The position numbers and the translations under genes were made by a program. A stretch of 64,000 nt of DNA, taken from Isoptericola halotolerans. Lineage in GTDB: Bacteria; Actinomycetota; Actinomycetes; Actinomycetales; Cellulomonadaceae. The stretch covers positions 209,930 to 273,929 of the forward strand of contig NZ_JABEZU010000004.1 in the NCBI RefSeq assembly GCF_013149785.1, in the 5' to 3' direction. Of the stretch, positions 1 through 64,000 are shown one piece after another (positions within the stretch are counted from its first letter, which is position 1; each line of letters begins with the position of its first letter). Under the pieces are notes generated by a model. It saw only the letters and a list, made by a program, of their open reading frames with translations, had not been told where the DNA came from and searched no databases.

Positions 1-1452
1 CCCTTCGACACCGGGGTCGTCGAGGCGTCGACCCTCGCGGCGGCTCTGCTGGCGCGGGCCGCGGCGCCGTCGGCCGGCGCCGACGACCCCGGGCGGCTCG
101 TGGAGGTCCCGACGACCTACGACGGCGCGGATCTCGACGACGTCGCCGCCCACCTCGGGTGGAGCCGCGCCGAGGTGGTGCGCCGGCACGCCGCCGCGGG
201 CTGGACCGTCGGCTTCATGGGGTTCGCCCCCGGTTTCGGGTACCTGGTGGGGGACGACCCGGGTCTCGTCGTGCCGCGGCGCCCGTCCCCGCGCACGCGT
301 GTCCCCACGGGGTCGGTGGCGCTCGCCGGCGAGTACTCCGGCGTCTACCCGCGCGCGAGCCCCGGCGGGTGGCAGCTGGTCGGCCGCACCGACGTCGCTG
401 CCTGGGACGTCCGGCGCGACCCGCCGTCCCTGTGGGTCCCCGGCGACCACGTCCGTTTCGTGGCGGTGCGGGAGTCGGTGCGAGGCGCCCGCGCGGTCGG
501 CACGTCCGGCTCCGCTCGGCAGCTCGAGGTGCCGAACGGAGCCGGACGTGCCGAGCGGAGCGGGCTGGAGGTGGTGGACCCGGGGCTGCAGACCCTCGTC
601 CAGGACCTCGGCCGCCCCGGGCACGGCGACCTCGGCGTCACGGCCTCCGGTGCCGCCGACCCGCGCAGCCTGCGCGCCGCCGCACGAGCCGTCGGGAACG
701 CGGCCGAGGCCGCCTGCCTGGAGACGCTCGGCGGGCTGCGGCTCCGCGCGCACGGGCCGTGCGTCGTCGCCGTGACGGGCGCAACCGGCCCCCTGCTGGT
801 GACGACCGGCGCCGGCACCGTCCGTGAGCCGGCACGCGGCCGACCGTTCCCCCTGGCCGACGGCGACGAACTGACCGTCGGGATGCCGCCGCGCGGCCTG
901 CGGTCCTACGTGGCGCTGCGCGGGGGCCTCGACGTCCCCCCGGTGCTGGGGTCGCGCGCCACCGACGTGCTCGCCGTCCTCGGACCGGACCCCGCGCACC
1001 GCGGCACGTTCCTCCCCGCCGCCGGGGCGGCGTCGTCGGCCGTGGCGGTCGACGACGTCGGAGGGCCCGACCCGCAGGAGCTGCCCGCCCCGGGCGAGAC
1101 GGTGACCCTGCGGGCCACGCTCGGCCCGCGCGACGACTGGTTCACCCCCGCAGCACGGCAGGTGCTCACCTCCCAGGTCTGGGAGGTCACGCCACGGTCC
1201 GACCGCATCGGGCTGCGCCTGGCCGGCGCCGTCCCGCTGGAGCGCGAGCCCGCCGCGCAGCACGCCGAGCTGCCGAGCGAGGGGTGCGTCACCGGAGCGC
1301 TGCAGGTCCCGCCCGACGGGCAGCCCGTCCTGCTCCTGACCGACCACCCGCTCACCGGGGGCTACCCCGTCGTCGCCGCGGTGTCGTCGAGGGACCTGTG
1401 GCGGCTCGGCCAGGTTCCCCCCGGGGCACGGCTGCGCTTCCGTGTGACGTGA
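1..1452 (+). CDS. 5-oxoprolinase subunits B and C fused (PxpB-PxpC / KipI-KipA type), N-terminus cut off by window
   Basis: The reading frame is open to base 1, so the true start lies outside. The first part (to about residue 160) matches the carboxyltransferase subdomain C/D (KipI/PxpB, allophanate hydrolase subunit 1), with the typical GFMGFAPGFGYL stretch and P-R-P..R..VP..SV.....SGVYP. From about residue 185 it matches the subdomain A/B family (PxpC/KipA), beginning LEVVDPGLQTLVQDLGR and ending with PLTGGYPV. Such proteins form the ATP-dependent 5-oxoproline hydrolase with a LamB/YcsF partner (PxpA), which is not in the window. In most bacteria B and C are separate, so this is a fusion. 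The hinge between the two domains is encoded by a DNA palindrome (498-553). The family call is firm; the exact substrate is inferred. Confidence 0.85.
   Translation, partial: PFDTGVVEASTLAAALLARAAAPSAGADDPGRLVEVPTTYDGADLDDVAAHLGWSRAEVVRRHAAAGWTVGFMGFAPGFGYLVGDDPGLVVPRRPSPRTRVPTGSVALAGEYSGVYPRASPGGWQLVGRTDVAAWDVRRDPPSLWVPGDHVRFVAVRESVRGARAVGTSGSARQLEVPNGAGRAERSGLEVVDPGLQTLVQDLGRPGHGDLGVTASGAADPRSLRAAARAVGNAAEAACLETLGGLRLRAHGPCVVAVTGATGPLLVTTGAGTVREPARGRPFPLADGDELTVGMPPRGLRSYVALRGGLDVPPVLGSRATDVLAVLGPDPAHRGTFLPAAGAASSAVAVDDVGGPDPQELPAPGETVTLRATLGPRDDWFTPAARQVLTSQVWEVTPRSDRIGLRLAGAVPLEREPAAQHAELPSEGCVTGALQVPPDGQPVLLLTDHPLTGGYPVVAAVSSRDLWRLGQVPPGARLRFRVT
498..553. repeat. 56-bp imperfect palindrome inside the oxoprolinase fusion gene
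   Basis: A 17-bp perfect inverted repeat (498-514 against 537-553, starting CGGCACGTCCGGCTCCG) encloses a second short inverted repeat (TCGGCA/TGCCGA). It is read in frame and encodes the low-complexity hinge between the two enzyme domains. It could be an inserted palindromic element or a selected RNA hairpin. Confidence 0.7.
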
Positions 1453-1527
1453 GTGTGCGCAAGATCTCCACCAACTCTGTGGTGGCGACCACACACAAAG
1501 CACGACGCCCCAGGCAGGATAGGGCCC

Positions 1528-1998
1528 ATGACGTCGATGACGACCAGCACCTCCACCGGTCGAGCACCGGGCCGCGCCGCCGCGGCAGGTCTGCTCGCCG
1601 TGACCCTCACCCTCGGCGCCTGCTCCGTGCCCGACGACGTCGAGCGGCACATCGCCGATGCCCAGGTCCAGGCCGAGAGCCTCGACGCCGACCTTCAGCA
1701 GCTCGCGGACCAGACCTCCGAGCTCACCTCCGGACTCGGGGAGGACGTCACGCACGCCGTCGACTCAGCACAGGCCGCCACCGACGAGGCGCTCACCGCG
1801 CTCGACAAGGCCGCCGACTCCTCGGACAGCGCGGTCGTGGCGCTCGCTGACGCCCAGGTCGCGCTCGAGGCAGCCTCTGCCGAGCTCCACCACGTGATCG
1901 AGCACGCCGACACGACCCCCGAGGTCGCCGCAGCCCTCACCGAGCTGCAGGAGCAGATCAACGCGCTGCGCGGGCAGACGGAGGACGCGAGCGAGTAG
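1528..1998 (+). CDS. Small secreted lipoprotein, helical
   Basis: Of 156 residues, the N-terminal region is basic, followed by a hydrophobic stretch and a lipobox LGACS at about residues 28-32, so the protein should be lipid-anchored outside the membrane. The mature part is almost entirely alpha-helical heptad-like sequence rich in Ala, Asp, Gln and Glu, suggesting a coiled coil. I chose the ATG at 1528 because the signal peptide starts there; an in-frame ATG-like start at 1453 would add a non-signal leader. No family is recognised. It is followed by a hairpin terminator and stands apart from the oxoprolinase gene by 75 bp. Function unknown. Confidence 0.7.
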   Translation: MTSMTTSTSTGRAPGRAAAAGLLAVTLTLGACSVPDDVERHIADAQVQAESLDADLQQLADQTSELTSGLGEDVTHAVDSAQAATDEALTALDKAADSSDSAVVALADAQVALEAASAELHHVIEHADTTPEVAAALTELQEQINALRGQTEDASE

Positions 1999-2028
1999 CG
2001 TCCCGACCCGGGCGCCCGGCTCGGCGCA

Positions 2029-2081
2029 GACCGACGGCCCCTGGCCCGTGGAGCGCATCCACGAGCCGGGGGCCGTCGGTC
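2029..2081. terminator. Hairpin terminator between convergent genes
   Basis: The arm starting GACCGACGGCCCC pairs with the arm ending GGGGCCGTCGGTC, with a few internal mismatches and a 7-nt loop. It lies between the ends of the lipoprotein gene (1998) and the minus-strand glycosidase gene (2089), so it can serve both. Confidence 0.7.
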
Positions 2082-2088
2082 GTCGGCC

Positions 2089-5037
2089 CTAGGGCTTCGC
2101 CTTGGGCCCGATGGTGAACTCGACGACCGTCACGTTCCCCGCGACGTCGAGCACCTCGAGGACGTTCTGCCCCCGCTGCGCACCGAACCGGCCCGGCACC
2201 ACGACGTCGAGGTCGTGGTCGGTCACGCCTGCCAGGTCGTGGACGGTCCCGTTGAGCGAGAACCGGTCCAGCCCCTCGCTGCTGTGCAGCGCGAACGACA
2301 CCTTGCGGTACGTGCCGTCCTCGCCGACGGTGTACCGGGCACCGTCCTTGACCTCCACCGTCGGCGCCTCCGTGCCGCCGTCGGCGCCGTCGTTGGTGAC
2401 GGACAGCACCAGCGGTGCCAGCGTGAGCTGGTCGAGGTTCGGGGCCCACCCGGTGGCGTTGCCGAGCGTGAGGGCGCCGTCGTCCGTCACGAGGTCGAGC
2501 GGGACGGTGTGCGTCCAGAACCCCTGCCACGAGTAGTTGTGGCGGTAGGCACCCCGGGTGGTGCCGCCCCCCTCCTCGCCGATGTCGAGGAACCGGGTGA
2601 CCACGTCCGTGTTGTACGGGTGCCCGGTGTTGACCTCGGCGTTGGCGTAGCGGGCCACGAAGTTGTACGCGCCGGTCGGCACGTCGTCCGGACGCTGCCA
2701 GACGGCACGGCTGTCCGGGCCGCCGCCGAGCCAGCCGACCACCTCGCCGGAGACGTTCGTCGGCTCGGCGACCTCGTCGACCCGCGCACCGCCCTGCAGC
2801 TCCAGCGCCTCCTCGGCCTCGACCGTGACCACCGCGGTGTCGGCGTCCGTGGCGCGGACCGTGGTCACGGAGGTGAGGTCGACCGCGCCCTGCGCCCGCA
2901 CCGTGACCTCGCTGATGCCCTGTGCCAGGTGGACGCGAGCCGTGGAGCTCCAGCGCCCTGCGCCCGTCGCCGCCAGGCCGTCGACCGCTCTGCGGTTCAC
3001 CTCCAGCGAGAGGTCGGTGGCCTGCGACGACGCGTAGCCCACGGTGAGGTCGTGGTAGCCGGTCTCCCGGACGGCGACGTAGAAGGTGGCCGCGTCGCCC
3101 TCGTCCAGGCGCACGTCACCGGCGTCGGCCTGCCCGGCCGGCTCGCCGAACAGCACCGACCCGCCGTCCAGCCGGGCCAGGTGCGCGGGGTAGACCCCGG
3201 TGTCCGGGCCGTCGACCCGGGTCAGCTCGAACCTGTCGACGGTCACGTTCGATCCGGGCAGGGTCGTGGTCCCGTCGATGCTGGTGCGCCACGACAGCTC
3301 CCGCGTGCCCTCCTCCAGGTCGAGCAGCACCTCGGAGGCGCCGCGGTAGCGGGCGTTGAACCCGGCCTCGTGCTGGACGGTCGCGGCGTGCTCGCCGTCC
3401 ACGAACAGCGCGTTGCGACCCGCCGTGGTCGTGCCGACCACCGCGCGCAGCCGGTAGGTGCCCGTGGTGGGCACGTCGACGTCCCAGGTCAGGGACGAGC
3501 TCGCGGAGGACAGGCCGCTCACGTCGTGCTGGCGCGACGCGGCGAACGTCCAGGCGTCGTCGGCCGGCTGGTGGTCGACCTGGACGCCCTGGAGCGTGGT
3601 GTCCTCCGCCTCGATGGTGGCGCGCCACGCCGTGGCGGGCTCGGGCTGCTCGGCCAGCGGCGGAGTGACGACCACCTGGAAGGCCGAGTGGCGGTCGTCG
3701 TGGGGGACGGCCACCTGGATCGTGCCGTCCTGCACCTCGACGCGCTCGGTGGCGACCACCGGCGGGTTCAGGGCAGCACCCTCCTGGCCCGACCACTCGG
3801 CCTCGCGCACCTGGACGTCCACCACGGCGCCGAAGACCTCCTCGTCGAGCCCGCTGATGTCCACCCGGACGTCCTTGCTGCCTCCGCCGAGCAGCACCGT
3901 CGCCTGCCGGCGCTCGGTGTCGAGGGTGGCCGTCGCCTGGAGCGTGTCGACGGCGTCCAGCGCGGGCGGGGTGACCTCGACGGTGTCGCCGGTGAGGTCG
4001 GCGTACCACTTGAGCAGCCACCACGCGCCGTTGGCCTCGTTGGTCCTGGCCATGTTGTCGTTCAGGTTCCCCGCGAACGTCCAGTAGGCCGTCTGCGCGT
4101 CGACCTTCTCGTCCTCGAACATCGAGATCCACTGCACGAGCTGACCGGGCACCGACATGTCCCGGCGCATCGCGTACTCGGTGATGTTGACCGGCAGCGG
4201 TCCGACCCCGACCTCCTGCTCGATCTGGCGGAACTCCGCCAGGTGGGACCGGAAGGTCGCGAGGTTGTCCACACCCAGCTCGTGCCAGGTCCAGATGTCC
4301 GGCAGCGTGTCGGTCTCCTTGCCGTGCTGGAGGATCTCTCGTGTGCTGCCCCCGTGCCACCAGGCGTCACCGGGCCCGGCGATGCGCGCCTCCGGGTAGA
4401 TCTCCTTGATCGTCCGGTAGGCCGCGACCCAGTCCTCGAGGAAGTGGTCGCGCATCTCCGACCAGTTGCCGTACCAGTTGATGCCGTCCGGTTCGTTGAA
4501 CGGCGTGAAGACGTACCCCTCCGGATACTCCGACTCCTCGACGATGTGGGTGACCACGGTGCGCACGATCTCGAGGTAGCTCTCGAAGTCCTCGGGACGC
4601 TGCCCACCGTTGTAGGGCCAGTCCGGGTAGTAGTCCTGGATGTTGACCATCAGGTACTCCCCGCCGTTCTCGAAGAACGAGCGCTCCACCTCCAGTGGGT
4701 CGCCGTTGGGGTGCTGCTCGCCGTACGGCGCCTTCTGCGTGACGTTCGTGGGGCGGGCGCCGGCGATGATCGCGTCCGTCGGGGCGCCGTCGTCGCCCAG
4801 CCCGTAGAGCATGCCGGACGCACCCCCCTGGACGGCACCCGTCGAGGTCGACAGGTCGACGCCGAGCACCTCGACGTCGGCGGCGGTCGCTGATCCTGAG
4901 GTGATGGCCACGAGACCCGTGGCTACCATCATCGCGGCGGTCGCGCCCGCAGCGGCGCGCCGCCAGGGCGGCGTCGGGCCCTGTCGATGGCTGCCCTGTC
5001 GGTGGCTGCTGTGTGCCGTGCTGCTGTGGTCCTGCAT
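2089..5037 (-). CDS. Secreted clan GH-A glycoside hydrolase with C-terminal binding and beta-sandwich modules (paralog 1)
   Basis: The protein has 982 residues. A signal peptide covers about residues 1-50 (basic start, hydrophobic run, ATAADV). The catalytic (beta/alpha)8-type region follows, with the clan GH-A hallmarks FNEP (putative acid/base Glu182) and NITEYA (putative nucleophile Glu287). CBM35/CBM6-like jelly-roll segments follow (about residues 465-830), then a short beta-rich tail. The family resembles GH39-like enzymes, but I cannot assign a GH number safely. The ATG at 5037 sits 5 nt after AAGGAG; a GTG two codons upstream is too close to it. It is the last gene of locus A, after the sugar-binding lipoprotein. 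Two relatives lie at 53330-57289 and 57393-60134. It probably attacks an extracellular plant glycan whose oligosaccharides the adjacent transporter imports. Confidence 0.75.
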   Translation of the reverse strand: MQDHSSTAHSSHRQGSHRQGPTPPWRRAAAGATAAMMVATGLVAITSGSATAADVEVLGVDLSTSTGAVQGGASGMLYGLGDDGAPTDAIIAGARPTNVTQKAPYGEQHPNGDPLEVERSFFENGGEYLMVNIQDYYPDWPYNGGQRPEDFESYLEIVRTVVTHIVEESEYPEGYVFTPFNEPDGINWYGNWSEMRDHFLEDWVAAYRTIKEIYPEARIAGPGDAWWHGGSTREILQHGKETDTLPDIWTWHELGVDNLATFRSHLAEFRQIEQEVGVGPLPVNITEYAMRRDMSVPGQLVQWISMFEDEKVDAQTAYWTFAGNLNDNMARTNEANGAWWLLKWYADLTGDTVEVTPPALDAVDTLQATATLDTERRQATVLLGGGSKDVRVDISGLDEEVFGAVVDVQVREAEWSGQEGAALNPPVVATERVEVQDGTIQVAVPHDDRHSAFQVVVTPPLAEQPEPATAWRATIEAEDTTLQGVQVDHQPADDAWTFAASRQHDVSGLSSASSSLTWDVDVPTTGTYRLRAVVGTTTAGRNALFVDGEHAATVQHEAGFNARYRGASEVLLDLEEGTRELSWRTSIDGTTTLPGSNVTVDRFELTRVDGPDTGVYPAHLARLDGGSVLFGEPAGQADAGDVRLDEGDAATFYVAVRETGYHDLTVGYASSQATDLSLEVNRRAVDGLAATGAGRWSSTARVHLAQGISEVTVRAQGAVDLTSVTTVRATDADTAVVTVEAEEALELQGGARVDEVAEPTNVSGEVVGWLGGGPDSRAVWQRPDDVPTGAYNFVARYANAEVNTGHPYNTDVVTRFLDIGEEGGGTTRGAYRHNYSWQGFWTHTVPLDLVTDDGALTLGNATGWAPNLDQLTLAPLVLSVTNDGADGGTEAPTVEVKDGARYTVGEDGTYRKVSFALHSSEGLDRFSLNGTVHDLAGVTDHDLDVVVPGRFGAQRGQNVLEVLDVAGNVTVVEFTIGPKAKP

Positions 5038-5086
5038 CGTCACTCCTTCGTGAGTCAGGGATCTGCTGGCGGTGGGACGGTCGGTG

Positions 5087-6424
5087 TCAGTCCTCGAGCA
5101 GGGCGTTGATCGAGTCGTTCGCGGCGGTGAGCGACGAGGCGTCGGTGTTGCCGAGGTAGATGTCCTCCAGCGCCACCGAGGCGATGGCGTTGACCTCGCC
5201 GGAGTGCAGGGTGATGGGGGCCAGGAAGGTCCGGCCCTCCTCCTCGTAGCTGAAGAACGCGGAGACGTCCCAGCCCTTCTCGTCGAACGCGGCCAGGGCG
5301 TTCTCGGCAGACCCGGGGATCGCCGGGAAGACGACGGCGTGCTCCGCGACGACGTCCTGGCACTCGCTGGAGCCGAGGTACTTCACCCACTCCCAGGCGG
5401 CCGCCTGCTTCGAGGAGGAGGCGCTGATGGAGTCGGCGACCCCGTTGAAGATCGAGGCGCGCTCGCCGGTCGGGCCGACGGGCCCGGGTGCGATGCCGAC
5501 GTCGACGCCGTCCAGCTCCATGAACGAGCCGGTGGCCCAGGAGCCGTTCGTGCCCATGGCGACCTTGCCGGAGCCGAGCTGCGTCGGGGTCTCGTCGGAG
5601 AAGACGCCGGCGGAGGGCGCATAGCCCTTGTCGGCCAGGCCGTAGAACCAGTCGATCGCCTCCTGGAGCTGCGGGTCGTCGAACCGGTACTGCGTGCCCC
5701 ACGGGTTGCTGTCGAGGTAGTCCCAGTCGAGGGAGCCGGTGAAGTTGGCCCACTGCATCTGCCCGGTCTCCTCGAAGTTCGGGTTGATGCCCATCCCGTA
5801 CACCGCGACGCTGGAGGCGTCGAAGCCCTCCTCGTCACCGCGCACCCCGTTGGTGTCGACGGTGAGACGTGCCACGACGTCCTCGAACGTCCCGCCGTCC
5901 TGGGGGTTCCAGTCGGCCGTCCAGAGGTCCTCGGCAGTGAGCCCGGCGTCGGCCAGCATCTCGGTGTTGTAGAAGAAGGCGGTGGTGTCCCAGTCCTTGG
6001 GCAGCCCGTAGGTGGAGCCGTCCACGTACTGCCAGGGCTCGAGGAGGCCGTCGGCGTAGACACCGGTGTCGAACGCGTCGGCCTGGATCATCTCGTCCAG
6101 CGCGACGACCTGCCCCTGGGCGGCGAACTCGCCGTACTTGGACAGGTGGTCGACGAAGACGTCGGGGCCGGACCCGCCGACGAACGAGGCGGTGAGCTTG
6201 GTCCAGTAGTCGTCCCAGGCGAACTGCTCGATCTTGACCGAGACGTCCCCGGTCTCGGCGAAGTCCTCGGCGCACGCCTGGTAGGCGGGCAGCTGGTTGG
6301 AGTCCCAGAGCCAGTAGGTGATCTCGCCGGAGGCCTCGTCCCCGGCGGCGCCGTCGCCGCCGGAGCAGGCGCCGAGCGCCAGGACCAAGGATCCTGCCAC
6401 GGCGAGGTGTGCGGTCTTTCGCAT
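5087..6424 (-). CDS. Sugar ABC transporter substrate-binding lipoprotein
   Basis: The 445-residue protein begins MRKTAHLAVAGSLVLALGACSG, a lipoprotein signal with lipobox LGAC. The mature part is a family 1 type extracellular solute-binding protein (ITYWLWDSNQ at the start, W..PQDGGTFEDV, and GTNGSW in the second lobe). It captures an oligosaccharide for the two permeases encoded just upstream (6487-7446 and 7454-8392). The ATG at 6424 follows GAAAGGGA at good spacing. An in-frame extension upstream is the tail of another reading frame and lacks a signal. The ligand is unknown; the neighbouring GH36 suggests alpha-galactosides. Confidence 0.88.
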   Translation of the reverse strand: MRKTAHLAVAGSLVLALGACSGGDGAAGDEASGEITYWLWDSNQLPAYQACAEDFAETGDVSVKIEQFAWDDYWTKLTASFVGGSGPDVFVDHLSKYGEFAAQGQVVALDEMIQADAFDTGVYADGLLEPWQYVDGSTYGLPKDWDTTAFFYNTEMLADAGLTAEDLWTADWNPQDGGTFEDVVARLTVDTNGVRGDEEGFDASSVAVYGMGINPNFEETGQMQWANFTGSLDWDYLDSNPWGTQYRFDDPQLQEAIDWFYGLADKGYAPSAGVFSDETPTQLGSGKVAMGTNGSWATGSFMELDGVDVGIAPGPVGPTGERASIFNGVADSISASSSKQAAAWEWVKYLGSSECQDVVAEHAVVFPAIPGSAENALAAFDEKGWDVSAFFSYEEEGRTFLAPITLHSGEVNAIASVALEDIYLGNTDASSLTAANDSINALLED

Positions 6425-6486
6425 GGTCGTTCCCTTTCGCAGACATCCGCGTCGATGGTGCGGAGATGGTGGTGCGGGCACCGGGG

Positions 6487-7446
6487 TCACTTGATCCCGG
6501 TGAAGCCGATCGAGTTGACGATGCGCCGGGCGAAGAGCCCGAAGAGCAGGAGCATCGGGAGCGCGGCGAGCAGCGTCGCCGCCATGAGGCCGGCCCAGTC
6601 GGGGGCGGACTGCGGCGCCTGGGCGCGGAAGATGCCGAGCGCCAGGGTGAGGACGCGCGAGTCCTCGGACTGGCTGACCAGCAGCGGCCACAGGTAGTCG
6701 TTCCAGGCGGTCATGTACGTGAGGATCGCCAGGGTGGCCACCGCCGGGGACGCCATGGGCAGGATGATCGTGAAGAAGGTGCGGAACCGGCCGGCGCCGT
6801 CGAGCTTCGCGGCTTCCTCGACCTCCACGCTGATCCCCGCGAAGAACTGCCGCAGGAAGAACACCGCGAAGGGCGTCATGATCGTGGTGGGCAGCGCGAT
6901 GCCGGCCAGGGTGTCGAGCAGGCCGAGGTCGCGGATCAGCAGGAAGTTCGGCAGCAGGGTGAAGATCACCGGCACCATGAGCCCGGCGAGGAACACGCTG
7001 TAGACGACGTCGCGTCCCGGCCAGCGCAGCCGCGCGAACGCGTAGGCGGCCATCGCGGAGAAGAAGATCTGCCCGGCGGTGACGAGCGTCGCCACCACGA
7101 CGGAGTTCAGCAGGTACCGCGGGAAGTCGAGCGAGGCGCCCGAGCCGCCGTCGGCCAGGGACTCCGCCGGCGTCGCCAGGCCGAGCGCCCGGCGGAACCC
7201 CTCCGTGCTGAACCCGACCGGCAGCGGGTCGGCCGCCCCGCCGGGCAGCGCCGCGTTGGTCGACAGCGCCGTGCGCAGCATCCAGTAGAAGGGGAACAAC
7301 GTCGCGAGCATGACCAGGACGAGCACGACCCAGCCGAGGACCCTGCCGAGGCCGGGACGGCGGAGGCGACGTCGTCGTCGGGGGGCGCTCGCCGGCGTCA
7401 CGGTGCCGGTGCCGGGCGGTGCGGGCGCTGGTGCGGTGGTGGTCAT
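6487..7446 (-). CDS. Sugar ABC transporter permease, MalG/UgpE type
   Basis: The 319-residue inner-membrane protein has six predicted transmembrane helices after a basic, Pro/Arg-rich cytoplasmic N-terminus. The EAA loop that docks the ATPase reads EAAKLDGAGRFRTFF..I.LP (about residues 205-230), and the C-terminus RRIVNSIGFTGIK is typical of the second permease of CUT1 importers. It lies 7 bp after the partner permease and 62 bp before the binding-protein gene, so the three form one importer. No ATPase gene is nearby, so a shared MsmK-like ATPase must be supplied in trans. Confidence 0.9.
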   Translation of the reverse strand: MTTTAPAPAPPGTGTVTPASAPRRRRRLRRPGLGRVLGWVVLVLVMLATLFPFYWMLRTALSTNAALPGGAADPLPVGFSTEGFRRALGLATPAESLADGGSGASLDFPRYLLNSVVVATLVTAGQIFFSAMAAYAFARLRWPGRDVVYSVFLAGLMVPVIFTLLPNFLLIRDLGLLDTLAGIALPTTIMTPFAVFFLRQFFAGISVEVEEAAKLDGAGRFRTFFTIILPMASPAVATLAILTYMTAWNDYLWPLLVSQSEDSRVLTLALGIFRAQAPQSAPDWAGLMAATLLAALPMLLLFGLFARRIVNSIGFTGIK

Positions 7447-7453
7447 CGGTGCC

Positions 7454-8392
7454 TCACGCCATGTCGTTCTGGTTGGCCCGGGTGGCCCGGAACTGGACGA
7501 TGGAGATCGTCGCGAGGACGACCATGAGCGCCACGGACATCGCCGAGGCGTAGCCGAAGTCGTAGCCGCGGCTGAACGCGACCTCGTAGATGTAGTACTG
7601 GACGACGTTCGACGCGTTCGCGGGGCCGCCCTGGGTGGTGACGGAGACGGTGTCGAACACCTGGAACGAGCCGATCATCGTGACGATGAGGACGAGCCCG
7701 AGGTAGGGCCGCAGCAGCGGCATCGTGATCTCCCGGAACATCCGCAGCTCGGACGCGCCGTCGACGCGACCGGCCTCGTACAGGTTGGCGGGGATGGTCT
7801 GCAGGCCGGCGAAGACCAGCAGCGCGGTGTAGCCGAGGTGCCGCCACACGTTGACCATGGCGATCGTCGGGATGACCAGGGACTGGTCGCCGAAGAACAT
7901 GACCCGGTCCCACCCGAGCCCTTCGACGACCTCGTTGACGAACCCGAGCTGGTAGTCGAGCAGCATCAGGAAGAGCATCGCCGCGACGACGTTCGAGACC
8001 AGGTAGGGCGTCAGGATGATGCCGCGCACGATCATCGACCGGGTCAGGCGGTGCATCAGGACGGCCACCAGGACCGCCAGGACGGTCTGGACGCCGATGT
8101 TGAGCACGACGTACCAGATCGTCACGCGGAACGCGTTCCAGAACACCGGGTCGGCGACCATGCGCTCGTAGTTCGCCAGACCGACGAACCCTCCCGGTTG
8201 GAACGCGGTGGAGTCGGTGAGGCTGAGCCAGATGCCTCGTAGGGTCGGCCACAGCAGGAAGGCGACGAACCCGACGGTCGCGGGCAGGATGAAGACCAGG
8301 GCGGCCGGCAGGTCTCCCAGGCCCTGGAGGCGCCGACGCCGCGTGCCCGGGGACGGGCGGGCCCGCCCGGTCGCTGCGGGGGCGGCGCTCAC
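7454..8392 (-). CDS. Sugar ABC transporter permease, MalF/UgpA type
   Basis: The 312-residue membrane protein has a basic N-terminus and six predicted helices. Its EAA loop is EAGRVDGASELRMFREITMPLLRP in character (about residues 220-243). I chose the GTG at 8392 because it overlaps the GH36 stop codon (GTGA) and starts the first helix region correctly; upstream in-frame codons lie inside the GH36 gene. This overlap indicates translational coupling with GH36. It is the first-permease partner of the gene at 6487-7446. Confidence 0.9.
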   Translation of the reverse strand: MSAAPAATGRARPSPGTRRRRLQGLGDLPAALVFILPATVGFVAFLLWPTLRGIWLSLTDSTAFQPGGFVGLANYERMVADPVFWNAFRVTIWYVVLNIGVQTVLAVLVAVLMHRLTRSMIVRGIILTPYLVSNVVAAMLFLMLLDYQLGFVNEVVEGLGWDRVMFFGDQSLVIPTIAMVNVWRHLGYTALLVFAGLQTIPANLYEAGRVDGASELRMFREITMPLLRPYLGLVLIVTMIGSFQVFDTVSVTTQGGPANASNVVQYYIYEVAFSRGYDFGYASAMSVALMVVLATISIVQFRATRANQNDMA

Positions 8393-10578
8393 CGGTCCTC
8401 CTCCACGTGGATCAGCGCGGAGCGGTCCGGGTCCAGCGCCGGCACCTGGACCCCGACGCTGCCGAGCGTCGCCCCGGTGAGCCGCAGCCCGTGCTGCCAC
8501 CAGGCCGGGTAGACCCGGGGGTCGCGCTGCGACGTCGCCCCCGGGCCGGCCGCCTCGACCCGGTAGGTGCGCGCCGGGTCGAGGCCGGGCAGCAGCACCC
8601 GGCCGGGCGGCCAGGTGACGTGCCGCTCCAGGACGGTGACGCAGTACAGGGCCTCGGACCGGTCCGGGCGGACCGCCCCGTGGAGCCACAGGTCGCCGCC
8701 CTCCAGGTGGCGCCGGACCGTCGTCCCGGTGTGCAGCAGGTCACGCACCTGCTGGTAGTACTCGACCCAGGCGCGCAGCTCGGCCCGCTCGTGCTCGCCC
8801 GCCTCCGCGAGGTCCCACTCGATGCCCAGGTGGCCGAACAGCGCCGTCGCGGCGCGGAACGACAGGTCCAGCCGGCGGCCGGTGGTGTGGGCGCGCTCGG
8901 CACCGACGTGACTGCCGACCAGCTCGGGCGGGAGCAGCTGGGCGGTCCAGCGCTGGATCTCCTGGCGCTCGTGCGCGTCGATGCAGTCCGAGGCCCACAC
9001 CCGGTCGGTGCGCTCGAGGATCTCGAGGTCGACGCGGGCGCCCCCGGAGGAGCACGACTCGATCTCGAGCGCCGGGCGTGCGGCGCGCACCCGGTCCAGC
9101 AGCGCGTAGGCCGCCAGGGTCTGGGCGTGGACGCCGGCCCGTCCGGTGCGGGTCGAGCCGGCGTCCACGAGGTCGCGGTTGTGGTCCCACTTGACGAAGT
9201 CGACGCCCAGGTCCTCGACGACGGCCAGCACGCTGGTGAGCACGTGGTCGAACGCGCCGGGGTGGGTGAGGTCGAGCACCTGCTGGTGGCGGGCCTCGAC
9301 GGGCAGCCGGCCGGGCACCTGGAGGAGCCACTCCGGGTGCGCCCTCGCGAGCTCGGAGTCGAGGTTGACCATCTCGGGCTCGAACCACAGGCCGAACTCC
9401 ATGCCGAGCCCCTTGACGTGCTCGACCAGCTCCTTGAGACGCCCGGCACCCCACATCTCCTCCGAGACGTGCCAGTCACCCAGACCGGCGGTGTCGTCGC
9501 GGCGCGAGCCGAACCACCCGTCGTCGAGCACGAACCGTTCGACGCCGACGTCGGCGGCGTGGTCGGCGAGCTCCTTGAGCCGGTCCAGGTCGTGGTCGAA
9601 GTAGACGGCCTCCCACACGTTCATGACGACCGGACGCGGGGAGCGCGGGTGACCCGGCCGTGCGCGCAGGTGCCCGTGGAACCGGGCGGCGAGCCCGTCC
9701 AGGCCGTCGCCGTGGCCCGCGTAGAGACGTGGCGAGGAGTACGTCTCGCCGGGATCCAGCTCGATCTCGCCGGGCAGCAGCAGCTCTCCGCCGAGGAGCA
9801 GGCGCTCGCCGCCGAAGGTCCGCTCCGCGGCGACGTGGTGGTTGCCGCTGAACGCGACGTGCATCCCCCACACCTCGCCGTGGCCGAAGTCGAAACCGGG
9901 CCGGCCGGCCACGAGCAGGGTGGCGGCGTCGGCCCCGGTCCGCCCGTGCCGCCCTTCGCGCAGGTGGGTGCCGACGGTGAAGTCTCGCCGCTGCGGTACC
10001 CGCTCCTTGGCCCAGCGGCCGGCGAGGTCGAGCAGCTCGTCGGCCGAGGTCGGCACCGGCAGCGCCAGGCGCAGCGCGTCGACCGCGTAGGGCGTGCTCC
10101 CCCGGTTGGTCAGGTGCGCCCGCAGCCGCAGCAGGCCGGAGGCGAGGAGCTCGGTCTCGAGCACCAGGCGCAGCGCGGTCTCGGCGTCGTCGGCGGTGAC
10201 GGTGACGGTCCCGCCCGCGTCGCGCCGATCGACGACGACGTCGACGGGCGTGAACCTCGGCGACCAGTCGCGGCCGGAACGATGGCCCTCGAGGCCGGGG
10301 CTGCCGGTCCAGCCGGTCCAGGGCTCGGGCAGCAGGGCGACAGGGGCGGGTTCGTCGACGCCGTTCGTCGCCAGCGGCGGCCGGGCGGCGTGCTCCAGCT
10401 CGGCGAGCGCGGCGTCGTCGAGCGGTCCCGGGTCGGCGCCCCAGTGCAGCACCGTGGGCAACCGGTCGGGCGGGAGGGAGAGCACCACGGCCGCCCCTGC
10501 GGCAGCCAGCCGCACCCTGGTGGGCCATCCACGTCCTGCGGCGGCAACGCCGTCCTGCGCCATCGGCATGCTCGACAC
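8389..10578 (-). CDS. Alpha-galactosidase, GH36
   Basis: The 729-residue protein has no signal peptide, so it is cytoplasmic. An N-terminal beta-sandwich (about residues 1-300) precedes the (beta/alpha)8 barrel with VLDDGWFGSRRDD. The nucleophile motif KWDHNRD holds Asp465, the acid/base motif SDCIDAHERQ holds Asp531, and GSHVGAERAHTTGR follows. It hydrolyses terminal alpha-galactosyl residues from imported oligosaccharides. I chose the GTG at 10578, 9 nt after GGGAG; an ATG at 10569 is the alternative. The gene heads the locus A operon behind an operator-flanked promoter (10617-10677) and overlaps the next permease gene by 4 nt. Confidence 0.92.
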   Translation of the reverse strand: MSSMPMAQDGVAAAGRGWPTRVRLAAAGAAVVLSLPPDRLPTVLHWGADPGPLDDAALAELEHAARPPLATNGVDEPAPVALLPEPWTGWTGSPGLEGHRSGRDWSPRFTPVDVVVDRRDAGGTVTVTADDAETALRLVLETELLASGLLRLRAHLTNRGSTPYAVDALRLALPVPTSADELLDLAGRWAKERVPQRRDFTVGTHLREGRHGRTGADAATLLVAGRPGFDFGHGEVWGMHVAFSGNHHVAAERTFGGERLLLGGELLLPGEIELDPGETYSSPRLYAGHGDGLDGLAARFHGHLRARPGHPRSPRPVVMNVWEAVYFDHDLDRLKELADHAADVGVERFVLDDGWFGSRRDDTAGLGDWHVSEEMWGAGRLKELVEHVKGLGMEFGLWFEPEMVNLDSELARAHPEWLLQVPGRLPVEARHQQVLDLTHPGAFDHVLTSVLAVVEDLGVDFVKWDHNRDLVDAGSTRTGRAGVHAQTLAAYALLDRVRAARPALEIESCSSGGARVDLEILERTDRVWASDCIDAHERQEIQRWTAQLLPPELVGSHVGAERAHTTGRRLDLSFRAATALFGHLGIEWDLAEAGEHERAELRAWVEYYQQVRDLLHTGTTVRRHLEGGDLWLHGAVRPDRSEALYCVTVLERHVTWPPGRVLLPGLDPARTYRVEAAGPGATSQRDPRVYPAWWQHGLRLTGATLGSVGVQVPALDPDRSALIHVEEDR

Positions 10579-10616
10579 TCGCGCCAACTCCCTTGTCGTC
10601 CCCGCCGCTCCGCGGG

Positions 10617-10677
10617 TTCTGCAAACGTTGGTCAGAGAGTAGACGGGCGGGAGCCGATTCTGCAAACGTTGGTCAGA
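10617..10677 (-). promoter_or_regulatory. Promoter of the GH36 operon flanked by two identical LacI-type operators
   Basis: The 20-bp sequence TTCTGCAAACGTTGGTCAGA occurs twice in direct orientation, at 10617-10636 and 10658-10677, 41 bp apart (about four helical turns). Each contains the AACGTT core typical of LacI-family sites. On the minus strand a -35 TTGCAG (10660-10665) lies in the upstream copy and a -10 TACTCT (10636-10641) abuts the downstream copy, with an 18-bp spacer. The LacI-family gene directly upstream is the obvious ligand. Confidence 0.8.
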
Positions 10678-10808
10678 ACGCGTGCAGGAAGCCGCCGCTC
10701 ACGGGAGGCCACGAGGTGCCGGCGCTGCGGCAGGACGGGGCCGTACGGGCAGGTCAGGGCGACAGGTAGATCAGGCAGACAGGCCAGGGCCCGGGACCGG
10801 CCGGGACG

Positions 10809-11825
10809 TCAGGCGCGAGGCGGGGCGGTGCTGTCCCGCACCACCAGCCGCGGCTTCGCCGAGGAGCTGCGGGGCTTCGTCCCCGTGCCGAGCCACTGCG
10901 ACAGCAGCCCGAAGGTCCGCCGGCCCAGCTCCGGGAAGTCCTGCGCGACGGTGGTCAACGCCGGCATCCACATCCGTGCGAACGGCTGGTCGTCGAAGCC
11001 CACCACGCTCACGTCACCGGGCACGCCCCGGCCCGCCTCGGCCAGCGCACGCACGACGCCGATCGCCAGCTCGTCGTTGCCGCACAGCACGGCCGTGACC
11101 GACGGGTCCTTCGCGAGCTCACGGCCCGCCTCGTACCCCGAGTCGGGGTCGTAGCTCGCCTGGATCATCGGCGGCAGCGGCACGCCCGCGTCGTTCATCG
11201 CGGACCGCCAGCCCCAGCTGCGCCCGGCGCGCTCCCGGGTCGCCGGGATCGCGACGTGGTGCACCGTGCGGTGCCCGAGCGACAGCAGGTACTGCGTCGC
11301 CTCCCGTCCGCCGGCCTCGTCGTCCAGGAACGCGTGCGGCCGCGACCCGGCCCGGCGCCGCGCACCCGCGGCCGCCACCACCGGCAGGGACGCGGGGAGC
11401 GCGTCGAGCGTCGCGATGCCCAGGGTGTCGAACTCGACCACGATCGCGCCCGCCAACGGCTGCGAGAGCACCAGGTCGATCGCGCTCTTCATCGCTCCCG
11501 GGTCCTCGGACTCGATGACGCCGATCGTCACCACGAAGCCCTCGGCGCGCGCCGCCTCCTCGATGCCCTGCAGCGTGGCGGCGTAGCCGTAGCGCAGGGT
11601 GTTGCGCGCCAGCACCGCCACGGTGGAGCGCCGCCCGCTGACCAACGTCTGCGCCGCAGCGTTCGGGCGGTACCCGAGCTCCGCCACGGCGCTCTCCACC
11701 CGGTCGCGCAGCTTCTGGCTGACGGGGGTGCGCCCGGTCAGGACGCGCGAGACGGTCGAGACGCTGACACCTGCCCGCTCTGCGACGTCACTGAGCACAG
11801 GGGGCTGTTGTCCGGACCGAAGCAC
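10809..11825 (-). CDS. LacI-family transcriptional repressor of locus A
   Basis: The 338-residue protein has an N-terminal helix-turn-helix (LSDVAERAGVSVSTVSRVL) and hinge (YRPNAAAQTLVSGR), followed by a periplasmic-binding-protein-like sensor domain (AVLCGNDELAIGVV and SVVGFDDQPFA near the end). The GTG start at 11825 places the HTH at residues 10-30, as in the family. It is expected to bind the paired operators at 10617-10677 and release them on binding a galactoside-type inducer. It is transcribed in the same direction as the operon it should control. The ligand is inferred from context. Confidence 0.9.
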   Translation of the reverse strand: MLRSGQQPPVLSDVAERAGVSVSTVSRVLTGRTPVSQKLRDRVESAVAELGYRPNAAAQTLVSGRRSTVAVLARNTLRYGYAATLQGIEEAARAEGFVVTIGVIESEDPGAMKSAIDLVLSQPLAGAIVVEFDTLGIATLDALPASLPVVAAAGARRRAGSRPHAFLDDEAGGREATQYLLSLGHRTVHHVAIPATRERAGRSWGWRSAMNDAGVPLPPMIQASYDPDSGYEAGRELAKDPSVTAVLCGNDELAIGVVRALAEAGRGVPGDVSVVGFDDQPFARMWMPALTTVAQDFPELGRRTFGLLSQWLGTGTKPRSSSAKPRLVVRDSTAPPRA

Positions 11826-11872
11826 AGTCGAAGGGTATCCGCCGCGCCCCGCGCCCCGGAGCGCGCGCCCGC

Positions 11873-13141
11873 TCAGGCGAGCCACTCCCGGGCCGCGGCG
11901 ACCAGCAGGTCGGCGCCGAGCTCGAGCGTGGGCTCGGGCACCGGCGCGAAGAACGGTGAGTGGTTCGGCGCCACCCCCTCGGGCAGGTTGCCCATGCTCG
12001 CGCCGGCGGCGTCGAACCCCTCGAACAGCGCGGCGTCGAACCCGCCCAGGTTCCAGTAGACCAGCGGCACCCCCGCAGCCGTCGCCAGCTCGCCGACGTC
12101 CTCCGAGCCGGCCACCGGCGGCAGCTCGATGACGACGGGACGCCCACCGGCGGCCTCGATCGTCGCGCGTCGGTCCTCCACCAGGCGCTCCAGGACGGCC
12201 CGGGTGCGGGCCGAGGCGTCCGGGTCGTTGACCATGGCGCCGAACCCCGAGATCGACTCGACCTCCGGCGGGTGCGGCGCGCCGGACGCCGCCGCCTCGG
12301 CGTCGACGATCCGGCGGATCGCGGCGAGGACCCTGTCCCGGACGCGCTCGTCGAAGGTGCGCACGTTGACCAGCAGCTCGGCACGGTCCGGGATGATGTT
12401 CGCCTGCGTCCCGGCACGGACGGAGCCGACGGTGACGACCGCCGCCTCGCGCGCACCGATCTCGCGCGACACGATGCCCTGCAGGCGCTGGATCGTGGCA
12501 GCGGCCATGAGCACCGGGTCGACGGTCCCCTCCGGGCTGGACCCGTGCCCGCCACTGCCGTGCAGGACGATCCGCAGCGAGTCGGCGGCGGCCATCGCGG
12601 TGCCCGGTGTGAGGTTCACGGTGCCCACGGGCAACGGCATCACGTGCTGGCCGAGCACGACGTCGGGGGTGCCGACGCGCTCGTAGAGGCCGTCGTCGAC
12701 CATGGCTCGCGCGCCGGCACCGGCCTCTTCGGCCGGCTGGAAGAGCACCTGCAGCGTGCCGGCCCACTCGGCGCGACGTCCGGCGAGGTCGGCGGCGGCA
12801 CCGAGGAGGCAGGTGACGTGCACGTCGTGGCCGCAGGCGTGCATCGTGGGCGACTCTCCGTCGGCCGTGGTCGCGGTGTCCGTCGACGCGTAGGGCAGGC
12901 CGGTGCGCTCGGCGACCGGCAGGCCGTCCATGTCCGCCCGGAGCAGCACGGTCGGGCCCTCACCGTTGGCCAGGACGCCGACGACGCCGGTGCCGCCGAT
13001 CCCCTCGTGGACCGTGAAGCCGGACGCCCGCAGCCGGTCGGCGACGATCTCCGCGGTGCGGTGCTCGGCGAAGGCGAGCTCCGGATGGGCGTGCAGGTCG
13101 GTGTAGATCGCGGTCAGCTCGTCGGCTGTGAGAGCGCTCAT
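11873..13141 (-). CDS. M20 family metallo-amidohydrolase (M20D type)
   Basis: The 422-residue cytoplasmic protein carries MHACGHDVHV (residues 100-109), whose Cys and His are part of the dinuclear metal site, the FQPAEE motif with the catalytic Glu, and the dimerisation lid domain (HGSGGHGSSPEG). Relatives hydrolyse N-acyl amino acids, hippurate or indole-acetyl amino acids. The ATG at 13141 begins the conserved N-terminus (TADELTAIYTDLHAHPELAF); the longer frame extends over the upstream palindrome. It ends 47 bp upstream of the lacI start. The substrate is not predictable. Confidence 0.88.
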   Translation of the reverse strand: MSALTADELTAIYTDLHAHPELAFAEHRTAEIVADRLRASGFTVHEGIGGTGVVGVLANGEGPTVLLRADMDGLPVAERTGLPYASTDTATTADGESPTMHACGHDVHVTCLLGAAADLAGRRAEWAGTLQVLFQPAEEAGAGARAMVDDGLYERVGTPDVVLGQHVMPLPVGTVNLTPGTAMAAADSLRIVLHGSGGHGSSPEGTVDPVLMAAATIQRLQGIVSREIGAREAAVVTVGSVRAGTQANIIPDRAELLVNVRTFDERVRDRVLAAIRRIVDAEAAASGAPHPPEVESISGFGAMVNDPDASARTRAVLERLVEDRRATIEAAGGRPVVIELPPVAGSEDVGELATAAGVPLVYWNLGGFDAALFEGFDAAGASMGNLPEGVAPNHSPFFAPVPEPTLELGADLLVAAAREWLA

Positions 13142-13178
13142 CCGGCCATCTTGCCCAGGACGGGCGGGAGCTGCCGCA

Positions 13179-13235
13179 CGAGCGTCTCTGTTCGTCAGGA
13201 TTCCCCGGCCGATTCCTGACGAACAGGGACGCTCG
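13179..13235. repeat. Long inverted repeat, copy 1 of a two-copy hairpin family
   Basis: CGAGCGTCTCTGTTCGTCAG pairs with the arm CTGACGAACAGGGACGCTCG across a GATTCCCCGGCCGATTC centre. The paired arms contain one G-T wobble. The same element occurs at 53257-53317 with a compensated base pair. It lies upstream of hsp20 and of the M20 gene start. Confidence 0.8.
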
Positions 13236-13277
13236 CGACGGCGCGGCGCCCGTCGTCCGCCGTCGGCGAACTCGGAA

Positions 13278-13298
13278 ATTGAGTCGGCACGACTCAAG
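13278..13298 (+). promoter_or_regulatory. HAIR operator for HspR upstream of hsp20
   Basis: TTGAGT, seven bases, ACTCAA is the HspR-associated inverted repeat (CTTGAGT-N7-ACTCAAG) known from Streptomyces and Mycobacterium. Only the outermost left base deviates. It lies 38 bp before the hsp20 start, so HspR repression and heat-shock induction are expected. Confidence 0.88.
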
Positions 13299-13335
13299 TT
13301 ATGCCCCTCAGCAGCACCCACCCCGAGGAGGAACC

Positions 13336-13755
13336 ATGATCGCCACCCTGACCCGTCCCGCGTTCGCCGACGTCCGGATCCGGGACGCACGCCGTCTGCC
13401 GCTCGCACCCGCCGAGCGCCAGGCTGCCCCGGCCGACGTCTACCGCCAGGGCGAGGACCTCGTCGCCCGCTTCGACCTGCCGGGCATCGACCCGGCCGAG
13501 GACGTCACCGTCGAGCTCGAGGGCCGTCGGCTCGTCGTGCGCGGCGAGCGCCGGGACCACCGCGACGAGGACGCGGAGGGCCGCCGCTACTCCGAGGTCC
13601 GCCTCGGCGAGTTCCGACGCGTCGTCCCGCTCCCGAAGGCGGTCGACGGCGAGTCCGTGACCGCGGCCTACGACGCCGGCGTGCTCGCGGTGACGGTCAC
13701 CGGCGTCTTCGCCGGCACGACGCCGCAGCGCATCGAGGTCACCACCGCGGCCTGA
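13336..13755 (+). CDS. Small heat shock protein Hsp20
   Basis: The 139-residue protein has an alpha-crystallin domain at about residues 32-125: ADVYRQGEDLVARFDLPGID, then the strand LEGRRLVVRGERR, and AAYDAGVLAVTV near the end. It is an ATP-independent holdase that binds unfolding proteins and forms oligomers. The ATG at 13336 follows GAGGAGG. The HAIR site just upstream indicates HspR control. A perfect palindrome immediately downstream probably terminates transcription. Confidence 0.95.
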   Translation: MIATLTRPAFADVRIRDARRLPLAPAERQAAPADVYRQGEDLVARFDLPGIDPAEDVTVELEGRRLVVRGERRDHRDEDAEGRRYSEVRLGEFRRVVPLPKAVDGESVTAAYDAGVLAVTVTGVFAGTTPQRIEVTTAA

Positions 13756-13770
13756 CCGCGGTGACGAGCA

Positions 13771-13816
13771 CACAGCGACGGGTGGTGGCGATCGATCGCC
13801 ACCACCCGTCGCTGTG
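13771..13816. terminator. 46-bp perfect palindrome, probable bidirectional terminator
   Basis: CACAGCGACGGGTGGTGG and its exact complement meet at a central CGATCGATCG, giving uninterrupted symmetry over 46 bp. It lies between the convergent hsp20 (end 13755) and lipoprotein (end 13836) genes. Confidence 0.8.
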
Positions 13817-13835
13817 CGGGGCAAGCGGGGTCGAT

Positions 13836-14294
13836 CTACTCCGTGATCTTCTCGACCTCGCCGAGAACGAACCCGCGCTCCCCTTCCTCCACGCAGGCGG
13901 TGACAGCGTCACCCCTGTGCTCGTGCAGGTCCTCGAGATCCTCACCTCCACCGAACACCGTGTCACCGACGGCCAGCTTCTCGCCGGACGACGTCGTGAG
14001 CTCTCCCTCGCCGGAGAGAGACACGTCCGCGGGCCAGACGACGACGCGGACCGTGCCGCTGCCGTCGGGGGGAGCGAGACCGAGGCATCCGGCCGGGCTC
14101 GTGGCGAGGACGCCCTCGAACGCCGCATCGCCTCCACCCAGGTCCGCCACCTGCACCAGAGCCGTGGTGCCGCCCTGCGTCTCGACCTTCACGTTGGACG
14201 CATACCCCGACACGGATTCACCCGATCCGCACCCGCTCAGCACGGCGCCCACGAGCAGCACGGCCGCCGCCGATACCGGGCGACGCGAGCTCAT
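13836..14294 (-). CDS. Small lipoprotein of unknown function
   Basis: The 152-residue protein begins MSSRRPVSAAAVLLVGAVLS and continues CGSG, a clear lipoprotein signal with the modified Cys near residue 21. The mature part is a small beta-rich domain (VKVETQGGTTALVQVADL; VVVWPADVSLSGEG; KLAVGDTVFGGG) that could be an OB-like or copper-amine-type fold, but I recognise no family. The ATG overlaps the stop of the upstream M20 gene (ATGA), so the two are translationally coupled. Confidence 0.8.
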   Translation of the reverse strand: MSSRRPVSAAAVLLVGAVLSGCGSGESVSGYASNVKVETQGGTTALVQVADLGGGDAAFEGVLATSPAGCLGLAPPDGSGTVRVVVWPADVSLSGEGELTTSSGEKLAVGDTVFGGGEDLEDLHEHRGDAVTACVEEGERGFVLGEVEKITE

Positions 14295-15652
14295 GCGAAG
14301 TACTGCGGGACGTCGATCGGTCCGCCGGCCGCCGCGAACTCCGCGTCGACGGCGGCACGCAGCGCCGGGTCGCACAGGTAGTCCAGCGCGACCTGGGCGA
14401 GCCCGGCCGCACCGTCGACGGCGGCGCGCTCGGCGTCCGGCCCGGCGGCGGCCTCCGCGAACTCGGCCGTGTGCAGCGCGACCCCCGGGGCCGACACCTG
14501 GATGAGGGGGTGGATCCCCGGCACCCGGAAGCTCACGTTGCCGAAGTCCGTGGAGGCGGCCAGCGTCTCGGAGACGACCCCTCCCGGCAGCACGTCGCGG
14601 CCGCGCGCCCGCTGCGCCGCCACCCACCGGCGGGTCAGCGCCTGGTTGGTCCGCACCGGCAACGACGGGTGCGCGCCGTCGTCCCAGTCGATCTGCACCT
14701 GCGTGCCCGTGATCAGTGCGGCGCCGCGGGCGACGTCGTCGAGCCGCCGCGACAGGTCCCGCAGCGTGTCCGGGTACTTCGAGCGGGCGTAGAGGTGCAT
14801 CACCGCACGCTCGGTGATGATGCTGGGCCGGGTGCCGCCCTCGACGATCGTGGCGTGCACCCGGTCCGACGGCGGCATCTGCTGCCGCAGCAGCCCGATG
14901 CCCTGGTAGGCCAGCGTGGCGGCGTCCAGGGCGTTGCGACCCATGAACGGCTGGGCGGACGCGTGGGCGGCCCGGCCCGTGAAGGTCCAGGTCAGCAGGC
15001 GCCGGCCGAGCCACACCTGGTCGGCGACGTCCACCCCGTAGGGATGCACCATGATCGCGGCGTCGACGTCGTCGAACGCCCCGGCACGCGCCATGACCTC
15101 CTTGCCGCTGTGGCCCTCCTCGGCCGGTGTGCCGAGCAGCACCACCCGGCCCGACGGCGCGTCCGGGCCGCGCATCACGTCGCGCAGCGCCAGGAACGCC
15201 CCCACGCCGGTGGCGGCGATCACGTTGTGGCCGCAGGCGTGGCCGATGACGGGCAGCGCGTCGTACTCGGCGCAGATCGCGATCGTCGGCCCGGCGACCG
15301 GGCCGGGACCCGTCAGCTCCGCACGGAACGCCGTGTCGACGCCGTGCACCCCGAGCTGCACCTCGATGCCGTGCTCGGCGACGACGTCCACGAGCAGCCG
15401 GGCGCTCTCGTGCTCCTCGAACGCGGTCTCCGGGTTCGCGTGCAACGACTGCACGATCCGGGTCAGGTCGGGCGCGAGCGAGGCGACCCGCGACTCGACC
15501 GCGGCGCGCAGCGCGGCCGGAGCGCCGCCGTCGTCCACGGACCCGGGTTCCGCTGCCTGCGCCGCGAGCGCCACACGACGGCGTTCCTCGGTCTCGTCGA
15601 CGACGTGGTCGAGGTAGGCGGTGCTGGGCGGGGGCGGACCATCCACAGACAT
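14291..15652 (-). CDS. M20 family amidohydrolase, AbgB-like
   Basis: The 453-residue cytoplasmic protein has the metal-site motif GHACGHNVIA (His138 to Asn143), the TPAEEGHSGK motif with the catalytic Glu, and HASAQPFMGRNALDAA in the dimerisation domain. HACGHN in place of HACGHD is typical of the aminobenzoyl-glutamate and amidohydrolase branch rather than of the first M20 gene. The ATG at 15652 begins just before the conserved helix YLDHVVDETEERRR. It probably cleaves an amide-linked small molecule. It is coupled to the downstream lipoprotein by a 4-nt overlap. Confidence 0.87.
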   Translation of the reverse strand: MSVDGPPPPSTAYLDHVVDETEERRRVALAAQAAEPGSVDDGGAPAALRAAVESRVASLAPDLTRIVQSLHANPETAFEEHESARLLVDVVAEHGIEVQLGVHGVDTAFRAELTGPGPVAGPTIAICAEYDALPVIGHACGHNVIAATGVGAFLALRDVMRGPDAPSGRVVLLGTPAEEGHSGKEVMARAGAFDDVDAAIMVHPYGVDVADQVWLGRRLLTWTFTGRAAHASAQPFMGRNALDAATLAYQGIGLLRQQMPPSDRVHATIVEGGTRPSIITERAVMHLYARSKYPDTLRDLSRRLDDVARGAALITGTQVQIDWDDGAHPSLPVRTNQALTRRWVAAQRARGRDVLPGGVVSETLAASTDFGNVSFRVPGIHPLIQVSAPGVALHTAEFAEAAAGPDAERAAVDGAAGLAQVALDYLCDPALRAAVDAEFAAAGGPIDVPQYFA

Positions 15653-15782
15653 GCGGCCATCGTACGGACGGCGCCGCACGGCACGACGTCTGCCGCCTCC
15701 GCGGTTGCCGGTCTGGCAAAGCAGTTTCCACGCTCGAGCGGGCGGGAGGAGCATGGGAGCGCCCGCACCCTCAGGAGACCCC

Positions 15783-16529
15783 ATGCCCCACGAAGTCCGC
15801 CTGCTCGACGACGTCCGCCCGGACGAGTCCGCCCACGAGTTCCTGCCCGGCATGGCCCGCGGCTGGCTGATGCCCTGGTACGACCTGGTCGCCCGCTTCC
15901 GCGGCCTGGGCCGCCTGTACCGCCGGACGGTCGAGCTCGCTCAGGTCGGCCCCGGCCAGCGGGTGCTCGACGTCGGCTGCGGCACCGGCAACCTGACCCG
16001 CGAGGTGCTGCGCGCCGCGCCGGACGCCGTCGTCACCGGCCTCGACCCCGACGGCGACTCGCTGCGCCGCGCGGCCCGCAAGCTCCGCCGTCGTCGCGGG
16101 GGCGAGGTGACGCTGGTGCGCGGCTTCGCCCACCGGCTGCCCGTGCCGGACGCGAGCCAGGACCACGTGGTCTCGTCCCTGGCGCTGCACCACGTGCCGG
16201 CCGCCGAGAAGGAGCTCCTCGCCGCGGAGATCGCCCGGGTCCTGGCGCCGGGCGGACAGGTCACGATCGCGGACTTCGCCGGTGACCATGCGAGCGCGCA
16301 CGGGCACCACGACGGAGACGACAGGGGCCACGAGCACGGCGCGAGCCACCGTCACGGACGGGGCGGCCACCAGCCCGGTCACGGACCGGGGAGCCGCACG
16401 CACGACGCCGACAACGCCGACGGGGGCATCGAGCGGCTGCTCACCGCCGCCGGCCTGGCCGACACGCGCACGGTGGAGCGCATGCCGCTGCTCGGCGACT
16501 CCGTGGTGTTCGTGCGCGCCCACAGGTGA
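15783..16529 (+). CDS. Class I SAM-dependent methyltransferase with a His-rich insert
   Basis: The 248-residue protein has motif I VLDVGCGTGN (residues 61-70), the acidic GLDPDGDSL loop and the LHHVP..E..L..E..RVL.PGG region of UbiE/ArsM-like methyltransferases. Between the strand ending ADFAG and the C-terminal helix lies an insert (about residues 168-200) of alternating His, Gly and Asp with nine or more histidines, which looks like a metal-binding loop and is not part of the normal fold. An N-terminal helix (FLPGMARGWLMPWYD) resembles methyltransferases acting on lipids or quinones. The substrate is unknown. Confidence 0.85.
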   Translation: MPHEVRLLDDVRPDESAHEFLPGMARGWLMPWYDLVARFRGLGRLYRRTVELAQVGPGQRVLDVGCGTGNLTREVLRAAPDAVVTGLDPDGDSLRRAARKLRRRRGGEVTLVRGFAHRLPVPDASQDHVVSSLALHHVPAAEKELLAAEIARVLAPGGQVTIADFAGDHASAHGHHDGDDRGHEHGASHRHGRGGHQPGHGPGSRTHDADNADGGIERLLTAAGLADTRTVERMPLLGDSVVFVRAHR

Positions 16530-16542
16530 CCATGCCTCGGAC

Positions 16543-16962
16543 TCAGGTCCGACTCCACGGATCGACGACCTCGGTGCCGCTGTCCGCGAAGTGCCGGACG
16601 TTGCGCGTCACGACCGCGGCCCCGTGCGCCCTGGCCACGGCGGCGATCATCGCGTCCAGGTCACCGGCCGGTCGCCCGGCCCGCTCCTGACGGCTCCGCA
16701 CCACGGCGTACTCGACGGCAGCGGGCTGGTCGAACGGCAGCACCCGGTCGCGGAACCTCTCCGAGAGGATCGAGAGCACCGCTGCGTGGAGCGCTTCTCG
16801 CCGGCGTCCGGAAGGCAGCCGGGCCACACCGAAGAGCAGCTCACCCACCACCACGGACGTCGTCCACAGGTCGTCGTGCGACCTCAGCCATCGCAGGACG
16901 CCGGTATCGGGCGCTCGACGCGTCAGCTCCGAGAGAACGTTCGTGTCGAGGAGGTAGGTCAC
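16543..16962 (-). CDS. vapC: VapC-type PIN-domain ribonuclease toxin
   Basis: The 139-residue protein starts YLLDTNVLSE and has the acidic active-site residues of the PIN domain: Asp6, Glu41 (GELLFG) and Asp101/Asp103 (GDLDAMIAA), plus VVTRNVRHF near the end. VapC toxins cleave tRNA or rRNA in a Mg-dependent way. The GTG start overlaps the antitoxin stop (GTGA), as is usual for these operons. No active-site residue is missing, so the toxin looks intact. Confidence 0.92.
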   Translation of the reverse strand: MTYLLDTNVLSELTRRAPDTGVLRWLRSHDDLWTTSVVVGELLFGVARLPSGRRREALHAAVLSILSERFRDRVLPFDQPAAVEYAVVRSRQERAGRPAGDLDAMIAAVARAHGAAVVTRNVRHFADSGTEVVDPWSRT

Positions 16963-17279
16963 CCCTCGAGCTCCACGGCCGGTCGGGACGGCGCCTCGGG
17001 ACGCCCCGGGAGCCAGTCGTCATCCCAGGCGGGATCCGCCCAGGCCTCGTGGAGGGCAGAGCGCGCGCGGTCGATCCAGTCGCCGCCTGCCGGCGCGTCG
17101 CGAGGCGGGCCGTCCTCCGGCGCCTCGCCCCGGCGGACGCCGATCGCGGGTGCCGTCACCGCGCCCGCGAGGATCGCGCGCACCTCGGCCTCCATCGACC
17201 GATGGTGCCTGCGCGCACGCTCCTTGATCTGCCGGTGCAGCTCGTCGTCGAGCCCTCGCACGGTGATCGTCATCGACAT
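16959..17279 (-). CDS. vapB: FitA/VapB-like antitoxin
   Basis: The 106-residue protein has an N-terminal ribbon-helix-helix (MTITVRGLDDELHRQIKERA, then RRHHRSMEAEVRAIL) for DNA binding and an acidic, Trp-rich C-terminus (WIDRARSALHEAW...WDDDWLPGR) that should wrap the toxin. The ATG at 17279 lies 5 nt after AAGGAGG; the GTG one codon earlier is too close to it. It is encoded directly upstream of vapC. The inverted repeat at 17296-17315 is the probable autoregulatory operator. Confidence 0.9.
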   Translation of the reverse strand: MSMTITVRGLDDELHRQIKERARRHHRSMEAEVRAILAGAVTAPAIGVRRGEAPEDGPPRDAPAGGDWIDRARSALHEAWADPAWDDDWLPGRPEAPSRPAVELEG

Positions 17280-17295
17280 CACTACCTCCTTGACA

Positions 17296-17315
17296 GCAGA
17301 ATGCTAGCACTCTGC
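17296..17315 (-). promoter_or_regulatory. Probable vapBC autoregulatory operator
   Basis: GCAGAATGCTAGCACTCTGC is an inverted repeat around the palindromic core TGCTAGCA. It lies 17 bp upstream of the antitoxin start. Ribbon-helix-helix antitoxins of the FitA/VapB type bind sites of this form. Confidence 0.7.
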
Positions 17316-17327
17316 GGGGAGTGCGGC

Positions 17328-18176
17328 TCAGTCCGGGTCGGTCGGGTCCAGCGGCTGGTCGGGGTCCAGGTTGACGGTCCCGCGCCGCCAGTAGCCCGCG
17401 ACCGCGAGCTGGTCCGGGCGCGCGCCGGCCTCGTGCCGCAGGTAGCGGCGCACGGGGACCAGCTCGCCGGCCTCGCCGAGCGCGACGACGAGCTCGCCGT
17501 CGTCCACCCCGCCGAGGGACCGCACGGCCTCCTCGACCTGGCCGGGCCCGTCGGTGCGGTAGAGGATCTCGACGGCGGCGTGGCCGAGCTCGGACTCCAC
17601 GAACGACTCGTCCACGTCGTCGCCGATCTCCACGACCGCCGTCACCGGGACGCCCGGACCCACGGCCGCCACCCAGCGCGCGGCGGCGGGCAGGCCGGTC
17701 TCGTCCACCACGACGATCAGGCGACGGATCCCCTCCGGGACGCCGAGGCTGCCGCGGGGCCCGGCGAGCACCACCTCGTCACCGACGGCAGCGCGCGCCG
17801 CCCAGGCCGACGCCGGCCCCTCGTCGCCGTGCAGCACCCAGTCGACGTCCAGCTCGGCGACCCCGTCGACCGTCCGCTGCGCGCGCACCGTGTAGTCGCG
17901 CGAGATCGACACGACACCGGTCGGGCGATGGAGGCCGCCGTCGGGTGCGATCGTCGGGGCGTGCAGCTCCCCGGTGGCCGGGTCGGGCAGGAAGACCTTG
18001 ACGTGGTCCTCCGGCCCCGGCGCCCGGAGCGCCGCGAGGGACGACGGCGCCGCCGGGTCCGCGCCGTCGACGTCCCGGAAGGTGGTGCGGACCATCGACC
18101 CGGTGAGCCGGCGGACGTCGTGCACGCGCACTCGGCGCGGGATCAGGTCGAACGAGGTGCGGGAGCGGGTGAACAT
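17328..18176 (-). CDS. Siderophore-interacting protein (flavin-dependent ferric-siderophore reductase)
   Basis: The 282-residue protein has an N-terminal FAD-binding beta-barrel (VRRLTGSMVRTTF; then DHVKVFLPDP; ISRDYTVRAQR, the R-x-Y-T/S flavin motif; DWVLHGDEGPASAWA) and a C-terminal NAD(P)H-binding domain (LVVALGEAGELVPVRRYLR; YWRRGTVN). These are signatures of the ViuB/YqjH/SIP family, which releases iron from imported ferric siderophores by reduction. The protein is cytoplasmic. It is divergent from the small membrane protein gene at 18255, with no siderophore transport genes alongside. Confidence 0.92.
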   Translation of the reverse strand: MFTRSRTSFDLIPRRVRVHDVRRLTGSMVRTTFRDVDGADPAAPSSLAALRAPGPEDHVKVFLPDPATGELHAPTIAPDGGLHRPTGVVSISRDYTVRAQRTVDGVAELDVDWVLHGDEGPASAWAARAAVGDEVVLAGPRGSLGVPEGIRRLIVVVDETGLPAAARWVAAVGPGVPVTAVVEIGDDVDESFVESELGHAAVEILYRTDGPGQVEEAVRSLGGVDDGELVVALGEAGELVPVRRYLRHEAGARPDQLAVAGYWRRGTVNLDPDQPLDPTDPD

Positions 18177-18254
18177 GGCCCGATCCCATCACGGGCACGG
18201 CGGCCCGTGAAGGGAGCCCTGGTGCGCGCGCCGCGCGTCCGGGAGACTGGGCCC

Positions 18255-18707
18255 ATGACCGATCCCTACCAGCCGCCCCAGCCGTACTCGACACCGGGCT
18301 CGAACCCGGCCGAGGAACCCGGGACCACGCCGGGTCCCTCGCAGCCGTCGTCCGGCTACGGGCAGCAGCCCGGCGCCCAGCAGCCTCCGCAGCAGGGTTA
18401 CGCCCCGGGATACGGGCAGCCCGGCTACCCTCAGCCGGGCTACCAGCCGGCGTACGCGCCGGACCCGCCCGGCAAGACGATGGGGATCATCGGCTTCGTG
18501 CTGGCGTTCATCTTCTCGCCGGCCGGGATCGTGGTGTCCGCGCTGGCGCTGTCCGACTCGAAGAAGGCCGGCTACGACAACGTCCTCGGCAAGTGGGGCC
18601 TGTGGCTGTCGATCATCTTCACGGGCCTGGGCGTGCTCATCGTCCTGGCCTACCTCGCGTTCGCCGTCGCCCTGTTCGGCACGGTGGTCTCGACGGTCAA
18701 CTACTGA
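18255..18707 (+). CDS. DUF4190-like membrane protein with Pro/Gln/Tyr-rich N-terminus
   Basis: The 150-residue protein has a disordered cytoplasmic region (residues 1-73) rich in Pro, Gln, Gly and Tyr, including GYGQPGYPQPGYQP repeats. Two predicted transmembrane helices follow (about 76-98 and 115-145), separated by ALSDSKKAGYDN. This is the usual architecture of small actinobacterial DUF4190-type proteins, whose function is unknown. The ATG at 18255 precedes TDPYQPP. A hairpin at 18714 follows the stop. Confidence 0.85.
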   Translation: MTDPYQPPQPYSTPGSNPAEEPGTTPGPSQPSSGYGQQPGAQQPPQQGYAPGYGQPGYPQPGYQPAYAPDPPGKTMGIIGFVLAFIFSPAGIVVSALALSDSKKAGYDNVLGKWGLWLSIIFTGLGVLIVLAYLAFAVALFGTVVSTVNY

Positions 18708-18713
18708 CGCACG

Positions 18714-18746
18714 ACGGGCGGGGCCCACGACGTGAGCCCGGCCCGT
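18714..18746. terminator. Hairpin terminator between convergent genes
   Basis: ACGGGC and GGGC on the left pair with GCCC and GCCCGT on the right around an ACGACGTGA loop. It lies between the ends of the small membrane protein gene (18707) and the epoxide hydrolase gene (18758). Confidence 0.65.
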
Positions 18747-18757
18747 GGTGGTGGACG

Positions 18758-19885
18758 TCAGGCGAAGAACGCCCGCAGGTCCGCGACGACGTCGTCGGGG
18801 ACCTCCAGGGCGGCGAAGTGCCCGCCGCGCGGGAACTCCGACCAGTGCTCGATGCGGGCGTTGTCCCGCTCGGCGAGGCTGCGGATCGTCTGGAAGTCGT
18901 CGGCGAAGACGGCCACCCCGATCCGCCCGGTGCTGACCACGGGCTCCGCCCCGGCACGCTGCTCGGCGTGGTACTGGCGCACCGCCGTGGCGTAGGAGTT
19001 GGTCAGCCAGTAGAGCGTCGCCTGGGCGAGCACCTGCTCGGGGCGCACCAGGGCCGTGCCGTTGCCGAAGCTCTCGAAGAGCTCGTGGTAGGCGAGCACC
19101 GCCACGGGTGAGTCCGCCAGCCCGGCGGCGATCGTCTGCGGCCGGGACGCGTTCATCACGTTGTACGCCCCCACGGACTGGAACCACTGCATGTGCTCCA
19201 GCGCGGCGAACTCCTTCGGGCCGAACCCGTCCATCTCGCCGTCGGCCCCGGACGGGAACGAGAAGAGCTGGAGCACGTGCGCCCCGCGGAAGCCCTCGGG
19301 GTCGACGACGGCGAGCTCGCGGCCGACGAGCGCGCCGTTGTCGCTGCCGTGCACGCCGTAGGAGTCGTAGCCGAGCCCGCGCATGAGGGTGTCGTAGGCC
19401 CGGGCCACCCGCGCCGTCGTCCAGCTCTCGCCGACCAGCGGGGTCGAGAACCCGAACCCGGGCACCGAGGGGATCACCAGGTGGAAGGCGTCCTCGGCGC
19501 GGCCGCCGTGGGCGACCGGGTCCACGAGCGGGTCGATCATGTCGAGGAAGTCGAGCACCGAGCCGGGGTAGGTGTGGGCCAGCAGCAGGGGCGTCGCGTC
19601 CGCGTGCTCGGAGCGGACGTGCAGGAAGTGGATCGGCTGGCCGTCGATCTCGGTGCGGAAGCCCGGGTAGGCACCGAGGCGGGCCTCGACGGCACGCCAG
19701 TCGAAGCTCTTCCACCGCTCGACCATGTCGCGCAGGTAGGACTCGGGCGTGCCGTACTCCCAGGAGTCGCCGGGGGCGGCCGGGGCGAAGCGGGTGCGCT
19801 CGAGCCGCTCGTGCAGGTCGTCCAGGTCGGCCTGGGGGACCTCGACGGCGAAGGGGCGGATCGTGAGCCCGGTGGTGGTGTCCAT
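18758..19885 (-). CDS. Epoxide hydrolase family alpha/beta hydrolase
   Basis: The 375-residue protein has the N-terminal EHN domain of microsomal-type epoxide hydrolases (residues 1-100, RPFAVEVPQADLDDLHERLE), then the alpha/beta-hydrolase core. The nucleophile is Asp182 in HGSDNGA, the catalytic His is His356 in GGHFAALE, and the oxyanion motif is HTYPGS (HGWPGS in most relatives). It probably hydrolyses an epoxide or related ester. It is divergently paired with a WYL regulator at 20008, which may control it. Confidence 0.88.
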   Translation of the reverse strand: MDTTTGLTIRPFAVEVPQADLDDLHERLERTRFAPAAPGDSWEYGTPESYLRDMVERWKSFDWRAVEARLGAYPGFRTEIDGQPIHFLHVRSEHADATPLLLAHTYPGSVLDFLDMIDPLVDPVAHGGRAEDAFHLVIPSVPGFGFSTPLVGESWTTARVARAYDTLMRGLGYDSYGVHGSDNGALVGRELAVVDPEGFRGAHVLQLFSFPSGADGEMDGFGPKEFAALEHMQWFQSVGAYNVMNASRPQTIAAGLADSPVAVLAYHELFESFGNGTALVRPEQVLAQATLYWLTNSYATAVRQYHAEQRAGAEPVVSTGRIGVAVFADDFQTIRSLAERDNARIEHWSEFPRGGHFAALEVPDDVVADLRAFFA

Positions 19886-20007
19886 GACGGTTCTCCCGGT
19901 GTCGGTGCGGGGCAGGTGCCTCGCTGCTGTCTTCGACGATAGGAAAGGATCAGGAACACTTCGTTCCGTTATTCTCGACGTACCGTCACGGGTTCGAGGA
20001 GGTCACT

Positions 20008-20964
20008 CTGAGCACCACCGCGTCACGGCTCCTCGCCCTGCTCGGGCTCCTGCAGTCCCGTGCCGACTGGTCGGGCGCCGAGCTGGCCGCACGGCTCGAC
20101 GTCACCGACCGCACCGTGCGCCACGACGTCGCCCGCCTGCGTGAGCTCGGCTACCCCGTCGACGCCGTCCGCGGGCCCGGTGGGCGCTACCGCCTCGGCG
20201 CCGGCGCACGGCTGCCCCCGCTGCTCCTCGACGACGACGAGGCCGTCGCGGTCGCCGTCGGGCTGCGGACCGCCACCGGCACCGCAGGGCTCGAGGAACC
20301 GGGGCGGTCCGCCCTGGCCAAGCTCGAGCAGGTCATGCCGGACCGCCTGCGCCGCCAGCTCACCGCGCTCCGCACGGCCAGCACGGCCGGACCGGCGAAC
20401 ACCGACTCGGACGTCGAGGACCCGGAGGTCGACCCCGGCGTCCTGCGCGACGTCGCCGCCGCGATCCGCGACCACCAGGGGCTGCGGGCCTTCTCCCGGG
20501 GCGAGCCCGTGGAGCTCGAGCCGTACCACCTCGTCGCCTGGCAGCGGCGCTGGTTCCTCGTCGGGCGCGACGTCCCCACCGGGACCTGGGCGCCCTACCG
20601 CGTGGACTGGCTCGAGCTGCGCACCCCTGGCGGGCGGCGTTTCACCCCGGCGCCGTTCCCCGGCGATCTCACCGAGTTCGTGGTCCGCGAGGTCGCCCGC
20701 ACCGGGTGGGCCGTGCACGCCCGGATCGTCGTCGACGCCTCGGCCGAGGAGGTGCTGGCCCGGATCAACCCCGCCGTCGGCACCGTCGAGGCGCTGCCGG
20801 ACGGCCGGTCGGTGCTGGTGACCGGCGGTGACAGCGTCGAGACCGTCGCCGTGTGGAGCGGCATGCTCGGGTTCGACTTCCACGTCACCGAGCCGCCGGA
20901 GCTGGTCGAGCACGTGCGCGTCCTGGCGGACCGCTACACGCGGGCCGCTCCCGCTGCGGGCTGA
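20008..20964 (+). CDS. WYL-domain transcriptional regulator (YafY/DeoR type) with a CTG start
   Basis: The 318-residue protein has an N-terminal winged HTH (SRLLALLGLLQSRADWSGAE; DVTDRTVRHDVARLRELGYPV) and a C-terminal WYL domain (YHLVAWQRRWFLVGRDV) with a WCX extension. The natural family start falls at a CTG codon (20008), 5 nt after a strong GAGGAGG. No ATG, GTG or TTG fits before the HTH is broken, and the next GTG (20116) is inside the recognition helix. It is divergent from the epoxide hydrolase gene. The end overlaps the convergent EamA gene by 31 bp. WYL regulators usually sense oligonucleotides or small ligands. Confidence 0.85.
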   Translation: MSTTASRLLALLGLLQSRADWSGAELAARLDVTDRTVRHDVARLRELGYPVDAVRGPGGRYRLGAGARLPPLLLDDDEAVAVAVGLRTATGTAGLEEPGRSALAKLEQVMPDRLRRQLTALRTASTAGPANTDSDVEDPEVDPGVLRDVAAAIRDHQGLRAFSRGEPVELEPYHLVAWQRRWFLVGRDVPTGTWAPYRVDWLELRTPGGRRFTPAPFPGDLTEFVVREVARTGWAVHARIVVDASAEEVLARINPAVGTVEALPDGRSVLVTGGDSVETVAVWSGMLGFDFHVTEPPELVEHVRVLADRYTRAAPAAG

Positions 20965-21836
20965 CGGGACGGCTCGCGACGCGCCACCAGCCAGACCGCC
21001 GCCGCGCACACGAGCGCCCCCGGGACCGCGAGCAGCCCCGGCACCTGGCCGAGCTGCAGCCCTGCCCATGCCGCGGTGACCGGCGGCGTGAGGTAGAGCA
21101 GCGTGCTCGCGGCCTGCGGTCCGCTGCGCCGCAGCACCACGAGGTAGCAGCCGTACCCGCCGACCGTCGCCAGGACCACCAGCCACACGACGGCCACCCA
21201 GAAGGTGGGCGCACCCTCCGGCGGCGCCACCCGGCCGGTCACGGCCGCGATGGCGACGAGGGCGACTCCCGCCGCCAGGGTGTGCACGGCCAGGTCGCCG
21301 AGGAGGTCCCCGCCGTCGGGCGCCCGGCGCTCCAGGACCGTCCCCAGGGACATCGACAGCATGCCGCCGAGCGGGAGCAGGTACGCCCACCACGGCGCGG
21401 TCCCCTGTCCTACGTCGCCGAGGACGACGAGCAGCACGCCGAGGAGCCCGACGGCCAGCCCGAGGCGCTGGCCCGGCGACGTGCGCTCGCCCCAGGCCGC
21501 GTGCGCCAGGGCCGCGACGACCAGCGGCTGCAGCGCGGCGACGAGCGCGGCCGTCCCGGCGTCCACCCCGAGCCCGACGCCCCCGATGATCCCGCCGAGG
21601 TAGCCGGCCTGGGTCAGCAGGCCGACGACGACGGCGTGGCGCGTGCGACGGTGCGGCACGCGACCGCGGCGGGCGCGCAGCACGGCGAGGACCGCGAGCG
21701 CCAGCGCGCCGGCGAACAGGTACCGCCAGGCGAGCAGGGTCAGCGGTGAGGCGTCGCGCGTGCCGAGCTCCGCCCCGATGAAGCCGGAGCTCCAGAACAC
21801 GACCAGCCCGACGGCTGCGACAGTGTCTCGTCTCAT
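20934..21836 (-). CDS. EamA/DMT family transporter
   Basis: The 300-residue protein consists of ten predicted transmembrane helices in two EamA repeats, starting VGLVVFWSSGFIGAELGTR with the WSS.F motif of the drug/metabolite transporter superfamily. The helix-end motif around LTLLAWRYLFAGALAL is typical. The ATG at 21836 opens the first helix. It is divergent from a TetR gene at 21898 with a palindrome between them, so it is probably the regulated exporter. The substrate is unknown. Confidence 0.9.
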   Translation of the reverse strand: MRRDTVAAVGLVVFWSSGFIGAELGTRDASPLTLLAWRYLFAGALALAVLAVLRARRGRVPHRRTRHAVVVGLLTQAGYLGGIIGGVGLGVDAGTAALVAALQPLVVAALAHAAWGERTSPGQRLGLAVGLLGVLLVVLGDVGQGTAPWWAYLLPLGGMLSMSLGTVLERRAPDGGDLLGDLAVHTLAAGVALVAIAAVTGRVAPPEGAPTFWVAVVWLVVLATVGGYGCYLVVLRRSGPQAASTLLYLTPPVTAAWAGLQLGQVPGLLAVPGALVCAAAVWLVARREPSRQPAAGAARV

Positions 21837-21851
21837 GGCCTCGACGCAACC

Positions 21852-21865
21852 ATACCGGTCTGTAT
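21852..21865. promoter_or_regulatory. Palindromic operator between EamA and TetR genes
   Basis: ATACCGGTCTGTAT has inverted ATAC/GTAT arms and overlaps a -10-like TATACT (21863-21868). It sits in the 61-bp divergent intergenic region and is the probable binding site of the adjacent TetR regulator. Confidence 0.65.
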
Positions 21866-21897
21866 ACTCGCAGTACCCTCTTCTCCGGGAGCGCACC

Positions 21898-22509
21898 ATG
21901 ACGACCATGTTCGAGACGCCGGCCCCGATCTTCGCCGAGCCCGAGCTCACCCCCGCCGGCCACGCCCTCCTCGACGCCGCCAGCGAGCTCTTCTACGCTC
22001 GCGGCATCCGCGCCGTCGGCGTCGACCTCGTCGCCCTCGAGGCGGGCACCACCAAGAAGACGCTCTACGACCGCTTCGGGTCCAAGGACCGGCTCGTCGC
22101 GCAGTACCTCACCCGCCGCGGCGCCCGCTGGCAGCACCACGTCCTGGAGCTGGTCGCGGCGCAGCCAGACCCCCGGCGACGCATCCTCACCGTCTTCGAC
22201 GCGCTCGAGGCCTGGCACGCCGGCCAGGACCGCGGGTGCGCCTTCGTCAACGCCCACGCCGAGGTCGGCGCCGACGACGCCGCGACCCGCGACGTCGTCC
22301 GCCGCGAGAAGGACTGGATGCGCCGGCTCTTCGTCGCCCTCGCCGCCGGTGCCGGACTCACCGACCCGCAGACGGCCGGCGCGTCCGTCCACCTGGTCTA
22401 CGAGGGGGCGCTGGTGCTCTCGACCGCCGGCGGCCGACCCGACGCGCTGACCGAGGCGCGCGCGACGGTGGAGGCACTGCTGGCAGCGTCGACGCCGGCC
22501 GCCGAATGA
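21898..22509 (+). CDS. TetR-family transcriptional regulator
   Basis: The 203-residue protein has an N-terminal HTH (AASELFYARGIRAVGVDLVALEAGTTKKTLYDRFGSKDRLVAQYL, residues about 24-68), followed by a helical ligand-binding domain (ILTVFDALEAW...DRGCAFVNAHAEV). The GCAFVNA stretch is common in the TetR group that controls transporters and redox enzymes. The ATG at 21898 follows GGGAGCGCACC. The divergent EamA exporter and the shared palindrome suggest it represses both. Confidence 0.9.
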   Translation: MTTMFETPAPIFAEPELTPAGHALLDAASELFYARGIRAVGVDLVALEAGTTKKTLYDRFGSKDRLVAQYLTRRGARWQHHVLELVAAQPDPRRRILTVFDALEAWHAGQDRGCAFVNAHAEVGADDAATRDVVRREKDWMRRLFVALAAGAGLTDPQTAGASVHLVYEGALVLSTAGGRPDALTEARATVEALLAASTPAAE

Positions 22510-22539
22510 GCTTGCGCGGCCTTGCGAGAATGGGAGGCC

Positions 22540-25500
22540 GTGAGCACCGAGACCTCATCCACCCCGCAGCCCGCCGACGACGGCGGCGCACGCGGCGACC
22601 GCCGGGACCGGCGCGGCGGTGAGCAGCACGCCGGGAAGGACGGCGCCCGCCGCCGTCGCGGCCGCGGCGGCGGCGGGAAGTCGAGCCAGAGCAGGAACGG
22701 ACGCGGCCCGGCGCGGGTGAGCCGCGACCAGCTCGACCGGGCAGCGGCAGCGCGTGCCGCCGTCGTCGTCCCCGACATCACCTACCCCGAGCAGCTCCCC
22801 GTCTCCGCACGGCGCGAGGACATCGCCGCCGCCATCGAGAAGCACCAGGTCGTGGTGGTCGCCGGCGAGACCGGCTCGGGCAAGACGACACAGCTGCCGA
22901 AGATCCTGCTGGACCTCGGCCGAGGGCGGGCCGGCCAGATCGGGCACACGCAGCCGCGGCGGATCGCGGCACGGTCGGTCGCCGAGCGGGTCGCCGAAGA
23001 ACTGGGGACGGAGCTGGGCGGCGTCGTCGGCTACCAGGTGCGGTTCACCGACACCTCCAGCGCGGACACGCTGGTCAAGGTCATGACCGACGGCATCCTG
23101 CTCGCGCAGATCCAGCGCGACCCGGAGCTGCTCGCCTACGACACGATCATCATCGACGAGGCGCACGAGCGGTCGCTCAACATCGACTTCCTGCTCGGGT
23201 ACCTGTCGCGGCTGCTGCCGCGCCGTCCCGACCTCAAGCTCATCGTCACCTCCGCGACGATCGACTCCGAACGGTTCGCGGCGCACTTCTCGCCCGCGCA
23301 CCTGGCGGAGGTCGGCGGTGCGCCGGCCGCCGTCGTCGACGTCCTGCCCGACCACGCGCCGGTCATCGAGGTGACCGGACGCACCTACCCGGTCGAGATC
23401 CGCTACCGCCCGCTGTCGCCGGACAGCGACCCGGACGCCCCGGCGAAGAAGAAGGGTGAGGAGAAGGACCTCGTCACCGGCATCGTCGAGGCCTGCGACG
23501 AGCTCATGCGCGAGGGCCCCGGCGACATCCTCGTGTTCCTCTCCGGGGAGCGCGAGATCCACGACGCCGCCGACGCCCTCGAGGGCCACCTCAAGGAACG
23601 CGCCCGCGACCCCAAGCACCCCCAGCACGTGGAGATCCTCCCGCTGTACTCGCGGCTGTCCGCCGCCGAGCAGCACCGCGTCTTCCAGCAGCACTCCTCG
23701 CGCCGGATCGTGCTGTCCACGAACGTCGCCGAGACGTCGCTGACCGTGCCCGGCATCCACTACGTCGTCGACCCCGGCACCGCGCGCATCTCCCGCTACT
23801 CCAAGGCCACCAAGGTCCAGCGGCTGCCGATCGAGCCCGTCAGCCAGGCCAGCGCCAACCAGCGCTCCGGCCGCTCCGGCCGCGTGGCCGACGGCGTCGC
23901 GATCCGCCTCTACGCCGAGGACGACTTCGAGAGCCGGCCAGAGTTCACCGAGCCCGAGATCCTGCGCACCTCGCTCGCGTCGGTGCTGCTGCAGATGATC
24001 TCCGTCGGCGTCGTGGAGACGCCCGACGACGTCGCGAAGTTCCCGTTCGTCGAGCCCCCGGACACGCGGGCCGTGCGTGACGGCGTCCAGCTCCTCACCG
24101 AGCTCGGCGCCCTCGCCCGCCCGCAGCGCGACGGCTCCGCGACGCAGACCCGGCTCACCGACGTCGGCCGCACGCTCGCGCAGCTCCCCATGGACCCGCG
24201 GCTCGCCCGCATGATCATCGAGGGCTCACGGCGCGGGGTCGCCCGCGAGGTCTCGATCATCGCGGCGGCGCTGTCGATCCAGGACCCGCGCGAACGCCCG
24301 GCCGAGGCCCGGGAGCAGGCGGACCAGCAGCACGCACGGTTCCGCGACCCGTCGTCGGACTTCCTCGCCTACCTCAACCTGTGGGAGTACCTGCGCGAGC
24401 AGCAGCACGCGATGGGGTCCTCGGCGTTCCGCCGGCTGTGCAAGAGCGAGTACATCAACTTCCTGCGGGTCCGCGAGTGGCAGGACGTCGTCGCGCAGAT
24501 CCGGCAGATGGGCAAGCCCCTCGGCATCGATCTCTCCTACCAGCCGACCACCGGCGGGCCGTCAGCGGCGGGGTCCGGTGCGCCGCCGTCGAGCCGTAGC
24601 GGAGGGCCCCCTGGGGCCCGTGAGCGAGGCAGCGCACCGGACCCCGCCGCTGACGACCATCGACAGGAGTGGGACGGCGACACCATCCACCGCTCGCTGC
24701 TCGCCGGGCTGCTCTCCCAGCTCGGCATGCAGGAGACCAACGAGGTCAAGGCGTCCTCCGTCGCCCACCTGCGCGGCGAGGCACGCGCCCGCGCGCTGCG
24801 GCAGGCCGCCAAGCGCGCCCGCAACGAGTACCTCGGGGCCCGCGGCGCCCGTTTCGCCATCTTCCCGGGCTCGCCGCTGAGCAAGAAGCCACCGGCCTGG
24901 ATCATGGCCGGTGAGCTCGTGGAGACCTCCCGCCTGTGGGCCCGCGACGTCGCCCGCATCCAGCCCGAGTGGGCCGAGGAGCTCGCCGGCGGCCTCGCCC
25001 GGCGCACCTACGCCGACCCGCACTGGTCCACCAAGCAGGGCGCGGCCATGGCCACGGAGAAGGTGCTGCTGTACGGCGTGCCGATCGTCGCCGACCGCCC
25101 GGTCCTGTTCGCGAAGGTCGACCCGGAGGCCGCCCGGGAGATGTTCGTCCGGCACGCCCTCGTCGAGGGGAAGTGGACCACCCACCACCGGTTCTTCGCC
25201 GAGAACCGCCGCCTGCTCGCCGAGGCCGAGGAGCTCGAGGCCCGCTCCCGGCAGCGTGGCCTCATGGCCAGCGAGGACGACCTCTTCGCGTTCTACGACG
25301 AACGCGTGCCCGCGTCGGTGGTCAGCGCCCGGCACTTCGACACCTGGTGGAAGAAGGCCCAGCACGACGACCCCGACCTGCTGACCCTCACGCTCGACCA
25401 GCTCGTCGATTCTGCCGACACCGCTGCGCTTCCCGAGATGTTCCCCGAGACGTGGACGCAGGGTGAGATCACCCTGCCGCTCACCTACCAGTTCCAGCCC

Positions 25501-27243
25501 GGCACCGACGCCGACGGCGTCACCGTCCACGTCCCGCTGTCGATCCTCAACCGCGTGAGCCCCAGCGGGTTCGACTGGATGGTCCCCGGCCTGCTCGACG
25601 AGCTCTGCGTCGCCACCATCCGCTCGCTGCCCAAGACGGTGCGGCGCGAGCTCGTGCCCGCGCCCGACGTCGGTGCCGCCGTCGCCCGCTGGTTGCGCGA
25701 GAACACCCCGCAGTGGTCGGACATGGCCCGGGCCGGCGACATGGCCTCCCCGTTCCACGTCGAGTTCTCGCGCGCCGTGCGTGAGCTGCGCGACGTCGTC
25801 ATCCCCGACGAGGTCTGGGACGCCGAGCGCGTCGAACGGCTGCCGGCTCACCTGCGCATGACGTTCCGGGTCGAAGAGCCCTCCGGTGCCGGCGCGTCGG
25901 GTGCGCCCGATGCCCCGGGCGACGGGCGGGGGCGCAAGGGCTCGAAGAAGAAGCGGTCGACGCGACCCGCTCCCGTCCCGCTCGACGAGTCCAAGGACCT
26001 GCTGTCGCTGCAGAAGCGGCTGGCCCCGCAGGCCGAGGCGGCCGTGCGGGCGGCCGTGAAGGGGGCGGTCGGGGTCGCGCTCGAGGAGGCGGCGCGGGCT
26101 GCTTCTGGTTCGGGGCCGGGCTCGGGGCCGTCGGGCGCGCAGGTCGGTGCGCCGCCTCGCTCACGGGCCCCGGGGGGCCCTCCGCTACGGCTTGACGGCG
26201 GCACACCGACCTCCGTGCCCGACGGCGGTGCGTCCGGTGCCGCTGGCGCATCCACTGACGCTGGGGTTGCGTCGAGCGGATCCGGCGCTGTGGTGGCGGA
26301 GGAGTCGGGGCTGACGGGGTGGCCCGCGTCGTTGGTCGGTGGGGTGCTGCCTCGGGTGGTGTCGACCGACCTCGGGGGCGGGGTCGTGGTGCAGGGGTAT
26401 CCGGCGCTGGTCGAGGAGCCGGGCGCGAAGGGTGCGCCGTCGGTGGCGCTGCGCGTGCTCGCCGACGCGGCCGCGCAGGATGCGACCCACGAGGCCGGCG
26501 TGCGGCGGCTGCTGCTGTCCGAGACGGCGCTGGCGACCCCTCGCATCACCTCGCGGTGGACGTCCAAGCAGTCGCTGACGCTCGCGGCGGCGCCGTACCG
26601 GAACACCGAGGCGCTCGTCGCGGACCTTCAGCTGGCCGCGGTGGTGGCGCTGACCAGCCCGGACGGGGACAAGGCCCCCGGCACGCCGACCGGCGGACCG
26701 GTGGCTGTACAGGTACGGGACGCCGAGTCGTACAAGGAAGCCGTCGCGTTCGTGCGGCAGCACCTGGAGGACGAGGTGCACCGCGTCGTGGGGCACGTCG
26801 TCGCCGCCCTCAGCGCGTGGCGCACCGTCGAGAACGAGGTGCGCTCGTCGTCGTCCCTCGCGCTGCTCAACACGCTGCAGGACATCCGCGACCACGTGGC
26901 CGGGCTGATCCACACCGGGTTCGTCTCGGCGACCCCGCCGCGCCGGGTGCCGCACCTCGTGCGCTACCTGCGGGCGGCGTCGTACCGGCTGGAGAAGGCA
27001 CAGTCGAACCCGCACCGCGATGCCGAGCTCGCCTGGAAGGTGCACGACGTCGCCGACGCGTACGAGCGGGCCCGGACCGCGTACGCGTCCGGTGCGGCCG
27101 ACCCGGCGCGCGCCGCCGAGCTCGCCGAGGTGCGCTGGCTGCTCGAGGAGCTGCGCGTGTCGTTGTTCGCCCAGCAGCTCGGCACCGACGGCGCCGTCAG
27201 CGAGAAGCGGATCCGCAAGATCCTGACCCCCGGCGGCTGGTGA
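22540..27243 (+). CDS. hrpA: ATP-dependent RNA helicase HrpA
   Basis: The 1567-residue DEAH-box helicase has a basic disordered N-terminus (to about residue 55), Walker A GETGSGKT (about 109-116), DEAH (about 207-210), SAT, the NVAETSLT and QRSGRSGR motifs of RecA domain 2, the HA2/OB region and the long DUF3418 C-terminus found in HrpA. It probably unwinds RNA at stalled ribosomes, as in E. coli. It is longer than the roughly 1300-residue E. coli protein, partly because two palindromic DNA elements (24560-24655 and 26141-26212) are read in frame. They encode disordered Gly/Pro/Arg-rich stretches at residues about 674-706 and 1201-1225. The GTG at 22540 follows GGGAGG. Confidence 0.95.
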   Translation: MSTETSSTPQPADDGGARGDRRDRRGGEQHAGKDGARRRRGRGGGGKSSQSRNGRGPARVSRDQLDRAAAARAAVVVPDITYPEQLPVSARREDIAAAIEKHQVVVVAGETGSGKTTQLPKILLDLGRGRAGQIGHTQPRRIAARSVAERVAEELGTELGGVVGYQVRFTDTSSADTLVKVMTDGILLAQIQRDPELLAYDTIIIDEAHERSLNIDFLLGYLSRLLPRRPDLKLIVTSATIDSERFAAHFSPAHLAEVGGAPAAVVDVLPDHAPVIEVTGRTYPVEIRYRPLSPDSDPDAPAKKKGEEKDLVTGIVEACDELMREGPGDILVFLSGEREIHDAADALEGHLKERARDPKHPQHVEILPLYSRLSAAEQHRVFQQHSSRRIVLSTNVAETSLTVPGIHYVVDPGTARISRYSKATKVQRLPIEPVSQASANQRSGRSGRVADGVAIRLYAEDDFESRPEFTEPEILRTSLASVLLQMISVGVVETPDDVAKFPFVEPPDTRAVRDGVQLLTELGALARPQRDGSATQTRLTDVGRTLAQLPMDPRLARMIIEGSRRGVAREVSIIAAALSIQDPRERPAEAREQADQQHARFRDPSSDFLAYLNLWEYLREQQHAMGSSAFRRLCKSEYINFLRVREWQDVVAQIRQMGKPLGIDLSYQPTTGGPSAAGSGAPPSSRSGGPPGARERGSAPDPAADDHRQEWDGDTIHRSLLAGLLSQLGMQETNEVKASSVAHLRGEARARALRQAAKRARNEYLGARGARFAIFPGSPLSKKPPAWIMAGELVETSRLWARDVARIQPEWAEELAGGLARRTYADPHWSTKQGAAMATEKVLLYGVPIVADRPVLFAKVDPEAAREMFVRHALVEGKWTTHHRFFAENRRLLAEAEELEARSRQRGLMASEDDLFAFYDERVPASVVSARHFDTWWKKAQHDDPDLLTLTLDQLVDSADTAALPEMFPETWTQGEITLPLTYQFQPGTDADGVTVHVPLSILNRVSPSGFDWMVPGLLDELCVATIRSLPKTVRRELVPAPDVGAAVARWLRENTPQWSDMARAGDMASPFHVEFSRAVRELRDVVIPDEVWDAERVERLPAHLRMTFRVEEPSGAGASGAPDAPGDGRGRKGSKKKRSTRPAPVPLDESKDLLSLQKRLAPQAEAAVRAAVKGAVGVALEEAARAASGSGPGSGPSGAQVGAPPRSRAPGGPPLRLDGGTPTSVPDGGASGAAGASTDAGVASSGSGAVVAEESGLTGWPASLVGGVLPRVVSTDLGGGVVVQGYPALVEEPGAKGAPSVALRVLADAAAQDATHEAGVRRLLLSETALATPRITSRWTSKQSLTLAAAPYRNTEALVADLQLAAVVALTSPDGDKAPGTPTGGPVAVQVRDAESYKEAVAFVRQHLEDEVHRVVGHVVAALSAWRTVENEVRSSSSLALLNTLQDIRDHVAGLIHTGFVSATPPRRVPHLVRYLRAASYRLEKAQSNPHRDAELAWKVHDVADAYERARTAYASGAADPARAAELAEVRWLLEELRVSLFAQQLGTDGAVSEKRIRKILTPGGW
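24560..24655. repeat. Palindromic element inserted in frame in hrpA, copy 1
   Basis: Perfect 24-bp terminal inverted repeats (24560-24583 against 24632-24655, starting CGTCAGCGGCGGGGTCCGGT) enclose a GC-rich centre. A 62-bp core (24577-24638) recurs in reverse orientation at 26146-26207 with only four differences. The element is stop-free in the hrpA frame. Confidence 0.85.
26141..26212. repeat. Palindromic element inserted in frame in hrpA, copy 2 (inverted)
   Basis: A 15-bp inverted repeat with one mismatch (AGGTCGGTGCGCCGC at 26141 against 26198-26212) flanks the inverse of the 62-bp core of copy 1 (58 of 62 positions identical). Although reversed, it is again read through without a stop, giving a different peptide. 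Confidence 0.85.
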
Positions 27244-27275
27244 ACGGGATCCCCCGCTCCGATCGGCAGCTTCGA

Positions 27276-27307
27276 CTCCGGTCGGTCGCTCGAGTGACCG
27301 ACCGGAG
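27276..27307 (+). terminator. Hairpin terminator after hrpA
   Basis: CTCCGGTCGGTC (27276-27287) pairs exactly with GACCGACCGGAG (27296-27307) around a GCTCGAGT loop. It lies 33 bp after the hrpA stop and just before the convergent 27329 gene, so it can serve both. Confidence 0.75.
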
Positions 27308-27328
27308 CTGGACGTGCCGAGCAGTCGT

Positions 27329-27991
27329 CTACCCAGCGGGCTCCAGCTCGCGCGGGGGCACGACCGCGGCGTCACGGACCACCCGGTCGCCCAGCGGCGC
27401 CTCCAGCTCGACGACGAACGGCGTCGGCGGGTTGGACGGGCACGTGAAGTTACCCTCTTGCAGCGTGACACCGATGACCAGGTCGATCGCATCATCGGTC
27501 GCCGCCAGCCTGTCGAGCACGATGCGTCCCTCGGCGTCCTGACCGCTGTTGCACGCGCGCTCGGTGACCAGCAGGTGGATCTCGGTCGCGGCAGGATCGA
27601 GCGGGTGGTCGGGATCCAGGGTGAGGTCCGCCTGACCGTACGCATCGGTCGGTTCCGCCGGCCCGGAGCGCAGCGCACAGCTGTTCGCCGAGGTCAGCAT
27701 CCATCGTGGGCCGTCGACCCTCTCGATCGTGAGGAACTCGTGGGTACGGACGTCGCCGCCGCCGAGATCCTCCGGCTCGTCCAGCTCGCGCAGCAGCGCG
27801 ACACGCTCCGGGGACTCCGTGACGATCGCCCACTCGGCGGGGTCGATCGGCGGGACCTCCGCGCCGTCCAGCGCGGCCCTGGCCTCGTCCCTCAGGTCGA
27901 TCGCGGTCCGGAGGTCATCGATCGACTCGACCACGCCGGGCGGGACGGGCTCGCCGTCGCAGGTGAGCTCCTCGAACCGGTCCGCAGGCAC
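27329..27991 (-). CDS. Hypothetical protein resembling the mature part of an exported protein
   Basis: The 220-residue protein from a GTG at 27991 has two Cys pairs (LTCDGE near the start, NSCALRSG and ERACNSG in the middle, NFTCPSN near the end), suggesting disulphides outside the cytoplasm, but no signal peptide. The frame upstream of the GTG continues without Met or Val start through SGEARKAPAAPGPT, a linker-like stretch of the kind seen after a lipobox, and then hits a stop beside the 44-bp palindrome at 28050-28093. It may therefore be a gene decapitated by that palindrome. The family is not recognised. Confidence 0.5.
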   Translation of the reverse strand: MPADRFEELTCDGEPVPPGVVESIDDLRTAIDLRDEARAALDGAEVPPIDPAEWAIVTESPERVALLRELDEPEDLGGGDVRTHEFLTIERVDGPRWMLTSANSCALRSGPAEPTDAYGQADLTLDPDHPLDPAATEIHLLVTERACNSGQDAEGRIVLDRLAATDDAIDLVIGVTLQEGNFTCPSNPPTPFVVELEAPLGDRVVRDAAVVPPRELEPAG

Positions 27992-28049
27992 GGTGGGTCC
28001 TGGCGCTGCCGGCGCCTTGCGCGCTTCCCCAGACCGGTCAGATCGTCAC

Positions 28050-28093
28050 TTCGTGTTCTGACCGGCAGTCCGGACTGCCGGTCAGAACACGAA
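28050..28093. repeat. 44-bp perfect palindrome
   Basis: TTCGTGTTCTGACCGGCAGT and its exact complement are joined by a CCGG centre, with uninterrupted symmetry over 44 bp. It lies upstream of the 27329 gene and of pspC (28197). It could be a divergent regulatory site or an inserted element. Confidence 0.8.
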
Positions 28094-28196
28094 CTGCCGG
28101 AGTGATCCGCGCGGGGAGGCCGTCTCAGGGTGACCCAGGGTCGGATCCGGGGGTCACCGGATACCGGGCCGCCGCCGTCGTGCCTACTGTCGAAGC

Positions 28197-28424
28197 ATGA
28201 GCACTCCCCAGACCACACCGCGTCCCCAGAAGCTGTACCGACCCGGCAACGGCCGTGTGTTCGGCGGCGTGTGCGCCGGGATCGCCGACTACTTCGGGTG
28301 GAGCCGCGGACTCGTGCGCCTCCTCACGGCGCTGTCGGTCCTCATCCCCGGGCCGCAGGTCCTCGCGTACATCGTCTTCTGGATCCTCATGCCCGACGAG
28401 CGCAAGGCCTACGGCCACGCCTGA
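28197..28424 (+). CDS. PspC domain protein
   Basis: The 75-residue protein has the PspC signature: KLYRPGNGRVFGGVCAGIADYFG, then WSRGLVRLLTALSVLIPG and a transmembrane helix LAYIVFWILMPDE. It is a small membrane protein related to phage-shock and envelope-stress regulators. In actinobacteria such short PspC proteins are common and of unclear function. The ATG at 28197 fits the family. It converges on kduI with only 8 bp between. Confidence 0.9.
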   Translation: MSTPQTTPRPQKLYRPGNGRVFGGVCAGIADYFGWSRGLVRLLTALSVLIPGPQVLAYIVFWILMPDERKAYGHA

Positions 28425-28432
28425 GGAACGCC

Positions 28433-29251
28433 TCAGCGGATCTCGGTGGGCGGGACCGCGTCCATGTCGGTGAAGTCCTGGTTCTCCCCCGCCATCGCCC
28501 ACACGAACGCGTACGACGACGTCCCCACGCCCGAGTGCACCGACCAGCTCGGCGAGATGATCGCCTGGCGGTCCGCGACCACCAGGTGGCGCGTCTCGGT
28601 CGGCTCGCCGCACAGGTGCAGCACGCGCGCGTCCGCGTCGAGGTCGAAGTACAGGTAGCACTCGGTGCGGCGGTCGTGGGTGTGCGCGGGCATCGTGTTC
28701 CACATGGAACCGTCGTGCAGGCGCGTGACCCCCATGACCACCTGGCAGGACTGCACACCGTTGGCGTGGACGACCTGCTCCAGCGAGCGCCGGTTCGAGG
28801 TGACCTGGTCACCGAGCTCGAGGGTGTTCCCCTCGCCCGGCAGCGTCAGCACGGTCGGGTACGAGGTGTGCGCCGGCGCGCTGAACAGGTAGAACGCCGC
28901 GCCCTCGCCCGAGAACGACACGTCGCGCGTCCCGCTGCCGATGTACAGCACGGCGCAGTTCGGCAGCTCGTAGGTCTCGCCGTCGGCGGTCACGGTGCCC
29001 GTGGAGCCGACGTTGACGATCCCCACCTCGCGCCGCTGCAGGAAGTACTCCGCGCGCAGCTCGTCGGGGTTCGGCAGCGCGACCGGCTCGCCCGCCGGCA
29101 GCACGCCGCCGAGCACGATGCGGTCGTGGTGCGTGTAGACGGTCCGTGCCTCTCCGGGCACGAACAGGTCCTCCACGAGGAACTTGTCGCGCAGGCCCTG
29201 GGTCGTCAGGCCGGGGATCTCGGTGGGGTTGGTGGCGTAACGCTGGTCCAT
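28433..29251 (-). CDS. kduI: 5-keto-4-deoxyuronate isomerase (4-deoxy-L-threo-5-hexosulose-uronate ketol-isomerase)
   Basis: The 272-residue cupin protein contains the KduI metal-binding motif MPAHTHDRRTECYLYF (His, His and Glu ligands) and HLVVADRQAIISPSWSVHSG. KduI isomerises the 5-keto-4-deoxyuronate formed when unsaturated uronic acid is released, giving the substrate for KduD. It is the last gene of locus B, 24 bp after kduD. Its presence shows that the pathway handles lyase-type (4,5-unsaturated) uronates. Confidence 0.95.
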   Translation of the reverse strand: MDQRYATNPTEIPGLTTQGLRDKFLVEDLFVPGEARTVYTHHDRIVLGGVLPAGEPVALPNPDELRAEYFLQRREVGIVNVGSTGTVTADGETYELPNCAVLYIGSGTRDVSFSGEGAAFYLFSAPAHTSYPTVLTLPGEGNTLELGDQVTSNRRSLEQVVHANGVQSCQVVMGVTRLHDGSMWNTMPAHTHDRRTECYLYFDLDADARVLHLCGEPTETRHLVVADRQAIISPSWSVHSGVGTSSYAFVWAMAGENQDFTDMDAVPPTEIR

Positions 29252-29275
29252 GGGTGATGCTCCTTCGGTCGGTTC

Positions 29276-30040
29276 TCAGCGCACGAGCCAGCCGCCGTCG
29301 ACAGGGACGACGGCGCCGTGCACGTAGGCGGAGGCGGGCGAGGCGAGGTAGACGAAGATCCCGGCGAGGTCCTCGGGGGTGCCCCACCGGCCGGCGGGGA
29401 TGCGCGCCGAGATCGACTGCTCGCGCGCCTCGTCCGCCCGGATCGGTGCGGTGTTGTCGGTGGCCATGTAGCCGGGCGCGACGGCGTTGACGTTGACGCC
29501 ACGGCCCGCCCACTCGTTGGCGAGCGCCTTGGTCAGGCCGACGACGGCGTGCTTGGACGCCGCGTAGCCCGGCACGAGGATCCCGCCCTGGAAGGACAGC
29601 ATCGAGGCGACGTTGATGATCCTCCCGGTCCCCCGCTCCAGCATCCCGCGACCCACGGCCCGTGAGAGGTGGAAGACGGCGTCGAGGTTGACGGCCAGCA
29701 CGGTGTCCCAGTCCTCGGCCGGGTGCTCGGCGGCCGGGGCGCGCCGGATCGTGCCCGCGTTGTTGACGAGCACGTCCACCGGCCCCAGGGCACCCTCGAC
29801 CTCGGCGACCGCCGCGTCGAGCTCGGCGGGAGTCGCGGTGGCCAGGTCCCGCCGCACGCTGAACGCCCGCCGGCCGAGGGCCTCGACGGCGGCGATCGTG
29901 TCGGTCGGCTCGCTGCGGTCCAGCAGTGCCACGTCGGCACCCGCCTCGGCGAGCGCCACGGCAGCGCCCTGCCCGAGGCCGCGGCTGGTGCCGGTGACCA
30001 GGGCGACCTTCCCGTCGAGCCGGAACTGGTCCAGGATCAT
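29276..30040 (-). CDS. kduD: 2-deoxy-D-gluconate 3-dehydrogenase / KduD-type SDR
   Basis: The 254-residue short-chain dehydrogenase has the cofactor motif TGTSRGLG (residues 16-23), NNAG, the catalytic YAASK and the PGYMATDNT segment characteristic of KduD. It reduces 3-deoxy-D-glycero-2,5-hexodiulosonate to 2-keto-3-deoxygluconate. The ATG overlaps the GH88 stop (ATGA), and kduI follows, so the three enzymes of unsaturated-uronate metabolism are co-translated. The KDG kinase and aldolase are not in the window. Confidence 0.92.
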   Translation of the reverse strand: MILDQFRLDGKVALVTGTSRGLGQGAAVALAEAGADVALLDRSEPTDTIAAVEALGRRAFSVRRDLATATPAELDAAVAEVEGALGPVDVLVNNAGTIRRAPAAEHPAEDWDTVLAVNLDAVFHLSRAVGRGMLERGTGRIINVASMLSFQGGILVPGYAASKHAVVGLTKALANEWAGRGVNVNAVAPGYMATDNTAPIRADEAREQSISARIPAGRWGTPEDLAGIFVYLASPASAYVHGAVVPVDGGWLVR

Positions 30041-31302
30041 GCGCTCTCTCCGTCCGTGCCGCCGTCGGCCGTGGTGGTGGGCCACCACGGCGAGACCCAG
30101 CCGGGCAGCGTGAGGCGGGTCAGCGCCTCGAGGTAGTAGTAGTCGCCCCACAGGCAGCCCTCGTCGACGCCCTTGCCCTTGGGGGCGTCGTAGACGGCGT
30201 GCAGCAGCAGCGCGTCCGAGTCGGCAGCGTCGGCCGGGGTGTACCCGGTCACGAGCGCGTCGAGCATCGCCCGGCCGGCCGCCTCGTAGCGCGCCGCCCG
30301 CGCGGCGTCGGACGACACCGAGGCGAGCTCGAGCAGCCCGCACGCCGCGATCGCTCCGGCCGAGGAGTCCCGCGGGGCGTCGGAGCCGTCGGTGTACACG
30401 AGGTCCCAGAAGGGCACGCCGTCGGCCGGCAGGTGGTCGAGGAGGTAGCCGGCGCAGCGCTCGGCGGCGCGCAACGACTCCGGGTCGCCGGAGGTGCGGT
30501 GGTGCAGCGCGAACCCGTAGATGCCCCACGCCTGGCCGCGGGCCCAGCAGGACTCGTCCCCGGCGCCCTGCTCGGTGCCGCCCCGCAGCGGCTCGCCCGA
30601 CTCCGGGTCCCAGTAGAAGGTGTGGAAGGTCGAGTCGTCGTCGCGCAGCAGGTGGGTGCGCACCTGGACGACGTGCCGGGCGACGACGTCGGCGTACCGC
30701 GGGTCCCCGGTGGTCTCGGTGGCCCAGGTGAGCAGCGGCATGTTCATGAGGCTGTCGACGATGGTGCGGCCGCGCTGCGCGGGGTCCGACAGGTCGCCCC
30801 ACGCCTGGATGATCCCGGCCGACGGCAGGAACCGTGTCATGAGGTGGTCGGCCGCGGCGAGCGCGGCGTCCCGTGCCGGTTCGTCACCGGCCAGCCGCCA
30901 CGCGTTGACGCAGGACAGCGTGTACAGGAACCCGAGGTCGTGGGTGTCGAGGTCCTCGCCGGCGTGCACCCGGCGGGCGAAGTCGGCGGCGTGCGCGAGG
31001 GCCGCGGCCCGCAGCTCGGCGTCGCCGGTGAGCTCGACGGACAGCCACTGCATCCCCGGCCAGAAGCTCGTGGTCCAGTCGCGGTTGGCGCCCTCGGCGA
31101 ACTCCGCGGTGGCGGGGCGCAACGGGTAGCGGTCGTCCCGCGTCGTGGAGTCGGGGTACAGCGCGCCGAAGGCGGCGGCGTTGCGCCGGACGGTCTTCAC
31201 GGCAGCGTCGACGGCGGCGGCGAGGGTCTCGTCGCCGGGGCCTGCCGAGGAGACGGCGGGCTCGGCCGGGTCGGCCGGGTCACGGACGTCGATGGTGGGC
31301 AT
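30037..31302 (-). CDS. Unsaturated glucuronyl hydrolase, GH88
   Basis: The 421-residue (alpha/alpha)6-barrel protein has no signal peptide. The two catalytic aspartates of GH88 are present: Asp122 in THDLGFLY and Asp183 in IVDSLMN. Their 61-residue spacing equals that of Asp88 and Asp149 in Bacillus UGL. It hydrates and cleaves the 4,5-unsaturated uronic acid from the non-reducing end of lyase products, feeding KduI/KduD. Other hallmarks are TTSFWPGM and CWARGQAW. It overlaps kduD by 4 nt. Confidence 0.93.
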   Translation of the reverse strand: MPTIDVRDPADPAEPAVSSAGPGDETLAAAVDAAVKTVRRNAAAFGALYPDSTTRDDRYPLRPATAEFAEGANRDWTTSFWPGMQWLSVELTGDAELRAAALAHAADFARRVHAGEDLDTHDLGFLYTLSCVNAWRLAGDEPARDAALAAADHLMTRFLPSAGIIQAWGDLSDPAQRGRTIVDSLMNMPLLTWATETTGDPRYADVVARHVVQVRTHLLRDDDSTFHTFYWDPESGEPLRGGTEQGAGDESCWARGQAWGIYGFALHHRTSGDPESLRAAERCAGYLLDHLPADGVPFWDLVYTDGSDAPRDSSAGAIAACGLLELASVSSDAARAARYEAAGRAMLDALVTGYTPADAADSDALLLHAVYDAPKGKGVDEGCLWGDYYYLEALTRLTLPGWVSPWWPTTTADGGTDGESA

Positions 31303-31344
31303 GGGTGGATCTCGCTTTCCGGCGTCGGGAGCCGTCGTGATGGT

Positions 31345-32058
31345 TCAGGAGGCGGGGGCCGGTGGCGTCACGGCGCGCAGCTGGGCCCGCAGCGCGTAGC
31401 GGTGGCTGCCCCACACCGCGAAGAGCAGCGGGGCGGCCGTCACACCGAGCCCGATGGCGGGGCGGGCGACGACGACGCCGGCGAGCAGGCCGAGCACCGC
31501 CAGCGCGGCCGCGCTGACGTACCACCGGCGCACGGCGACGAACAGGCTGACGCGCAGCAGGTCGCGCAGCCGGGTGCCGGGCAGCTCCGGGACCGCCACG
31601 AGCGCCACGACGGCCGTGGCGACGGCCAGGACGAGCAGCGTGACGAACACCGGGATGGCGAGCGCGCCGATGCGAGCACCCCAGACCGCAGCGACGTCCA
31701 CCACCAGCACGACGACGACGGCGCTCGTCAGGGCACCGACCGCCAGGGAGCGGCGCAGGTGGTGCCGGTACGCCCGCGCGAAGGTGCGGACCGCCGTCGT
31801 CGACCCGTCGGCGGAGTGGGCGCCGAAGACGGCGAACGCGGCCACCAGGGCGGGTGCGGCGACGGGCGCGACCACCGCGAGGGCGGGCCACGACGTCGCC
31901 GGGTCGGTGGTCATCAGCAGGACCAGCAGGGGCAGGGTCGCCACCACCAGCAGGAGGTTCGTGGCCAGGCCGACGTAGACGAGGCCGAAGATCGACTCGT
32001 ACGTCTCCGAGCCGACGCCCTTGCGGGGCGCCCCGGCGCGGGGGCTCCTCGCGCTCAT
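31345..32058 (-). CDS. DUF624 / YesL-like membrane protein
   Basis: The 237-residue protein has five to six predicted transmembrane helices (for example LVYVGLATNLLLVVATLPLL and LAVGALTSAVVVVLVVDVAA) and the TYESIFGLVYVGL N-terminus of the DUF624/YesL family, which regularly accompanies sugar ABC permeases in plant-polysaccharide loci. Its role is unknown, possibly transporter assembly or regulation. The ATG at 32058 and the first dozen codons lie inside an 89-bp tandem repeat; the alternative copies of that start at 32147 and 32236 lead only to 30-codon ORFs. Confidence 0.85.
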   Translation of the reverse strand: MSARSPRAGAPRKGVGSETYESIFGLVYVGLATNLLLVVATLPLLVLLMTTDPATSWPALAVVAPVAAPALVAAFAVFGAHSADGSTTAVRTFARAYRHHLRRSLAVGALTSAVVVVLVVDVAAVWGARIGALAIPVFVTLLVLAVATAVVALVAVPELPGTRLRDLLRVSLFVAVRRWYVSAAALAVLGLLAGVVVARPAIGLGVTAAPLLFAVWGSHRYALRAQLRAVTPPAPAS

Positions 32059-32238
32059 CCTGCGCTCCCCTGTCCGAGCACTGCGGTGCCTCGCACCGGA
32101 TGCACCTCGTTCCTCGGCGCCCCGGCGCGGGGGCTCCTCGCGCTCATCCTGCACTCCCCTGTCCGAGCACTGCGGTGCCTCGCACCGGATGCACCTCGTT
32201 CCTCGGCGCCCCGGCGCGGGGGCTCCTCGCGCTCATCC
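32027..32238 (-). repeat. 89-bp tandem repeat, about 2.4 copies, carrying RBS and start codon (two 30-codon mini-ORFs)
   Basis: The unit starts at 32031, 32120 and 32209, exactly 89 bp apart, with a single base difference between the full copies. Read on the minus strand, each unit carries an AGGGGAG ribosome-binding site, an ATG and the codons MSARSPRAGAP. The first ATG (32236) overlaps the permease stop, and its 30-codon ORF (32144-32236) ends in a TGA overlapping the second ATG (32147). That second 30-codon ORF (32055-32147) overlaps the real DUF624 start (32058). All junctions are ATGA. The repeat thus replaces one coupled start by a chain of three. Confidence 0.85.
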
Positions 32239-33105
32239 CTTGACCCCCGTCGTGGCGATGCCCTCGACGAAGAAGCGCTGGCCCAGCAGGAAGATCACGG
32301 CCACGGGGATGATGGACAGCACCGAGCCGGTCATGATCAGCGCGTGCTCGGCGTCGTACTGGCCGATGAAGGTCTGCAGCCCGAGCTGGATGGTCCGCAG
32401 CTCCGGGCTGCGCAGGTAGATGAGCGGGCCCAGGTAGTCGTTCCACGTGTTGACGAAGGTCAGCAGCGTGAGGCTGGCGATCGCCGGCACGGACAGCGGC
32501 ATGATGATCCGCCACCAGATGCCGTACTCGCTCATCCCGTCGATCCGGGCCGCCTCGCTCAGCGACTCGGGGATCGAGACGAAGTACTGGCGCATGAGGA
32601 ACACCGCGAAGGCGCCGAACGCCTGCAGGGCGATGATCGCCCAGAGCGTGTTGTTCAGGCCGATGTTCGACATGATGATGAACTGCGGGATCATGAACGC
32701 CTGCCACGGCACGGCCATGGTGCCGACGTAGGCCAGGAACAGCACGTCCCGCCCCGGGAACACGACCTTGGAGAACCCGTAGGCGGCGAAGCTGCCGGTG
32801 AGCACCTGCAGGAACGTGACCGTCACCGACAGGATGAGGGTGTTCTGCAGCCACGTCGACATGTCGGACGCCGTCCAGATGTCGAGGTAGTTCCGCCAGA
32901 CCACGGGGTCGGGGATCCACTGGACCGGGATGGTGAACACCTGGTTGTTCGTCTTGAGCGACGAGATGATCATCCACACGAACGGCATCATGATGAGCGC
33001 CGCGGCGACGATGAGCGCGCCGTACCCGAGGACCTTCTTGACCGGGTCGGAGAGCTTGCGCGGCGGTCGGCGGTACCCCACCGCCGGGGTGACGTCCGTG
33101 GCCAT
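32233..33105 (-). CDS. Sugar ABC transporter permease, MalG/AraQ type (locus B)
   Basis: The 290-residue membrane protein has six predicted helices, the EAA loop EAARIDGMSEYGIWWRIIMPLS (about residues 192-213) and a C-terminal FFVEGIATTGVKG typical of CUT1 second permeases. The ATG at 33105 follows GAGGAGG and overlaps the stop of the partner permease by one base. The stop overlaps the first mini-ORF start of the 89-bp repeat. It should import the uronate-containing oligosaccharide that the intracellular enzymes of locus B degrade. Confidence 0.92.
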   Translation of the reverse strand: MATDVTPAVGYRRPPRKLSDPVKKVLGYGALIVAAALIMMPFVWMIISSLKTNNQVFTIPVQWIPDPVVWRNYLDIWTASDMSTWLQNTLILSVTVTFLQVLTGSFAAYGFSKVVFPGRDVLFLAYVGTMAVPWQAFMIPQFIIMSNIGLNNTLWAIIALQAFGAFAVFLMRQYFVSIPESLSEAARIDGMSEYGIWWRIIMPLSVPAIASLTLLTFVNTWNDYLGPLIYLRSPELRTIQLGLQTFIGQYDAEHALIMTGSVLSIIPVAVIFLLGQRFFVEGIATTGVKG

Positions 33106-34061
33106 CAGGCGTCCCTCCTCTTGTTCCACACGAACTGGAAGATCGTCACGGTGAGGCAGATCGCGAACAGCGAGACGGCCACCGCGGACGAGTAGCCGTA
33201 CTGGCTCTCGACGAAGCCCTTGTCGAAGATGTACTGGCTGAGCACGAGCGTCGACTGCCCCGGTCCGCCGTCCGTCATGACGAGGATCAGGTCGAAGATC
33301 TTGAAGCTGCCGATGGTCAGCAGCACGGTGACGAAGAAGGTGGTCGGCCGCAGGCAGGGCAGCGTGACGTTCCGGAACCGGCTCCAGGCGCCGGCGCCGT
33401 CGACGCGGGCCGCCTCGTAGAGCTCGCCGGGCACGGTCTGCAGGCCGGCGAGGAACAGCAGCATGTAGTAGCCCATGTCACGCCAGACGCTGACGATGAT
33501 GACCGCGGGCATCGACCAGTCGGCCGACGTCGTCCACCCGGGGGGGTTCTGCACACCCAGTGCGCCGAGGAACTGGTTGATCGGACCGAACTCGGGGCTG
33601 AACAGCATGTTCCACACGGCGGCGATCGCGACGATCGAGGTGATGTACGGCAGGAAGGCCACGGTGCGGAAGAACGCGACGCCCCGGAGCCGGCGGTTGA
33701 GCAGCAGGGCGAGCCCCAACGAGGAGACCAGGGTGAGCGGGATGTGGAACACCCCGTAGTACAGGGTGTTGAACAGCGCGGTGTGATAGCTGCCGTCCCC
33801 GAGCAGCCGCTGGAAGTTCTCCAGACCGACCCACTCGGCCGCGCCGAAGACGTTCCAGCTGGTGAATGACAGGTAGAACAGCGCGAGCACGGGGATGAGC
33901 GTCAGCAGCCCGAAGCCGAGGAAGTTCGGCAGGATGAAGCTCCAGCCGATGAGGGTGTTGCGCAGTGCGAGCCGGCTCCGCGACCGCCGCCGCGGTCGTG
34001 GCGGGGCGGGCACCGACGGGCCCGGCCCCCCGTGGGTCTGGTCGACAGCGGTCGTCGCCAT
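33105..34061 (-). CDS. Sugar ABC transporter permease, MalF/UgpA type (locus B)
   Basis: The 318-residue protein has a basic N-terminus and six predicted helices, starting NTLIGWSFILPNFLGFGLLT. The EAA loop is EAARVDGAGAWSRFRNVTLPCL (about residues 224-245). I preferred the ATG at 34061, 5 nt after AGGAG, over the GTG at 34067, which lies within the ribosome-binding site. It partners the next gene. A long leader with two strong hairpins separates it from the binding-protein gene, which suggests lower expression than that gene. Confidence 0.92.
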   Translation of the reverse strand: MATTAVDQTHGGPGPSVPAPPRPRRRSRSRLALRNTLIGWSFILPNFLGFGLLTLIPVLALFYLSFTSWNVFGAAEWVGLENFQRLLGDGSYHTALFNTLYYGVFHIPLTLVSSLGLALLLNRRLRGVAFFRTVAFLPYITSIVAIAAVWNMLFSPEFGPINQFLGALGVQNPPGWTTSADWSMPAVIIVSVWRDMGYYMLLFLAGLQTVPGELYEAARVDGAGAWSRFRNVTLPCLRPTTFFVTVLLTIGSFKIFDLILVMTDGGPGQSTLVLSQYIFDKGFVESQYGYSSAVAVSLFAICLTVTIFQFVWNKRRDA

Positions 34062-34107
34062 GGTCACTCCTGTCTGGTCGCGAGTCGGCGGGTGCCGCCT
34101 CCCCGGA

Positions 34108-34136
34108 GCAGCGGGGCCCTCGCGGGGCCCCGCTGC
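34108..34136 (-). terminator. Intercistronic hairpin, 12-bp stem
   Basis: GCAGCGGGGCCC (34108-34119) pairs with GGGCCCCGCTGC (34125-34136) around a 5-nt loop. It lies between the binding-protein gene and the permease genes of locus B and may attenuate downstream transcription or protect the upstream mRNA. Confidence 0.6.
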
Positions 34137-34158
34137 GACGTCGGGATGGTCAGCCTGT

Positions 34159-34193
34159 GCTGTCTCAGCCGGTGCCGTACCGGCTGAGACAGC
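34159..34193 (-). terminator. Intercistronic hairpin, perfect 15-bp stem
   Basis: GCTGTCTCAGCCGGT (34159-34173) pairs exactly with ACCGGCTGAGACAGC (34179-34193) with a GCCGT loop. It lies 60 bp after the binding-protein stop. There is no U-run, so it acts either as a GC-type actinobacterial terminator/attenuator or as an mRNA stabiliser, giving the binding protein higher expression. Confidence 0.65.
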
Positions 34194-34252
34194 GGTTCCA
34201 CTCCGGACGAGTGCCTCGTTCCTCGGCCCTCACCCGGTGCTTCACCTTCGGC

Positions 34253-35578
34253 TCAGCCGATGCCGGCCTCGTTGGCGGCGCGGTCGGACGCCTCGGCGAG
34301 CGCGTCCTCGATCGAGTCGGACTCGGACATGATCGCCGAGTGCGCGTCGCCCAGGATGTTCTGCACGACGGCGGTGGTCTCGGAGACCGGGTTCTCCGGC
34401 CGGGTGTCGTGGGTCGAGAAGGCGAACGCCGACAGGTCGTCGGTCGGGACGCCGTCGAGGGCGAAGTAGGTGTCCACCACGGTGTCGCTGAGCAGGGCCG
34501 GCGTGATGCCGATGCCGGCCAGCGCGTCGGCGCCACCCTCACCGGCGGCGAAGGAGAGGAACTCCTTGGCGGCGGAGATCTTGTCCTCGTCGATCGCCGG
34601 GTTGATGCCCAGGCCGGTCGGGTCGCCGAACGTCACCGGCGTGGCGTCGGTGCCGGTGGTGGAGGCGTCGGCCTGCGGGATCGGCGCCATGCCCCACTCG
34701 AACTCGTCGGCCTCGCCGGACTCCTGCTGGGCGATGAGCGTCGCGACGTACCAGGAACCCATGGGAAGCATCGCCGCCTCCTGGGTGCCGAACTGCGCCT
34801 GGTAGCTCAGCGAGTTGGTGGTGACGGTGCCGAAGGACTCCTGGGCGCCGGACTCCTGCAGGTCGAGGGAGCGCTCGTAGTACGGGGCCAGCCAGGAGTA
34901 GTCGCCGGTGTCGAGGGCGGCGCCCTCGGACTGGGCGAGGGCGAAGCCCTGCACCACGGACTGCCACGAGTGCTGGTAGGTGCCCTTGGCGTCGAGCTCG
35001 TCGGACAGCTCCTTGGCGGTGTCGACGTAGTCGTCCCAGGTCCAGGAGCCGTCGGGCTCGTCGATGCCGGCCTCGGCGAACAGGTCCTTGTTGTAGAACA
35101 GCAGCCAGGCGTCCTGGCGGTACGGCACGGCGTAGGAGGCGCCGTCCATCTCGTAGAAGTCGACGCCGCCCGTCGCGGGGTCGAGGCCGGCGGCGACGTC
35201 GGAGACGTCGAGGAGCTGCTGGCCGTCCGCGTAGGTGTAGAAGTTCCTGAGGTTCTTCTGCACGTAGATGTCGGGAGCGGTGCCGCCGGCGAGGTCGGCG
35301 ATCATCTGGGTGTCGTAGTCGTCGCCCGCGCTGTACTCGGCGAGCTCGACGGTCACGTTCGGGTGCTCCTCGTTGAACGCGTCCGCCAGCGCCTGGAACT
35401 CGGGCGTGGTGGACAGGCTCCACCCGGCGAGGCTGAGGGTGACGGGCTCGTCGCCCATCTCCTCGGTGGTGCCCCCGTCACCGGTGGACGGGGTCTCGTC
35501 GGTCGTGTCGCCGCCGCACGCGGTGAGCGTGAGGGCGAGGGCGGCGGCCAGGCCGACCGCGGGGATCGTGCGCTTCAT
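34253..35578 (-). CDS. Sugar ABC transporter substrate-binding lipoprotein (locus B)
   Basis: The 441-residue protein begins MKRTIPAVGLAAALALTLTA followed by CGG, a lipoprotein signal with Cys21. After an acidic Thr/Gly linker comes a family 1 solute-binding protein (VTLSLAGWSLSTTPEFQALADAF; GTAPDIYVQKN; PYRQDAWLLFYNKDLFAEAG; AMLPMGSWY). The ATG at 35578 follows AAGGAGAGC. It delivers oligosaccharides to the permeases downstream. The substrate probably contains uronic acid, judging from the enzymes of the locus. Confidence 0.9.
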   Translation of the reverse strand: MKRTIPAVGLAAALALTLTACGGDTTDETPSTGDGGTTEEMGDEPVTLSLAGWSLSTTPEFQALADAFNEEHPNVTVELAEYSAGDDYDTQMIADLAGGTAPDIYVQKNLRNFYTYADGQQLLDVSDVAAGLDPATGGVDFYEMDGASYAVPYRQDAWLLFYNKDLFAEAGIDEPDGSWTWDDYVDTAKELSDELDAKGTYQHSWQSVVQGFALAQSEGAALDTGDYSWLAPYYERSLDLQESGAQESFGTVTTNSLSYQAQFGTQEAAMLPMGSWYVATLIAQQESGEADEFEWGMAPIPQADASTTGTDATPVTFGDPTGLGINPAIDEDKISAAKEFLSFAAGEGGADALAGIGITPALLSDTVVDTYFALDGVPTDDLSAFAFSTHDTRPENPVSETTAVVQNILGDAHSAIMSESDSIEDALAEASDRAANEAGIG

Positions 35579-35662
35579 GGGTGCTCTCCTTCGAGTTCGC
35601 CCGTCCCGTCGTCGGGTGCGGGCCATGGTTTGTCAGGCGCGTCGGATCAGAGGTGTCGGTCG

Positions 35663-37522
35663 TCAGCCCAGGTGTGTCCGGGTGGTGAGGGCGTCGGGCC
35701 AGGTCACGACGGCGGTGTCACCGTCGATCGTGCAGGTGGCGGGCTGCTGCTCCCGAGCGTCACCGCGCAGCGTCACCAGCACGGCGACCCACGTTCCGGG
35801 GACGACGGGGCCGTCGAGCACGGGCACGGTGGAACGCTCGCCGAGCGGGCTCGCCCCGTGCCGCTCGACACGGGCCCCGGTCCAGTCCCCGACCAGCGGG
35901 TCGAGCCCGGAGACCAGCCCGTCGCCGTCGACGGTGGGCCAGCCGGAGACGCGCAGGGCGACCGGGGTGGCGCCGTCGTCGGCCACGTCCTCGACGCGCA
36001 CGCACCGCACCTCCCACGGGCCGCGGACCAGCGAGACGGTGGTGATCGTTCCCGCCGAGGTGGTGGTGCCGTGCCGGCCGGAGCCGTGGTCACGCTGGCC
36101 GGGCTCCGGGTCGAGCCAGCGGGCCGTGGCCCGCGAGGCCGCCACGGCCACGCCGTCGCGCACCTCGGGAGCGCGCAGCACCTCGAACCCGGCGCGGTGG
36201 CTGGCCCGGCCGGCGGCGTCGAGGAGCGCCACCGACTGCTCGACGGGCGAGTCCCAGCTCTCCTCGTCGAGCCACGGGCTGGTGGCGGTCGAGTACCCGA
36301 GGCGCGCGTACAACGGTGAGTCCCCGACCTCGGCACCGGGCAGCGCGTGGTCGGTGCCGTGGTTGACCACGCGGACGACGCCGTCGGCCCGGGTACCGCT
36401 GACGATCCAACCGGGTGCCGCGACGGTGCGCAGCACGTCCCCGGTCTGGACGGGCAGCGGCTCGGCAGGCGCGGTCCACACGGGGTGCTCGGCGGGCAGC
36501 GCGAGGCCGAGCATCCCCTTGCTGGCCCAGTAGGGCGAGCCGGTGCCGGAGTAGGCCTGGGCGATGCGCGGCCAGGCGTGGTGCCAGCCCATGGTGAGCA
36601 GGCCGTCGTCGTCGGGAGCACCGCGCTCCGCGAAGTGACCGACGACGGCGCTCGCGGCGTGGCGCAGCCGGCCCGGTGAGTGCGAGGGGACCTCGGCCAT
36701 CGCGCCGACCCAGAAGGGCGCGGCGGCGGCGAAGCGGTAGGCGAGCGAGCGACCCTGGACCAGCGGGGAGCCGTCGCCGCCGACCAGCGCGAGCGCGTCG
36801 GTGAGGAAGCGGTCGAGCTGGGCGACGTCGTGCTCGCGTCGCGGTGCGGCCAGGTCCTGGGCGCCGGCCATGCGCGCCCAGAGCGTCGGGTAGAGGTGCA
36901 GCGCCCAGCCGTTGTAGTGGTCGAACGACCGCTCCGCGCCGTCGGCGAGCCAGCCGTCGGCGCGGGCGAAGGTGTCGTGGGTGGCCAGGTCCTCGCGCAT
37001 CTCGTCGAGGGAGTGCGGGCCGCCGACGCCGCGCAGGAAGGTCTGCACGACGAGGCGGAACCAGACCCAGTTGATGCGGGGGTAGGTGTCGTCCCCGACG
37101 GCCTCGGCGAGGTAGTCGACCACCTGCTCCTGGACGCGCGGGTCGAGCCGGTCCCAGACCCACGGGCGGGTCAGGTCGAGGATCAGCGCGATCGAGGCAG
37201 CCTCGACCTTGGCCTGCGCGTGCTCGGAGAGCCGCTGCCAGCGCTCCGGGGAGGCCGGGTCGGTGCCGGTGGCCAGCCCGGCGGCGAATCGTTCGGCGTA
37301 CCCGTGCGGGTCCTCGCCGTCGTCCCCGGCGAGGCGGAATCCGGCGAGCAGGAAGGTGCGCGCGAAGCCCTCGAGGCCGTCGATCGCGCGGCCGTAGCCG
37401 CCCTCGGCACCGGGAAGGGTGACGAGGGACCCGCCGGGCGAGGTGAAGGGGGCGACGGCGGCGAGCATCCGGTCGGCGTGTGCCGCCCAGGCCCCGCGAT
37501 CCCAGCTCGCTGGCTCCGGCAT
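35663..37522 (-). CDS. DUF2264 protein, probable uronate-glycan enzyme
   Basis: The 619-residue protein has no signal peptide. It shows the DUF2264 hallmarks: GGYGRAIDGLEGFARTFLLAGFRLAG near the N-terminus, PRINWVWFRLVVQTFLRGVG, FDHYNGWALHLYPTLWARM, GRSLAYRFAAAAPF and YWASKGMLGLALP. The first 400 residues form an (alpha/alpha)-toroid-like fold, followed by a beta-sandwich, as in polysaccharide lyases and some glucuronidases. The activity is not established by sequence. It is the first gene of the locus B operon, behind a strong promoter, and divergent from a heparinase II/III-like lyase, so it probably works on the same imported uronate-containing glycan. Confidence 0.82.
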   Translation of the reverse strand: MPEPASWDRGAWAAHADRMLAAVAPFTSPGGSLVTLPGAEGGYGRAIDGLEGFARTFLLAGFRLAGDDGEDPHGYAERFAAGLATGTDPASPERWQRLSEHAQAKVEAASIALILDLTRPWVWDRLDPRVQEQVVDYLAEAVGDDTYPRINWVWFRLVVQTFLRGVGGPHSLDEMREDLATHDTFARADGWLADGAERSFDHYNGWALHLYPTLWARMAGAQDLAAPRREHDVAQLDRFLTDALALVGGDGSPLVQGRSLAYRFAAAAPFWVGAMAEVPSHSPGRLRHAASAVVGHFAERGAPDDDGLLTMGWHHAWPRIAQAYSGTGSPYWASKGMLGLALPAEHPVWTAPAEPLPVQTGDVLRTVAAPGWIVSGTRADGVVRVVNHGTDHALPGAEVGDSPLYARLGYSTATSPWLDEESWDSPVEQSVALLDAAGRASHRAGFEVLRAPEVRDGVAVAASRATARWLDPEPGQRDHGSGRHGTTTSAGTITTVSLVRGPWEVRCVRVEDVADDGATPVALRVSGWPTVDGDGLVSGLDPLVGDWTGARVERHGASPLGERSTVPVLDGPVVPGTWVAVLVTLRGDAREQQPATCTIDGDTAVVTWPDALTTRTHLG

Positions 37523-37576
37523 GTCGTCCTTCCTCGTCGAATGCGTGGGCCGCCTCGTAGCGCCCCTGCCCGATCC

Positions 37577-37627
37577 ACTTCGATCGAACACGTTCGAAGT
37601 AAATAGGTCATCTTCTGGCCATGTCAA
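37577..37627 (-). promoter_or_regulatory. Locus B promoter with palindromic operator
   Basis: On the minus strand a consensus -35 TTGACA (37622-37627) and -10 TATTTA (37600-37605) are separated by 16 bp. Abutting the -10 is a 24-bp imperfect palindrome (37577-37600, ACTTCGATCG...TTCGAAGT; 9 of 12 position pairs match) covering the likely start site, an ideal repressor position. The DeoR/LacI-type regulator at 39705 is the candidate ligand. Confidence 0.8.
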
Positions 37628-37647
37628 CCACGTTGCTGTACTGTGAT

Positions 37648-37677
37648 GATCGTTTCCGATCGTTTGGATCGTGACGC
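37648..37677 (+). promoter_or_regulatory. Three tandem 10-bp GATCGT repeats upstream of the lyase gene
   Basis: GATCGTTTCC, GATCGTTTGG and GATCGTGACG follow each other with a period of exactly 10 bp, one per helical turn, ending 18 bp before the lyase start. This spacing is typical of a site for cooperative protein binding on one face of the DNA. Similar words (GATCGTTCC, GATCGTGAC) occur upstream of the GH43 gene at 48635-48657. Confidence 0.55.
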
Positions 37678-37695
37678 AGATCTCGATGAGGAGAG

Positions 37696-39708
37696 ATGGG
37701 TACCGAGGAACGTTTCATCGGGCCGCTGGCGGCGGCCCTCGACCCCGTGGCCGGCACCGTGACGACGGCCGGCCTGCTGCGCGACCCCGGCGACGCCCTG
37801 CCCGTCGCCCCCGCGAACGACCGCAACGCCTGGGACCCGAGCGCCGGCGTCGCGCACGGTGCGACCGTCGAGGCCGTCGTGAGCCGGGCGCAGGCCGACC
37901 GCGGGTCCCCCTGGCCCCAGCCGCTGGCCAGCACCGCCGCCCGCGTGCACCACGACGGTGACCGGAACACGCACGAACAGCTCGTCTTCACCCGCCAGCA
38001 CCGACTGTCCCGAGCCGTCCTCGCCGCAGCGACGACCCTCGACGACGCATGGGTCGACGAGGCCGCCGACGGGATCTGGCAGCTCTGCGAGCAGAGCTCG
38101 TGGTGCTGGCCCGCGCACGACGACACCCGCGCCCGCCACGGCTCCGTGCTGGCCACCGTCACCGACCCCTTCCTCGACCTCGGCGCCGGCGAGGTCGCCG
38201 CCCAGCTCGCCTGGGCCGACCACGTGCTCGCCGACCCGCTCGACGAGCGCTACCCCGGGCTGCGCCAGCGCGTCCGCCACGAGGTCCGGACCCGCGTCGT
38301 CGACCCGTTCCTGCGCCGCCGCGACTGGCACTGGCTCGGCCTCGACGGGCACGTGCACAACTGGAACCCGTGGATCCACGGCAACGTGCTCGTCGCCGGG
38401 CTCCGGCTGCTCGACGGCGCCGACGAGGCTGCCGACCGGGCCCGCGTCGTCGACCTCTGCGTCCAGGGCATCGACCGCTACGTCGCCGCCCTGCCGGTCG
38501 ACGGCGCGATCGACGAGGGGTACGGGTACTGGTGGAACGGCGCGTGCCGCGCCCTGGAGGCCCTCGACGTCCTACGGCACGCCACCGGCGGCGCCCTCGA
38601 CGCCCTCGACCCCGCCGTCGTCCCGCCCGCCCTGCGCGAGACCGTCGCGTTCCCGCACCGCATGCACCTCGGTGGCGACTGGTACCTCAGCGTCGCCGAC
38701 GCGCAGGCCCGCACCACCGCCGTCCAGCCCTGGCACGCCCTGCACCGCGCGGCCCGGGCGGTGGGGGACGACGACGCCGCGGCCTACGCGGTCGCCCAGG
38801 CGGGCACGGGTGCGCCGTCCGTCCCGGGTGCGCTGTCCGGCACGGTCGCGCAGGAGGACGCGGGGCTGGGCCGCCTGCTGCGTTGCGTGACCGACACCCG
38901 CTGGCACGCCGCGCTCGACGCCGGCGCCACCGCCCCGCTCCCCCGGTCGTCCTGGTGGGCGTCCACCCAGGTGCTCGTCGTCCGTGAGCGCCCCGGGAGC
39001 GCCGACGGCCTGGCCCTGTCGGTCAAGGGCGGCCACAACGGCGAGGCCCACAACCACAACGACGTCGGCTCGGTGACGGTCGCCAGCGACGGCGTGCCCG
39101 TGGTGGTCGACGCGGGACGCCCCACCTACACGGCGCAGACGTTCGGCCCCGACCGGTACGACATCTGGACCATGCAGTCCTCCTGGCACTGCGTGCCGGA
39201 GGTCGCCGGGACGGCGCAGGGTGTGGGGGAGGAGTTCCGGGCGCGCGACGTCGAGCTGCTCGACGACCCGGCCGGCGACCCGCACGGGCTGGCGATGGAC
39301 CTCGCCGCCGCCTACCTGGTGCCCGGCCTGCGCCGGTGGCGCCGCAGCGCCCGCCTCGATCGGTCCGGCGACGGCACGCGGGTCGTGATCGACGACGCCT
39401 GGGACCTCGGGGACACCGGCGCGCCGACGACGGTGCGGTTCCTGCTGGCGGGCGACGTCACGCTCGGTCCCGGTTCCGCGACCGTCAGGCCCCTGGACGG
39501 CGCCGCACCGGTCCGCCTGGAGTGGCCCGCGGGCGCCCGGGCCTCGCTGACCGTCCGGCCCCTCGACGACCCGCTGCTCAGCGACGTCTGGGGCGAACGC
39601 CTGACCCGGCTCGACCTCGACGTCTCGGACCGGCGCGAGGCGCGGGTGGTCATCACCCGCGAGCACGCCGCCCGGTCGACGACCACCTCGACGAAGGAGA
39701 CCTTGTGA
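37696..39708 (+). CDS. Heparinase II/III-like polysaccharide lyase family protein, cytoplasmic
   Basis: The 670-residue protein has an N-terminal helical toroid (RQHRLSRAVLAAATTLDDAWVDEA; NWNPWIHGNVLVAGLRLLDG; DEGYGYWWNGACRALEALD) and a C-terminal heparinase II/III-like beta-sandwich with GGHNGEAHNHNDVGSVTV, the conserved His-Asn-His-Asn-Asp metal/active-site segment. There is no signal peptide, so it acts on imported oligosaccharides. It would create the 4,5-unsaturated uronates consumed by GH88, KduI and KduD. The ATG at 37696 follows GAGGAGAG. The regulator gene overlaps its stop. Confidence 0.87.
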   Translation: MGTEERFIGPLAAALDPVAGTVTTAGLLRDPGDALPVAPANDRNAWDPSAGVAHGATVEAVVSRAQADRGSPWPQPLASTAARVHHDGDRNTHEQLVFTRQHRLSRAVLAAATTLDDAWVDEAADGIWQLCEQSSWCWPAHDDTRARHGSVLATVTDPFLDLGAGEVAAQLAWADHVLADPLDERYPGLRQRVRHEVRTRVVDPFLRRRDWHWLGLDGHVHNWNPWIHGNVLVAGLRLLDGADEAADRARVVDLCVQGIDRYVAALPVDGAIDEGYGYWWNGACRALEALDVLRHATGGALDALDPAVVPPALRETVAFPHRMHLGGDWYLSVADAQARTTAVQPWHALHRAARAVGDDDAAAYAVAQAGTGAPSVPGALSGTVAQEDAGLGRLLRCVTDTRWHAALDAGATAPLPRSSWWASTQVLVVRERPGSADGLALSVKGGHNGEAHNHNDVGSVTVASDGVPVVVDAGRPTYTAQTFGPDRYDIWTMQSSWHCVPEVAGTAQGVGEEFRARDVELLDDPAGDPHGLAMDLAAAYLVPGLRRWRRSARLDRSGDGTRVVIDDAWDLGDTGAPTTVRFLLAGDVTLGPGSATVRPLDGAAPVRLEWPAGARASLTVRPLDDPLLSDVWGERLTRLDLDVSDRREARVVITREHAARSTTTSTKETL

Positions 39709-40811
39709 GCACCGAGAGCCCGCGCTCGCCGCTGCCCGCCGAACGACGTTCCCACCTGCTGCGCGTCCTGGAGCGTGACGGGGTGGTCCGCGTCGCCGAC
39801 CTGACGGCCGAGCTGGAGGTCACCGCGGTGACCGTCCGCCGGGACATCGCCCAGCTCGAGCAGGAAGGGCTGCTGACCAGGGTGCACGGCGGCGCCGTCC
39901 CGGCCGACCCTGCGCGCGGGCTCCAGGGCCACGCGTCGGCCGCACCGCACGACGCCGCCGAGGCGATCGGGGTGCTCGTCCCCTCCCTGGACTACTACTG
40001 GCCCGGCGTCGTGCGCGGCATGGAGGCCGAGGCACGCAAGCACGGCCTGCGGATCGTCCTGCGCGGGTCGTCGTACGACACGACCGACGAGCGGCCCGCC
40101 CTGCGTCGCCTCGTCGACACCGACGGGGTGCGCGGGATCATCTGCGCCCCGCGCATCGACGGCTCGCATGCGCAGGACGTCGCCGAGTGGCTCGCCGCCG
40201 CCGACGTGCCGCACGTCCTCGTCGAGCGCGAGGCGGCCCGTGCCCCGCACCGGGACGCCCTGGAGGCGGTCGTCTCGGACCACGCCCTCGGGGCCCTCAT
40301 GGCCGTCCACCACCTCGCCGACCAGGGCCACCGCCGGGTCGGCCTCGTGCTGTCGCGAGAGTCCCCGACGTCACGGAAGATCGCGGCGGGCTGGCGCGCC
40401 GCGTGCAACGACCTTGGGCTGACCAGCGACGAACACTTCGAGCGGCTCGCGCCGGACCGGAGCCGCCCCGAGTTCTCCGGCGTCATCGACGAGGTCATCT
40501 CGACAGCCCTCAGCTCCGGGACCACCGGCCTGCTGGTGCACTCCGACCCGGAGGCCTCCGCCGTCGCGCAGGGCGCCATGGACCGCGGGCTCGACGTGCC
40601 GGGCGACCTGTCCGTCGTGGCCTACGACGACGAGGTCGCGAACCTCTTCAGCCCGGCGATGACGGCAGTCCGCCCGCCGCGCGACGCCGTGGGCCACGCG
40701 GCCGTCGACCTGCTGGTCAAGCGCATCGCCGACCCGTCGCGGCCGGTGCACCGCATGGCGATCAGCCCGCGGCTCATGGTCCGCGAGTCCACCGGGCCGG
40801 CTCCCGGCTAA
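39705..40811 (+). CDS. Transcriptional regulator: DeoR-type HTH fused to a LacI-type sugar-sensing domain
   Basis: The 368-residue protein has an N-terminal DeoR winged HTH (RRSHLLRVLERDGVVRVADL; TAVTVRRDIAQLEQEGLLTRVHGGAV, residues about 15-68), followed by a LacI/GalR periplasmic-binding-like domain (AIGVLVPSLDYYWPGVVRGM; GTTGLLVHSDPEASAVAQG; LSVVAYDDEVANLF; RLMVRESTGP). A DeoR HTH usually carries a sugar-phosphate isomerase-like sensor, so this combination differs. The GTG start overlaps the lyase stop (GTGA), giving coupled translation. It probably controls both divergent promoters of locus B. Confidence 0.88.
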   Translation: MSTESPRSPLPAERRSHLLRVLERDGVVRVADLTAELEVTAVTVRRDIAQLEQEGLLTRVHGGAVPADPARGLQGHASAAPHDAAEAIGVLVPSLDYYWPGVVRGMEAEARKHGLRIVLRGSSYDTTDERPALRRLVDTDGVRGIICAPRIDGSHAQDVAEWLAAADVPHVLVEREAARAPHRDALEAVVSDHALGALMAVHHLADQGHRRVGLVLSRESPTSRKIAAGWRAACNDLGLTSDEHFERLAPDRSRPEFSGVIDEVISTALSSGTTGLLVHSDPEASAVAQGAMDRGLDVPGDLSVVAYDDEVANLFSPAMTAVRPPRDAVGHAAVDLLVKRIADPSRPVHRMAISPRLMVRESTGPAPG

Positions 40812-40975
40812 GCAGTGAGTCCGCTTGTCCGCGCTCGCACCTTCATCGCAGGCGCGGTCATGTACGTATCGGCGAGCCGGGTGCCGAGTCGGGCGTGGTG
40901 TCGTTGCGCAGACGCGACAAGTCTCATGCGAGTACGTCGCTTGCGACGGCAGGCGATAGCGCCAGCAAACTGTCT

Positions 40976-41089
40976 TCATGGAACAGAGCGGAACCACATC
41001 CGGGCAAGAGCGTCGAGAATCCACCAACCTAGAGCAAGGATCGCCGCAATAACTACAACGATGAGAAGGATGCGATACGCAATCTTCAT
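40976..41089 (-). CDS. Possible 37-residue single-pass membrane protein
   Basis: An ATG at 41089 opens a 37-codon frame: MKIAYRILLIVVVIAAILAL, then GWWILDALARMWFRSVP. It is one perfect hydrophobic helix with a short basic start and an amphipathic tail, as in small membrane or type I toxin-like peptides. The ribosome-binding site is weak. It lies in the AT-richer island between locus B and locus C and uses codons unlike its neighbours, consistent with foreign origin. It has no recognised family and may not be expressed. Confidence 0.4.
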   Translation of the reverse strand: MKIAYRILLIVVVIAAILALGWWILDALARMWFRSVP

Positions 41090-41358
41090 CTTGGCCTACC
41101 ACCGGGCATAAGATGCTCACTTCCTATAAATCTCAGAACGGCACCCAAAAAAAGCTTCACGTCGGCAATCTCAGCAGTGCAGGTATAGATCGGCACTTCG
41201 CCGATCCGGTGGGGCGCAGCCGAGGTCCCCGCTGATCGGAAGCGACCAAGCAAATTGATCCGCTTCGAGCGCCCCGACGTTGCCCAACGTTACGGGGCGC
41301 GCTGAGCGCGCGCCAGCGACGAGAAGGAGTACCAGGACCGGCACCAGACGAAGGGCTT

Positions 41359-41403
41359 AAGGGCCCGGCCCCGCGACCGTGGCGGTCGCGAGGCCGGGCC
41401 CTT
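41359..41403 (-). terminator. Strong hairpin terminator of locus C
   Basis: AAGGGCCCGGCC and CGCGACC pair with GGTCGCG and GGCCGGGCCCTT, with a single C/A mismatch and a 5-nt loop. It lies 18 bp after the stop of the WxL-like gene (41422) and ends the locus C operon. Confidence 0.8.
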
Positions 41404-41421
41404 GTGGACGTCAGGCGGGGC

Positions 41422-42039
41422 TCAGCCCTCGAACAGCGAGAGCGTCAGGGTGGACGAGTAGTCACCCGCCGGGGTGTCGGTGGGCACCCGCAGCGTGAGG
41501 TCCGCCTCGACGCCCCACGTGCCGGGCTCCGAGGCCCACGTCGAGACCAGCAGCTCCTGGCCCTGCAGGCCGACGGCGTCGGCACCCGAGCCGTCGGCGA
41601 TCACCGAGGACACCGGCTCGCCGGCCGCCACGTCGCCACCCGGACCGGCCACCAGCCGCGGCGTCCACCCCAGGTACTCCGCGCCGAACGCGTCGGCCCC
41701 GTCCGACGTGAAGTCGGCCGCCTGCCCCACCACGGCCCAGTAGGAGCCCTCGGGGACCTGCTCGGCGGACCGGGTGTCGCTCACCGTCACCGTGGGCAGC
41801 GCCCCGGTGAACTGGCGGGCGTCGTCGTCCGAGCCGTCCTCGGCCAGCTCCACGGCGTCGTGCGCCGCGACCGACATCGCCAGTGTCCCGGGCGGCGACA
41901 GGTCCTCGATCGTGACCGACAGGTCCACGCCGTCGGAGTCGTCGTCCCCGGCGGCCGCGCTCGCGAGCCCGACCACCCCGGCCATCGCCAGGACGCTCAC
42001 GCCGACGGCCATCCGCCGGGCGCCTGCATTCTTGTCCAT
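41422..42039 (-). CDS. Secreted WxL-like surface protein
   Basis: The 205-residue protein has a signal peptide (MDKNAGARRMAVGVSVLAMA, then GVVGLASAAAG) and a mature beta-rich domain starting DDDSDGVDLSVTIEDLSPPG and ending LRVPTDTPAGDYSSTLTLSLFEG. That ending resembles the C-terminal strand of WxL cell-wall-binding domains, without the canonical Trp-x-Leu pair. It is encoded after the GH43 and GH59 genes, with a DUF916-like gene at the head of the cluster, and DUF916 proteins are partners of WxL proteins. It may therefore be the surface anchor or scaffold of locus C. The domain call is tentative. Confidence 0.6.
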   Translation of the reverse strand: MDKNAGARRMAVGVSVLAMAGVVGLASAAAGDDDSDGVDLSVTIEDLSPPGTLAMSVAAHDAVELAEDGSDDDARQFTGALPTVTVSDTRSAEQVPEGSYWAVVGQAADFTSDGADAFGAEYLGWTPRLVAGPGGDVAAGEPVSSVIADGSGADAVGLQGQELLVSTWASEPGTWGVEADLTLRVPTDTPAGDYSSTLTLSLFEG

Positions 42040-42067
42040 CTCGTCCTTCTTCCTCGTCGAAGCTCGG

Positions 42068-42096
42068 GCCCGGGGGGCCGTGCCGGCCCCCCGGGC
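42068..42096 (-). terminator. Hairpin between GH59 and WxL-like genes
   Basis: GCCCGGGGGGCC (42068-42079) pairs exactly with GGCCCCCCGGGC (42085-42096) around GTGCC. It lies just after the GH59 stop and probably attenuates read-through into the WxL-like gene. Confidence 0.75.
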
Positions 42097-42102
42097 GTGG
42101 GT

Positions 42103-45100
42103 TCAGGAGCAGTCGGCCGCCTCGTGGTCCGCGTCGACCTCGACCGAGCGGCCGGCGTCGTCCGTGGCCGTGACCGACACGGACCCGGCGTCCACCTGGG
42201 CGGACCGGGTGGCGAACGACTGGTACCCGCTGTCACCCGGCTCCACCCCGGTGACCTCCCGGCTGCCGAACGCCGTCTCCAGCAGCAGGTCGACCGGGCC
42301 GTCGGACTCGTTGACCGCCCGGACGGCCACCATCACGCGCTTGCCCACGCACCGCGGCTCGGCCGACACCGAGACCGTCGGGCCGGCCTGGGGCTCGCCC
42401 GCCACGGCGAGCCAGCTCAGCACCGGCGCCTCGGTGCCGCCGTCGGCCGCGACGCTGAACGTCACCACGGCGTCCTCGGGGAGGTCGAGCGTCCCGCTGA
42501 TCACGGCGGACCGACCGTTGCTGCCGTTCGGGAACGAGGCCGTGCCGAGCGGGACCGTCTGCTCGTCGCCGCCGGCCGTCGTCCAGGTGACCGAGGTCGC
42601 CAGGTCCCGCGACCGTCCGCTGCCCGGGTTCCACCACTCGGTGTGGCCGGACGAGACCTCGTAGCTGCCGGCGTCCAGGCTGAGCCGGTACTCGATCGCC
42701 TGGCCCGTGCCCGAGGAGTAGTAGCCGGTCTCGCGCGTCTTGTCATACGGGCTGGTGCCGACCGGTGCCTTGACCCCGTAGGACGCGACCCGGCCCCAGC
42801 CGGCGTCGGCCGACCACGCGGCGTCGGCCTGGTCGTTGAGCAGCCCCCCGCCGGTGGCGGCGGCGTGGTCGCGGACGGCCTCGTAGGCCTCGGCCGTGGG
42901 GACCAGCGGCGCCGCGGCGTCGACGAAGTAGACGACGCCCTCGGGAACGACCTCGACCACGGTCGAGACGCGCAACGACGGGTCGTTCACGAACGTGCCC
43001 TGCACGGTGACCATCGCATACGCCGTGTCGAAGTCGGCCGGTCGGACCAGCCAGTCGACCTCCGCGTCGATGGTCGTGCCGGCAGCGCTCGTCGCCCGGA
43101 CGGTCTCGGGCAGCCCCACGGCCTGGCCCGCCACGACGACGGAGCGGGCCACCGGCTCGGCGACCGCGACGGGCCGCTCCTCGTCCGGCACCTCGGGCAC
43201 CTCGGCGCCCCCGGTGAGCAGGTCCACGCCGTCGAGCCCGAGGGTGCCGGACACCACCCGTACCGTCACGGTGTGCTCGCCCTGCGGCAGGCCGCGCAGC
43301 CAGTAGGACGTCTGCCGTGCCCCGGTGGCACCCACCTGCTCGGTCCGCGGGGCACGGTCGTCCACCTGGACCTCGATGGTAGCCTGACCGGTCTCGCCGT
43401 ACAGGTCGAACCCGGTGCCGTCGAGGTCGAACCGGACGGACTGGCCGGTCGCGACCAGGTGCCGGGTGCGGTTGTCGTGGGCGAAGCCCGACTGGCTGAA
43501 GGTGGCACCGTCGGGGTACTCGATGCGCGGGTCGGAGTCGTCGATCTTCTCCGAGGCCCAGGCATACCCGTCGATCGGGGTGACCTCGAGGTCGTCGTAC
43601 CGCGTGTTGTAGTACCCGCTGACCAGCGAGATCCGACCGGTCATCACGGGGTTGGCGCCGGCGTCGACGTAGGTGGCGAGCTCCTCGCCGTCCACCGAGG
43701 CCGTGATGACGTTCTCGCGCGCCTCGACGCTCAGCGTGTGCCAGGACTCGGGGTCGAAGTCCTCGATGACCCCCTCCGCCACGGGCACGTCGAGCCGACG
43801 CAGCTGCCAGGAGCCGTCGTCGTGCACGTGCGCCGCGTAGGTCGCCTGGTCGCCGCCGCGGGCGTACAGCTGGCGGACGCCGAGCCCGGCGAAGTTGTCG
43901 AGGCCCGGGTCGCGCTCGACGAGATCGAGCCGGAAGTCGACCGACGCGGTGTAGTTGGCCCAGCGGTGCTCCCCGAGCACGGTCGTCGGCGCCGCCGTCG
44001 ACGGGTTGTCCTGCGTGCCGTCACCCCAGACGTTCCACGTGAAACCCCTGTTCTCGGCGTGGTTCTGCTGCTGCAGCACGTTGCCCCGTGCACCGGAGGT
44101 CTCGACGACCTCGAAGGCCCCGTTCTGGTCCGCCGTGTAGCGCGCCGCCCCGCCCCGCCGTTCGACGTAGGACATCTCGGTGCCACCGACCACGGTGGTC
44201 GGGTAGTCGCTGTACTCGAAGTCGTCGCCGTAGGGCAGGGCGAGGATCTCGTCCTGCGCCTCGGGCGCGAAGTCGCCGGGCGTGTACTCCTCGGTGACGC
44301 CGCGCACCCCGTTCTCCAGGGTCGAGAGCGTGAGGATCGAGTACGGCTCCACGTGCACCCGGTAGACGTGGTGATCGGTGCCCTCGATCGTCTCCGAGCG
44401 CACCGGGTCGAGCCCGCCGACCTGCTGGAAGTGGTTCGCGTCGTACACCTGGCCGTCGTCCGGCCCGCGGGTCTGCCAGGCGTGCAGGGTGCGCGCCTCG
44501 CCGAGGTTGGCCACCTTCACCTCGAACCACCGGTCGTCGGCGGTGTTGTTGGCGTGCACCTGGCTGAAGTCCGGTGCGCCGTCGTCGGCGGCCGGGGTCC
44601 GCGCGGTCATCACGGTCCGGGTGGAGGTGTCGACGAGCGTGCCGCCGTCGCCCTTGGTGCCGTCGCCGCGGGTGGCGCCCTCGATGTACTCCCAGCCGTG
44701 GTCGATGAACTGGTGGAAGTGCCGCACGGTGCTGATGCCGATGCCGCCCTCCCAGTAGCCGGACCACGGGTCGGAGGCCCGGATCAGGTGCTTGGGCGAG
44801 TACTGGGTGCCCTCGTACATGGCGCTCACGGCCGGCTGGAACAGGAACGTCGTCATGTAGCCGGGGTGCTCCCCGGCGCCGTCCCAGCGGTAGGCGTTGA
44901 TGAAGCGGTCGGCGATGTCGGCGGCGCTGGTGGCCCCGCCGACGCCGCCGCGCTCGGGCTCGGCGTGCAGCCGGTACTGCGGGTCGATCATGGGGGCGAT
45001 CGCCTCGGAGTACAGGATCTGCATCCCGTGCTCCTTGTTGAGCGCGGTGACGTTGGGCCCGCCGACGATGTCGTAGTGGTAGCCGAGGGCGTCCACGTGG

Positions 45101-45954
45101 TCGAGCGCCTCCGGGTGGTTGAGGATCCGCCCGGCGATGGCGTCCCCCTCACGGTAGGAGTCCAGCGCCACGATCTTGATGTCGCGGTAGTCGAAGCGGG
45201 CGTCCTCGGCCTGCGCGTCGCGCTCGAGCCACTGGGCGAACTGCACCGTCCAGTCCAGCTCGGCAGCCTGCCACGAGCCACCGCGCACCTCGTTCTGCGA
45301 GGGGCTGACCCAGTCGAGCTCGACCCCGAAGGTGTCGTACGCGGCGTCGATCGTCTCCTTGTACCACTGGTACCGCTTGACCGGGTCGGTACCCGTCCAG
45401 GAGGGCTCGCCCCAGCGCAGCACCTCGGTCTCGATGTCCGGGTTGATGGTCAGCGCGTCGGCGATGAAGTGGAAGCCCGCCCCGCGCAGCACGTTGGCCG
45501 GCTCGTCCTCGGTGCGCTTGGTGGCCGGCTCGGTCCCCGAGGAGGTGTTGGTGTCGCTGCCCAGCTCGGCCTTGATGTGCATCAGGCCCGCGCCCTCGTC
45601 GGGGTCGAACAGCAGGTGCATGATCCGCCAGTAGGCGTCCGGGTTCTCCTCCTTGTAGTCGAGCAGGAGATTGCCGGTGTTGTTGCAGTTCACGGCGCCG
45701 AAGCCGCCGAAGGTGTTGAACGCGGTCCCGTCGTCGCGGCGGTCGACGTCCTCGCCGTCCACGACGATCTCGCGCCAGTCGATGCTGGGGTCATCAAGAT
45801 CGACGGCGGTCGATGCCGTCGCGGGTGCCGGGAGGGCGGTCGCCGTGAGCGGGGCGAGCGCCCCACCGACGACGAGCGCCGCCGTCGTCGTGAGCGCTGC
45901 CAGGGTCCGCGGGCGTCGCCCACGGCGAGGAGGTGCGGTACTCGGTGGTGTCAT
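42103..45954 (-). CDS. Secreted GH59-like beta-galactosidase/galactanase with accessory modules
   Basis: The 1283-residue protein has a signal peptide (to about residue 50). Its catalytic region resembles galactosylceramidases: FGGFGAVNCNNTGNLLLDY, the GAGLMHIKAELGSDTNTSSGTEP segment, QNEVRG with putative acid/base Glu222, and LYSEAIAPM with putative nucleophile Glu317. A concanavalin-like (LamG-type) module and further beta-sandwiches follow, ending in a roughly 90-residue module (from PRCVGKRVMVAVRAVNESDG to ADCS) shared with the GH43 and the 57393 proteins. Bacterial GH59 members are poorly characterised; a beta-galactosyl linkage is the likely target. The ATG at 45954 is chosen as signal-peptide start; it follows the GH43 gene by 28 bp. 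Confidence 0.82.
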   Translation of the reverse strand: MTPPSTAPPRRGRRPRTLAALTTTAALVVGGALAPLTATALPAPATASTAVDLDDPSIDWREIVVDGEDVDRRDDGTAFNTFGGFGAVNCNNTGNLLLDYKEENPDAYWRIMHLLFDPDEGAGLMHIKAELGSDTNTSSGTEPATKRTEDEPANVLRGAGFHFIADALTINPDIETEVLRWGEPSWTGTDPVKRYQWYKETIDAAYDTFGVELDWVSPSQNEVRGGSWQAAELDWTVQFAQWLERDAQAEDARFDYRDIKIVALDSYREGDAIAGRILNHPEALDHVDALGYHYDIVGGPNVTALNKEHGMQILYSEAIAPMIDPQYRLHAEPERGGVGGATSAADIADRFINAYRWDGAGEHPGYMTTFLFQPAVSAMYEGTQYSPKHLIRASDPWSGYWEGGIGISTVRHFHQFIDHGWEYIEGATRGDGTKGDGGTLVDTSTRTVMTARTPAADDGAPDFSQVHANNTADDRWFEVKVANLGEARTLHAWQTRGPDDGQVYDANHFQQVGGLDPVRSETIEGTDHHVYRVHVEPYSILTLSTLENGVRGVTEEYTPGDFAPEAQDEILALPYGDDFEYSDYPTTVVGGTEMSYVERRGGAARYTADQNGAFEVVETSGARGNVLQQQNHAENRGFTWNVWGDGTQDNPSTAAPTTVLGEHRWANYTASVDFRLDLVERDPGLDNFAGLGVRQLYARGGDQATYAAHVHDDGSWQLRRLDVPVAEGVIEDFDPESWHTLSVEARENVITASVDGEELATYVDAGANPVMTGRISLVSGYYNTRYDDLEVTPIDGYAWASEKIDDSDPRIEYPDGATFSQSGFAHDNRTRHLVATGQSVRFDLDGTGFDLYGETGQATIEVQVDDRAPRTEQVGATGARQTSYWLRGLPQGEHTVTVRVVSGTLGLDGVDLLTGGAEVPEVPDEERPVAVAEPVARSVVVAGQAVGLPETVRATSAAGTTIDAEVDWLVRPADFDTAYAMVTVQGTFVNDPSLRVSTVVEVVPEGVVYFVDAAAPLVPTAEAYEAVRDHAAATGGGLLNDQADAAWSADAGWGRVASYGVKAPVGTSPYDKTRETGYYSSGTGQAIEYRLSLDAGSYEVSSGHTEWWNPGSGRSRDLATSVTWTTAGGDEQTVPLGTASFPNGSNGRSAVISGTLDLPEDAVVTFSVAADGGTEAPVLSWLAVAGEPQAGPTVSVSAEPRCVGKRVMVAVRAVNESDGPVDLLLETAFGSREVTGVEPGDSGYQSFATRSAQVDAGSVSVTATDDAGRSVEVDADHEAADCS

Positions 45955-45982
45955 CGCTGATCCTGTCGTCGTCGACGGGGGG

Positions 45983-48487
45983 TCATGAGCAGTCGGCCCC
46001 CGCATGGGTGGTGGGCACGACGGCGGTCCGGCCCGTCGGGTCGGTCACCGTCACCGTCACGGACCCGGCCTCGACCGAGGCCTGCCGGGTCGCGAACGTC
46101 TGGTAGGCGCTGGCACCGGGGGCGACGTCGGCGACGTCCCGCGTGCCGTAGGCAGAACCGAGAGTCACGTCGACCGGGCCGTCGGACGTGTTGACCGCCC
46201 GGACGGCCAGCAGCGCACGACCGCCGAGGCAGCGCACCTCGGCCTCCGTCGTCGCCTGCGGTCCGTCCCCGGTGGGGCCGGGCAGGACGATCTCGGGGAT
46301 CTTCAGCCAGGACCCCGGGGTGTCGAACGTCAGCCGGACCCCGCTCGTGACGACGGGTTCGAAGGAGATCCTGGTCTGCGCCCCGGGCGCGGCGACAGTC
46401 CCGCTCGGCGAGCTGACCGGCCGCCAGGAGCCGTCGGCGTCCTGGTGCTCGACGCCCACCGACGCGATCGTGCCCTCGGTGCTCGTGAACCGCACGGACC
46501 CGACCCGGTGCCGGTCGGCCAGGGAGATCGTGAAGCTGACCCTGTCCTGCTTGCCCGAGCCGCTGGCCCAGGTGGACCAGGTGGTGGCGTGATCGCCGTC
46601 GCAGGCGGCCTGCGCCGGGAAGGTGCCGTAGTCGGTCTGGTGGAACGACGCGGAGACCGTCGTGCCGGGCTCGGTGCACAGGTTCGCCGGCCCGGTCACG
46701 TCGACGGTGGCGGTGACGTGGCGGCCGGCCAGCGGCCCGTCGCCGGCGACGTGGCCCTCCAGCGGGTACGTCCCCGGGGCGCTGAACGCCGCGTCGAGGC
46801 TCGCGGGGCTCCAGCGGGCGGTCAGGTCGTCGTACCGCACGCCGTCGACCACGACGTCGAAGGTCGGGTCGAAGTCGTCGCGGTCCTCCGTGCTCGCCTC
46901 GAGCTCCAGGGGGGCCACCGGCTCCAGGGGACGGAAGAGCGTCTCGTTGCGGGGGTCCCAGGGCCCGACGTTCTCGATCGTGAGGTCGCCGGTCTGCGAG
47001 TCCACCTGGACCGGCGCCCAGACGTACCGCGACCCCTGGCCCGCCGACCCCGTGCTCGGGTCGATCTTCCAGCGGTCGCCCATGTAGACGAAGTGCCCGG
47101 CCTCCTGGTCGAGGGTGATGACGAAGGTCGGCTGGGAGTCGAAGCACATCGCCGGGTCGGCGGTGCCGACGTCGTCGCGGTCGGCGGCGCCGACGCAGGG
47201 GTTGCCCAGCCGCTCCCACTGGCCGGTGGCCGGGTGCCCGTCGTGGTTGCCGACGACCGCCTCGGTCGGCGTGATCATCGAGCGCGAGCGGTACGCCACG
47301 ACCGGGGTCGAGGCCCACCCGTCGGTGCCCGAGGTGATCATGTAGTACCAGCCGCCGGTCTTGAAGACGGCGGAGGCCTCGCGGCTGAAGTCCGGCAGCA
47401 CCCGGTTCGAGAAGTCCTCGCCGAGCGTGGCGTCCGTGCCCTCGGCCAGCGGACCGGTGTACTCGGCGTTCAGGCGCGAGACGTACATCCACTTGTTCAT
47501 CTCGGAGGAGTACACGGCGTACGCGTCGTCGGCCACGGGGTCGACGGCGTGCTCTCCCTCGTCCTGGAAGACCGTCATGTCGCGGGAGTCGCCCTCCCGC
47601 CCCGCCGGGGGTACGCCCTCGGCCCAGTTCATCTTCGTGGTGTTGACGAGCCTGAACGGGCCCCAGGGCGTGTCGGACGTCGCGAAGCCGATCTCGGCCC
47701 GCCCGTAGCGTGACCCGAGGTCGCGGTCGGCCGGGTCACCGCCGCCGTCGACCCAGCGGCGGAGCTCGGTGCTCGTCGCCAGCGGACCGTCGGCGTGGTA
47801 GATGATGACGAACTTGCTGGTCTTGGCGTTCCACAGCATCTTCGGACGCTCGACGATGTTGATGTTCCCGTTGAGCCGGTAGCTGGCGTTCGCCAGGTTG
47901 TCCTCGTCGTAGGAGGCCGCGACGCCGTTCGCCTCGTCGGCCCAGGTCTCGACGTAAGGGGCGACGAACGCCTTGGCCTCGTCGATCTGCTCCTGGGTCG
48001 ACCCGTCGTCCGGGGCGGTCTTGTTCGCGACGTCCTTGAGCGCCTCGACCTTCGCCGGGTCGACCTGCACCTCGCCGTCCTCGACCGTCAGCGTGAAGTG
48101 CTGGTGGGTCGGCAGGACCCGGCCGAGGTCGTGCCAGGTCGCCAGGTCGGTCGACCAGTACCCCCGCACCCCGTCGACCGGTCGGGTGGCGTTCGTCTTG
48201 TCCTCCCCGTACCAGAGGTGGACGTCCTGGTCCTGGGTGCCGTCACCGGTGATGTCCAGGCCGACCTCGGCCTCCGAGACGGTGACGACGGAGCCGCCGT
48301 GCGCCATGATCGGGTGGCCGTCGGCGTCCGGCCAGGCCGTCCCGTCCGGGGCGGGCACCGTCGACCCGGGCTCCGTCGAGGCGGGGGCGGCCGCGGCGCC
48401 GGCCGTCGTCGCCAGCCCTGCGGTGACGACGAGGGCCGCGACGGTCAGGCAGGAGGCGCTCCACGCGCGCCGGGGGTGGTCGAGCAC
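45983..48487 (-). CDS. Secreted GH43 exo-beta-1,3-galactanase-like enzyme (subfamily 24 type)
   Basis: The 834-residue protein has a signal peptide of about 40 residues ending AAAAPAST. The five-bladed beta-propeller begins HPIMAHGGSV and LWYGEDK (Glu95), continues through ERPKMLWN, SRDMTVFQDEG and YSSEMNKWMYVSRL, and ends GDRWKID near residue 460. This pattern matches GH43_24, whose members lack the usual Asp base and remove galactose from beta-1,3-galactan of arabinogalactan proteins. Ig-like and F5/8-type (CBM32-like) modules follow, and the C-terminal module is shared with GH59. The GTG at 48487 lies 6 nt after AAGGAG. Expression is from the promoter at 48589-48617. Confidence 0.85.
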   Translation of the reverse strand: MLDHPRRAWSASCLTVAALVVTAGLATTAGAAAAPASTEPGSTVPAPDGTAWPDADGHPIMAHGGSVVTVSEAEVGLDITGDGTQDQDVHLWYGEDKTNATRPVDGVRGYWSTDLATWHDLGRVLPTHQHFTLTVEDGEVQVDPAKVEALKDVANKTAPDDGSTQEQIDEAKAFVAPYVETWADEANGVAASYDEDNLANASYRLNGNINIVERPKMLWNAKTSKFVIIYHADGPLATSTELRRWVDGGGDPADRDLGSRYGRAEIGFATSDTPWGPFRLVNTTKMNWAEGVPPAGREGDSRDMTVFQDEGEHAVDPVADDAYAVYSSEMNKWMYVSRLNAEYTGPLAEGTDATLGEDFSNRVLPDFSREASAVFKTGGWYYMITSGTDGWASTPVVAYRSRSMITPTEAVVGNHDGHPATGQWERLGNPCVGAADRDDVGTADPAMCFDSQPTFVITLDQEAGHFVYMGDRWKIDPSTGSAGQGSRYVWAPVQVDSQTGDLTIENVGPWDPRNETLFRPLEPVAPLELEASTEDRDDFDPTFDVVVDGVRYDDLTARWSPASLDAAFSAPGTYPLEGHVAGDGPLAGRHVTATVDVTGPANLCTEPGTTVSASFHQTDYGTFPAQAACDGDHATTWSTWASGSGKQDRVSFTISLADRHRVGSVRFTSTEGTIASVGVEHQDADGSWRPVSSPSGTVAAPGAQTRISFEPVVTSGVRLTFDTPGSWLKIPEIVLPGPTGDGPQATTEAEVRCLGGRALLAVRAVNTSDGPVDVTLGSAYGTRDVADVAPGASAYQTFATRQASVEAGSVTVTVTDPTGRTAVVPTTHAGADCS

Positions 48488-48588
48488 GGCAATCTCCTTC
48501 GATCGCTGGCGCCCCACCGTCACGAACGTCGGTGATCGTGGGTGGACGTCGACGGCCGACGTCCCCGCGGTGGCTGCGTGTGGGCTCG

Positions 48589-48617
48589 AACCTACGATCG
48601 GTCCTGGACCGATTCAA
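48589..48617 (-). promoter_or_regulatory. Promoter of the GH43-GH59 operon with operator in the spacer
   Basis: On the minus strand the -35 TTGAAT (48612-48617) and -10 TAGGTT (48589-48594) are 17 bp apart. The perfect palindrome ATCGGTCC-T-GGACCGAT (48597-48613) fills the spacer, so a bound repressor would block RNA polymerase. GATCGTTCC and GATCGTGAC words lie just upstream (48635-48657). Confidence 0.75.
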
Positions 48618-48655
48618 CAGAACCGCTCAAAAAGGTCACGATCGCAAAGGAACGA

Positions 48656-49675
48656 TCAGTTCGACGCACCCCGGGCGGCGGCAGCTCCCTCCGCGCGAGC
48701 CCGGGCGAGCTGCGCCGCGAGGTCCGCGCGCCGACGCCGACGCCGGTCCCGCTCCAGGAAGACGACGGTCAGCACCAGGAGCGCCAGCAGGAGCTGAGGG
48801 ATCGGCAGGGCCCACGTCGTCACCGTGGTCGTGACCGGGTCCGGGGCGACCGCGAGCTCGTCGCCCTCCGCAGGGCGAGGCACCACGGTGACGGTCGTGC
48901 TGACCGGGCCGACCGGCCACACCCGGTCCAGGCTCGTCGACACCTGCCGCCCGCCGCCGGCGAGCATCTCGCCGACGGGCGTCTCCGCCCGCGCGTCGAC
49001 CGCGGCGGCCTCGACCTCCACCTCGGCCGTGGCGTCCAGGCGGACGGTGCCCGTGTTCGTCACGTCCAGCGTGACGTCGAGGGTGCCGGGCTCGAACGGG
49101 TTCCAGGAGGGCTCGAAGGTGGCGCGCACCTGCGACACGTCGAGCGCGGCGACGACCTCCCCCGGCACGCGCAGGTCGACCCGCACCCCGACCCGGTGCT
49201 CGACGTCGACCTGGTTCTCGCTGCTCACCACCGAGGCCGCCACGCCGGCCGGGTGGTCGCCCGGGGTGGCGCCGGTGGGCACCTCGATCTCGACGGGCAC
49301 GACGGCGGTGTCACCACCGTCCACGGTGACCTCGTCGGGCACGGCGATCCAGGACCCGCCGTCGGTGGCCGGCGTGCCCGAGGGGCGCATGTCGAACGAG
49401 CCGTTCGCGGTGAGGTAGCCGTCGTTCGCGCTCATCGCGAAGGTCACGGCCTTCTCCCCGTGGTTCGTCACGGCCACGTGCTCGAGCGTGCTCTGCCCGC
49501 CGTCGAGCTCCACGTCGATGACGCTGCGCCCGTCCGGCCCCGACGCGTCCGCCGGGACGACCGACCAGGTGATCTGGTCCGCCTCGGGCGACGGGGTCGC
49601 CGCCACGGCGGCGGGTGCGGGAACGAGCGCGGCGACGCCGCCCAGGGCGACGGCGACGAGGGCACGAGGGAGCAC
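48656..49675 (-). CDS. DUF916-like (WxL-interacting) membrane-anchored protein
   Basis: The 339-residue protein has a signal peptide (LVAVALGGVAALVPAPAAVAA), two Ig-like domains (ITWSVVPADASGPDGRSVID ... STLEHVAVTNHGEKAVTFAMSANDG; then LDVSQVRATFEPSWNPFEPG ... VTNTGTVRLDATAEVEV), one transmembrane helix (IPQLLLALLVLTVVFLE) and a basic Arg-rich cytoplasmic tail. This is the layout of DUF916/DUF3324 WxL-interacting proteins, which tether WxL proteins and bind peptidoglycan in Firmicutes. It heads the GH43-GH59-WxL-like cluster, so it may dock those enzymes at the cell surface. The substrate role is inferred. Confidence 0.75.
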   Translation of the reverse strand: MLPRALVAVALGGVAALVPAPAAVAATPSPEADQITWSVVPADASGPDGRSVIDVELDGGQSTLEHVAVTNHGEKAVTFAMSANDGYLTANGSFDMRPSGTPATDGGSWIAVPDEVTVDGGDTAVVPVEIEVPTGATPGDHPAGVAASVVSSENQVDVEHRVGVRVDLRVPGEVVAALDVSQVRATFEPSWNPFEPGTLDVTLDVTNTGTVRLDATAEVEVEAAAVDARAETPVGEMLAGGGRQVSTSLDRVWPVGPVSTTVTVVPRPAEGDELAVAPDPVTTTVTTWALPIPQLLLALLVLTVVFLERDRRRRRRADLAAQLARARAEGAAAARGASN

Positions 49676-49694
49676 GAGCGGTCCTCCGGTTCGG

Positions 49695-49714
49695 CCGGGA
49701 CGTCCACGTCCCGG
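49695..49714 (-). terminator. Short hairpin after the dehydrogenase gene
   Basis: CCGGGACGT pairs with ACGTCCCGG around a CC loop. It lies 35 bp downstream of the dehydrogenase stop (49749) and just before the DUF916-like gene. Confidence 0.55.
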
Positions 49715-49748
49715 GGTGCGGACGATCAGCCCCCGGCGGGCGAGGGCG

Positions 49749-50651
49749 TCACGGCCGAACGGTAGCCGCTCGCAGCGGGAAGGTGATGCCGGTGAGCCGT
49801 TCCGAGACCGTCCACAGGCGGGCTGCGAGTTCGCCGTCGGCGGCCTTCCTGGACCGGTTCACCAGCCCTGGCGCGCCGCGGCCCTGCAGGAACCCGGTCG
49901 GCCCGACATAGCTGTTGCCCGGGACGTCGGCCACGGCCGCGTAGAGCGTGGGCAGGGCACCGTCCTCGTCGCTCTGGGCCATCAGGTGGGCGATCCGCTG
50001 CTGGATCGCCTCGAGCCGGGGTCGCTCGCCCGGCGGGCGCAGCAGGTTCGTGGACGCCATGCCCGGGTGGGCGGCCGTCGCCAGCACCGGTGAGCCGATC
50101 GCCGTGAGTCGTCGTTGCAGCTCGGCCGTGAACAGCAGGTTGGCGAGCTTGGACTGCCCGTAGGCCCTGGTCGCCCGGTACGGCCGACGCTCCCAGTTGA
50201 GGTCGTCGAGGTCGATCGAGCCGGCCCGGTGCCCGTTGGACGACACCGTGACCACGCGCTCCCTGAGGGTCGGCAGGAGCAGGTTGGTCAGCGCGAAGTG
50301 CCCGAGGTGGTTGGTGCCGAACTGCAGCTCGAACCCGTCCGCGGTGCGCCCGAGCGGCGGGACCATCACGCCGGCGTTGTTGACGAGCAGGTCGACGGGC
50401 TCGTCGAGGCCGTCGGCGAACGTGCGGACCGACGCGAGGTCGGCAAGGTCGAGGCGGCGGACCTCGACGTCGCCGTCCATCGTCGCGGCAGCCTCGCGAC
50501 CCCTGGCAGGGTCTCGCACGGCCAGCACGACCCGAGCTCCTCGAGCGGCGAGAGCACGGGCGGTCACGCGGCCGAGGCCGCTGTTGGCGCCGGTGACGAC
50601 GGCGGTCCGGCCCGTCATGTCCGGGATGTCCGCGAGCGAGAAGGTAGCCAT
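49749..50651 (-). CDS. Short-chain dehydrogenase, retinol-dehydrogenase-like
   Basis: The 300-residue protein has the TGANSGLG cofactor motif (residues 20-27), NNAGVM, VSSNGHR with the catalytic Ser, and the YGQSKLAN active-site Tyr/Lys. It belongs to the SDR branch of WW-oxidoreductase and retinol dehydrogenase relatives. The NAD(P)-dependent substrate is unknown. It is divergent from a TetR gene at 50713. Its own -35 TTGACA/-10 TACATT place the transcript start next to the ATG, so the mRNA is probably leaderless. Confidence 0.92.
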
Positions 50652-50658
50652 GTGGACG

Positions 50659-50706
50659 AATGTAGGCAGTGTCTACTCTGTTGTCAATGCCAACATCGCT
50701 TAGGAT
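50659..50706. promoter_or_regulatory. Divergent leaderless promoters of dehydrogenase and TetR genes
   Basis: On the minus strand -35 TTGACA (50682-50687), a 17-bp spacer and -10 TACATT (50659-50664) put the start within a few bases of the ATG at 50651. On the plus strand a -10 TAGGAT (50701-50706) lies 6 bp before the GTG at 50713. The inverted GTTG/CAAC repeat GTTGTCAATGCCAAC (50680-50694) overlaps the -35 and is a likely TetR site. Confidence 0.7.
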
Positions 50707-50712
50707 CGACCC

Positions 50713-51327
50713 GTGTCTGACGTGAGCGAGCGGGCGTACCACCACGGCCGGCTGCGATCCGCCCTGCTCGACGCCGCGATGCGCACCGTGCGGGAGGGTG
50801 GTGTCGATCAGCTCTCCCTGCGGGAGCTCGCCCGGGAGGTCGGCGTCAGCCATGCCGCCCCACGCCGCCACTTCCCCGATCGACAGGCTCTGCTCGACGC
50901 CCTGGCCGTCGCAGGCTTCGAGCGCCTGGACAACCGGCTGCGCACGGCAACCGCCGACGGCGCCGAGGACTTCACGTCACGCTTGAAGGCCACGGTCGCC
51001 GCGTACATCCGCTTCGCCACCGAGGACGCGGCACTGCTCGAGCTGATGTTCACCGGCAAGCACAGGCCGGGTGCGGATCAGGTCATGGCGGCCGCCGTGC
51101 CGTCCTTCACCCTGATGTACGAGCAGATCGCCCAGGGACAGGCCGCGGGCGAGCTCGCCCCCGGAGACGTCGAGCAGCTCGGCATCGTCCTGTTCGCCAC
51201 GATGCAGGGCATCGCCACGCTGATCAACGGCGACATGGTGAAACCGGAGCTGCTCGACGACCTGGTGGACCGAGCGGTCGAACAGTTCGTGCGAGGAGCG
51301 CGTCCGGCACCACCGGAGATGCCCTAG
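50713..51327 (+). CDS. TetR-family transcriptional regulator
   Basis: The 204-residue protein has an N-terminal HTH (residues about 10-56: YHHGRLRSALLDAAMRTVRE; LSLRELAREVGVSHAAPRRHF) and the TetR_C_13-like helical domain with RLKATVAAYIRFATEDAALLELMF. It probably represses the divergent dehydrogenase gene and itself through the site at 50680-50694. The GTG start gives a leaderless transcript, as no ribosome-binding site precedes it. A hairpin (51327-51354) follows the stop. Confidence 0.9.
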   Translation: MSDVSERAYHHGRLRSALLDAAMRTVREGGVDQLSLRELAREVGVSHAAPRRHFPDRQALLDALAVAGFERLDNRLRTATADGAEDFTSRLKATVAAYIRFATEDAALLELMFTGKHRPGADQVMAAAVPSFTLMYEQIAQGQAAGELAPGDVEQLGIVLFATMQGIATLINGDMVKPELLDDLVDRAVEQFVRGARPAPPEMP

Positions 51328-51354
51328 CCGTCGGTACACCTGGCAGCCGACGGC
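51327..51354 (+). terminator. Hairpin terminator after TetR gene
   Basis: GCCGTCGG (51327-51334) pairs with CCGACGGC (51347-51354), starting at the stop codon of the TetR gene. Confidence 0.6.
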
Positions 51355-51435
51355 GTCACCATCGCCGGGCCGGGTGGCCGCTCCGCACGTTAGCGTCGGA
51401 GGAGGACGCACCGCCCGACCACCGCGAGGAGCACC

Positions 51436-51957
51436 ATGCGCATCGACCTCGAGCACGGCGACCTGACCACCTCCACCACCGACGCGATCGTCAACGCCGC
51501 GAACTCCACGCTGCTGGGCGGGGGCGGCGTCGACGGCGCCATCCACGCCGCGGCCGGGCCGCGGCTCCTGGACGCCTGCCGCGAGCTGCGCCGCACCACC
51601 CTGCCGGACGGCCTGGGCGTCGGCGACGCCGTCGTCACGCCGGGCTTCGACCTGCCGGCCGCGTGGGTCGTCCACACCGTCGGACCGAACCGGCACCGGG
51701 ACGAGACCGACCCGGAGCTCCTCGCCTCGTGCTTCACCGCCTCGCTGGGGGCCGCCGCGGACGCCAAGGCCCGCAGCGTCGCGTTCCCCGCGGTGGGCGC
51801 CGGGGCGTACGGCTGGGACGTGGACGACGTCGCCCGCCTGGCGGTCGACGCCGTGCGGTCCTGGGACGCGGAGAACCTGGGCGCCGTCGACGAGGTCCGG
51901 TTCGTGCTCTCGAGCGCTGCTGCGCTGGAGGCCTTCGAGGAAGCATGCGGGCGCTGA
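51436..51957 (+). CDS. Macrodomain protein, O-acetyl-ADP-ribose deacetylase type
   Basis: The 173-residue protein is a complete macrodomain: GDLTTSTTDAIVNAANSTLL with GGGGVDGAIHAAAGP (the phosphate- and ribose-binding loops of the MacroD class), AWVVHTVGPN, and FPAVGAGAYGWDVDDVARLAV. MacroD enzymes remove ADP-ribose from proteins or deacetylate O-acetyl-ADP-ribose. The ATG at 51436 follows GAGGAGC. It stands alone between a TetR gene and a ketoacyl synthase gene. Confidence 0.95.
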   Translation: MRIDLEHGDLTTSTTDAIVNAANSTLLGGGGVDGAIHAAAGPRLLDACRELRRTTLPDGLGVGDAVVTPGFDLPAAWVVHTVGPNRHRDETDPELLASCFTASLGAAADAKARSVAFPAVGAGAYGWDVDDVARLAVDAVRSWDAENLGAVDEVRFVLSSAAALEAFEEACGR

Positions 51958-52039
51958 CCGTCGCTGTGGCGCTCTCCTGTTGCCCGTGAAAACATGCGCA
52001 CCATCGCGCAGGGGGCACCTGACGAGAGATGGAGCACAC

Positions 52040-53239
52040 GTGCGACGAGCAGTCATCACCGGGATCGGGGCGGTCTCGCCCCTGGGACTGACGGCCAGCG
52101 AGACCTGGGCCAGTCTGCGGGGCGGGGTGAACGGGGTGACGGCGCTCAAGGAACCCTGGGCCGACGCCCTGCCCGTGCACGTCGCGGCCCGCGTGGACGA
52201 CGGGTTCGCCGACGCCCTGACGGTGCGCGAGGTGCGCCGGACGGACCGCGTCGCCCAGCTGACCCTGGTGGCCGGTCGCGCAGCCTGGGCGGACGCCGGA
52301 AGCCCGGACATCGAGCCCGAGCGGCTCGGCGTCGCCGTCGGCACCGCGAACGGCGGTTACGGGACGACCCTGGCCCAGCACGCCCTGCTCGACGACCGTG
52401 GGCACCGGGCCGTGTCGCCGCACGCCGTGACCATGGTGATGGCGAACAGCCCCGCCGCCTGGTTGTCGATCGACCTCGGTGCGAAGGCGGGGGCCCGCGC
52501 TCCGGTCACCGCCTGCGCGGCCGGCTCCGAGGCGATCGGCATGGGCCGGCAGGCCATCCTGGCCGGCGAGGCCGACATGTTCGTGTGCGGCGGGGTGGAG
52601 GCGAGCGTGCTCGACCTGGTCGTCTCCGCCTTCTCGCGGGCCCGGGCGATGTCCACGCAGGACGACCCCGAGACGGCGTCGCGCCCGTTCGACGCGAGCC
52701 GCGACGGGTTCGTCATGGGCGAGGGAAGCGTCATGGTCGTGCTGGAGGAGGAGTCGCACGCCCGCGCCCGGGGGGCACAGGTGCTCGCTGCGGTCGAGGG
52801 CTTCTCGCTCACCTCGGACGCTCACGACATCGTCGGCGGGGAGCCGTCGAACCAGGCCCGGACGATCGAGCTGGCCCTCCGCTCCGCCGATGTCGCGGCG
52901 TCGGACGTCGGCCTGGTGCACGCCCACGCGACGTCCACCCCGGCGGGCGACCTCAACGAGGTCCGTGCGCTGCGCTCGGTCGGGGTGACCGCGCCCGTGA
53001 CGGCGACGAAGGCCTCCACGGGGCACCTGCTGGGCGGGTCGGGGCCGCTCGGGGTGCTGGCGGCGCTCGGCGCGATGCGCGACGGCGTCGTGCCGCCCAC
53101 GCTCCACACCTGCGACCTGGACCCCGAGGCCGATCTGGACCTGGTCATCGAGTCGCGGCCGACGACGGCGGAGGTCGCTCTGGTCGACGCGTTCGGCTTC
53201 GGCGGCCACTCGGCCGCGCTGGTGCTCGCGCGCAGCTGA
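52040..53239 (+). CDS. Orphan beta-ketoacyl-ACP synthase, FabF/KAS II-like
   Basis: The 399-residue protein has the thiolase fold with the full Cys-His-His triad: Cys159 (VTACAAGSE), His296 (HAHATSTPAGD) and His329 (STGHLLGGSG). RRAVITGIGAVSPLG is the typical FabF start, and the GTG at 52040 after GGAGC is chosen on that basis. It condenses malonyl-ACP with an acyl primer. No acyl carrier protein, reductase or other FAS/PKS gene lies beside it, so it may be a second FabF (chain-length or branched-chain role) or serve a secondary pathway elsewhere. Confidence 0.92.
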   Translation: MRRAVITGIGAVSPLGLTASETWASLRGGVNGVTALKEPWADALPVHVAARVDDGFADALTVREVRRTDRVAQLTLVAGRAAWADAGSPDIEPERLGVAVGTANGGYGTTLAQHALLDDRGHRAVSPHAVTMVMANSPAAWLSIDLGAKAGARAPVTACAAGSEAIGMGRQAILAGEADMFVCGGVEASVLDLVVSAFSRARAMSTQDDPETASRPFDASRDGFVMGEGSVMVVLEEESHARARGAQVLAAVEGFSLTSDAHDIVGGEPSNQARTIELALRSADVAASDVGLVHAHATSTPAGDLNEVRALRSVGVTAPVTATKASTGHLLGGSGPLGVLAALGAMRDGVVPPTLHTCDLDPEADLDLVIESRPTTAEVALVDAFGFGGHSAALVLARS

Positions 53240-53256
53240 GCTGCGCGGCCAGGACG

Positions 53257-53317
53257 CACGAGCGTCTCTGTCCGTCAGGAATCAGTGGCTGATTCCTGAC
53301 GGACAGAGACGCTCGTG
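53257..53317. repeat. Perfect 29-bp inverted repeat with 3-nt loop, copy 2 of the hairpin family
   Basis: CACGAGCGTCTCTGTCCGTC and nine more bases (53257-53285) are exactly complementary to 53289-53317, with loop TGG. It is the same element as at 13179-13235, but a T-A pair there is C-G here, preserving pairing. It lies between the convergent ketoacyl synthase and glycosidase genes and can terminate both. Confidence 0.85.
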
Positions 53318-53329
53318 GTGGGAGTGGTG

Positions 53330-56300
53330 TCAGGAAGTGGGCTTCCAGGGGCCCCACGGCGAGGCGCCCGGCTCCTGGTTGCGGGTCCACCACTGCGCCT
53401 CGAAGCGGTCGCCACCGTGCTCGACGACGTCACCGGCGGTGAAGATCCGCGACTCCGTCCAGACGGCGGTCCCGTCGGCCGTGACCGCGATCTCCTGCCA
53501 CGGACCCCACGGTGAGGACCCCGGCTCCTGGTCCCGGGTCCACCAGGTCGCCTCCCACAGCGACCCGCCGAACGACACCTGGTCACCGGCGGTGTACGTC
53601 GCGGCGGCGTCCCAGGCGGGTGCCTGCGGCTCCTCCGACGAGCCCTCGACCGCAGCCAGCGGCGAGACGGTGATCCGGTCGACGATCGGTGCCTCGTCCG
53701 CCCTCAGCAGGTAGTCCGCGGGCCAGATCTCCGACGCGAGCGTCTCCCCGTCCCAGTTGGTCGCCTCTTCCGAGCGCCACTCGATCGAGTTCTCCCCCTC
53801 GTCGAGGTCGAGCACGATCGTCCGCTCCCAGAAGTTGTTCTCGTGGAGCGTCGGCACGAACATCACCCGGTCGGCGTCACCGCCGTTGACCGAGATGTCG
53901 GCGTGCCGGGCGACCGGGTTCGGGTTGTAGTGCGTCCCGTCCACCTGCTCCGGGTTGGAGAACCGGACGGCGACGGCGTGCGGACCGGCCGCGTCAGCCG
54001 TGACCTGGAACGTCAGCGTGCTGTCGTTGCCCGGCTCACCGCCGACGCCCGCGACGGCCTGACCACCCTCGGCCAGCGAGAGGTCGACGACGTGCGCGTC
54101 GCCGGCCAGCTCGGCGTCCTCGGCCTGGTGCTCCGTCGTCGGGAGCGCACCGGTGCCCTCGGCCACGGTGAGCCGGTCGACGACGGCGCCGTCGGCGCCA
54201 CCGGTCACGACCACCTTGTTGACGCCACCGGCGAGGTGCACGGCGACCTCGTCGGCGTCGGCCAGGTCGAGCACGTCACGGCCGTTGACCGTGACCGTGC
54301 CGGACGCCGCGCCGAGCACGTCCACCCCGAGCGTCGCCTCGGCGTCCTGCTCGCCGTAGACCCAGAAGGTCACCGGCTCGCCGTCCGCCAGGGCCACGGA
54401 ACCCGCACCGGAGACCTCGTCCGCACCGACGCCGTCGGGCGCCGTGTAAGCAGCCGTACCCTCGTGCGTCGCGTGCTCGGCCTCGTAGACCGCCGTGGCG
54501 GCCTCCGGGTCGGGCAACGACAGCGTGATGCGGTCGATCAGCGCGTCGCCCTGCGTCGCACCGGTCCCGTCGAGGCTCTGCGCCGCCAGCGAGATGGTGT
54601 GCGTCCCCTCGGTCAGCTCGACGGTCGTGTCGGCGTGGTCCCACACCACCCACTTGTAGCCGAGCGGCAGGAACAGCTCCTGCTCGTCGGCGCCGTCGAC
54701 CCGCAGGAACACGTTGGTGGGTCCTTGGTCGGCGACCAGGTCGTGGGTGTTGAGGCTGTTCGCGAAGACGGACAGGTCGTACGTGCCGTCCGCCGGGACC
54801 GTGACCTCGAAGTCGAGAACGACGTCCGAGCCCGTGCGCAGACCGCCCACGTTGTGCCCGCCGGACGTGTAGAACTTGCCCACGTCGGCCGGTGAGCCCT
54901 CCGGGCCGTTGACCGAGTGCCCCGAGCCGGAGTGCGCGGCGTCCTCCGCCTCGTACGAGCCCGCCCACAGGGTGGGAGCGACCTGCGTGGTCTCACCGAC
55001 CCCGGCGGGCGTCACGACGATCTCGTACGCCGACGACTCGTCCAGCAGCGGCAGGTCCCCGCCGTCGAAGTCCAGGGTCACCGTGCCGCCGTCGACGGCG
55101 GTGGTCCACTCGGCGAGGGTCCTCGGCGGTGCCGAGTCGCCGAGCTGGCCCGTCCACGGGATCTCCCGAGCGGTGACCCGGACGTCGTCCCCGAACACGT
55201 CGGCCGGTACGTTCACCAGGTCGACCGGTGCGGCGCCGTCGGCCCCGCCCAGGATCGTCCGGGACACCGCGCGGTCCTCGTCGAGCGAGGCGACGCCCTG
55301 CAGGGTGTAGTTCTCCCCGGGGAACGGCGGGGTGACCTCGACGGTGCGGCCGGTCATCTGCGAGTAGGCGTTGTACAGCCACCACTGCCCGTTGCCCCGG
55401 TTGGTCTGCACCGCGGAGTCGGACAGGTTGCCGTTGATGTTCCAGAACGCGATCATCGCGTCGACCTTGGAGTCCTCGATGGCGGACATCCACTGGATCA
55501 TCTGGCCGGGGACCGACGTGTGGTAGTTGAACGCGTACTCGTTGACGTTGATCGGCAGCTCGGTGCCCTCGTAGTCCGTACCCTCGAACGCCGCCGCCTC
55601 CCAGTCACGGAACCGCTCCACCGAGTTGCGGATGTTCTGCGGGTGGCTCAGCTCGTGCCACGAGATGATGTCCGGCACGGTCCCCTCGGCCACGGCGTGG
55701 TCCATGAAGCCGCGCACCTCGTTGTACAGGATGCTCGTGTTCGGCCCGGAGATGCGCATGTCGGGGAACCGCTCCTTGATGGTGCGGTAGGTCTCGTCCC
55801 AGGCAGCGAAGTAGTCCGTGGGGTCGGTGCGCCACGAGGTGCCGTCCAGGCTCCACGGCCCGGTGCCGAACATGTTCCCCTCGGGCTCGTTGAACGGCTC
55901 CATGACGAGGTTGTCGCGGTACTCGGGCTCGAGCGACTCGATCATGTCGAGCTGCTCGTCGAGCACCCGGGCGTAGTCCGCGAGCTTCTCCTCGGGCGAG
56001 GCGTTCGGCGCGTCGGGGGACGGCCACTGGTAGGGGAACCCGCGGTACCAGTCGGTGACCCGCAGGTAGACGTCCCCGCCGGTGGTGTCGGCGAGCTGTC
56101 GGGTCACCTCGAGCGCGTCGGAGCCGGGGTGCTGGGCACCGTCCTGCGCCTTCGTCGCGATGGTCCGCACGCCCATGCCCTCGACGAGGTTGTTCGTCGG
56201 CATGCCCTCCGTGTACAGCCCGTACAGCAGCCCGGAGGCGCCGCCGTGGAACTCCCCGGTGTCGCTCCCGAGGTCGACCTCCAGACCACCGCGATGCACG

Positions 56301-57289
56301 GTCACCGTGGCCGTGACCGTCTGGCCGGCAGCCTCCCCGTCCACCGTGAAGGTCCCGGTCTGCGCGTACTGCGCCGGGTCGATCTCGTCCCACACGACCG
56401 CGACCGCGCGGTCGTAGCCGTCGGAGTAGCCGGCGCGGACGACGGCGGGCAGGTCGGGCGCGGCGGCGACGACGGTCCGCACCTCGAGCTGCTCCGTGGG
56501 CAGCGAGTCGAGCGTGGGAACCTCGTCGACGAGCCCGGCGACCTGCTCCCCGCTGAGAGCCGTGCGGTAGACCTGGAAGTCGTCGACCGCGCCGTCGAAC
56601 AGCGGGTCCGGGTAGAACGAGCGGCCGATGTACCCGGCCGACGTCGCCCCACCGGTCAGCAGCTCCCCGGCCTGGAGGGGGGTGGGGGCGATCGCGACGG
56701 CGACGCCGTCGAGGTAGGTGGTGACGCTGCCCGCGGAGGTGTCGAGCGTGGTGGTGATGGTGGCCCACTCACCGGTCCGCAGCGCGCCGTACCCGGTGAC
56801 CTGGGCCTCGCTGCCGCCACCACCGGTGGTCACGGCGGTACGGAGGTTCCCGTCGCCGTTGGACGGCGTGGTGAACAGGTAGCGGCTGGTGTTGCTCCCG
56901 AGGTCGAAGACCCGCTGCCAGGCGCCTCCGCCGTCCCAGCGGACCCGGGCGGAGACGGTCAGATCGCCGGCGCCCTCGAGCACCTCGCGCGGCAGGGTGA
57001 CGTACCCGCCGTCCGTCCCGCCGGCGAGGTCGAGCGCCAGGTCGTCAGCCCCGGCCCCCTCGACGATCTCGGTGCTGCCGGAGATCGTGCCGTCGTGTCC
57101 GTTGCCGGAGGTGTCGGGGACGACGCCGTCGGCGACGTCGTCCATCGTGTAGTGCAGGTCGGGTGCCGGGACCTCGTCGGCCGCGGCGGGCAGCGCGGTG
57201 GCGCCTGCCCCGGCGCCGAGCGCCAGGACGGCGGACAGCGCGACGGCGGTCCGCCGCGGTCTGCCCCGTGAAGGTGTCGTGCTCGTCAT
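53330..57289 (-). CDS. Secreted multidomain clan GH-A glycoside hydrolase with two CBM5/12 modules (paralog 2)
   Basis: The 1319-residue protein has a signal peptide (about 1-37), a LamG/concanavalin-like module (about 45-250), an Ig-like Big_4-type domain (about 265-335, ending AVVWDEIDPAQYAQTGTFTV) and the catalytic region with FNEP (Glu468, acid/base) and NVNEYAF (Glu584, nucleophile). CBM35/CBM6-like jelly rolls cover about 790-1210. Two C-terminal CBM5/12-type repeats follow (YTAGDQVSFGGSLWEATWW and FTAGDVVEHGGDRFEAQWW, each ending SPWGPW). It is the closest relative of the 2089-5037 protein. CBM5/12 modules usually bind chitin or cellulose, so the enzyme may act at the plant or fungal wall. 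The GH family number is not assigned. Confidence 0.78.
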   Translation of the reverse strand: MTSTTPSRGRPRRTAVALSAVLALGAGAGATALPAAADEVPAPDLHYTMDDVADGVVPDTSGNGHDGTISGSTEIVEGAGADDLALDLAGGTDGGYVTLPREVLEGAGDLTVSARVRWDGGGAWQRVFDLGSNTSRYLFTTPSNGDGNLRTAVTTGGGGSEAQVTGYGALRTGEWATITTTLDTSAGSVTTYLDGVAVAIAPTPLQAGELLTGGATSAGYIGRSFYPDPLFDGAVDDFQVYRTALSGEQVAGLVDEVPTLDSLPTEQLEVRTVVAAAPDLPAVVRAGYSDGYDRAVAVVWDEIDPAQYAQTGTFTVDGEAAGQTVTATVTVHRGGLEVDLGSDTGEFHGGASGLLYGLYTEGMPTNNLVEGMGVRTIATKAQDGAQHPGSDALEVTRQLADTTGGDVYLRVTDWYRGFPYQWPSPDAPNASPEEKLADYARVLDEQLDMIESLEPEYRDNLVMEPFNEPEGNMFGTGPWSLDGTSWRTDPTDYFAAWDETYRTIKERFPDMRISGPNTSILYNEVRGFMDHAVAEGTVPDIISWHELSHPQNIRNSVERFRDWEAAAFEGTDYEGTELPINVNEYAFNYHTSVPGQMIQWMSAIEDSKVDAMIAFWNINGNLSDSAVQTNRGNGQWWLYNAYSQMTGRTVEVTPPFPGENYTLQGVASLDEDRAVSRTILGGADGAAPVDLVNVPADVFGDDVRVTAREIPWTGQLGDSAPPRTLAEWTTAVDGGTVTLDFDGGDLPLLDESSAYEIVVTPAGVGETTQVAPTLWAGSYEAEDAAHSGSGHSVNGPEGSPADVGKFYTSGGHNVGGLRTGSDVVLDFEVTVPADGTYDLSVFANSLNTHDLVADQGPTNVFLRVDGADEQELFLPLGYKWVVWDHADTTVELTEGTHTISLAAQSLDGTGATQGDALIDRITLSLPDPEAATAVYEAEHATHEGTAAYTAPDGVGADEVSGAGSVALADGEPVTFWVYGEQDAEATLGVDVLGAASGTVTVNGRDVLDLADADEVAVHLAGGVNKVVVTGGADGAVVDRLTVAEGTGALPTTEHQAEDAELAGDAHVVDLSLAEGGQAVAGVGGEPGNDSTLTFQVTADAAGPHAVAVRFSNPEQVDGTHYNPNPVARHADISVNGGDADRVMFVPTLHENNFWERTIVLDLDEGENSIEWRSEEATNWDGETLASEIWPADYLLRADEAPIVDRITVSPLAAVEGSSEEPQAPAWDAAATYTAGDQVSFGGSLWEATWWTRDQEPGSSPWGPWQEIAVTADGTAVWTESRIFTAGDVVEHGGDRFEAQWWTRNQEPGASPWGPWKPTS

Positions 57290-57337
57290 CGAGTGCCTCC
57301 TTGGTGTTCGGTCTTCTCTGGGGGTCGCACACGGGCG

Positions 57338-57376
57338 GCGCTCGGTCGACGCCCTGGCCGGGCGCCGACCGAGCGC
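57338..57376 (-). terminator. Hairpin terminator between the two large glycosidase genes
   Basis: GCGCTCGGTCG and CGCCC pair with GGGCG and CGACCGAGCGC with one A/C mismatch. It lies 17 bp after the stop of the 57393 gene and upstream of the 57289 start, so the next gene is attenuated or has its own promoter. Confidence 0.75.
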
Positions 57377-57392
57377 ACTTCTCAGGCGTTCG

Positions 57393-60134
57393 TCAGCGAC
57401 ACCTGATGCCCTCGTACGGGTGGGTGGTCACGACGCCATCGGCCAGGACGGTCACCGATCCGGCGTCGAGCGTGGGAGCGCCCGCCGCGAAGGGCGTCTG
57501 CCAGGTCTTGCCGGGCTTCAGCACGTCGCGTGCTCTCGAGTCGCCCAGCAGGCTGACGGTCACGTCGGTGCGGGTGTCCGAGGCGTTGGTCGTCCGGACC
57601 ACGACGAACGCCTGGGCGCCGCGGCACTGCGTCGCGACGGCAACGTCCACCGGGCTGGGGTCCACAGGGCCGGCGTCCACCGGCGTGAGCGTCCAGAACC
57701 GGTCGGCGGTCTCCTCGTCGGTCGCCGTGGTCCTGTCGCCGGCGCCGAGCCCGACCGTGATGATGCCGTCCGCCCCGTTGCCCGAGGAGTCCACCACCGT
57801 CGTGCCGCCGTCGGGCTCGTCGAAGGCGTAGGCGACCACGTCACCGTCAGCGGGCTGCCCCGCAGCCAGCTCGGAGACCTCGGCGGCGGACAGGGCCCGG
57901 CTGTGGATCGCGAAGTCGTCCAGGGCGCCGTCGAAGGTCGGGTCGTTGCCGTACTGCGACCTGCCGAGCCAGTTCCGTCCGTTCGAGGCACCCAGGTCGG
58001 CCGGTGAGATCGTGATCTGGTCGTTCGTCACGACGGCCTCGCCATCGATGTACAGCGTGCCGGTGGTCCCCGAGACGGTGACCGTCACCTGCGTCCACTC
58101 GTTCAACGGCAGGTTCTGCCCCGGGTAGTCGAGCCGCTGCTCGCCTCCTGCTCCACCGGTGGTGATGACGAACCGCGGCCCGCTCCCGGCGTTCAGGGTG
58201 AGGAACATGCTCGACCCCGATCCCGAGCCGATGTCGAAGACCCGCGCCCACGTCGGCAGCGCGGACGGCTTGACCCAGGTCGAGACCGACCAGTCGCCGT
58301 CGAGCCCGTCGACGACGCCGTCCGGCAACGTGACGTAGGAGTTCGTGCCGCACATGTCGAGCGCCGTCCCGAACCGTCCCGGCTGCCGCGGACCGGCGGG
58401 CGTGCAGTTCGACGTCGGGGTCCCGTCCGTCCACTGGACCACGGCTGCACCCGGCTCGGTGCTCATCTGGTCGACGGCGGCGGTCAGGCCGGTCGCGTAG
58501 TTGGCCAGCCGGACGTTGCCCTGGCCGTCGGGGACGAGCTGCCACAGCTGGTCCCCGCTACCGTCCTCCTCCTGAAGGACGGTAGGTGCGCCGTTGCCGA
58601 TCGCCCCCGGCTGCGCGCCGAGGAGCAGTCCGCTGGCAGTGTCGATGACGGTGTACAGGCCTGAGCCGGCGTCACGGATCTCCCACGTGCTGCCCTGGCC
58701 GGCCGCGGCCTGGACGGCACCGCCGTCGCCCGAGCCGAGGGGCAGGCCGGAGTGGACGTTGTCCAGGCTGTACGTCCCCGCCAGGCTCTCGGCCTCCCCG
58801 GCCTCGGACACGACGACGTGGTAGCCGTACGCCGGGTTCATCACGACCGGGACGGTGATCGAACCGTCCTCGCCGACGGCATACGTCGTCTCCGAGACGG
58901 TGATCGGCCCCGCGGTGGGCGTGGTTCGCCCGTAGGACGGCGTGACCTCGAGCTTCACGTTGACGTCCTCACCGAGGGCGAGCTGGTCGAGACCGTTGAC
59001 CTGGATCGAGGTCGGCCCGCTGTTTCCGCCCGCGATGACCCGCACCTCGTCCTTGGCGTCGTTCACCGACGCCGCGCCGTCCAACGGGCTCTCGTTCGAC
59101 GGCGGGGTCGTGGTGACCATGTCCCCGACCATGTCGGCGTACCAGGTGTACAGCCAGTAGGCGCCGTTGGGTGCGCCGCCGCGCTCCACGAGCAGATCGC
59201 CCAGGGTTCCGGACTGGTTCCAGAAGGCGAGCTCGGCGCGGTCGATGCCGAATCGCTCGAACTTGGAGATGTACCCGACGAGCGGTCCGGGCAGTCCCAC
59301 CTCCTGCGGGGAGGCGTACTCGGCGATGTCGATCGGCAGATCGGGCAGACCCAGCTCGTCGAGCATGGCACGCACGGACTCCACGTCGCCCTTGATCTTC
59401 GACGACCGGATCAGCTCGTGCCACTCGAGCACGTCGGGGACGGTGTCCGTCTCCTTCGCGAACTCGAGGAACTGCCGCATGTCGGTGATGTTGTCGGAGA
59501 AGCTCGGCCCCTGGATCGGCACGTCGGGTCCCAGCTCCTCGCGCAAGACGTTGTAGCTGAACTCCCACAGCTCCTCGAAGGTGCCGTTCTCCTCCAGCCA
59601 GGTGTGGTCCGACTCGTTCCACGGGGCATACGCCACGATGTTCGTCGCTCCGGACGCCTCGACGTCGGCCACGACGTCTCGGATGACGTCTTCCCAGGCC
59701 TTCCGGTCGGCGGTGTTCTCCCAGCTGAACTGGTACGGCCACCCGGGGTAGTAGTCGACGATCCGAACGACGATCCCCGCGTCGTGGCGGGCGGCCGTCT
59801 CCCACACCTTGAGCGTGTCGCCGGTCGGCTGCTGCCGACCGCCAGGCGGCATCTGGACGAACGTGTTCGGCTTGATCGGGGCGATGAGGTCGTCGGACGG
59901 CACACCCTCGTCGGCGATGCCGTAGAGCGAACCCGTCGCCACGTGGGAGACCTCACGGAACGGCTCGTCGGCGTCGACGACCAGCGTGGACTCCGGGCCC
60001 GGCTCAGCGGCCGCCGTCGTCGTGCTCAGGGCGGCGCCCACGGTGCCGAGGGCTACGGCGCTCGCGGCCGTCATGGCGGTCAACGCGGTCCGCCGACGCC
60101 AGGAAGGCGCCGGTGATCTTCTCGTCAGAGACAT
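57393..60134 (-). CDS. Secreted clan GH-A glycoside hydrolase with ricin-B-like lectin, LamG and shared C-terminal module (paralog 3)
   Basis: The 913-residue protein has a signal peptide (about 1-42, ending TTTAAAEPG), then the catalytic region with YAPWNESDH (Glu174, acid/base; NES in place of NEP) and DIAEYAS (Glu272, nucleophile). About residues 440-545 resemble a ricin-type lectin (GSTWEIRDAGSGLYTVIDTA; GDQLWQLVPDGQGNVRLANY). A LamG module follows (about 575-740, with SVSTWVKPSALPTWARVFDI), and the C-terminal 80 residues (QCRGAQAFVVVRTTNASD to GIRCR) match the ends of the GH43 and GH59 proteins. It is the most divergent of the three GH-A paralogs. It follows GH127 in locus D after a regulatory gap. 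Confidence 0.77.
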   Translation of the reverse strand: MSLTRRSPAPSWRRRTALTAMTAASAVALGTVGAALSTTTAAAEPGPESTLVVDADEPFREVSHVATGSLYGIADEGVPSDDLIAPIKPNTFVQMPPGGRQQPTGDTLKVWETAARHDAGIVVRIVDYYPGWPYQFSWENTADRKAWEDVIRDVVADVEASGATNIVAYAPWNESDHTWLEENGTFEELWEFSYNVLREELGPDVPIQGPSFSDNITDMRQFLEFAKETDTVPDVLEWHELIRSSKIKGDVESVRAMLDELGLPDLPIDIAEYASPQEVGLPGPLVGYISKFERFGIDRAELAFWNQSGTLGDLLVERGGAPNGAYWLYTWYADMVGDMVTTTPPSNESPLDGAASVNDAKDEVRVIAGGNSGPTSIQVNGLDQLALGEDVNVKLEVTPSYGRTTPTAGPITVSETTYAVGEDGSITVPVVMNPAYGYHVVVSEAGEAESLAGTYSLDNVHSGLPLGSGDGGAVQAAAGQGSTWEIRDAGSGLYTVIDTASGLLLGAQPGAIGNGAPTVLQEEDGSGDQLWQLVPDGQGNVRLANYATGLTAAVDQMSTEPGAAVVQWTDGTPTSNCTPAGPRQPGRFGTALDMCGTNSYVTLPDGVVDGLDGDWSVSTWVKPSALPTWARVFDIGSGSGSSMFLTLNAGSGPRFVITTGGAGGEQRLDYPGQNLPLNEWTQVTVTVSGTTGTLYIDGEAVVTNDQITISPADLGASNGRNWLGRSQYGNDPTFDGALDDFAIHSRALSAAEVSELAAGQPADGDVVAYAFDEPDGGTTVVDSSGNGADGIITVGLGAGDRTTATDEETADRFWTLTPVDAGPVDPSPVDVAVATQCRGAQAFVVVRTTNASDTRTDVTVSLLGDSRARDVLKPGKTWQTPFAAGAPTLDAGSVTVLADGVVTTHPYEGIRCR

Positions 60135-60154
60135 CTTCGTACTCCTCGTGTGAG

Positions 60155-60182
60155 GCGGACGGCACGGCGTCGTGCCCTCCGC
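60155..60182 (-). terminator. Hairpin after the GH127 gene
   Basis: GCGGA-C-GGCAC pairs with GTGCC-C-TCCGC around GGCGTC. It is in the 186-bp gap after GH127, close to the start of the 60134 gene, and may be an attenuator in that gene's leader. Confidence 0.6.
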
Positions 60183-60262
60183 AGACGTGATCGTTCGAAT
60201 GTCGTCGATCTGCCCCCGGGCGTCCGGGGGGCCGTGCCTCCTCCCTCCTCGTCACTCGTCGT

Positions 60263-60274
60263 CGAACCGGTTCG
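60263..60274 (-). promoter_or_regulatory. Palindromic LacI-type operator candidate in locus D
   Basis: CGAACCGGTTCG is a perfect 12-bp palindrome with a central CG step, the form bound by many actinobacterial LacI-family regulators. It lies in the only sizeable gap of locus D, upstream of the 60134 gene. No clear -10/-35 pair is visible beside it. Confidence 0.5.
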
Positions 60275-60320
60275 CCCAGGGGCTGTGTCGAGTCGTCGCC
60301 AGGTCTCCTCGGATCCGTGG

Positions 60321-62315
60321 TCAGGTGGTCGGCAGGAACACGCGCATGGTCGACGGGCCGCGCTCGGCCCACCGGTGGTACGGCACGAGCGGGACGTCGA
60401 TCGCGTCCGCCGGACCGCCGTCGGCCGCCGAGCCGGACGGGCCGGAGGTGAACGGCGGCAGCCCCGTGCCGCCGTCGGGCAGCGCGAGCCTGCGCACCCG
60501 CACCAGCGCGCCGTCGTCGTGCGCTCGCGCCCCGGCCGCCGCGTCGAGGCGGACCTCCTCCAGCGCGGCGCCGGCCGGCAGGTCCACCGACTCCAGGCAC
60601 AGCACGAGCGGTCCGCGCTCCACGGCCACGGTGCCCCGCGCGGCGTCCACCCGCGGGTCCGGCCAGGTCAGGCGCGGCGAGACGGGCAGCTCGAGCACGA
60701 CGACGTCGCCGACCGCGAGCGCCGCCACCTCGGCCCAGCCGGGCTCCACGGGTCGCGGCGCCGCGTCGCCCGTGCCCGCCGAGCCGGACGACGTCGCGAG
60801 CGTCGCGCCGTCGTCGGCCGTGGCACCGGCAGCCCAGTGCGGCACCCGCAGGCGCAGCGTCACGGGCCGGTCGGGGGTCTCGAGCACGGTGACCCGCACC
60901 GTCCCCGCCGCCGGGTAGTCGGTGTCGACCCGCAGCGCGAGCTCACCGTCGGCGACGGCGACCCGCAGGTCCCCTCTCGCGTACTGGGCGAGCGTGACGA
61001 CGGACGCGCCGTCGGGGGCCTCCTCGACGAACGCGGCGTAGGTGTGCCACGACGCGAGCGTGCGTGCCACGTTCGTGGGACAGCAGGAGACGTCGAACCA
61101 CGGGGCGCGGGCCCCGCCCTCGGCACGCGGGTTCACCGCGTCGGGCTGCATCCGTGCACCCTCCTCGCGCTGCTGCAGCGGGTTGGCGTAGAAGAACGCC
61201 CGGCCGTCGGTGCGCGGCGAGGTCGCGACCACGTTGAACAGGGTGCGTTCGACGAGGTCGGCGTACCGGACGTCGTCGGTGGCCAGCAGCAGCCGCCACG
61301 ACACCATCACCGAGGCGATGCCCGCGCAGGTCTCGCAGTAGGCACGGTCCGGAGGCAGCTCGAAGTCGTCGCCGAACCCCTCGTCCTGGTGCCGCGAGCC
61401 CATGCCCCCGGTGAGGTAGGTGCGCCGCTCCACCGAGCGCGTCCACTGGCGTTCGACGGCGGCGCGCAGCTCGTCGTCCCCGGTGTCGACGGCGACGTCC
61501 ACCGCGCCGGCCGCCAGGTACAGCGCGCGGACCGCGTGCCCGCGCCACACGTCCGCCTCGCGGACCGGGACGTCGTCCTGGAAGTAGGCCGGGCTCAGCA
61601 GCGCGATCGGGGCGAGCGTGCCGTGCCCGCGCCGCTCGACGAACAGCCGGGCCTGCTCGGTGTACCGGGGCTCGCCGAGCGCCCGGCCCAGCTCCGCGAG
61701 ACCCACCTCGATCTCGGGGTGGCCGCAGATGCCGGCCCGGCCGTCCGCACCGAACTCCCGGCACACGTGGTCGGCGGCGCGGCGGGCGACCTCGACGAGC
61801 TGGTCCTCGCCGTGGGTGCGCACCCGGGCGACGGCCGCCTGCAGCAGGTGCCCGGTGCAGTACAGCTCGTGCCCGGTGGACAGGTCGGAGTACCGCGCGC
61901 CCTGCCCACCGTGGCCGTAGCAGGTGTTGAGGTAGCCGTCGTCGTCCTGGGCGGCCGCGACGCGCGTCACGACCTTCGTCCACAGGGCCTCGGTCGCGGG
62001 GTCGGCGGTCCGGCCCAGCTCCCAGGCCGCCGCCTCGAGCAGCTTGTAGACCTCGGAGTCCGAGAACTGCCAGCCGGGGCGCGGCGTGCCGGGGGTGCCG
62101 GCGGTGCCGTCAGCGACCCGGTCGAAGTTGGCGAGCCAGCCGAGCCGCTCCATCCAGTCGAGGCAGTGCGCGAGGGTCGCGCGGGCGTTCGTCTCCTGGA
62201 GCGCGCCCCAGAATCCGCCGTCCAGCCGCAGCTCGCCGATCCCGACGCCGCGCCGGCTGCCGCCGGGGGCGACCGGGCGAGCCTGCTCGCCGCTGGTGAG
62301 GAGGGTGTTCGTCAC
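60321..62315 (-). CDS. Beta-L-arabinofuranosidase, GH127
   Basis: The 664-residue (alpha/alpha)6-barrel protein (DUF1680) has no signal peptide. The Zn/nucleophile site of GH127 is complete: YCETCAG with Glu328 and Cys330, and SCCPTN with Cys411 and Cys412, matching Glu338, Cys340, Cys417 and Cys418 of Bifidobacterium HypBA1. It removes terminal beta-L-arabinofuranose, found on plant hydroxyproline-rich glycoproteins and arabino-oligosaccharides, and works inside the cell after import. The GTG at 62315 follows AAGGAC; it lies 14 bp after the permease stop. DUF1680 also includes GH142/GH146-like families, but motif spacing favours GH127. Confidence 0.9.
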   Translation of the reverse strand: MTNTLLTSGEQARPVAPGGSRRGVGIGELRLDGGFWGALQETNARATLAHCLDWMERLGWLANFDRVADGTAGTPGTPRPGWQFSDSEVYKLLEAAAWELGRTADPATEALWTKVVTRVAAAQDDDGYLNTCYGHGGQGARYSDLSTGHELYCTGHLLQAAVARVRTHGEDQLVEVARRAADHVCREFGADGRAGICGHPEIEVGLAELGRALGEPRYTEQARLFVERRGHGTLAPIALLSPAYFQDDVPVREADVWRGHAVRALYLAAGAVDVAVDTGDDELRAAVERQWTRSVERRTYLTGGMGSRHQDEGFGDDFELPPDRAYCETCAGIASVMVSWRLLLATDDVRYADLVERTLFNVVATSPRTDGRAFFYANPLQQREEGARMQPDAVNPRAEGGARAPWFDVSCCPTNVARTLASWHTYAAFVEEAPDGASVVTLAQYARGDLRVAVADGELALRVDTDYPAAGTVRVTVLETPDRPVTLRLRVPHWAAGATADDGATLATSSGSAGTGDAAPRPVEPGWAEVAALAVGDVVVLELPVSPRLTWPDPRVDAARGTVAVERGPLVLCLESVDLPAGAALEEVRLDAAAGARAHDDGALVRVRRLALPDGGTGLPPFTSGPSGSAADGGPADAIDVPLVPYHRWAERGPSTMRVFLPTT

Positions 62316-62328
62316 GAAGATGTCCTTG

Positions 62329-63147
62329 TCAGTCCTTGACGGCACCGGCGGTCACCCCCGCCGCGACGTAGCGCTGGGCGACGACGAGCAGGATGGACGC
62401 CGGGATCGAGGCGACGACGGCGGTCGCCATGATCGCGTTCCACTGCGTGGTGTTGTTGCCGATGTAGTTGTAGATGGAGAGCGTGATCGGGATGAGGTCG
62501 CCGTTGCGGTTGAGGGTCGAGGCGAAGATGAAGTCCGACCAGGCCCACAGGAACGCGAACAGCGAGACCGTGAGGATCGAGTTGCGGCTCATCGGCAGGA
62601 CGATCGCCCGGAAGGTCCGCCAGGCGCCCGCCCCGTCCACCCGGGCGGCCTGCAGCAGCTCGCGCGGGATGCCGGACATGAACGCGGTGAACAGCAGCAC
62701 GCCGAACGGCACCGCGATCGTGGAGTCCGCGATGATGAGGCCACCGACGCTGTTGAGCAGCCCGAGGCTGTTGTAGATGGCGTAGAAGCCCATGGCCATG
62801 ACGACCGCCGGGATCATCTGCGCCACCAGCAGCAGGAAGTTCAGGGTGCGTCCGCCGCGCAGGTTGAGCAGCGCCAGCGCATAGCCGGCTGGTGCGGCGA
62901 TGACGACGGTCAGCACCACGCAGCCCAGCCCGATCAGCAGGCTGGTCCCCAGGGCGGGCAGCTGCTGGGCGAAGACTGCCTCGTACCCCTCGAACGTGGG
63001 GTTCCAGGGGAACCAGTGCGGCGGGGAGGAGCGCAGGTCACGCGTCTCGGTGAACGAGACGTTCACCATCCAGTAGACGGGGAACAGCATCACGAGGGTG
63101 AAGAAGACGCCGAGTGCCGTCTTCCACCAGGCGCGCTGGGTGGTCAT
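62329..63147 (-). CDS. Sugar ABC transporter permease, MalG/AraQ type (locus D)
   Basis: The 272-residue protein has six predicted helices. Its EAA loop equivalent reads QAARVDGAGAWRTFRAIVLPMS (about residues 168-189) and the C-terminus QRYVAAGVTAGAVKD is typical of CUT1 second permeases. The ATG overlaps the stop of the first permease (ATGA). It precedes GH127 directly, so it should import arabinose-containing oligosaccharides. No ATPase gene is seen. Confidence 0.92.
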   Translation of the reverse strand: MTTQRAWWKTALGVFFTLVMLFPVYWMVNVSFTETRDLRSSPPHWFPWNPTFEGYEAVFAQQLPALGTSLLIGLGCVVLTVVIAAPAGYALALLNLRGGRTLNFLLLVAQMIPAVVMAMGFYAIYNSLGLLNSVGGLIIADSTIAVPFGVLLFTAFMSGIPRELLQAARVDGAGAWRTFRAIVLPMSRNSILTVSLFAFLWAWSDFIFASTLNRNGDLIPITLSIYNYIGNNTTQWNAIMATAVVASIPASILLVVAQRYVAAGVTAGAVKD

Positions 63148-64000
63148 GAGGCCTCCTGTCGGCGCTGGAGCTGCAGGTGCAGGAACCCGAAGACGAGCGC
63201 GATGACGATGAGCAGGTTGCCGACCGCGGCCGCGGGCGAGAAGGACGGCATCCCCGTACCGAACGCCTCCCGGTAGGACCAGATGGCGAGCGTCGTCGAG
63301 GCGTCGCCGGGCCCACCGGTGGTCATCACCCAGATGACGTCGACGACCTTGAGCGTGTAGATCAGCCCGAGCAGGATGGTGATGGCCGAGACGGGCCGCA
63401 GCAGCGGGAAGGTGATGCTCCAGAACTGTCGCCAGGGGCCCGCGCCGTCCAGCGAGGACGCCTCGTAGACCTCGCCGGGGATGTTCTGCAGCCCCGAGTA
63501 GAGGATGACGAGGTTGAACGGGATACCGAGCCAGATGTTGGCGATGGTCACCGACAGCAGAGCGGTGTCCGGCGAGGTGAGCCAGTTGATCTGCTCGCCG
63601 CCGAACGCCTGGATCACCGAGTTCACGATGCCGTTGTCGCTGTTGAGCATCCACGCCCAGGTGGAGGCCGAGACGATGAGCGGCAGCAGCCACGGCACGA
63701 GGAACAGGGCACGCAGCACGTTCGACAGCCGGAAGCTCGACCGGAAGAAGACGGCCAGCGCGAGGCCGATCGCGAACTGGAAGACGATCGAGCCGATGGT
63801 GAACAGGGCGGTGTTGACCAGCGCCGTCGTGAACGTCGAGGAGCTGAAGACCTCGGCGTAGTTCTCGAGCCCGACGAACTCGGCGTCCCCCTGGACGAAG
63901 GCGCGGATCGTGTAGTCGTGCAGCGACAGGTCGATGTTGCGCCACAGCGGGTAGGCGTAGAACACCACGAGGTAGGTCAGGAGCGGTGCGGCGAAGCCCA
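63144..64000 (-). CDS. Sugar ABC transporter permease, MalF/UgpA type (locus D), start outside window
   Basis: The frame continues through the window edge (GFAAPLLTYLVVFYAYPLWRN), so the N-terminus is missing. The visible 285 residues hold at least five helices and the EAA loop EASSLDGAGPWRQFWSITFPLL. It is the partner of the next permease, which it overlaps by 4 nt. The binding protein and any regulator of locus D should lie beyond the window. Confidence 0.92.
   Translation of the reverse strand, partial: GFAAPLLTYLVVFYAYPLWRNIDLSLHDYTIRAFVQGDAEFVGLENYAEVFSSSTFTTALVNTALFTIGSIVFQFAIGLALAVFFRSSFRLSNVLRALFLVPWLLPLIVSASTWAWMLNSDNGIVNSVIQAFGGEQINWLTSPDTALLSVTIANIWLGIPFNLVILYSGLQNIPGEVYEASSLDGAGPWRQFWSITFPLLRPVSAITILLGLIYTLKVVDVIWVMTTGGPGDASTTLAIWSYREAFGTGMPSFSPAAAVGNLLIVIALVFGFLHLQLQRRQEAS

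Follow-up and report, generated by a model that had tools for sequence, protein, structure and literature searches.

The two inserts in the hrpA gene of Isoptericola halotolerans probably belong to a family of non-autonomous, REP/RPE-like hairpins of Isoptericola and related genera, here called F1, whose members would have a role at gene 3' ends, insert rarely and be remodelled by template switching. The inserts share a covarying fold with dispersed copies elsewhere and are placed in frame in disordered linkers. Species differ in the presence, absence and orientation of the elements, and the core is conserved at the nucleotide level. The window analysed was a stretch of 64,000 nucleotides from one I. 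halotolerans genome (G000), one of the 18 Isoptericola genomes compared.

hrpA encodes a DEAH-box ATP-dependent RNA helicase of 1573 amino acids in an open frame at 22522..27243 on the + strand of the window, and hosts both F1 elements. Its product scored 1528.6 bits against the NCBIfam model DEAH_box_HrpA (TIGR01967; cut-off 722.75) and contains the Pfam domains helicase, HA2, OB and DUF3418. The element at site 1 (24556..24662, + strand, forward) lies in the HA2-OB interdomain linker, and that at site 2 (26122..26228, - strand, reverse) in a linker within the DUF3418 region; they scored 92.3 and 81.2 bits, respectively, against our covariance model R1. A sequence-only reading of this DNA had described a 62-bp core occurring twice, once reversed, with 58 identical positions. 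Recomputing gave the same result, with 58 of 62 positions agreeing in opposite orientation between the cores at 24577..24638 (+ strand) and 26146..26207 (- strand). That reading had also given each core its own inverted flank. The long inverted arms are real and differ by copy, but they are part of the element, forming the variable outer stem that the examined family members have. At site 1 the outer arms are complementary at 27 of 28 pairs, including a perfect run of 24, and at site 2 at 27 of 30. As had been claimed, the hrpA frame is free of stops in both orientations. The 39-nt core pattern, with up to three mismatches, was found at two places in the window and at none in 100 dinucleotide-preserving shuffles, and the RNA fold z-scores were -9.3 and -9.5 for the + and - strands of site 1 and -5.0 for the - strand of site 2.

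In the protein, the site 1 insert corresponds to residues 680-712, flanked by Pfam HA2_C (558-617) and OB_NTP_bind (722-823), and the site 2 insert to residues 1202-1235, enclosed by DUF3418 (838-1568). When residues 560-1330 were modelled with AlphaFold2 (mean pLDDT 73.8), both inserts (fragment positions 121-153 and 643-676) fell almost wholly in coil predicted with pLDDT below 50 (117-154, 638-651 and 653-715), in agreement with the disorder expected for them from the sequence. Twenty nucleotides past the hrpA stop, at 27263-27320 of the window, adjacent 29-nt inverted arms (79% complementary) precede the converging gene at 27329-27991 (- strand); they look like hrpA's own 3' hairpin rather than F1.

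F1 elements have three parts: an outer stem whose sequence varies (median 30 bp), a conserved asymmetric loop of about 40 nt and an inner hairpin. The loop carries the conserved motifs GTC..., and GAAG[T/C]GGAG / GTGA[A/G]CG. The covariance model has 108 positions and 37 consensus pairs. Of these pairs, 30 have changed on both sides in one or more of 58 sequences, and a pair within the conserved loop covaries from T-A to C-G (36 and 22 of the 58 sequences). GTAG and CGTC, the tetranucleotides at the foot of REP palindromes, lie at loop positions in F1 and in G+C-rich DNA, GTAG in the core of hrpA type and CGTC in many of the cores. Model R1 gave 261 matches in the genus by the tool's own count, which may hold some double readings; all 18 genomes, partly drafts, were hit, with 2-58 matches each and 13 in G000. 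Across the family, 38 of 200 genomes had matches with an E-value of 1e-6 or better, 18 of them from the own genus, and of the 25 genera sampled 7 were hit. The search of the genome and its relatives that had been proposed for the core thus reveals a dispersed family. Plain sequence queries were more restricted. In the genome of the window, a 141-nt query hit nothing but the two hrpA copies and a reverse reading of the first; among 38 relatives it matched 22, from 5 of 21 genera. When up to three mismatches were allowed, the strict core occurred at 12 places in 8 of the 18 genus genomes, 11 of them in hrpA and one in a partial tandem array in G009. In this array (L117, about 5620-5830) two F1 copies without the 3' arm are followed by a complete one at a spacing of 73-74 nt, as if made by slippage. 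The hrpA-type core also occurred in intergenic copies of some genomes of genus g7 (L189, L193, L197).

A known RNA family was considered and rejected, since no Rfam family matched at the gathering score in 7 sources, and E-value mode likewise gave none over the elements. Next to one F1 copy in G012, a Guanidine-II riboswitch match (L163:1639-1687) scored 32.6 bits against a gathering score of 32. Scanning 31 of 80 loci of hrpA relatives with R1 gave no match outside the window. The site 1 core found no match in plasmids or phages, an intergenic F1 copy used as query found none in plasmids, and viral contigs held no exact pattern match for F1. Our literature search found no paper describing F1, as judged mostly from listings.

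Most copies lie outside genes. Of 155 matches at loci taken from top-scoring lists, 114 were used, after removal of one duplicate (L192) and of 40 weak readings on the opposite strand. A codon-position heuristic placed 109 of these 114 copies, from 100 loci, between genes and 5 in open frames, including one (L117:8810) that was scored as within an ORF yet lies near a doubtful start. With the same heuristic gene calls, 60 of the 109 intergenic copies were between convergent genes, 45 between tandem genes (23 + 22) and 1 between divergent genes, while 3 had one neighbour unknown. Relative to the neighbouring 3' end, 68 of 108 copies were antisense and 40 sense; among the 74 copies lying at most 150 nt from a 3' end the split was 61 to 13 (p ~1e-8 if the copies are independent). 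Several convergent regions had two F1 copies, one at each gene end. A transcribed hairpin at these places could act as a transcript-end signal, in termination, processing or as a decay barrier, and such a role would preserve the F1 core. The 3' location, the convergent gene pairs and the syntenic copies could also be read as ordinary 3'-end terminators that were copied into hrpA on one occasion and then spread through recombination, in which case F1 would not be a separate element family. We consider this quite unlikely. The asymmetric loop is conserved and covaries, in-frame target genes are several and in several genera, and the hrpA genes of two genera hold different subfamilies. Moreover, in the 59 antisense copies at 3' ends no U-tract follows the element: T has a frequency of 0.78 at the first position and 0.47 at the second, with no T run thereafter, the stem being followed by TT and then G+C-rich DNA, which speaks against F1 as an ordinary intrinsic terminator.

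Many intergenic copies occupy orthologous places, so that ongoing movement of F1 is shown by site polymorphism within genes only, a point against the explanation we prefer. The comparison to Rickettsia palindromic elements (RPEs) made from the sequence thus needs qualifying: 109 of the 114 examined copies are intergenic 3'-end hairpins, many at the same place in several species, so that most of F1 is long-lived rather than freshly selfish. The comparison itself is supported by the dispersed family, by empty sites in hrpA and by other genes struck in frame. In our preferred explanation copies would occasionally enter new sites, and the survivors would be the insertions that keep the frame in tolerant linkers.

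Site occupancy in hrpA differed between the species. Site 1 holds F1 in 3 of the 18 genus genomes (forward in G000, reverse in G009 and G012) and site 2 in 8 (reverse in G000, G002, G008, G011, G012, G016 and G017, forward in G009); for this survey, G007 site 2 was taken from the parent contig L021 and G005 loci with identical linkers were counted once. In G005, contigs L114 and L115 give the same hrpA linker peptides, by duplication or assembly redundancy. Each site is thus occupied in both orientations across genomes, which bears out the idea that coding DNA tolerates the element on both strands. In the hrpA tree, G000 clusters with G008 and G011, and G009 with G012. As G008 and G011, the closest to G000, have an empty site 1, either G000 gained its element there separately or G008 and G011 lost theirs. 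Site 2 is flipped between the sister species G009 and G012. The site 1 linkers are too diverged between genomes to reveal a target duplication. Beyond hrpA, the linker of an alpha/beta-hydrolase::AMP-ligase fusion (Pfam Abhydrolase_1 and AMP-binding) contains F1 in four genomes, G004, G011 and G012 and, with the element flipped, G008. None of the 13 F1 matches of G000 falls in this fusion gene; by the heuristic, 11 are intergenic and 2 lie in hrpA. In other genera, a TM0106-family nuclease/helicase carried F1 in three genomes (L191, L202 and L206, with L202 identified).

The same inserts at the same residues in distant genera had been named as the result that would mark an old protein feature. 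This was half borne out, as G023 and G149, which cluster with Promicromonospora in the hrpA tree, have F1 at hrpA site 2. The copy is, however, of a different subfamily and in a different frame, with ADAFTGPRGPSTSG where APPRSRAPGGPPLRLDGG is otherwise found, and this indicates a separate insertion and not an old peptide. That the inserts are peptides retained for their amino-acid sequence is in general highly improbable, even though eight related species have site 2 occupied, seven of them with a similar peptide. The flip in G009 at site 2 and the other frame in G023 and G149 give a wholly different peptide with the DNA core unchanged, the nearest relatives have an empty site 1, and both inserts are predicted to lie in low-confidence coil. 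We rejected the old protein module on account of the flips and frame differences.

Two further hairpin families were found in the same linkers. F2 is a 46-bp palindrome, GTTGTCAG-N30-CTGACAAC, present at hrpA site 1 exactly in G004 and with changes in G014 and G001. The exact pattern occurred at 75 places in 7 of the 18 genus genomes (G001, G003-G006, G013, G014), with none for the reversed control and none in the genome of the window. In the loci read (L277-L329), with overlaps counted once, 18 of 65 distinct places were in open frames, 2 of them (L317, L320) at doubtful ORF starts; the remaining examined copies in ORFs were stop-free and mostly encoded a 17-aa ELS...DNS peptide. The host genes encode uroporphyrinogen decarboxylase, P-type ATPase (twice), biotin carboxylases, molybdopterin oxidoreductases and others. 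F2 is often protein-coding, as are RPEs, and is the clearest RPE-like family in this study. F3 has a perfect but variable stem of 15-18 bp enclosing a 66-71 nt core, and was found at hrpA site 1 in G005 and G013 and, in reverse, at site 2 in G013, G014 and G015 (L272-L276; both orientations). Beyond hrpA, a 102-nt F3 query found two partial copies in G013. The comparison of F2 and F3 linkers omitted one linker that contained N.

By our reading, 14 of the 18 genus genomes have F1, F2 or F3 in an hrpA linker. With three families in the two linkers, the hairpins might be kept for a role in the mRNA of hrpA, where they could give feedback on a helicase that itself encounters structured RNA and ribosomes, with several families recruited to the same place. 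Two further observations favour this. The 40-nt site 2 core was 92.5-100% identical in nine species comparisons, far above the fourfold sites of hrpA there (56.8-78.0%), and Streptomyces HrpA associates with ribosomes according to a passage of PMC7157823. We nevertheless regard such a role as unlikely, since four genomes (G003, G006, G007 and G010) have no family member in either linker, the F1 core is equally conserved outside hrpA, and F2 is also in many unrelated genes, so that hrpA may simply be a tolerant target; the hrpA linkers were also inspected more closely than others. A wider form of the idea, in which the F1 core would be a selected nucleic-acid signal even in coding DNA, and the hrpA linkers a convergent docking place for F1, F2 and F3 where an mRNA hairpin senses the helicase's own activity, seems to us decidedly doubtful.

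Our preferred explanation, rare insertion of F1 hairpins followed by template switching, draws on the way the copies change. Over 112 copies (2 of the 114 could not be parsed), 3254 of 3351 outer pairs were Watson-Crick, 48 GU, 18 AC and 31 other. Orthologous copies retained the core while both stem arms changed jointly. In 21 chosen orthologous comparisons of 26 pairs each (18 between intergenic copies and 3, which overlap, in hrpA; left aside, mostly as too diverged, were groups g7, g16, g19 and g20 and some third members), 444 pairs were the same. In 63 both partners had changed and still paired, in 7 both had changed and no longer paired, and in 32 a single partner had changed. The orientation was the same in 43 and different in 12 orthologous comparisons, which overlap. 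Three of the 12 are in the fusion gene; the other 9, intergenic, may be different copies where each gene end has one, and an orientation flip can alternatively be a second insertion. In yeast, template switching was reported to homogenise the arms of inverted repeats and to invert their spacers (PMC8604942). The coupled arms and spacer inversion of F1 would match what replication template switching predicts. Switching of the polymerase between the inverted arms would preserve complementarity while the arm sequence drifts, and would sometimes invert the spacer. Spacer inversion in place is thereby a possible source of the opposite orientations at one site, and with them of the opposite orientation of the two hrpA elements. 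Selection on RNA pairing could also cause the coupling of the arms. GU exceeded AC at the stem positions that were not Watson-Crick (48 vs 18), an excess that a pure DNA mechanism would not predict and that leaves room for such selection.

F1 can be compared with several known systems. RPEs (Ogata et al. 2000, 2002, as cited through PMC2229807 and PMC3733652) are likewise stem-loop repeats of about 100 nt found both between genes and in frame within conserved genes, and proteins with an RPE work on around the insert, as the F1 hosts presumably do. F1 has the palindromic stem-loop of about 100-150 nt typical of RPEs (a 108-position model) and in-frame insertions with empty-site orthologs (hrpA sites 1 and 2 and the hydrolase::ligase fusion). 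The hosts are distant and the sequences presumably unrelated; F1 differs further in its conserved internal loop, its copy-variable stem and its location mostly at gene 3' ends. GTAG/CGTC REPs and BIMEs are hairpins downstream of genes, mainly convergent or tandem ones, with some intragenic copies, including hits in repair and helicase genes, according to PMC3733652, a paper whose main text does not mention "Actinobacteria". F1 shares with REPs this placement near 3' ends (60 convergent and 45 tandem of 109, against 1 divergent).

F1 resembles the REPs described in PMC3733652 in its size and hairpin form, in lying at 3' ends and in having a few copies within genes, and might be a REP family mobilised by a RAYT (Y1 transposase). 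This is very unlikely. The outer stem sequence of F1 is not fixed, unlike that of RAYT-moved REPs, and Y1_Tnp (PF01797) was found in none of the 18 genus genomes, with the control positive in 5 of 14 well-known genomes. We rejected a RAYT/REP origin on this absence, and the reading could return only if a divergent Y1 enzyme escaped detection or if one was present in the past and has since been lost. That no mobility enzyme was identified for F1 also counts against the explanation we prefer.

ERIC/RU, NEMIS and other MITE-like repeats are small, non-autonomous and at times fused in frame (PMC2229807), and they differ from F1 in their fixed terminal inverted repeats. Template-switch remodelling in yeast also combines arm homogenisation with spacer inversion within genes; in PMC8604942 it concerns scattered native inverted repeats, whereas with F1 it would act on a repeat family. 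By analogy, F1 appears to work like RPEs and intragenic REPs. The earlier expectation of something new for the group is supported, although intragenic palindromes are already known from other bacteria, as PMC3733652 and PMC2229807 describe. New with F1 is an actinobacterial element, structured and apparently flipped in place, in which the core is conserved and the stem free.

Textbooks treat protein-coding palindromes as a curiosity of Rickettsia and some other bacteria. Isoptericola are free-living, G+C-rich soil actinobacteria. The series of 18 Isoptericola genomes makes filled, empty and flipped sites comparable in one gene. It allows the evolution of hairpin arms through template switching to be tested directly and the entry of repeats into proteins to be studied, for which hrpA is a new place. 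The series can also test for an RNA-level signal kept within a coding region in either orientation.
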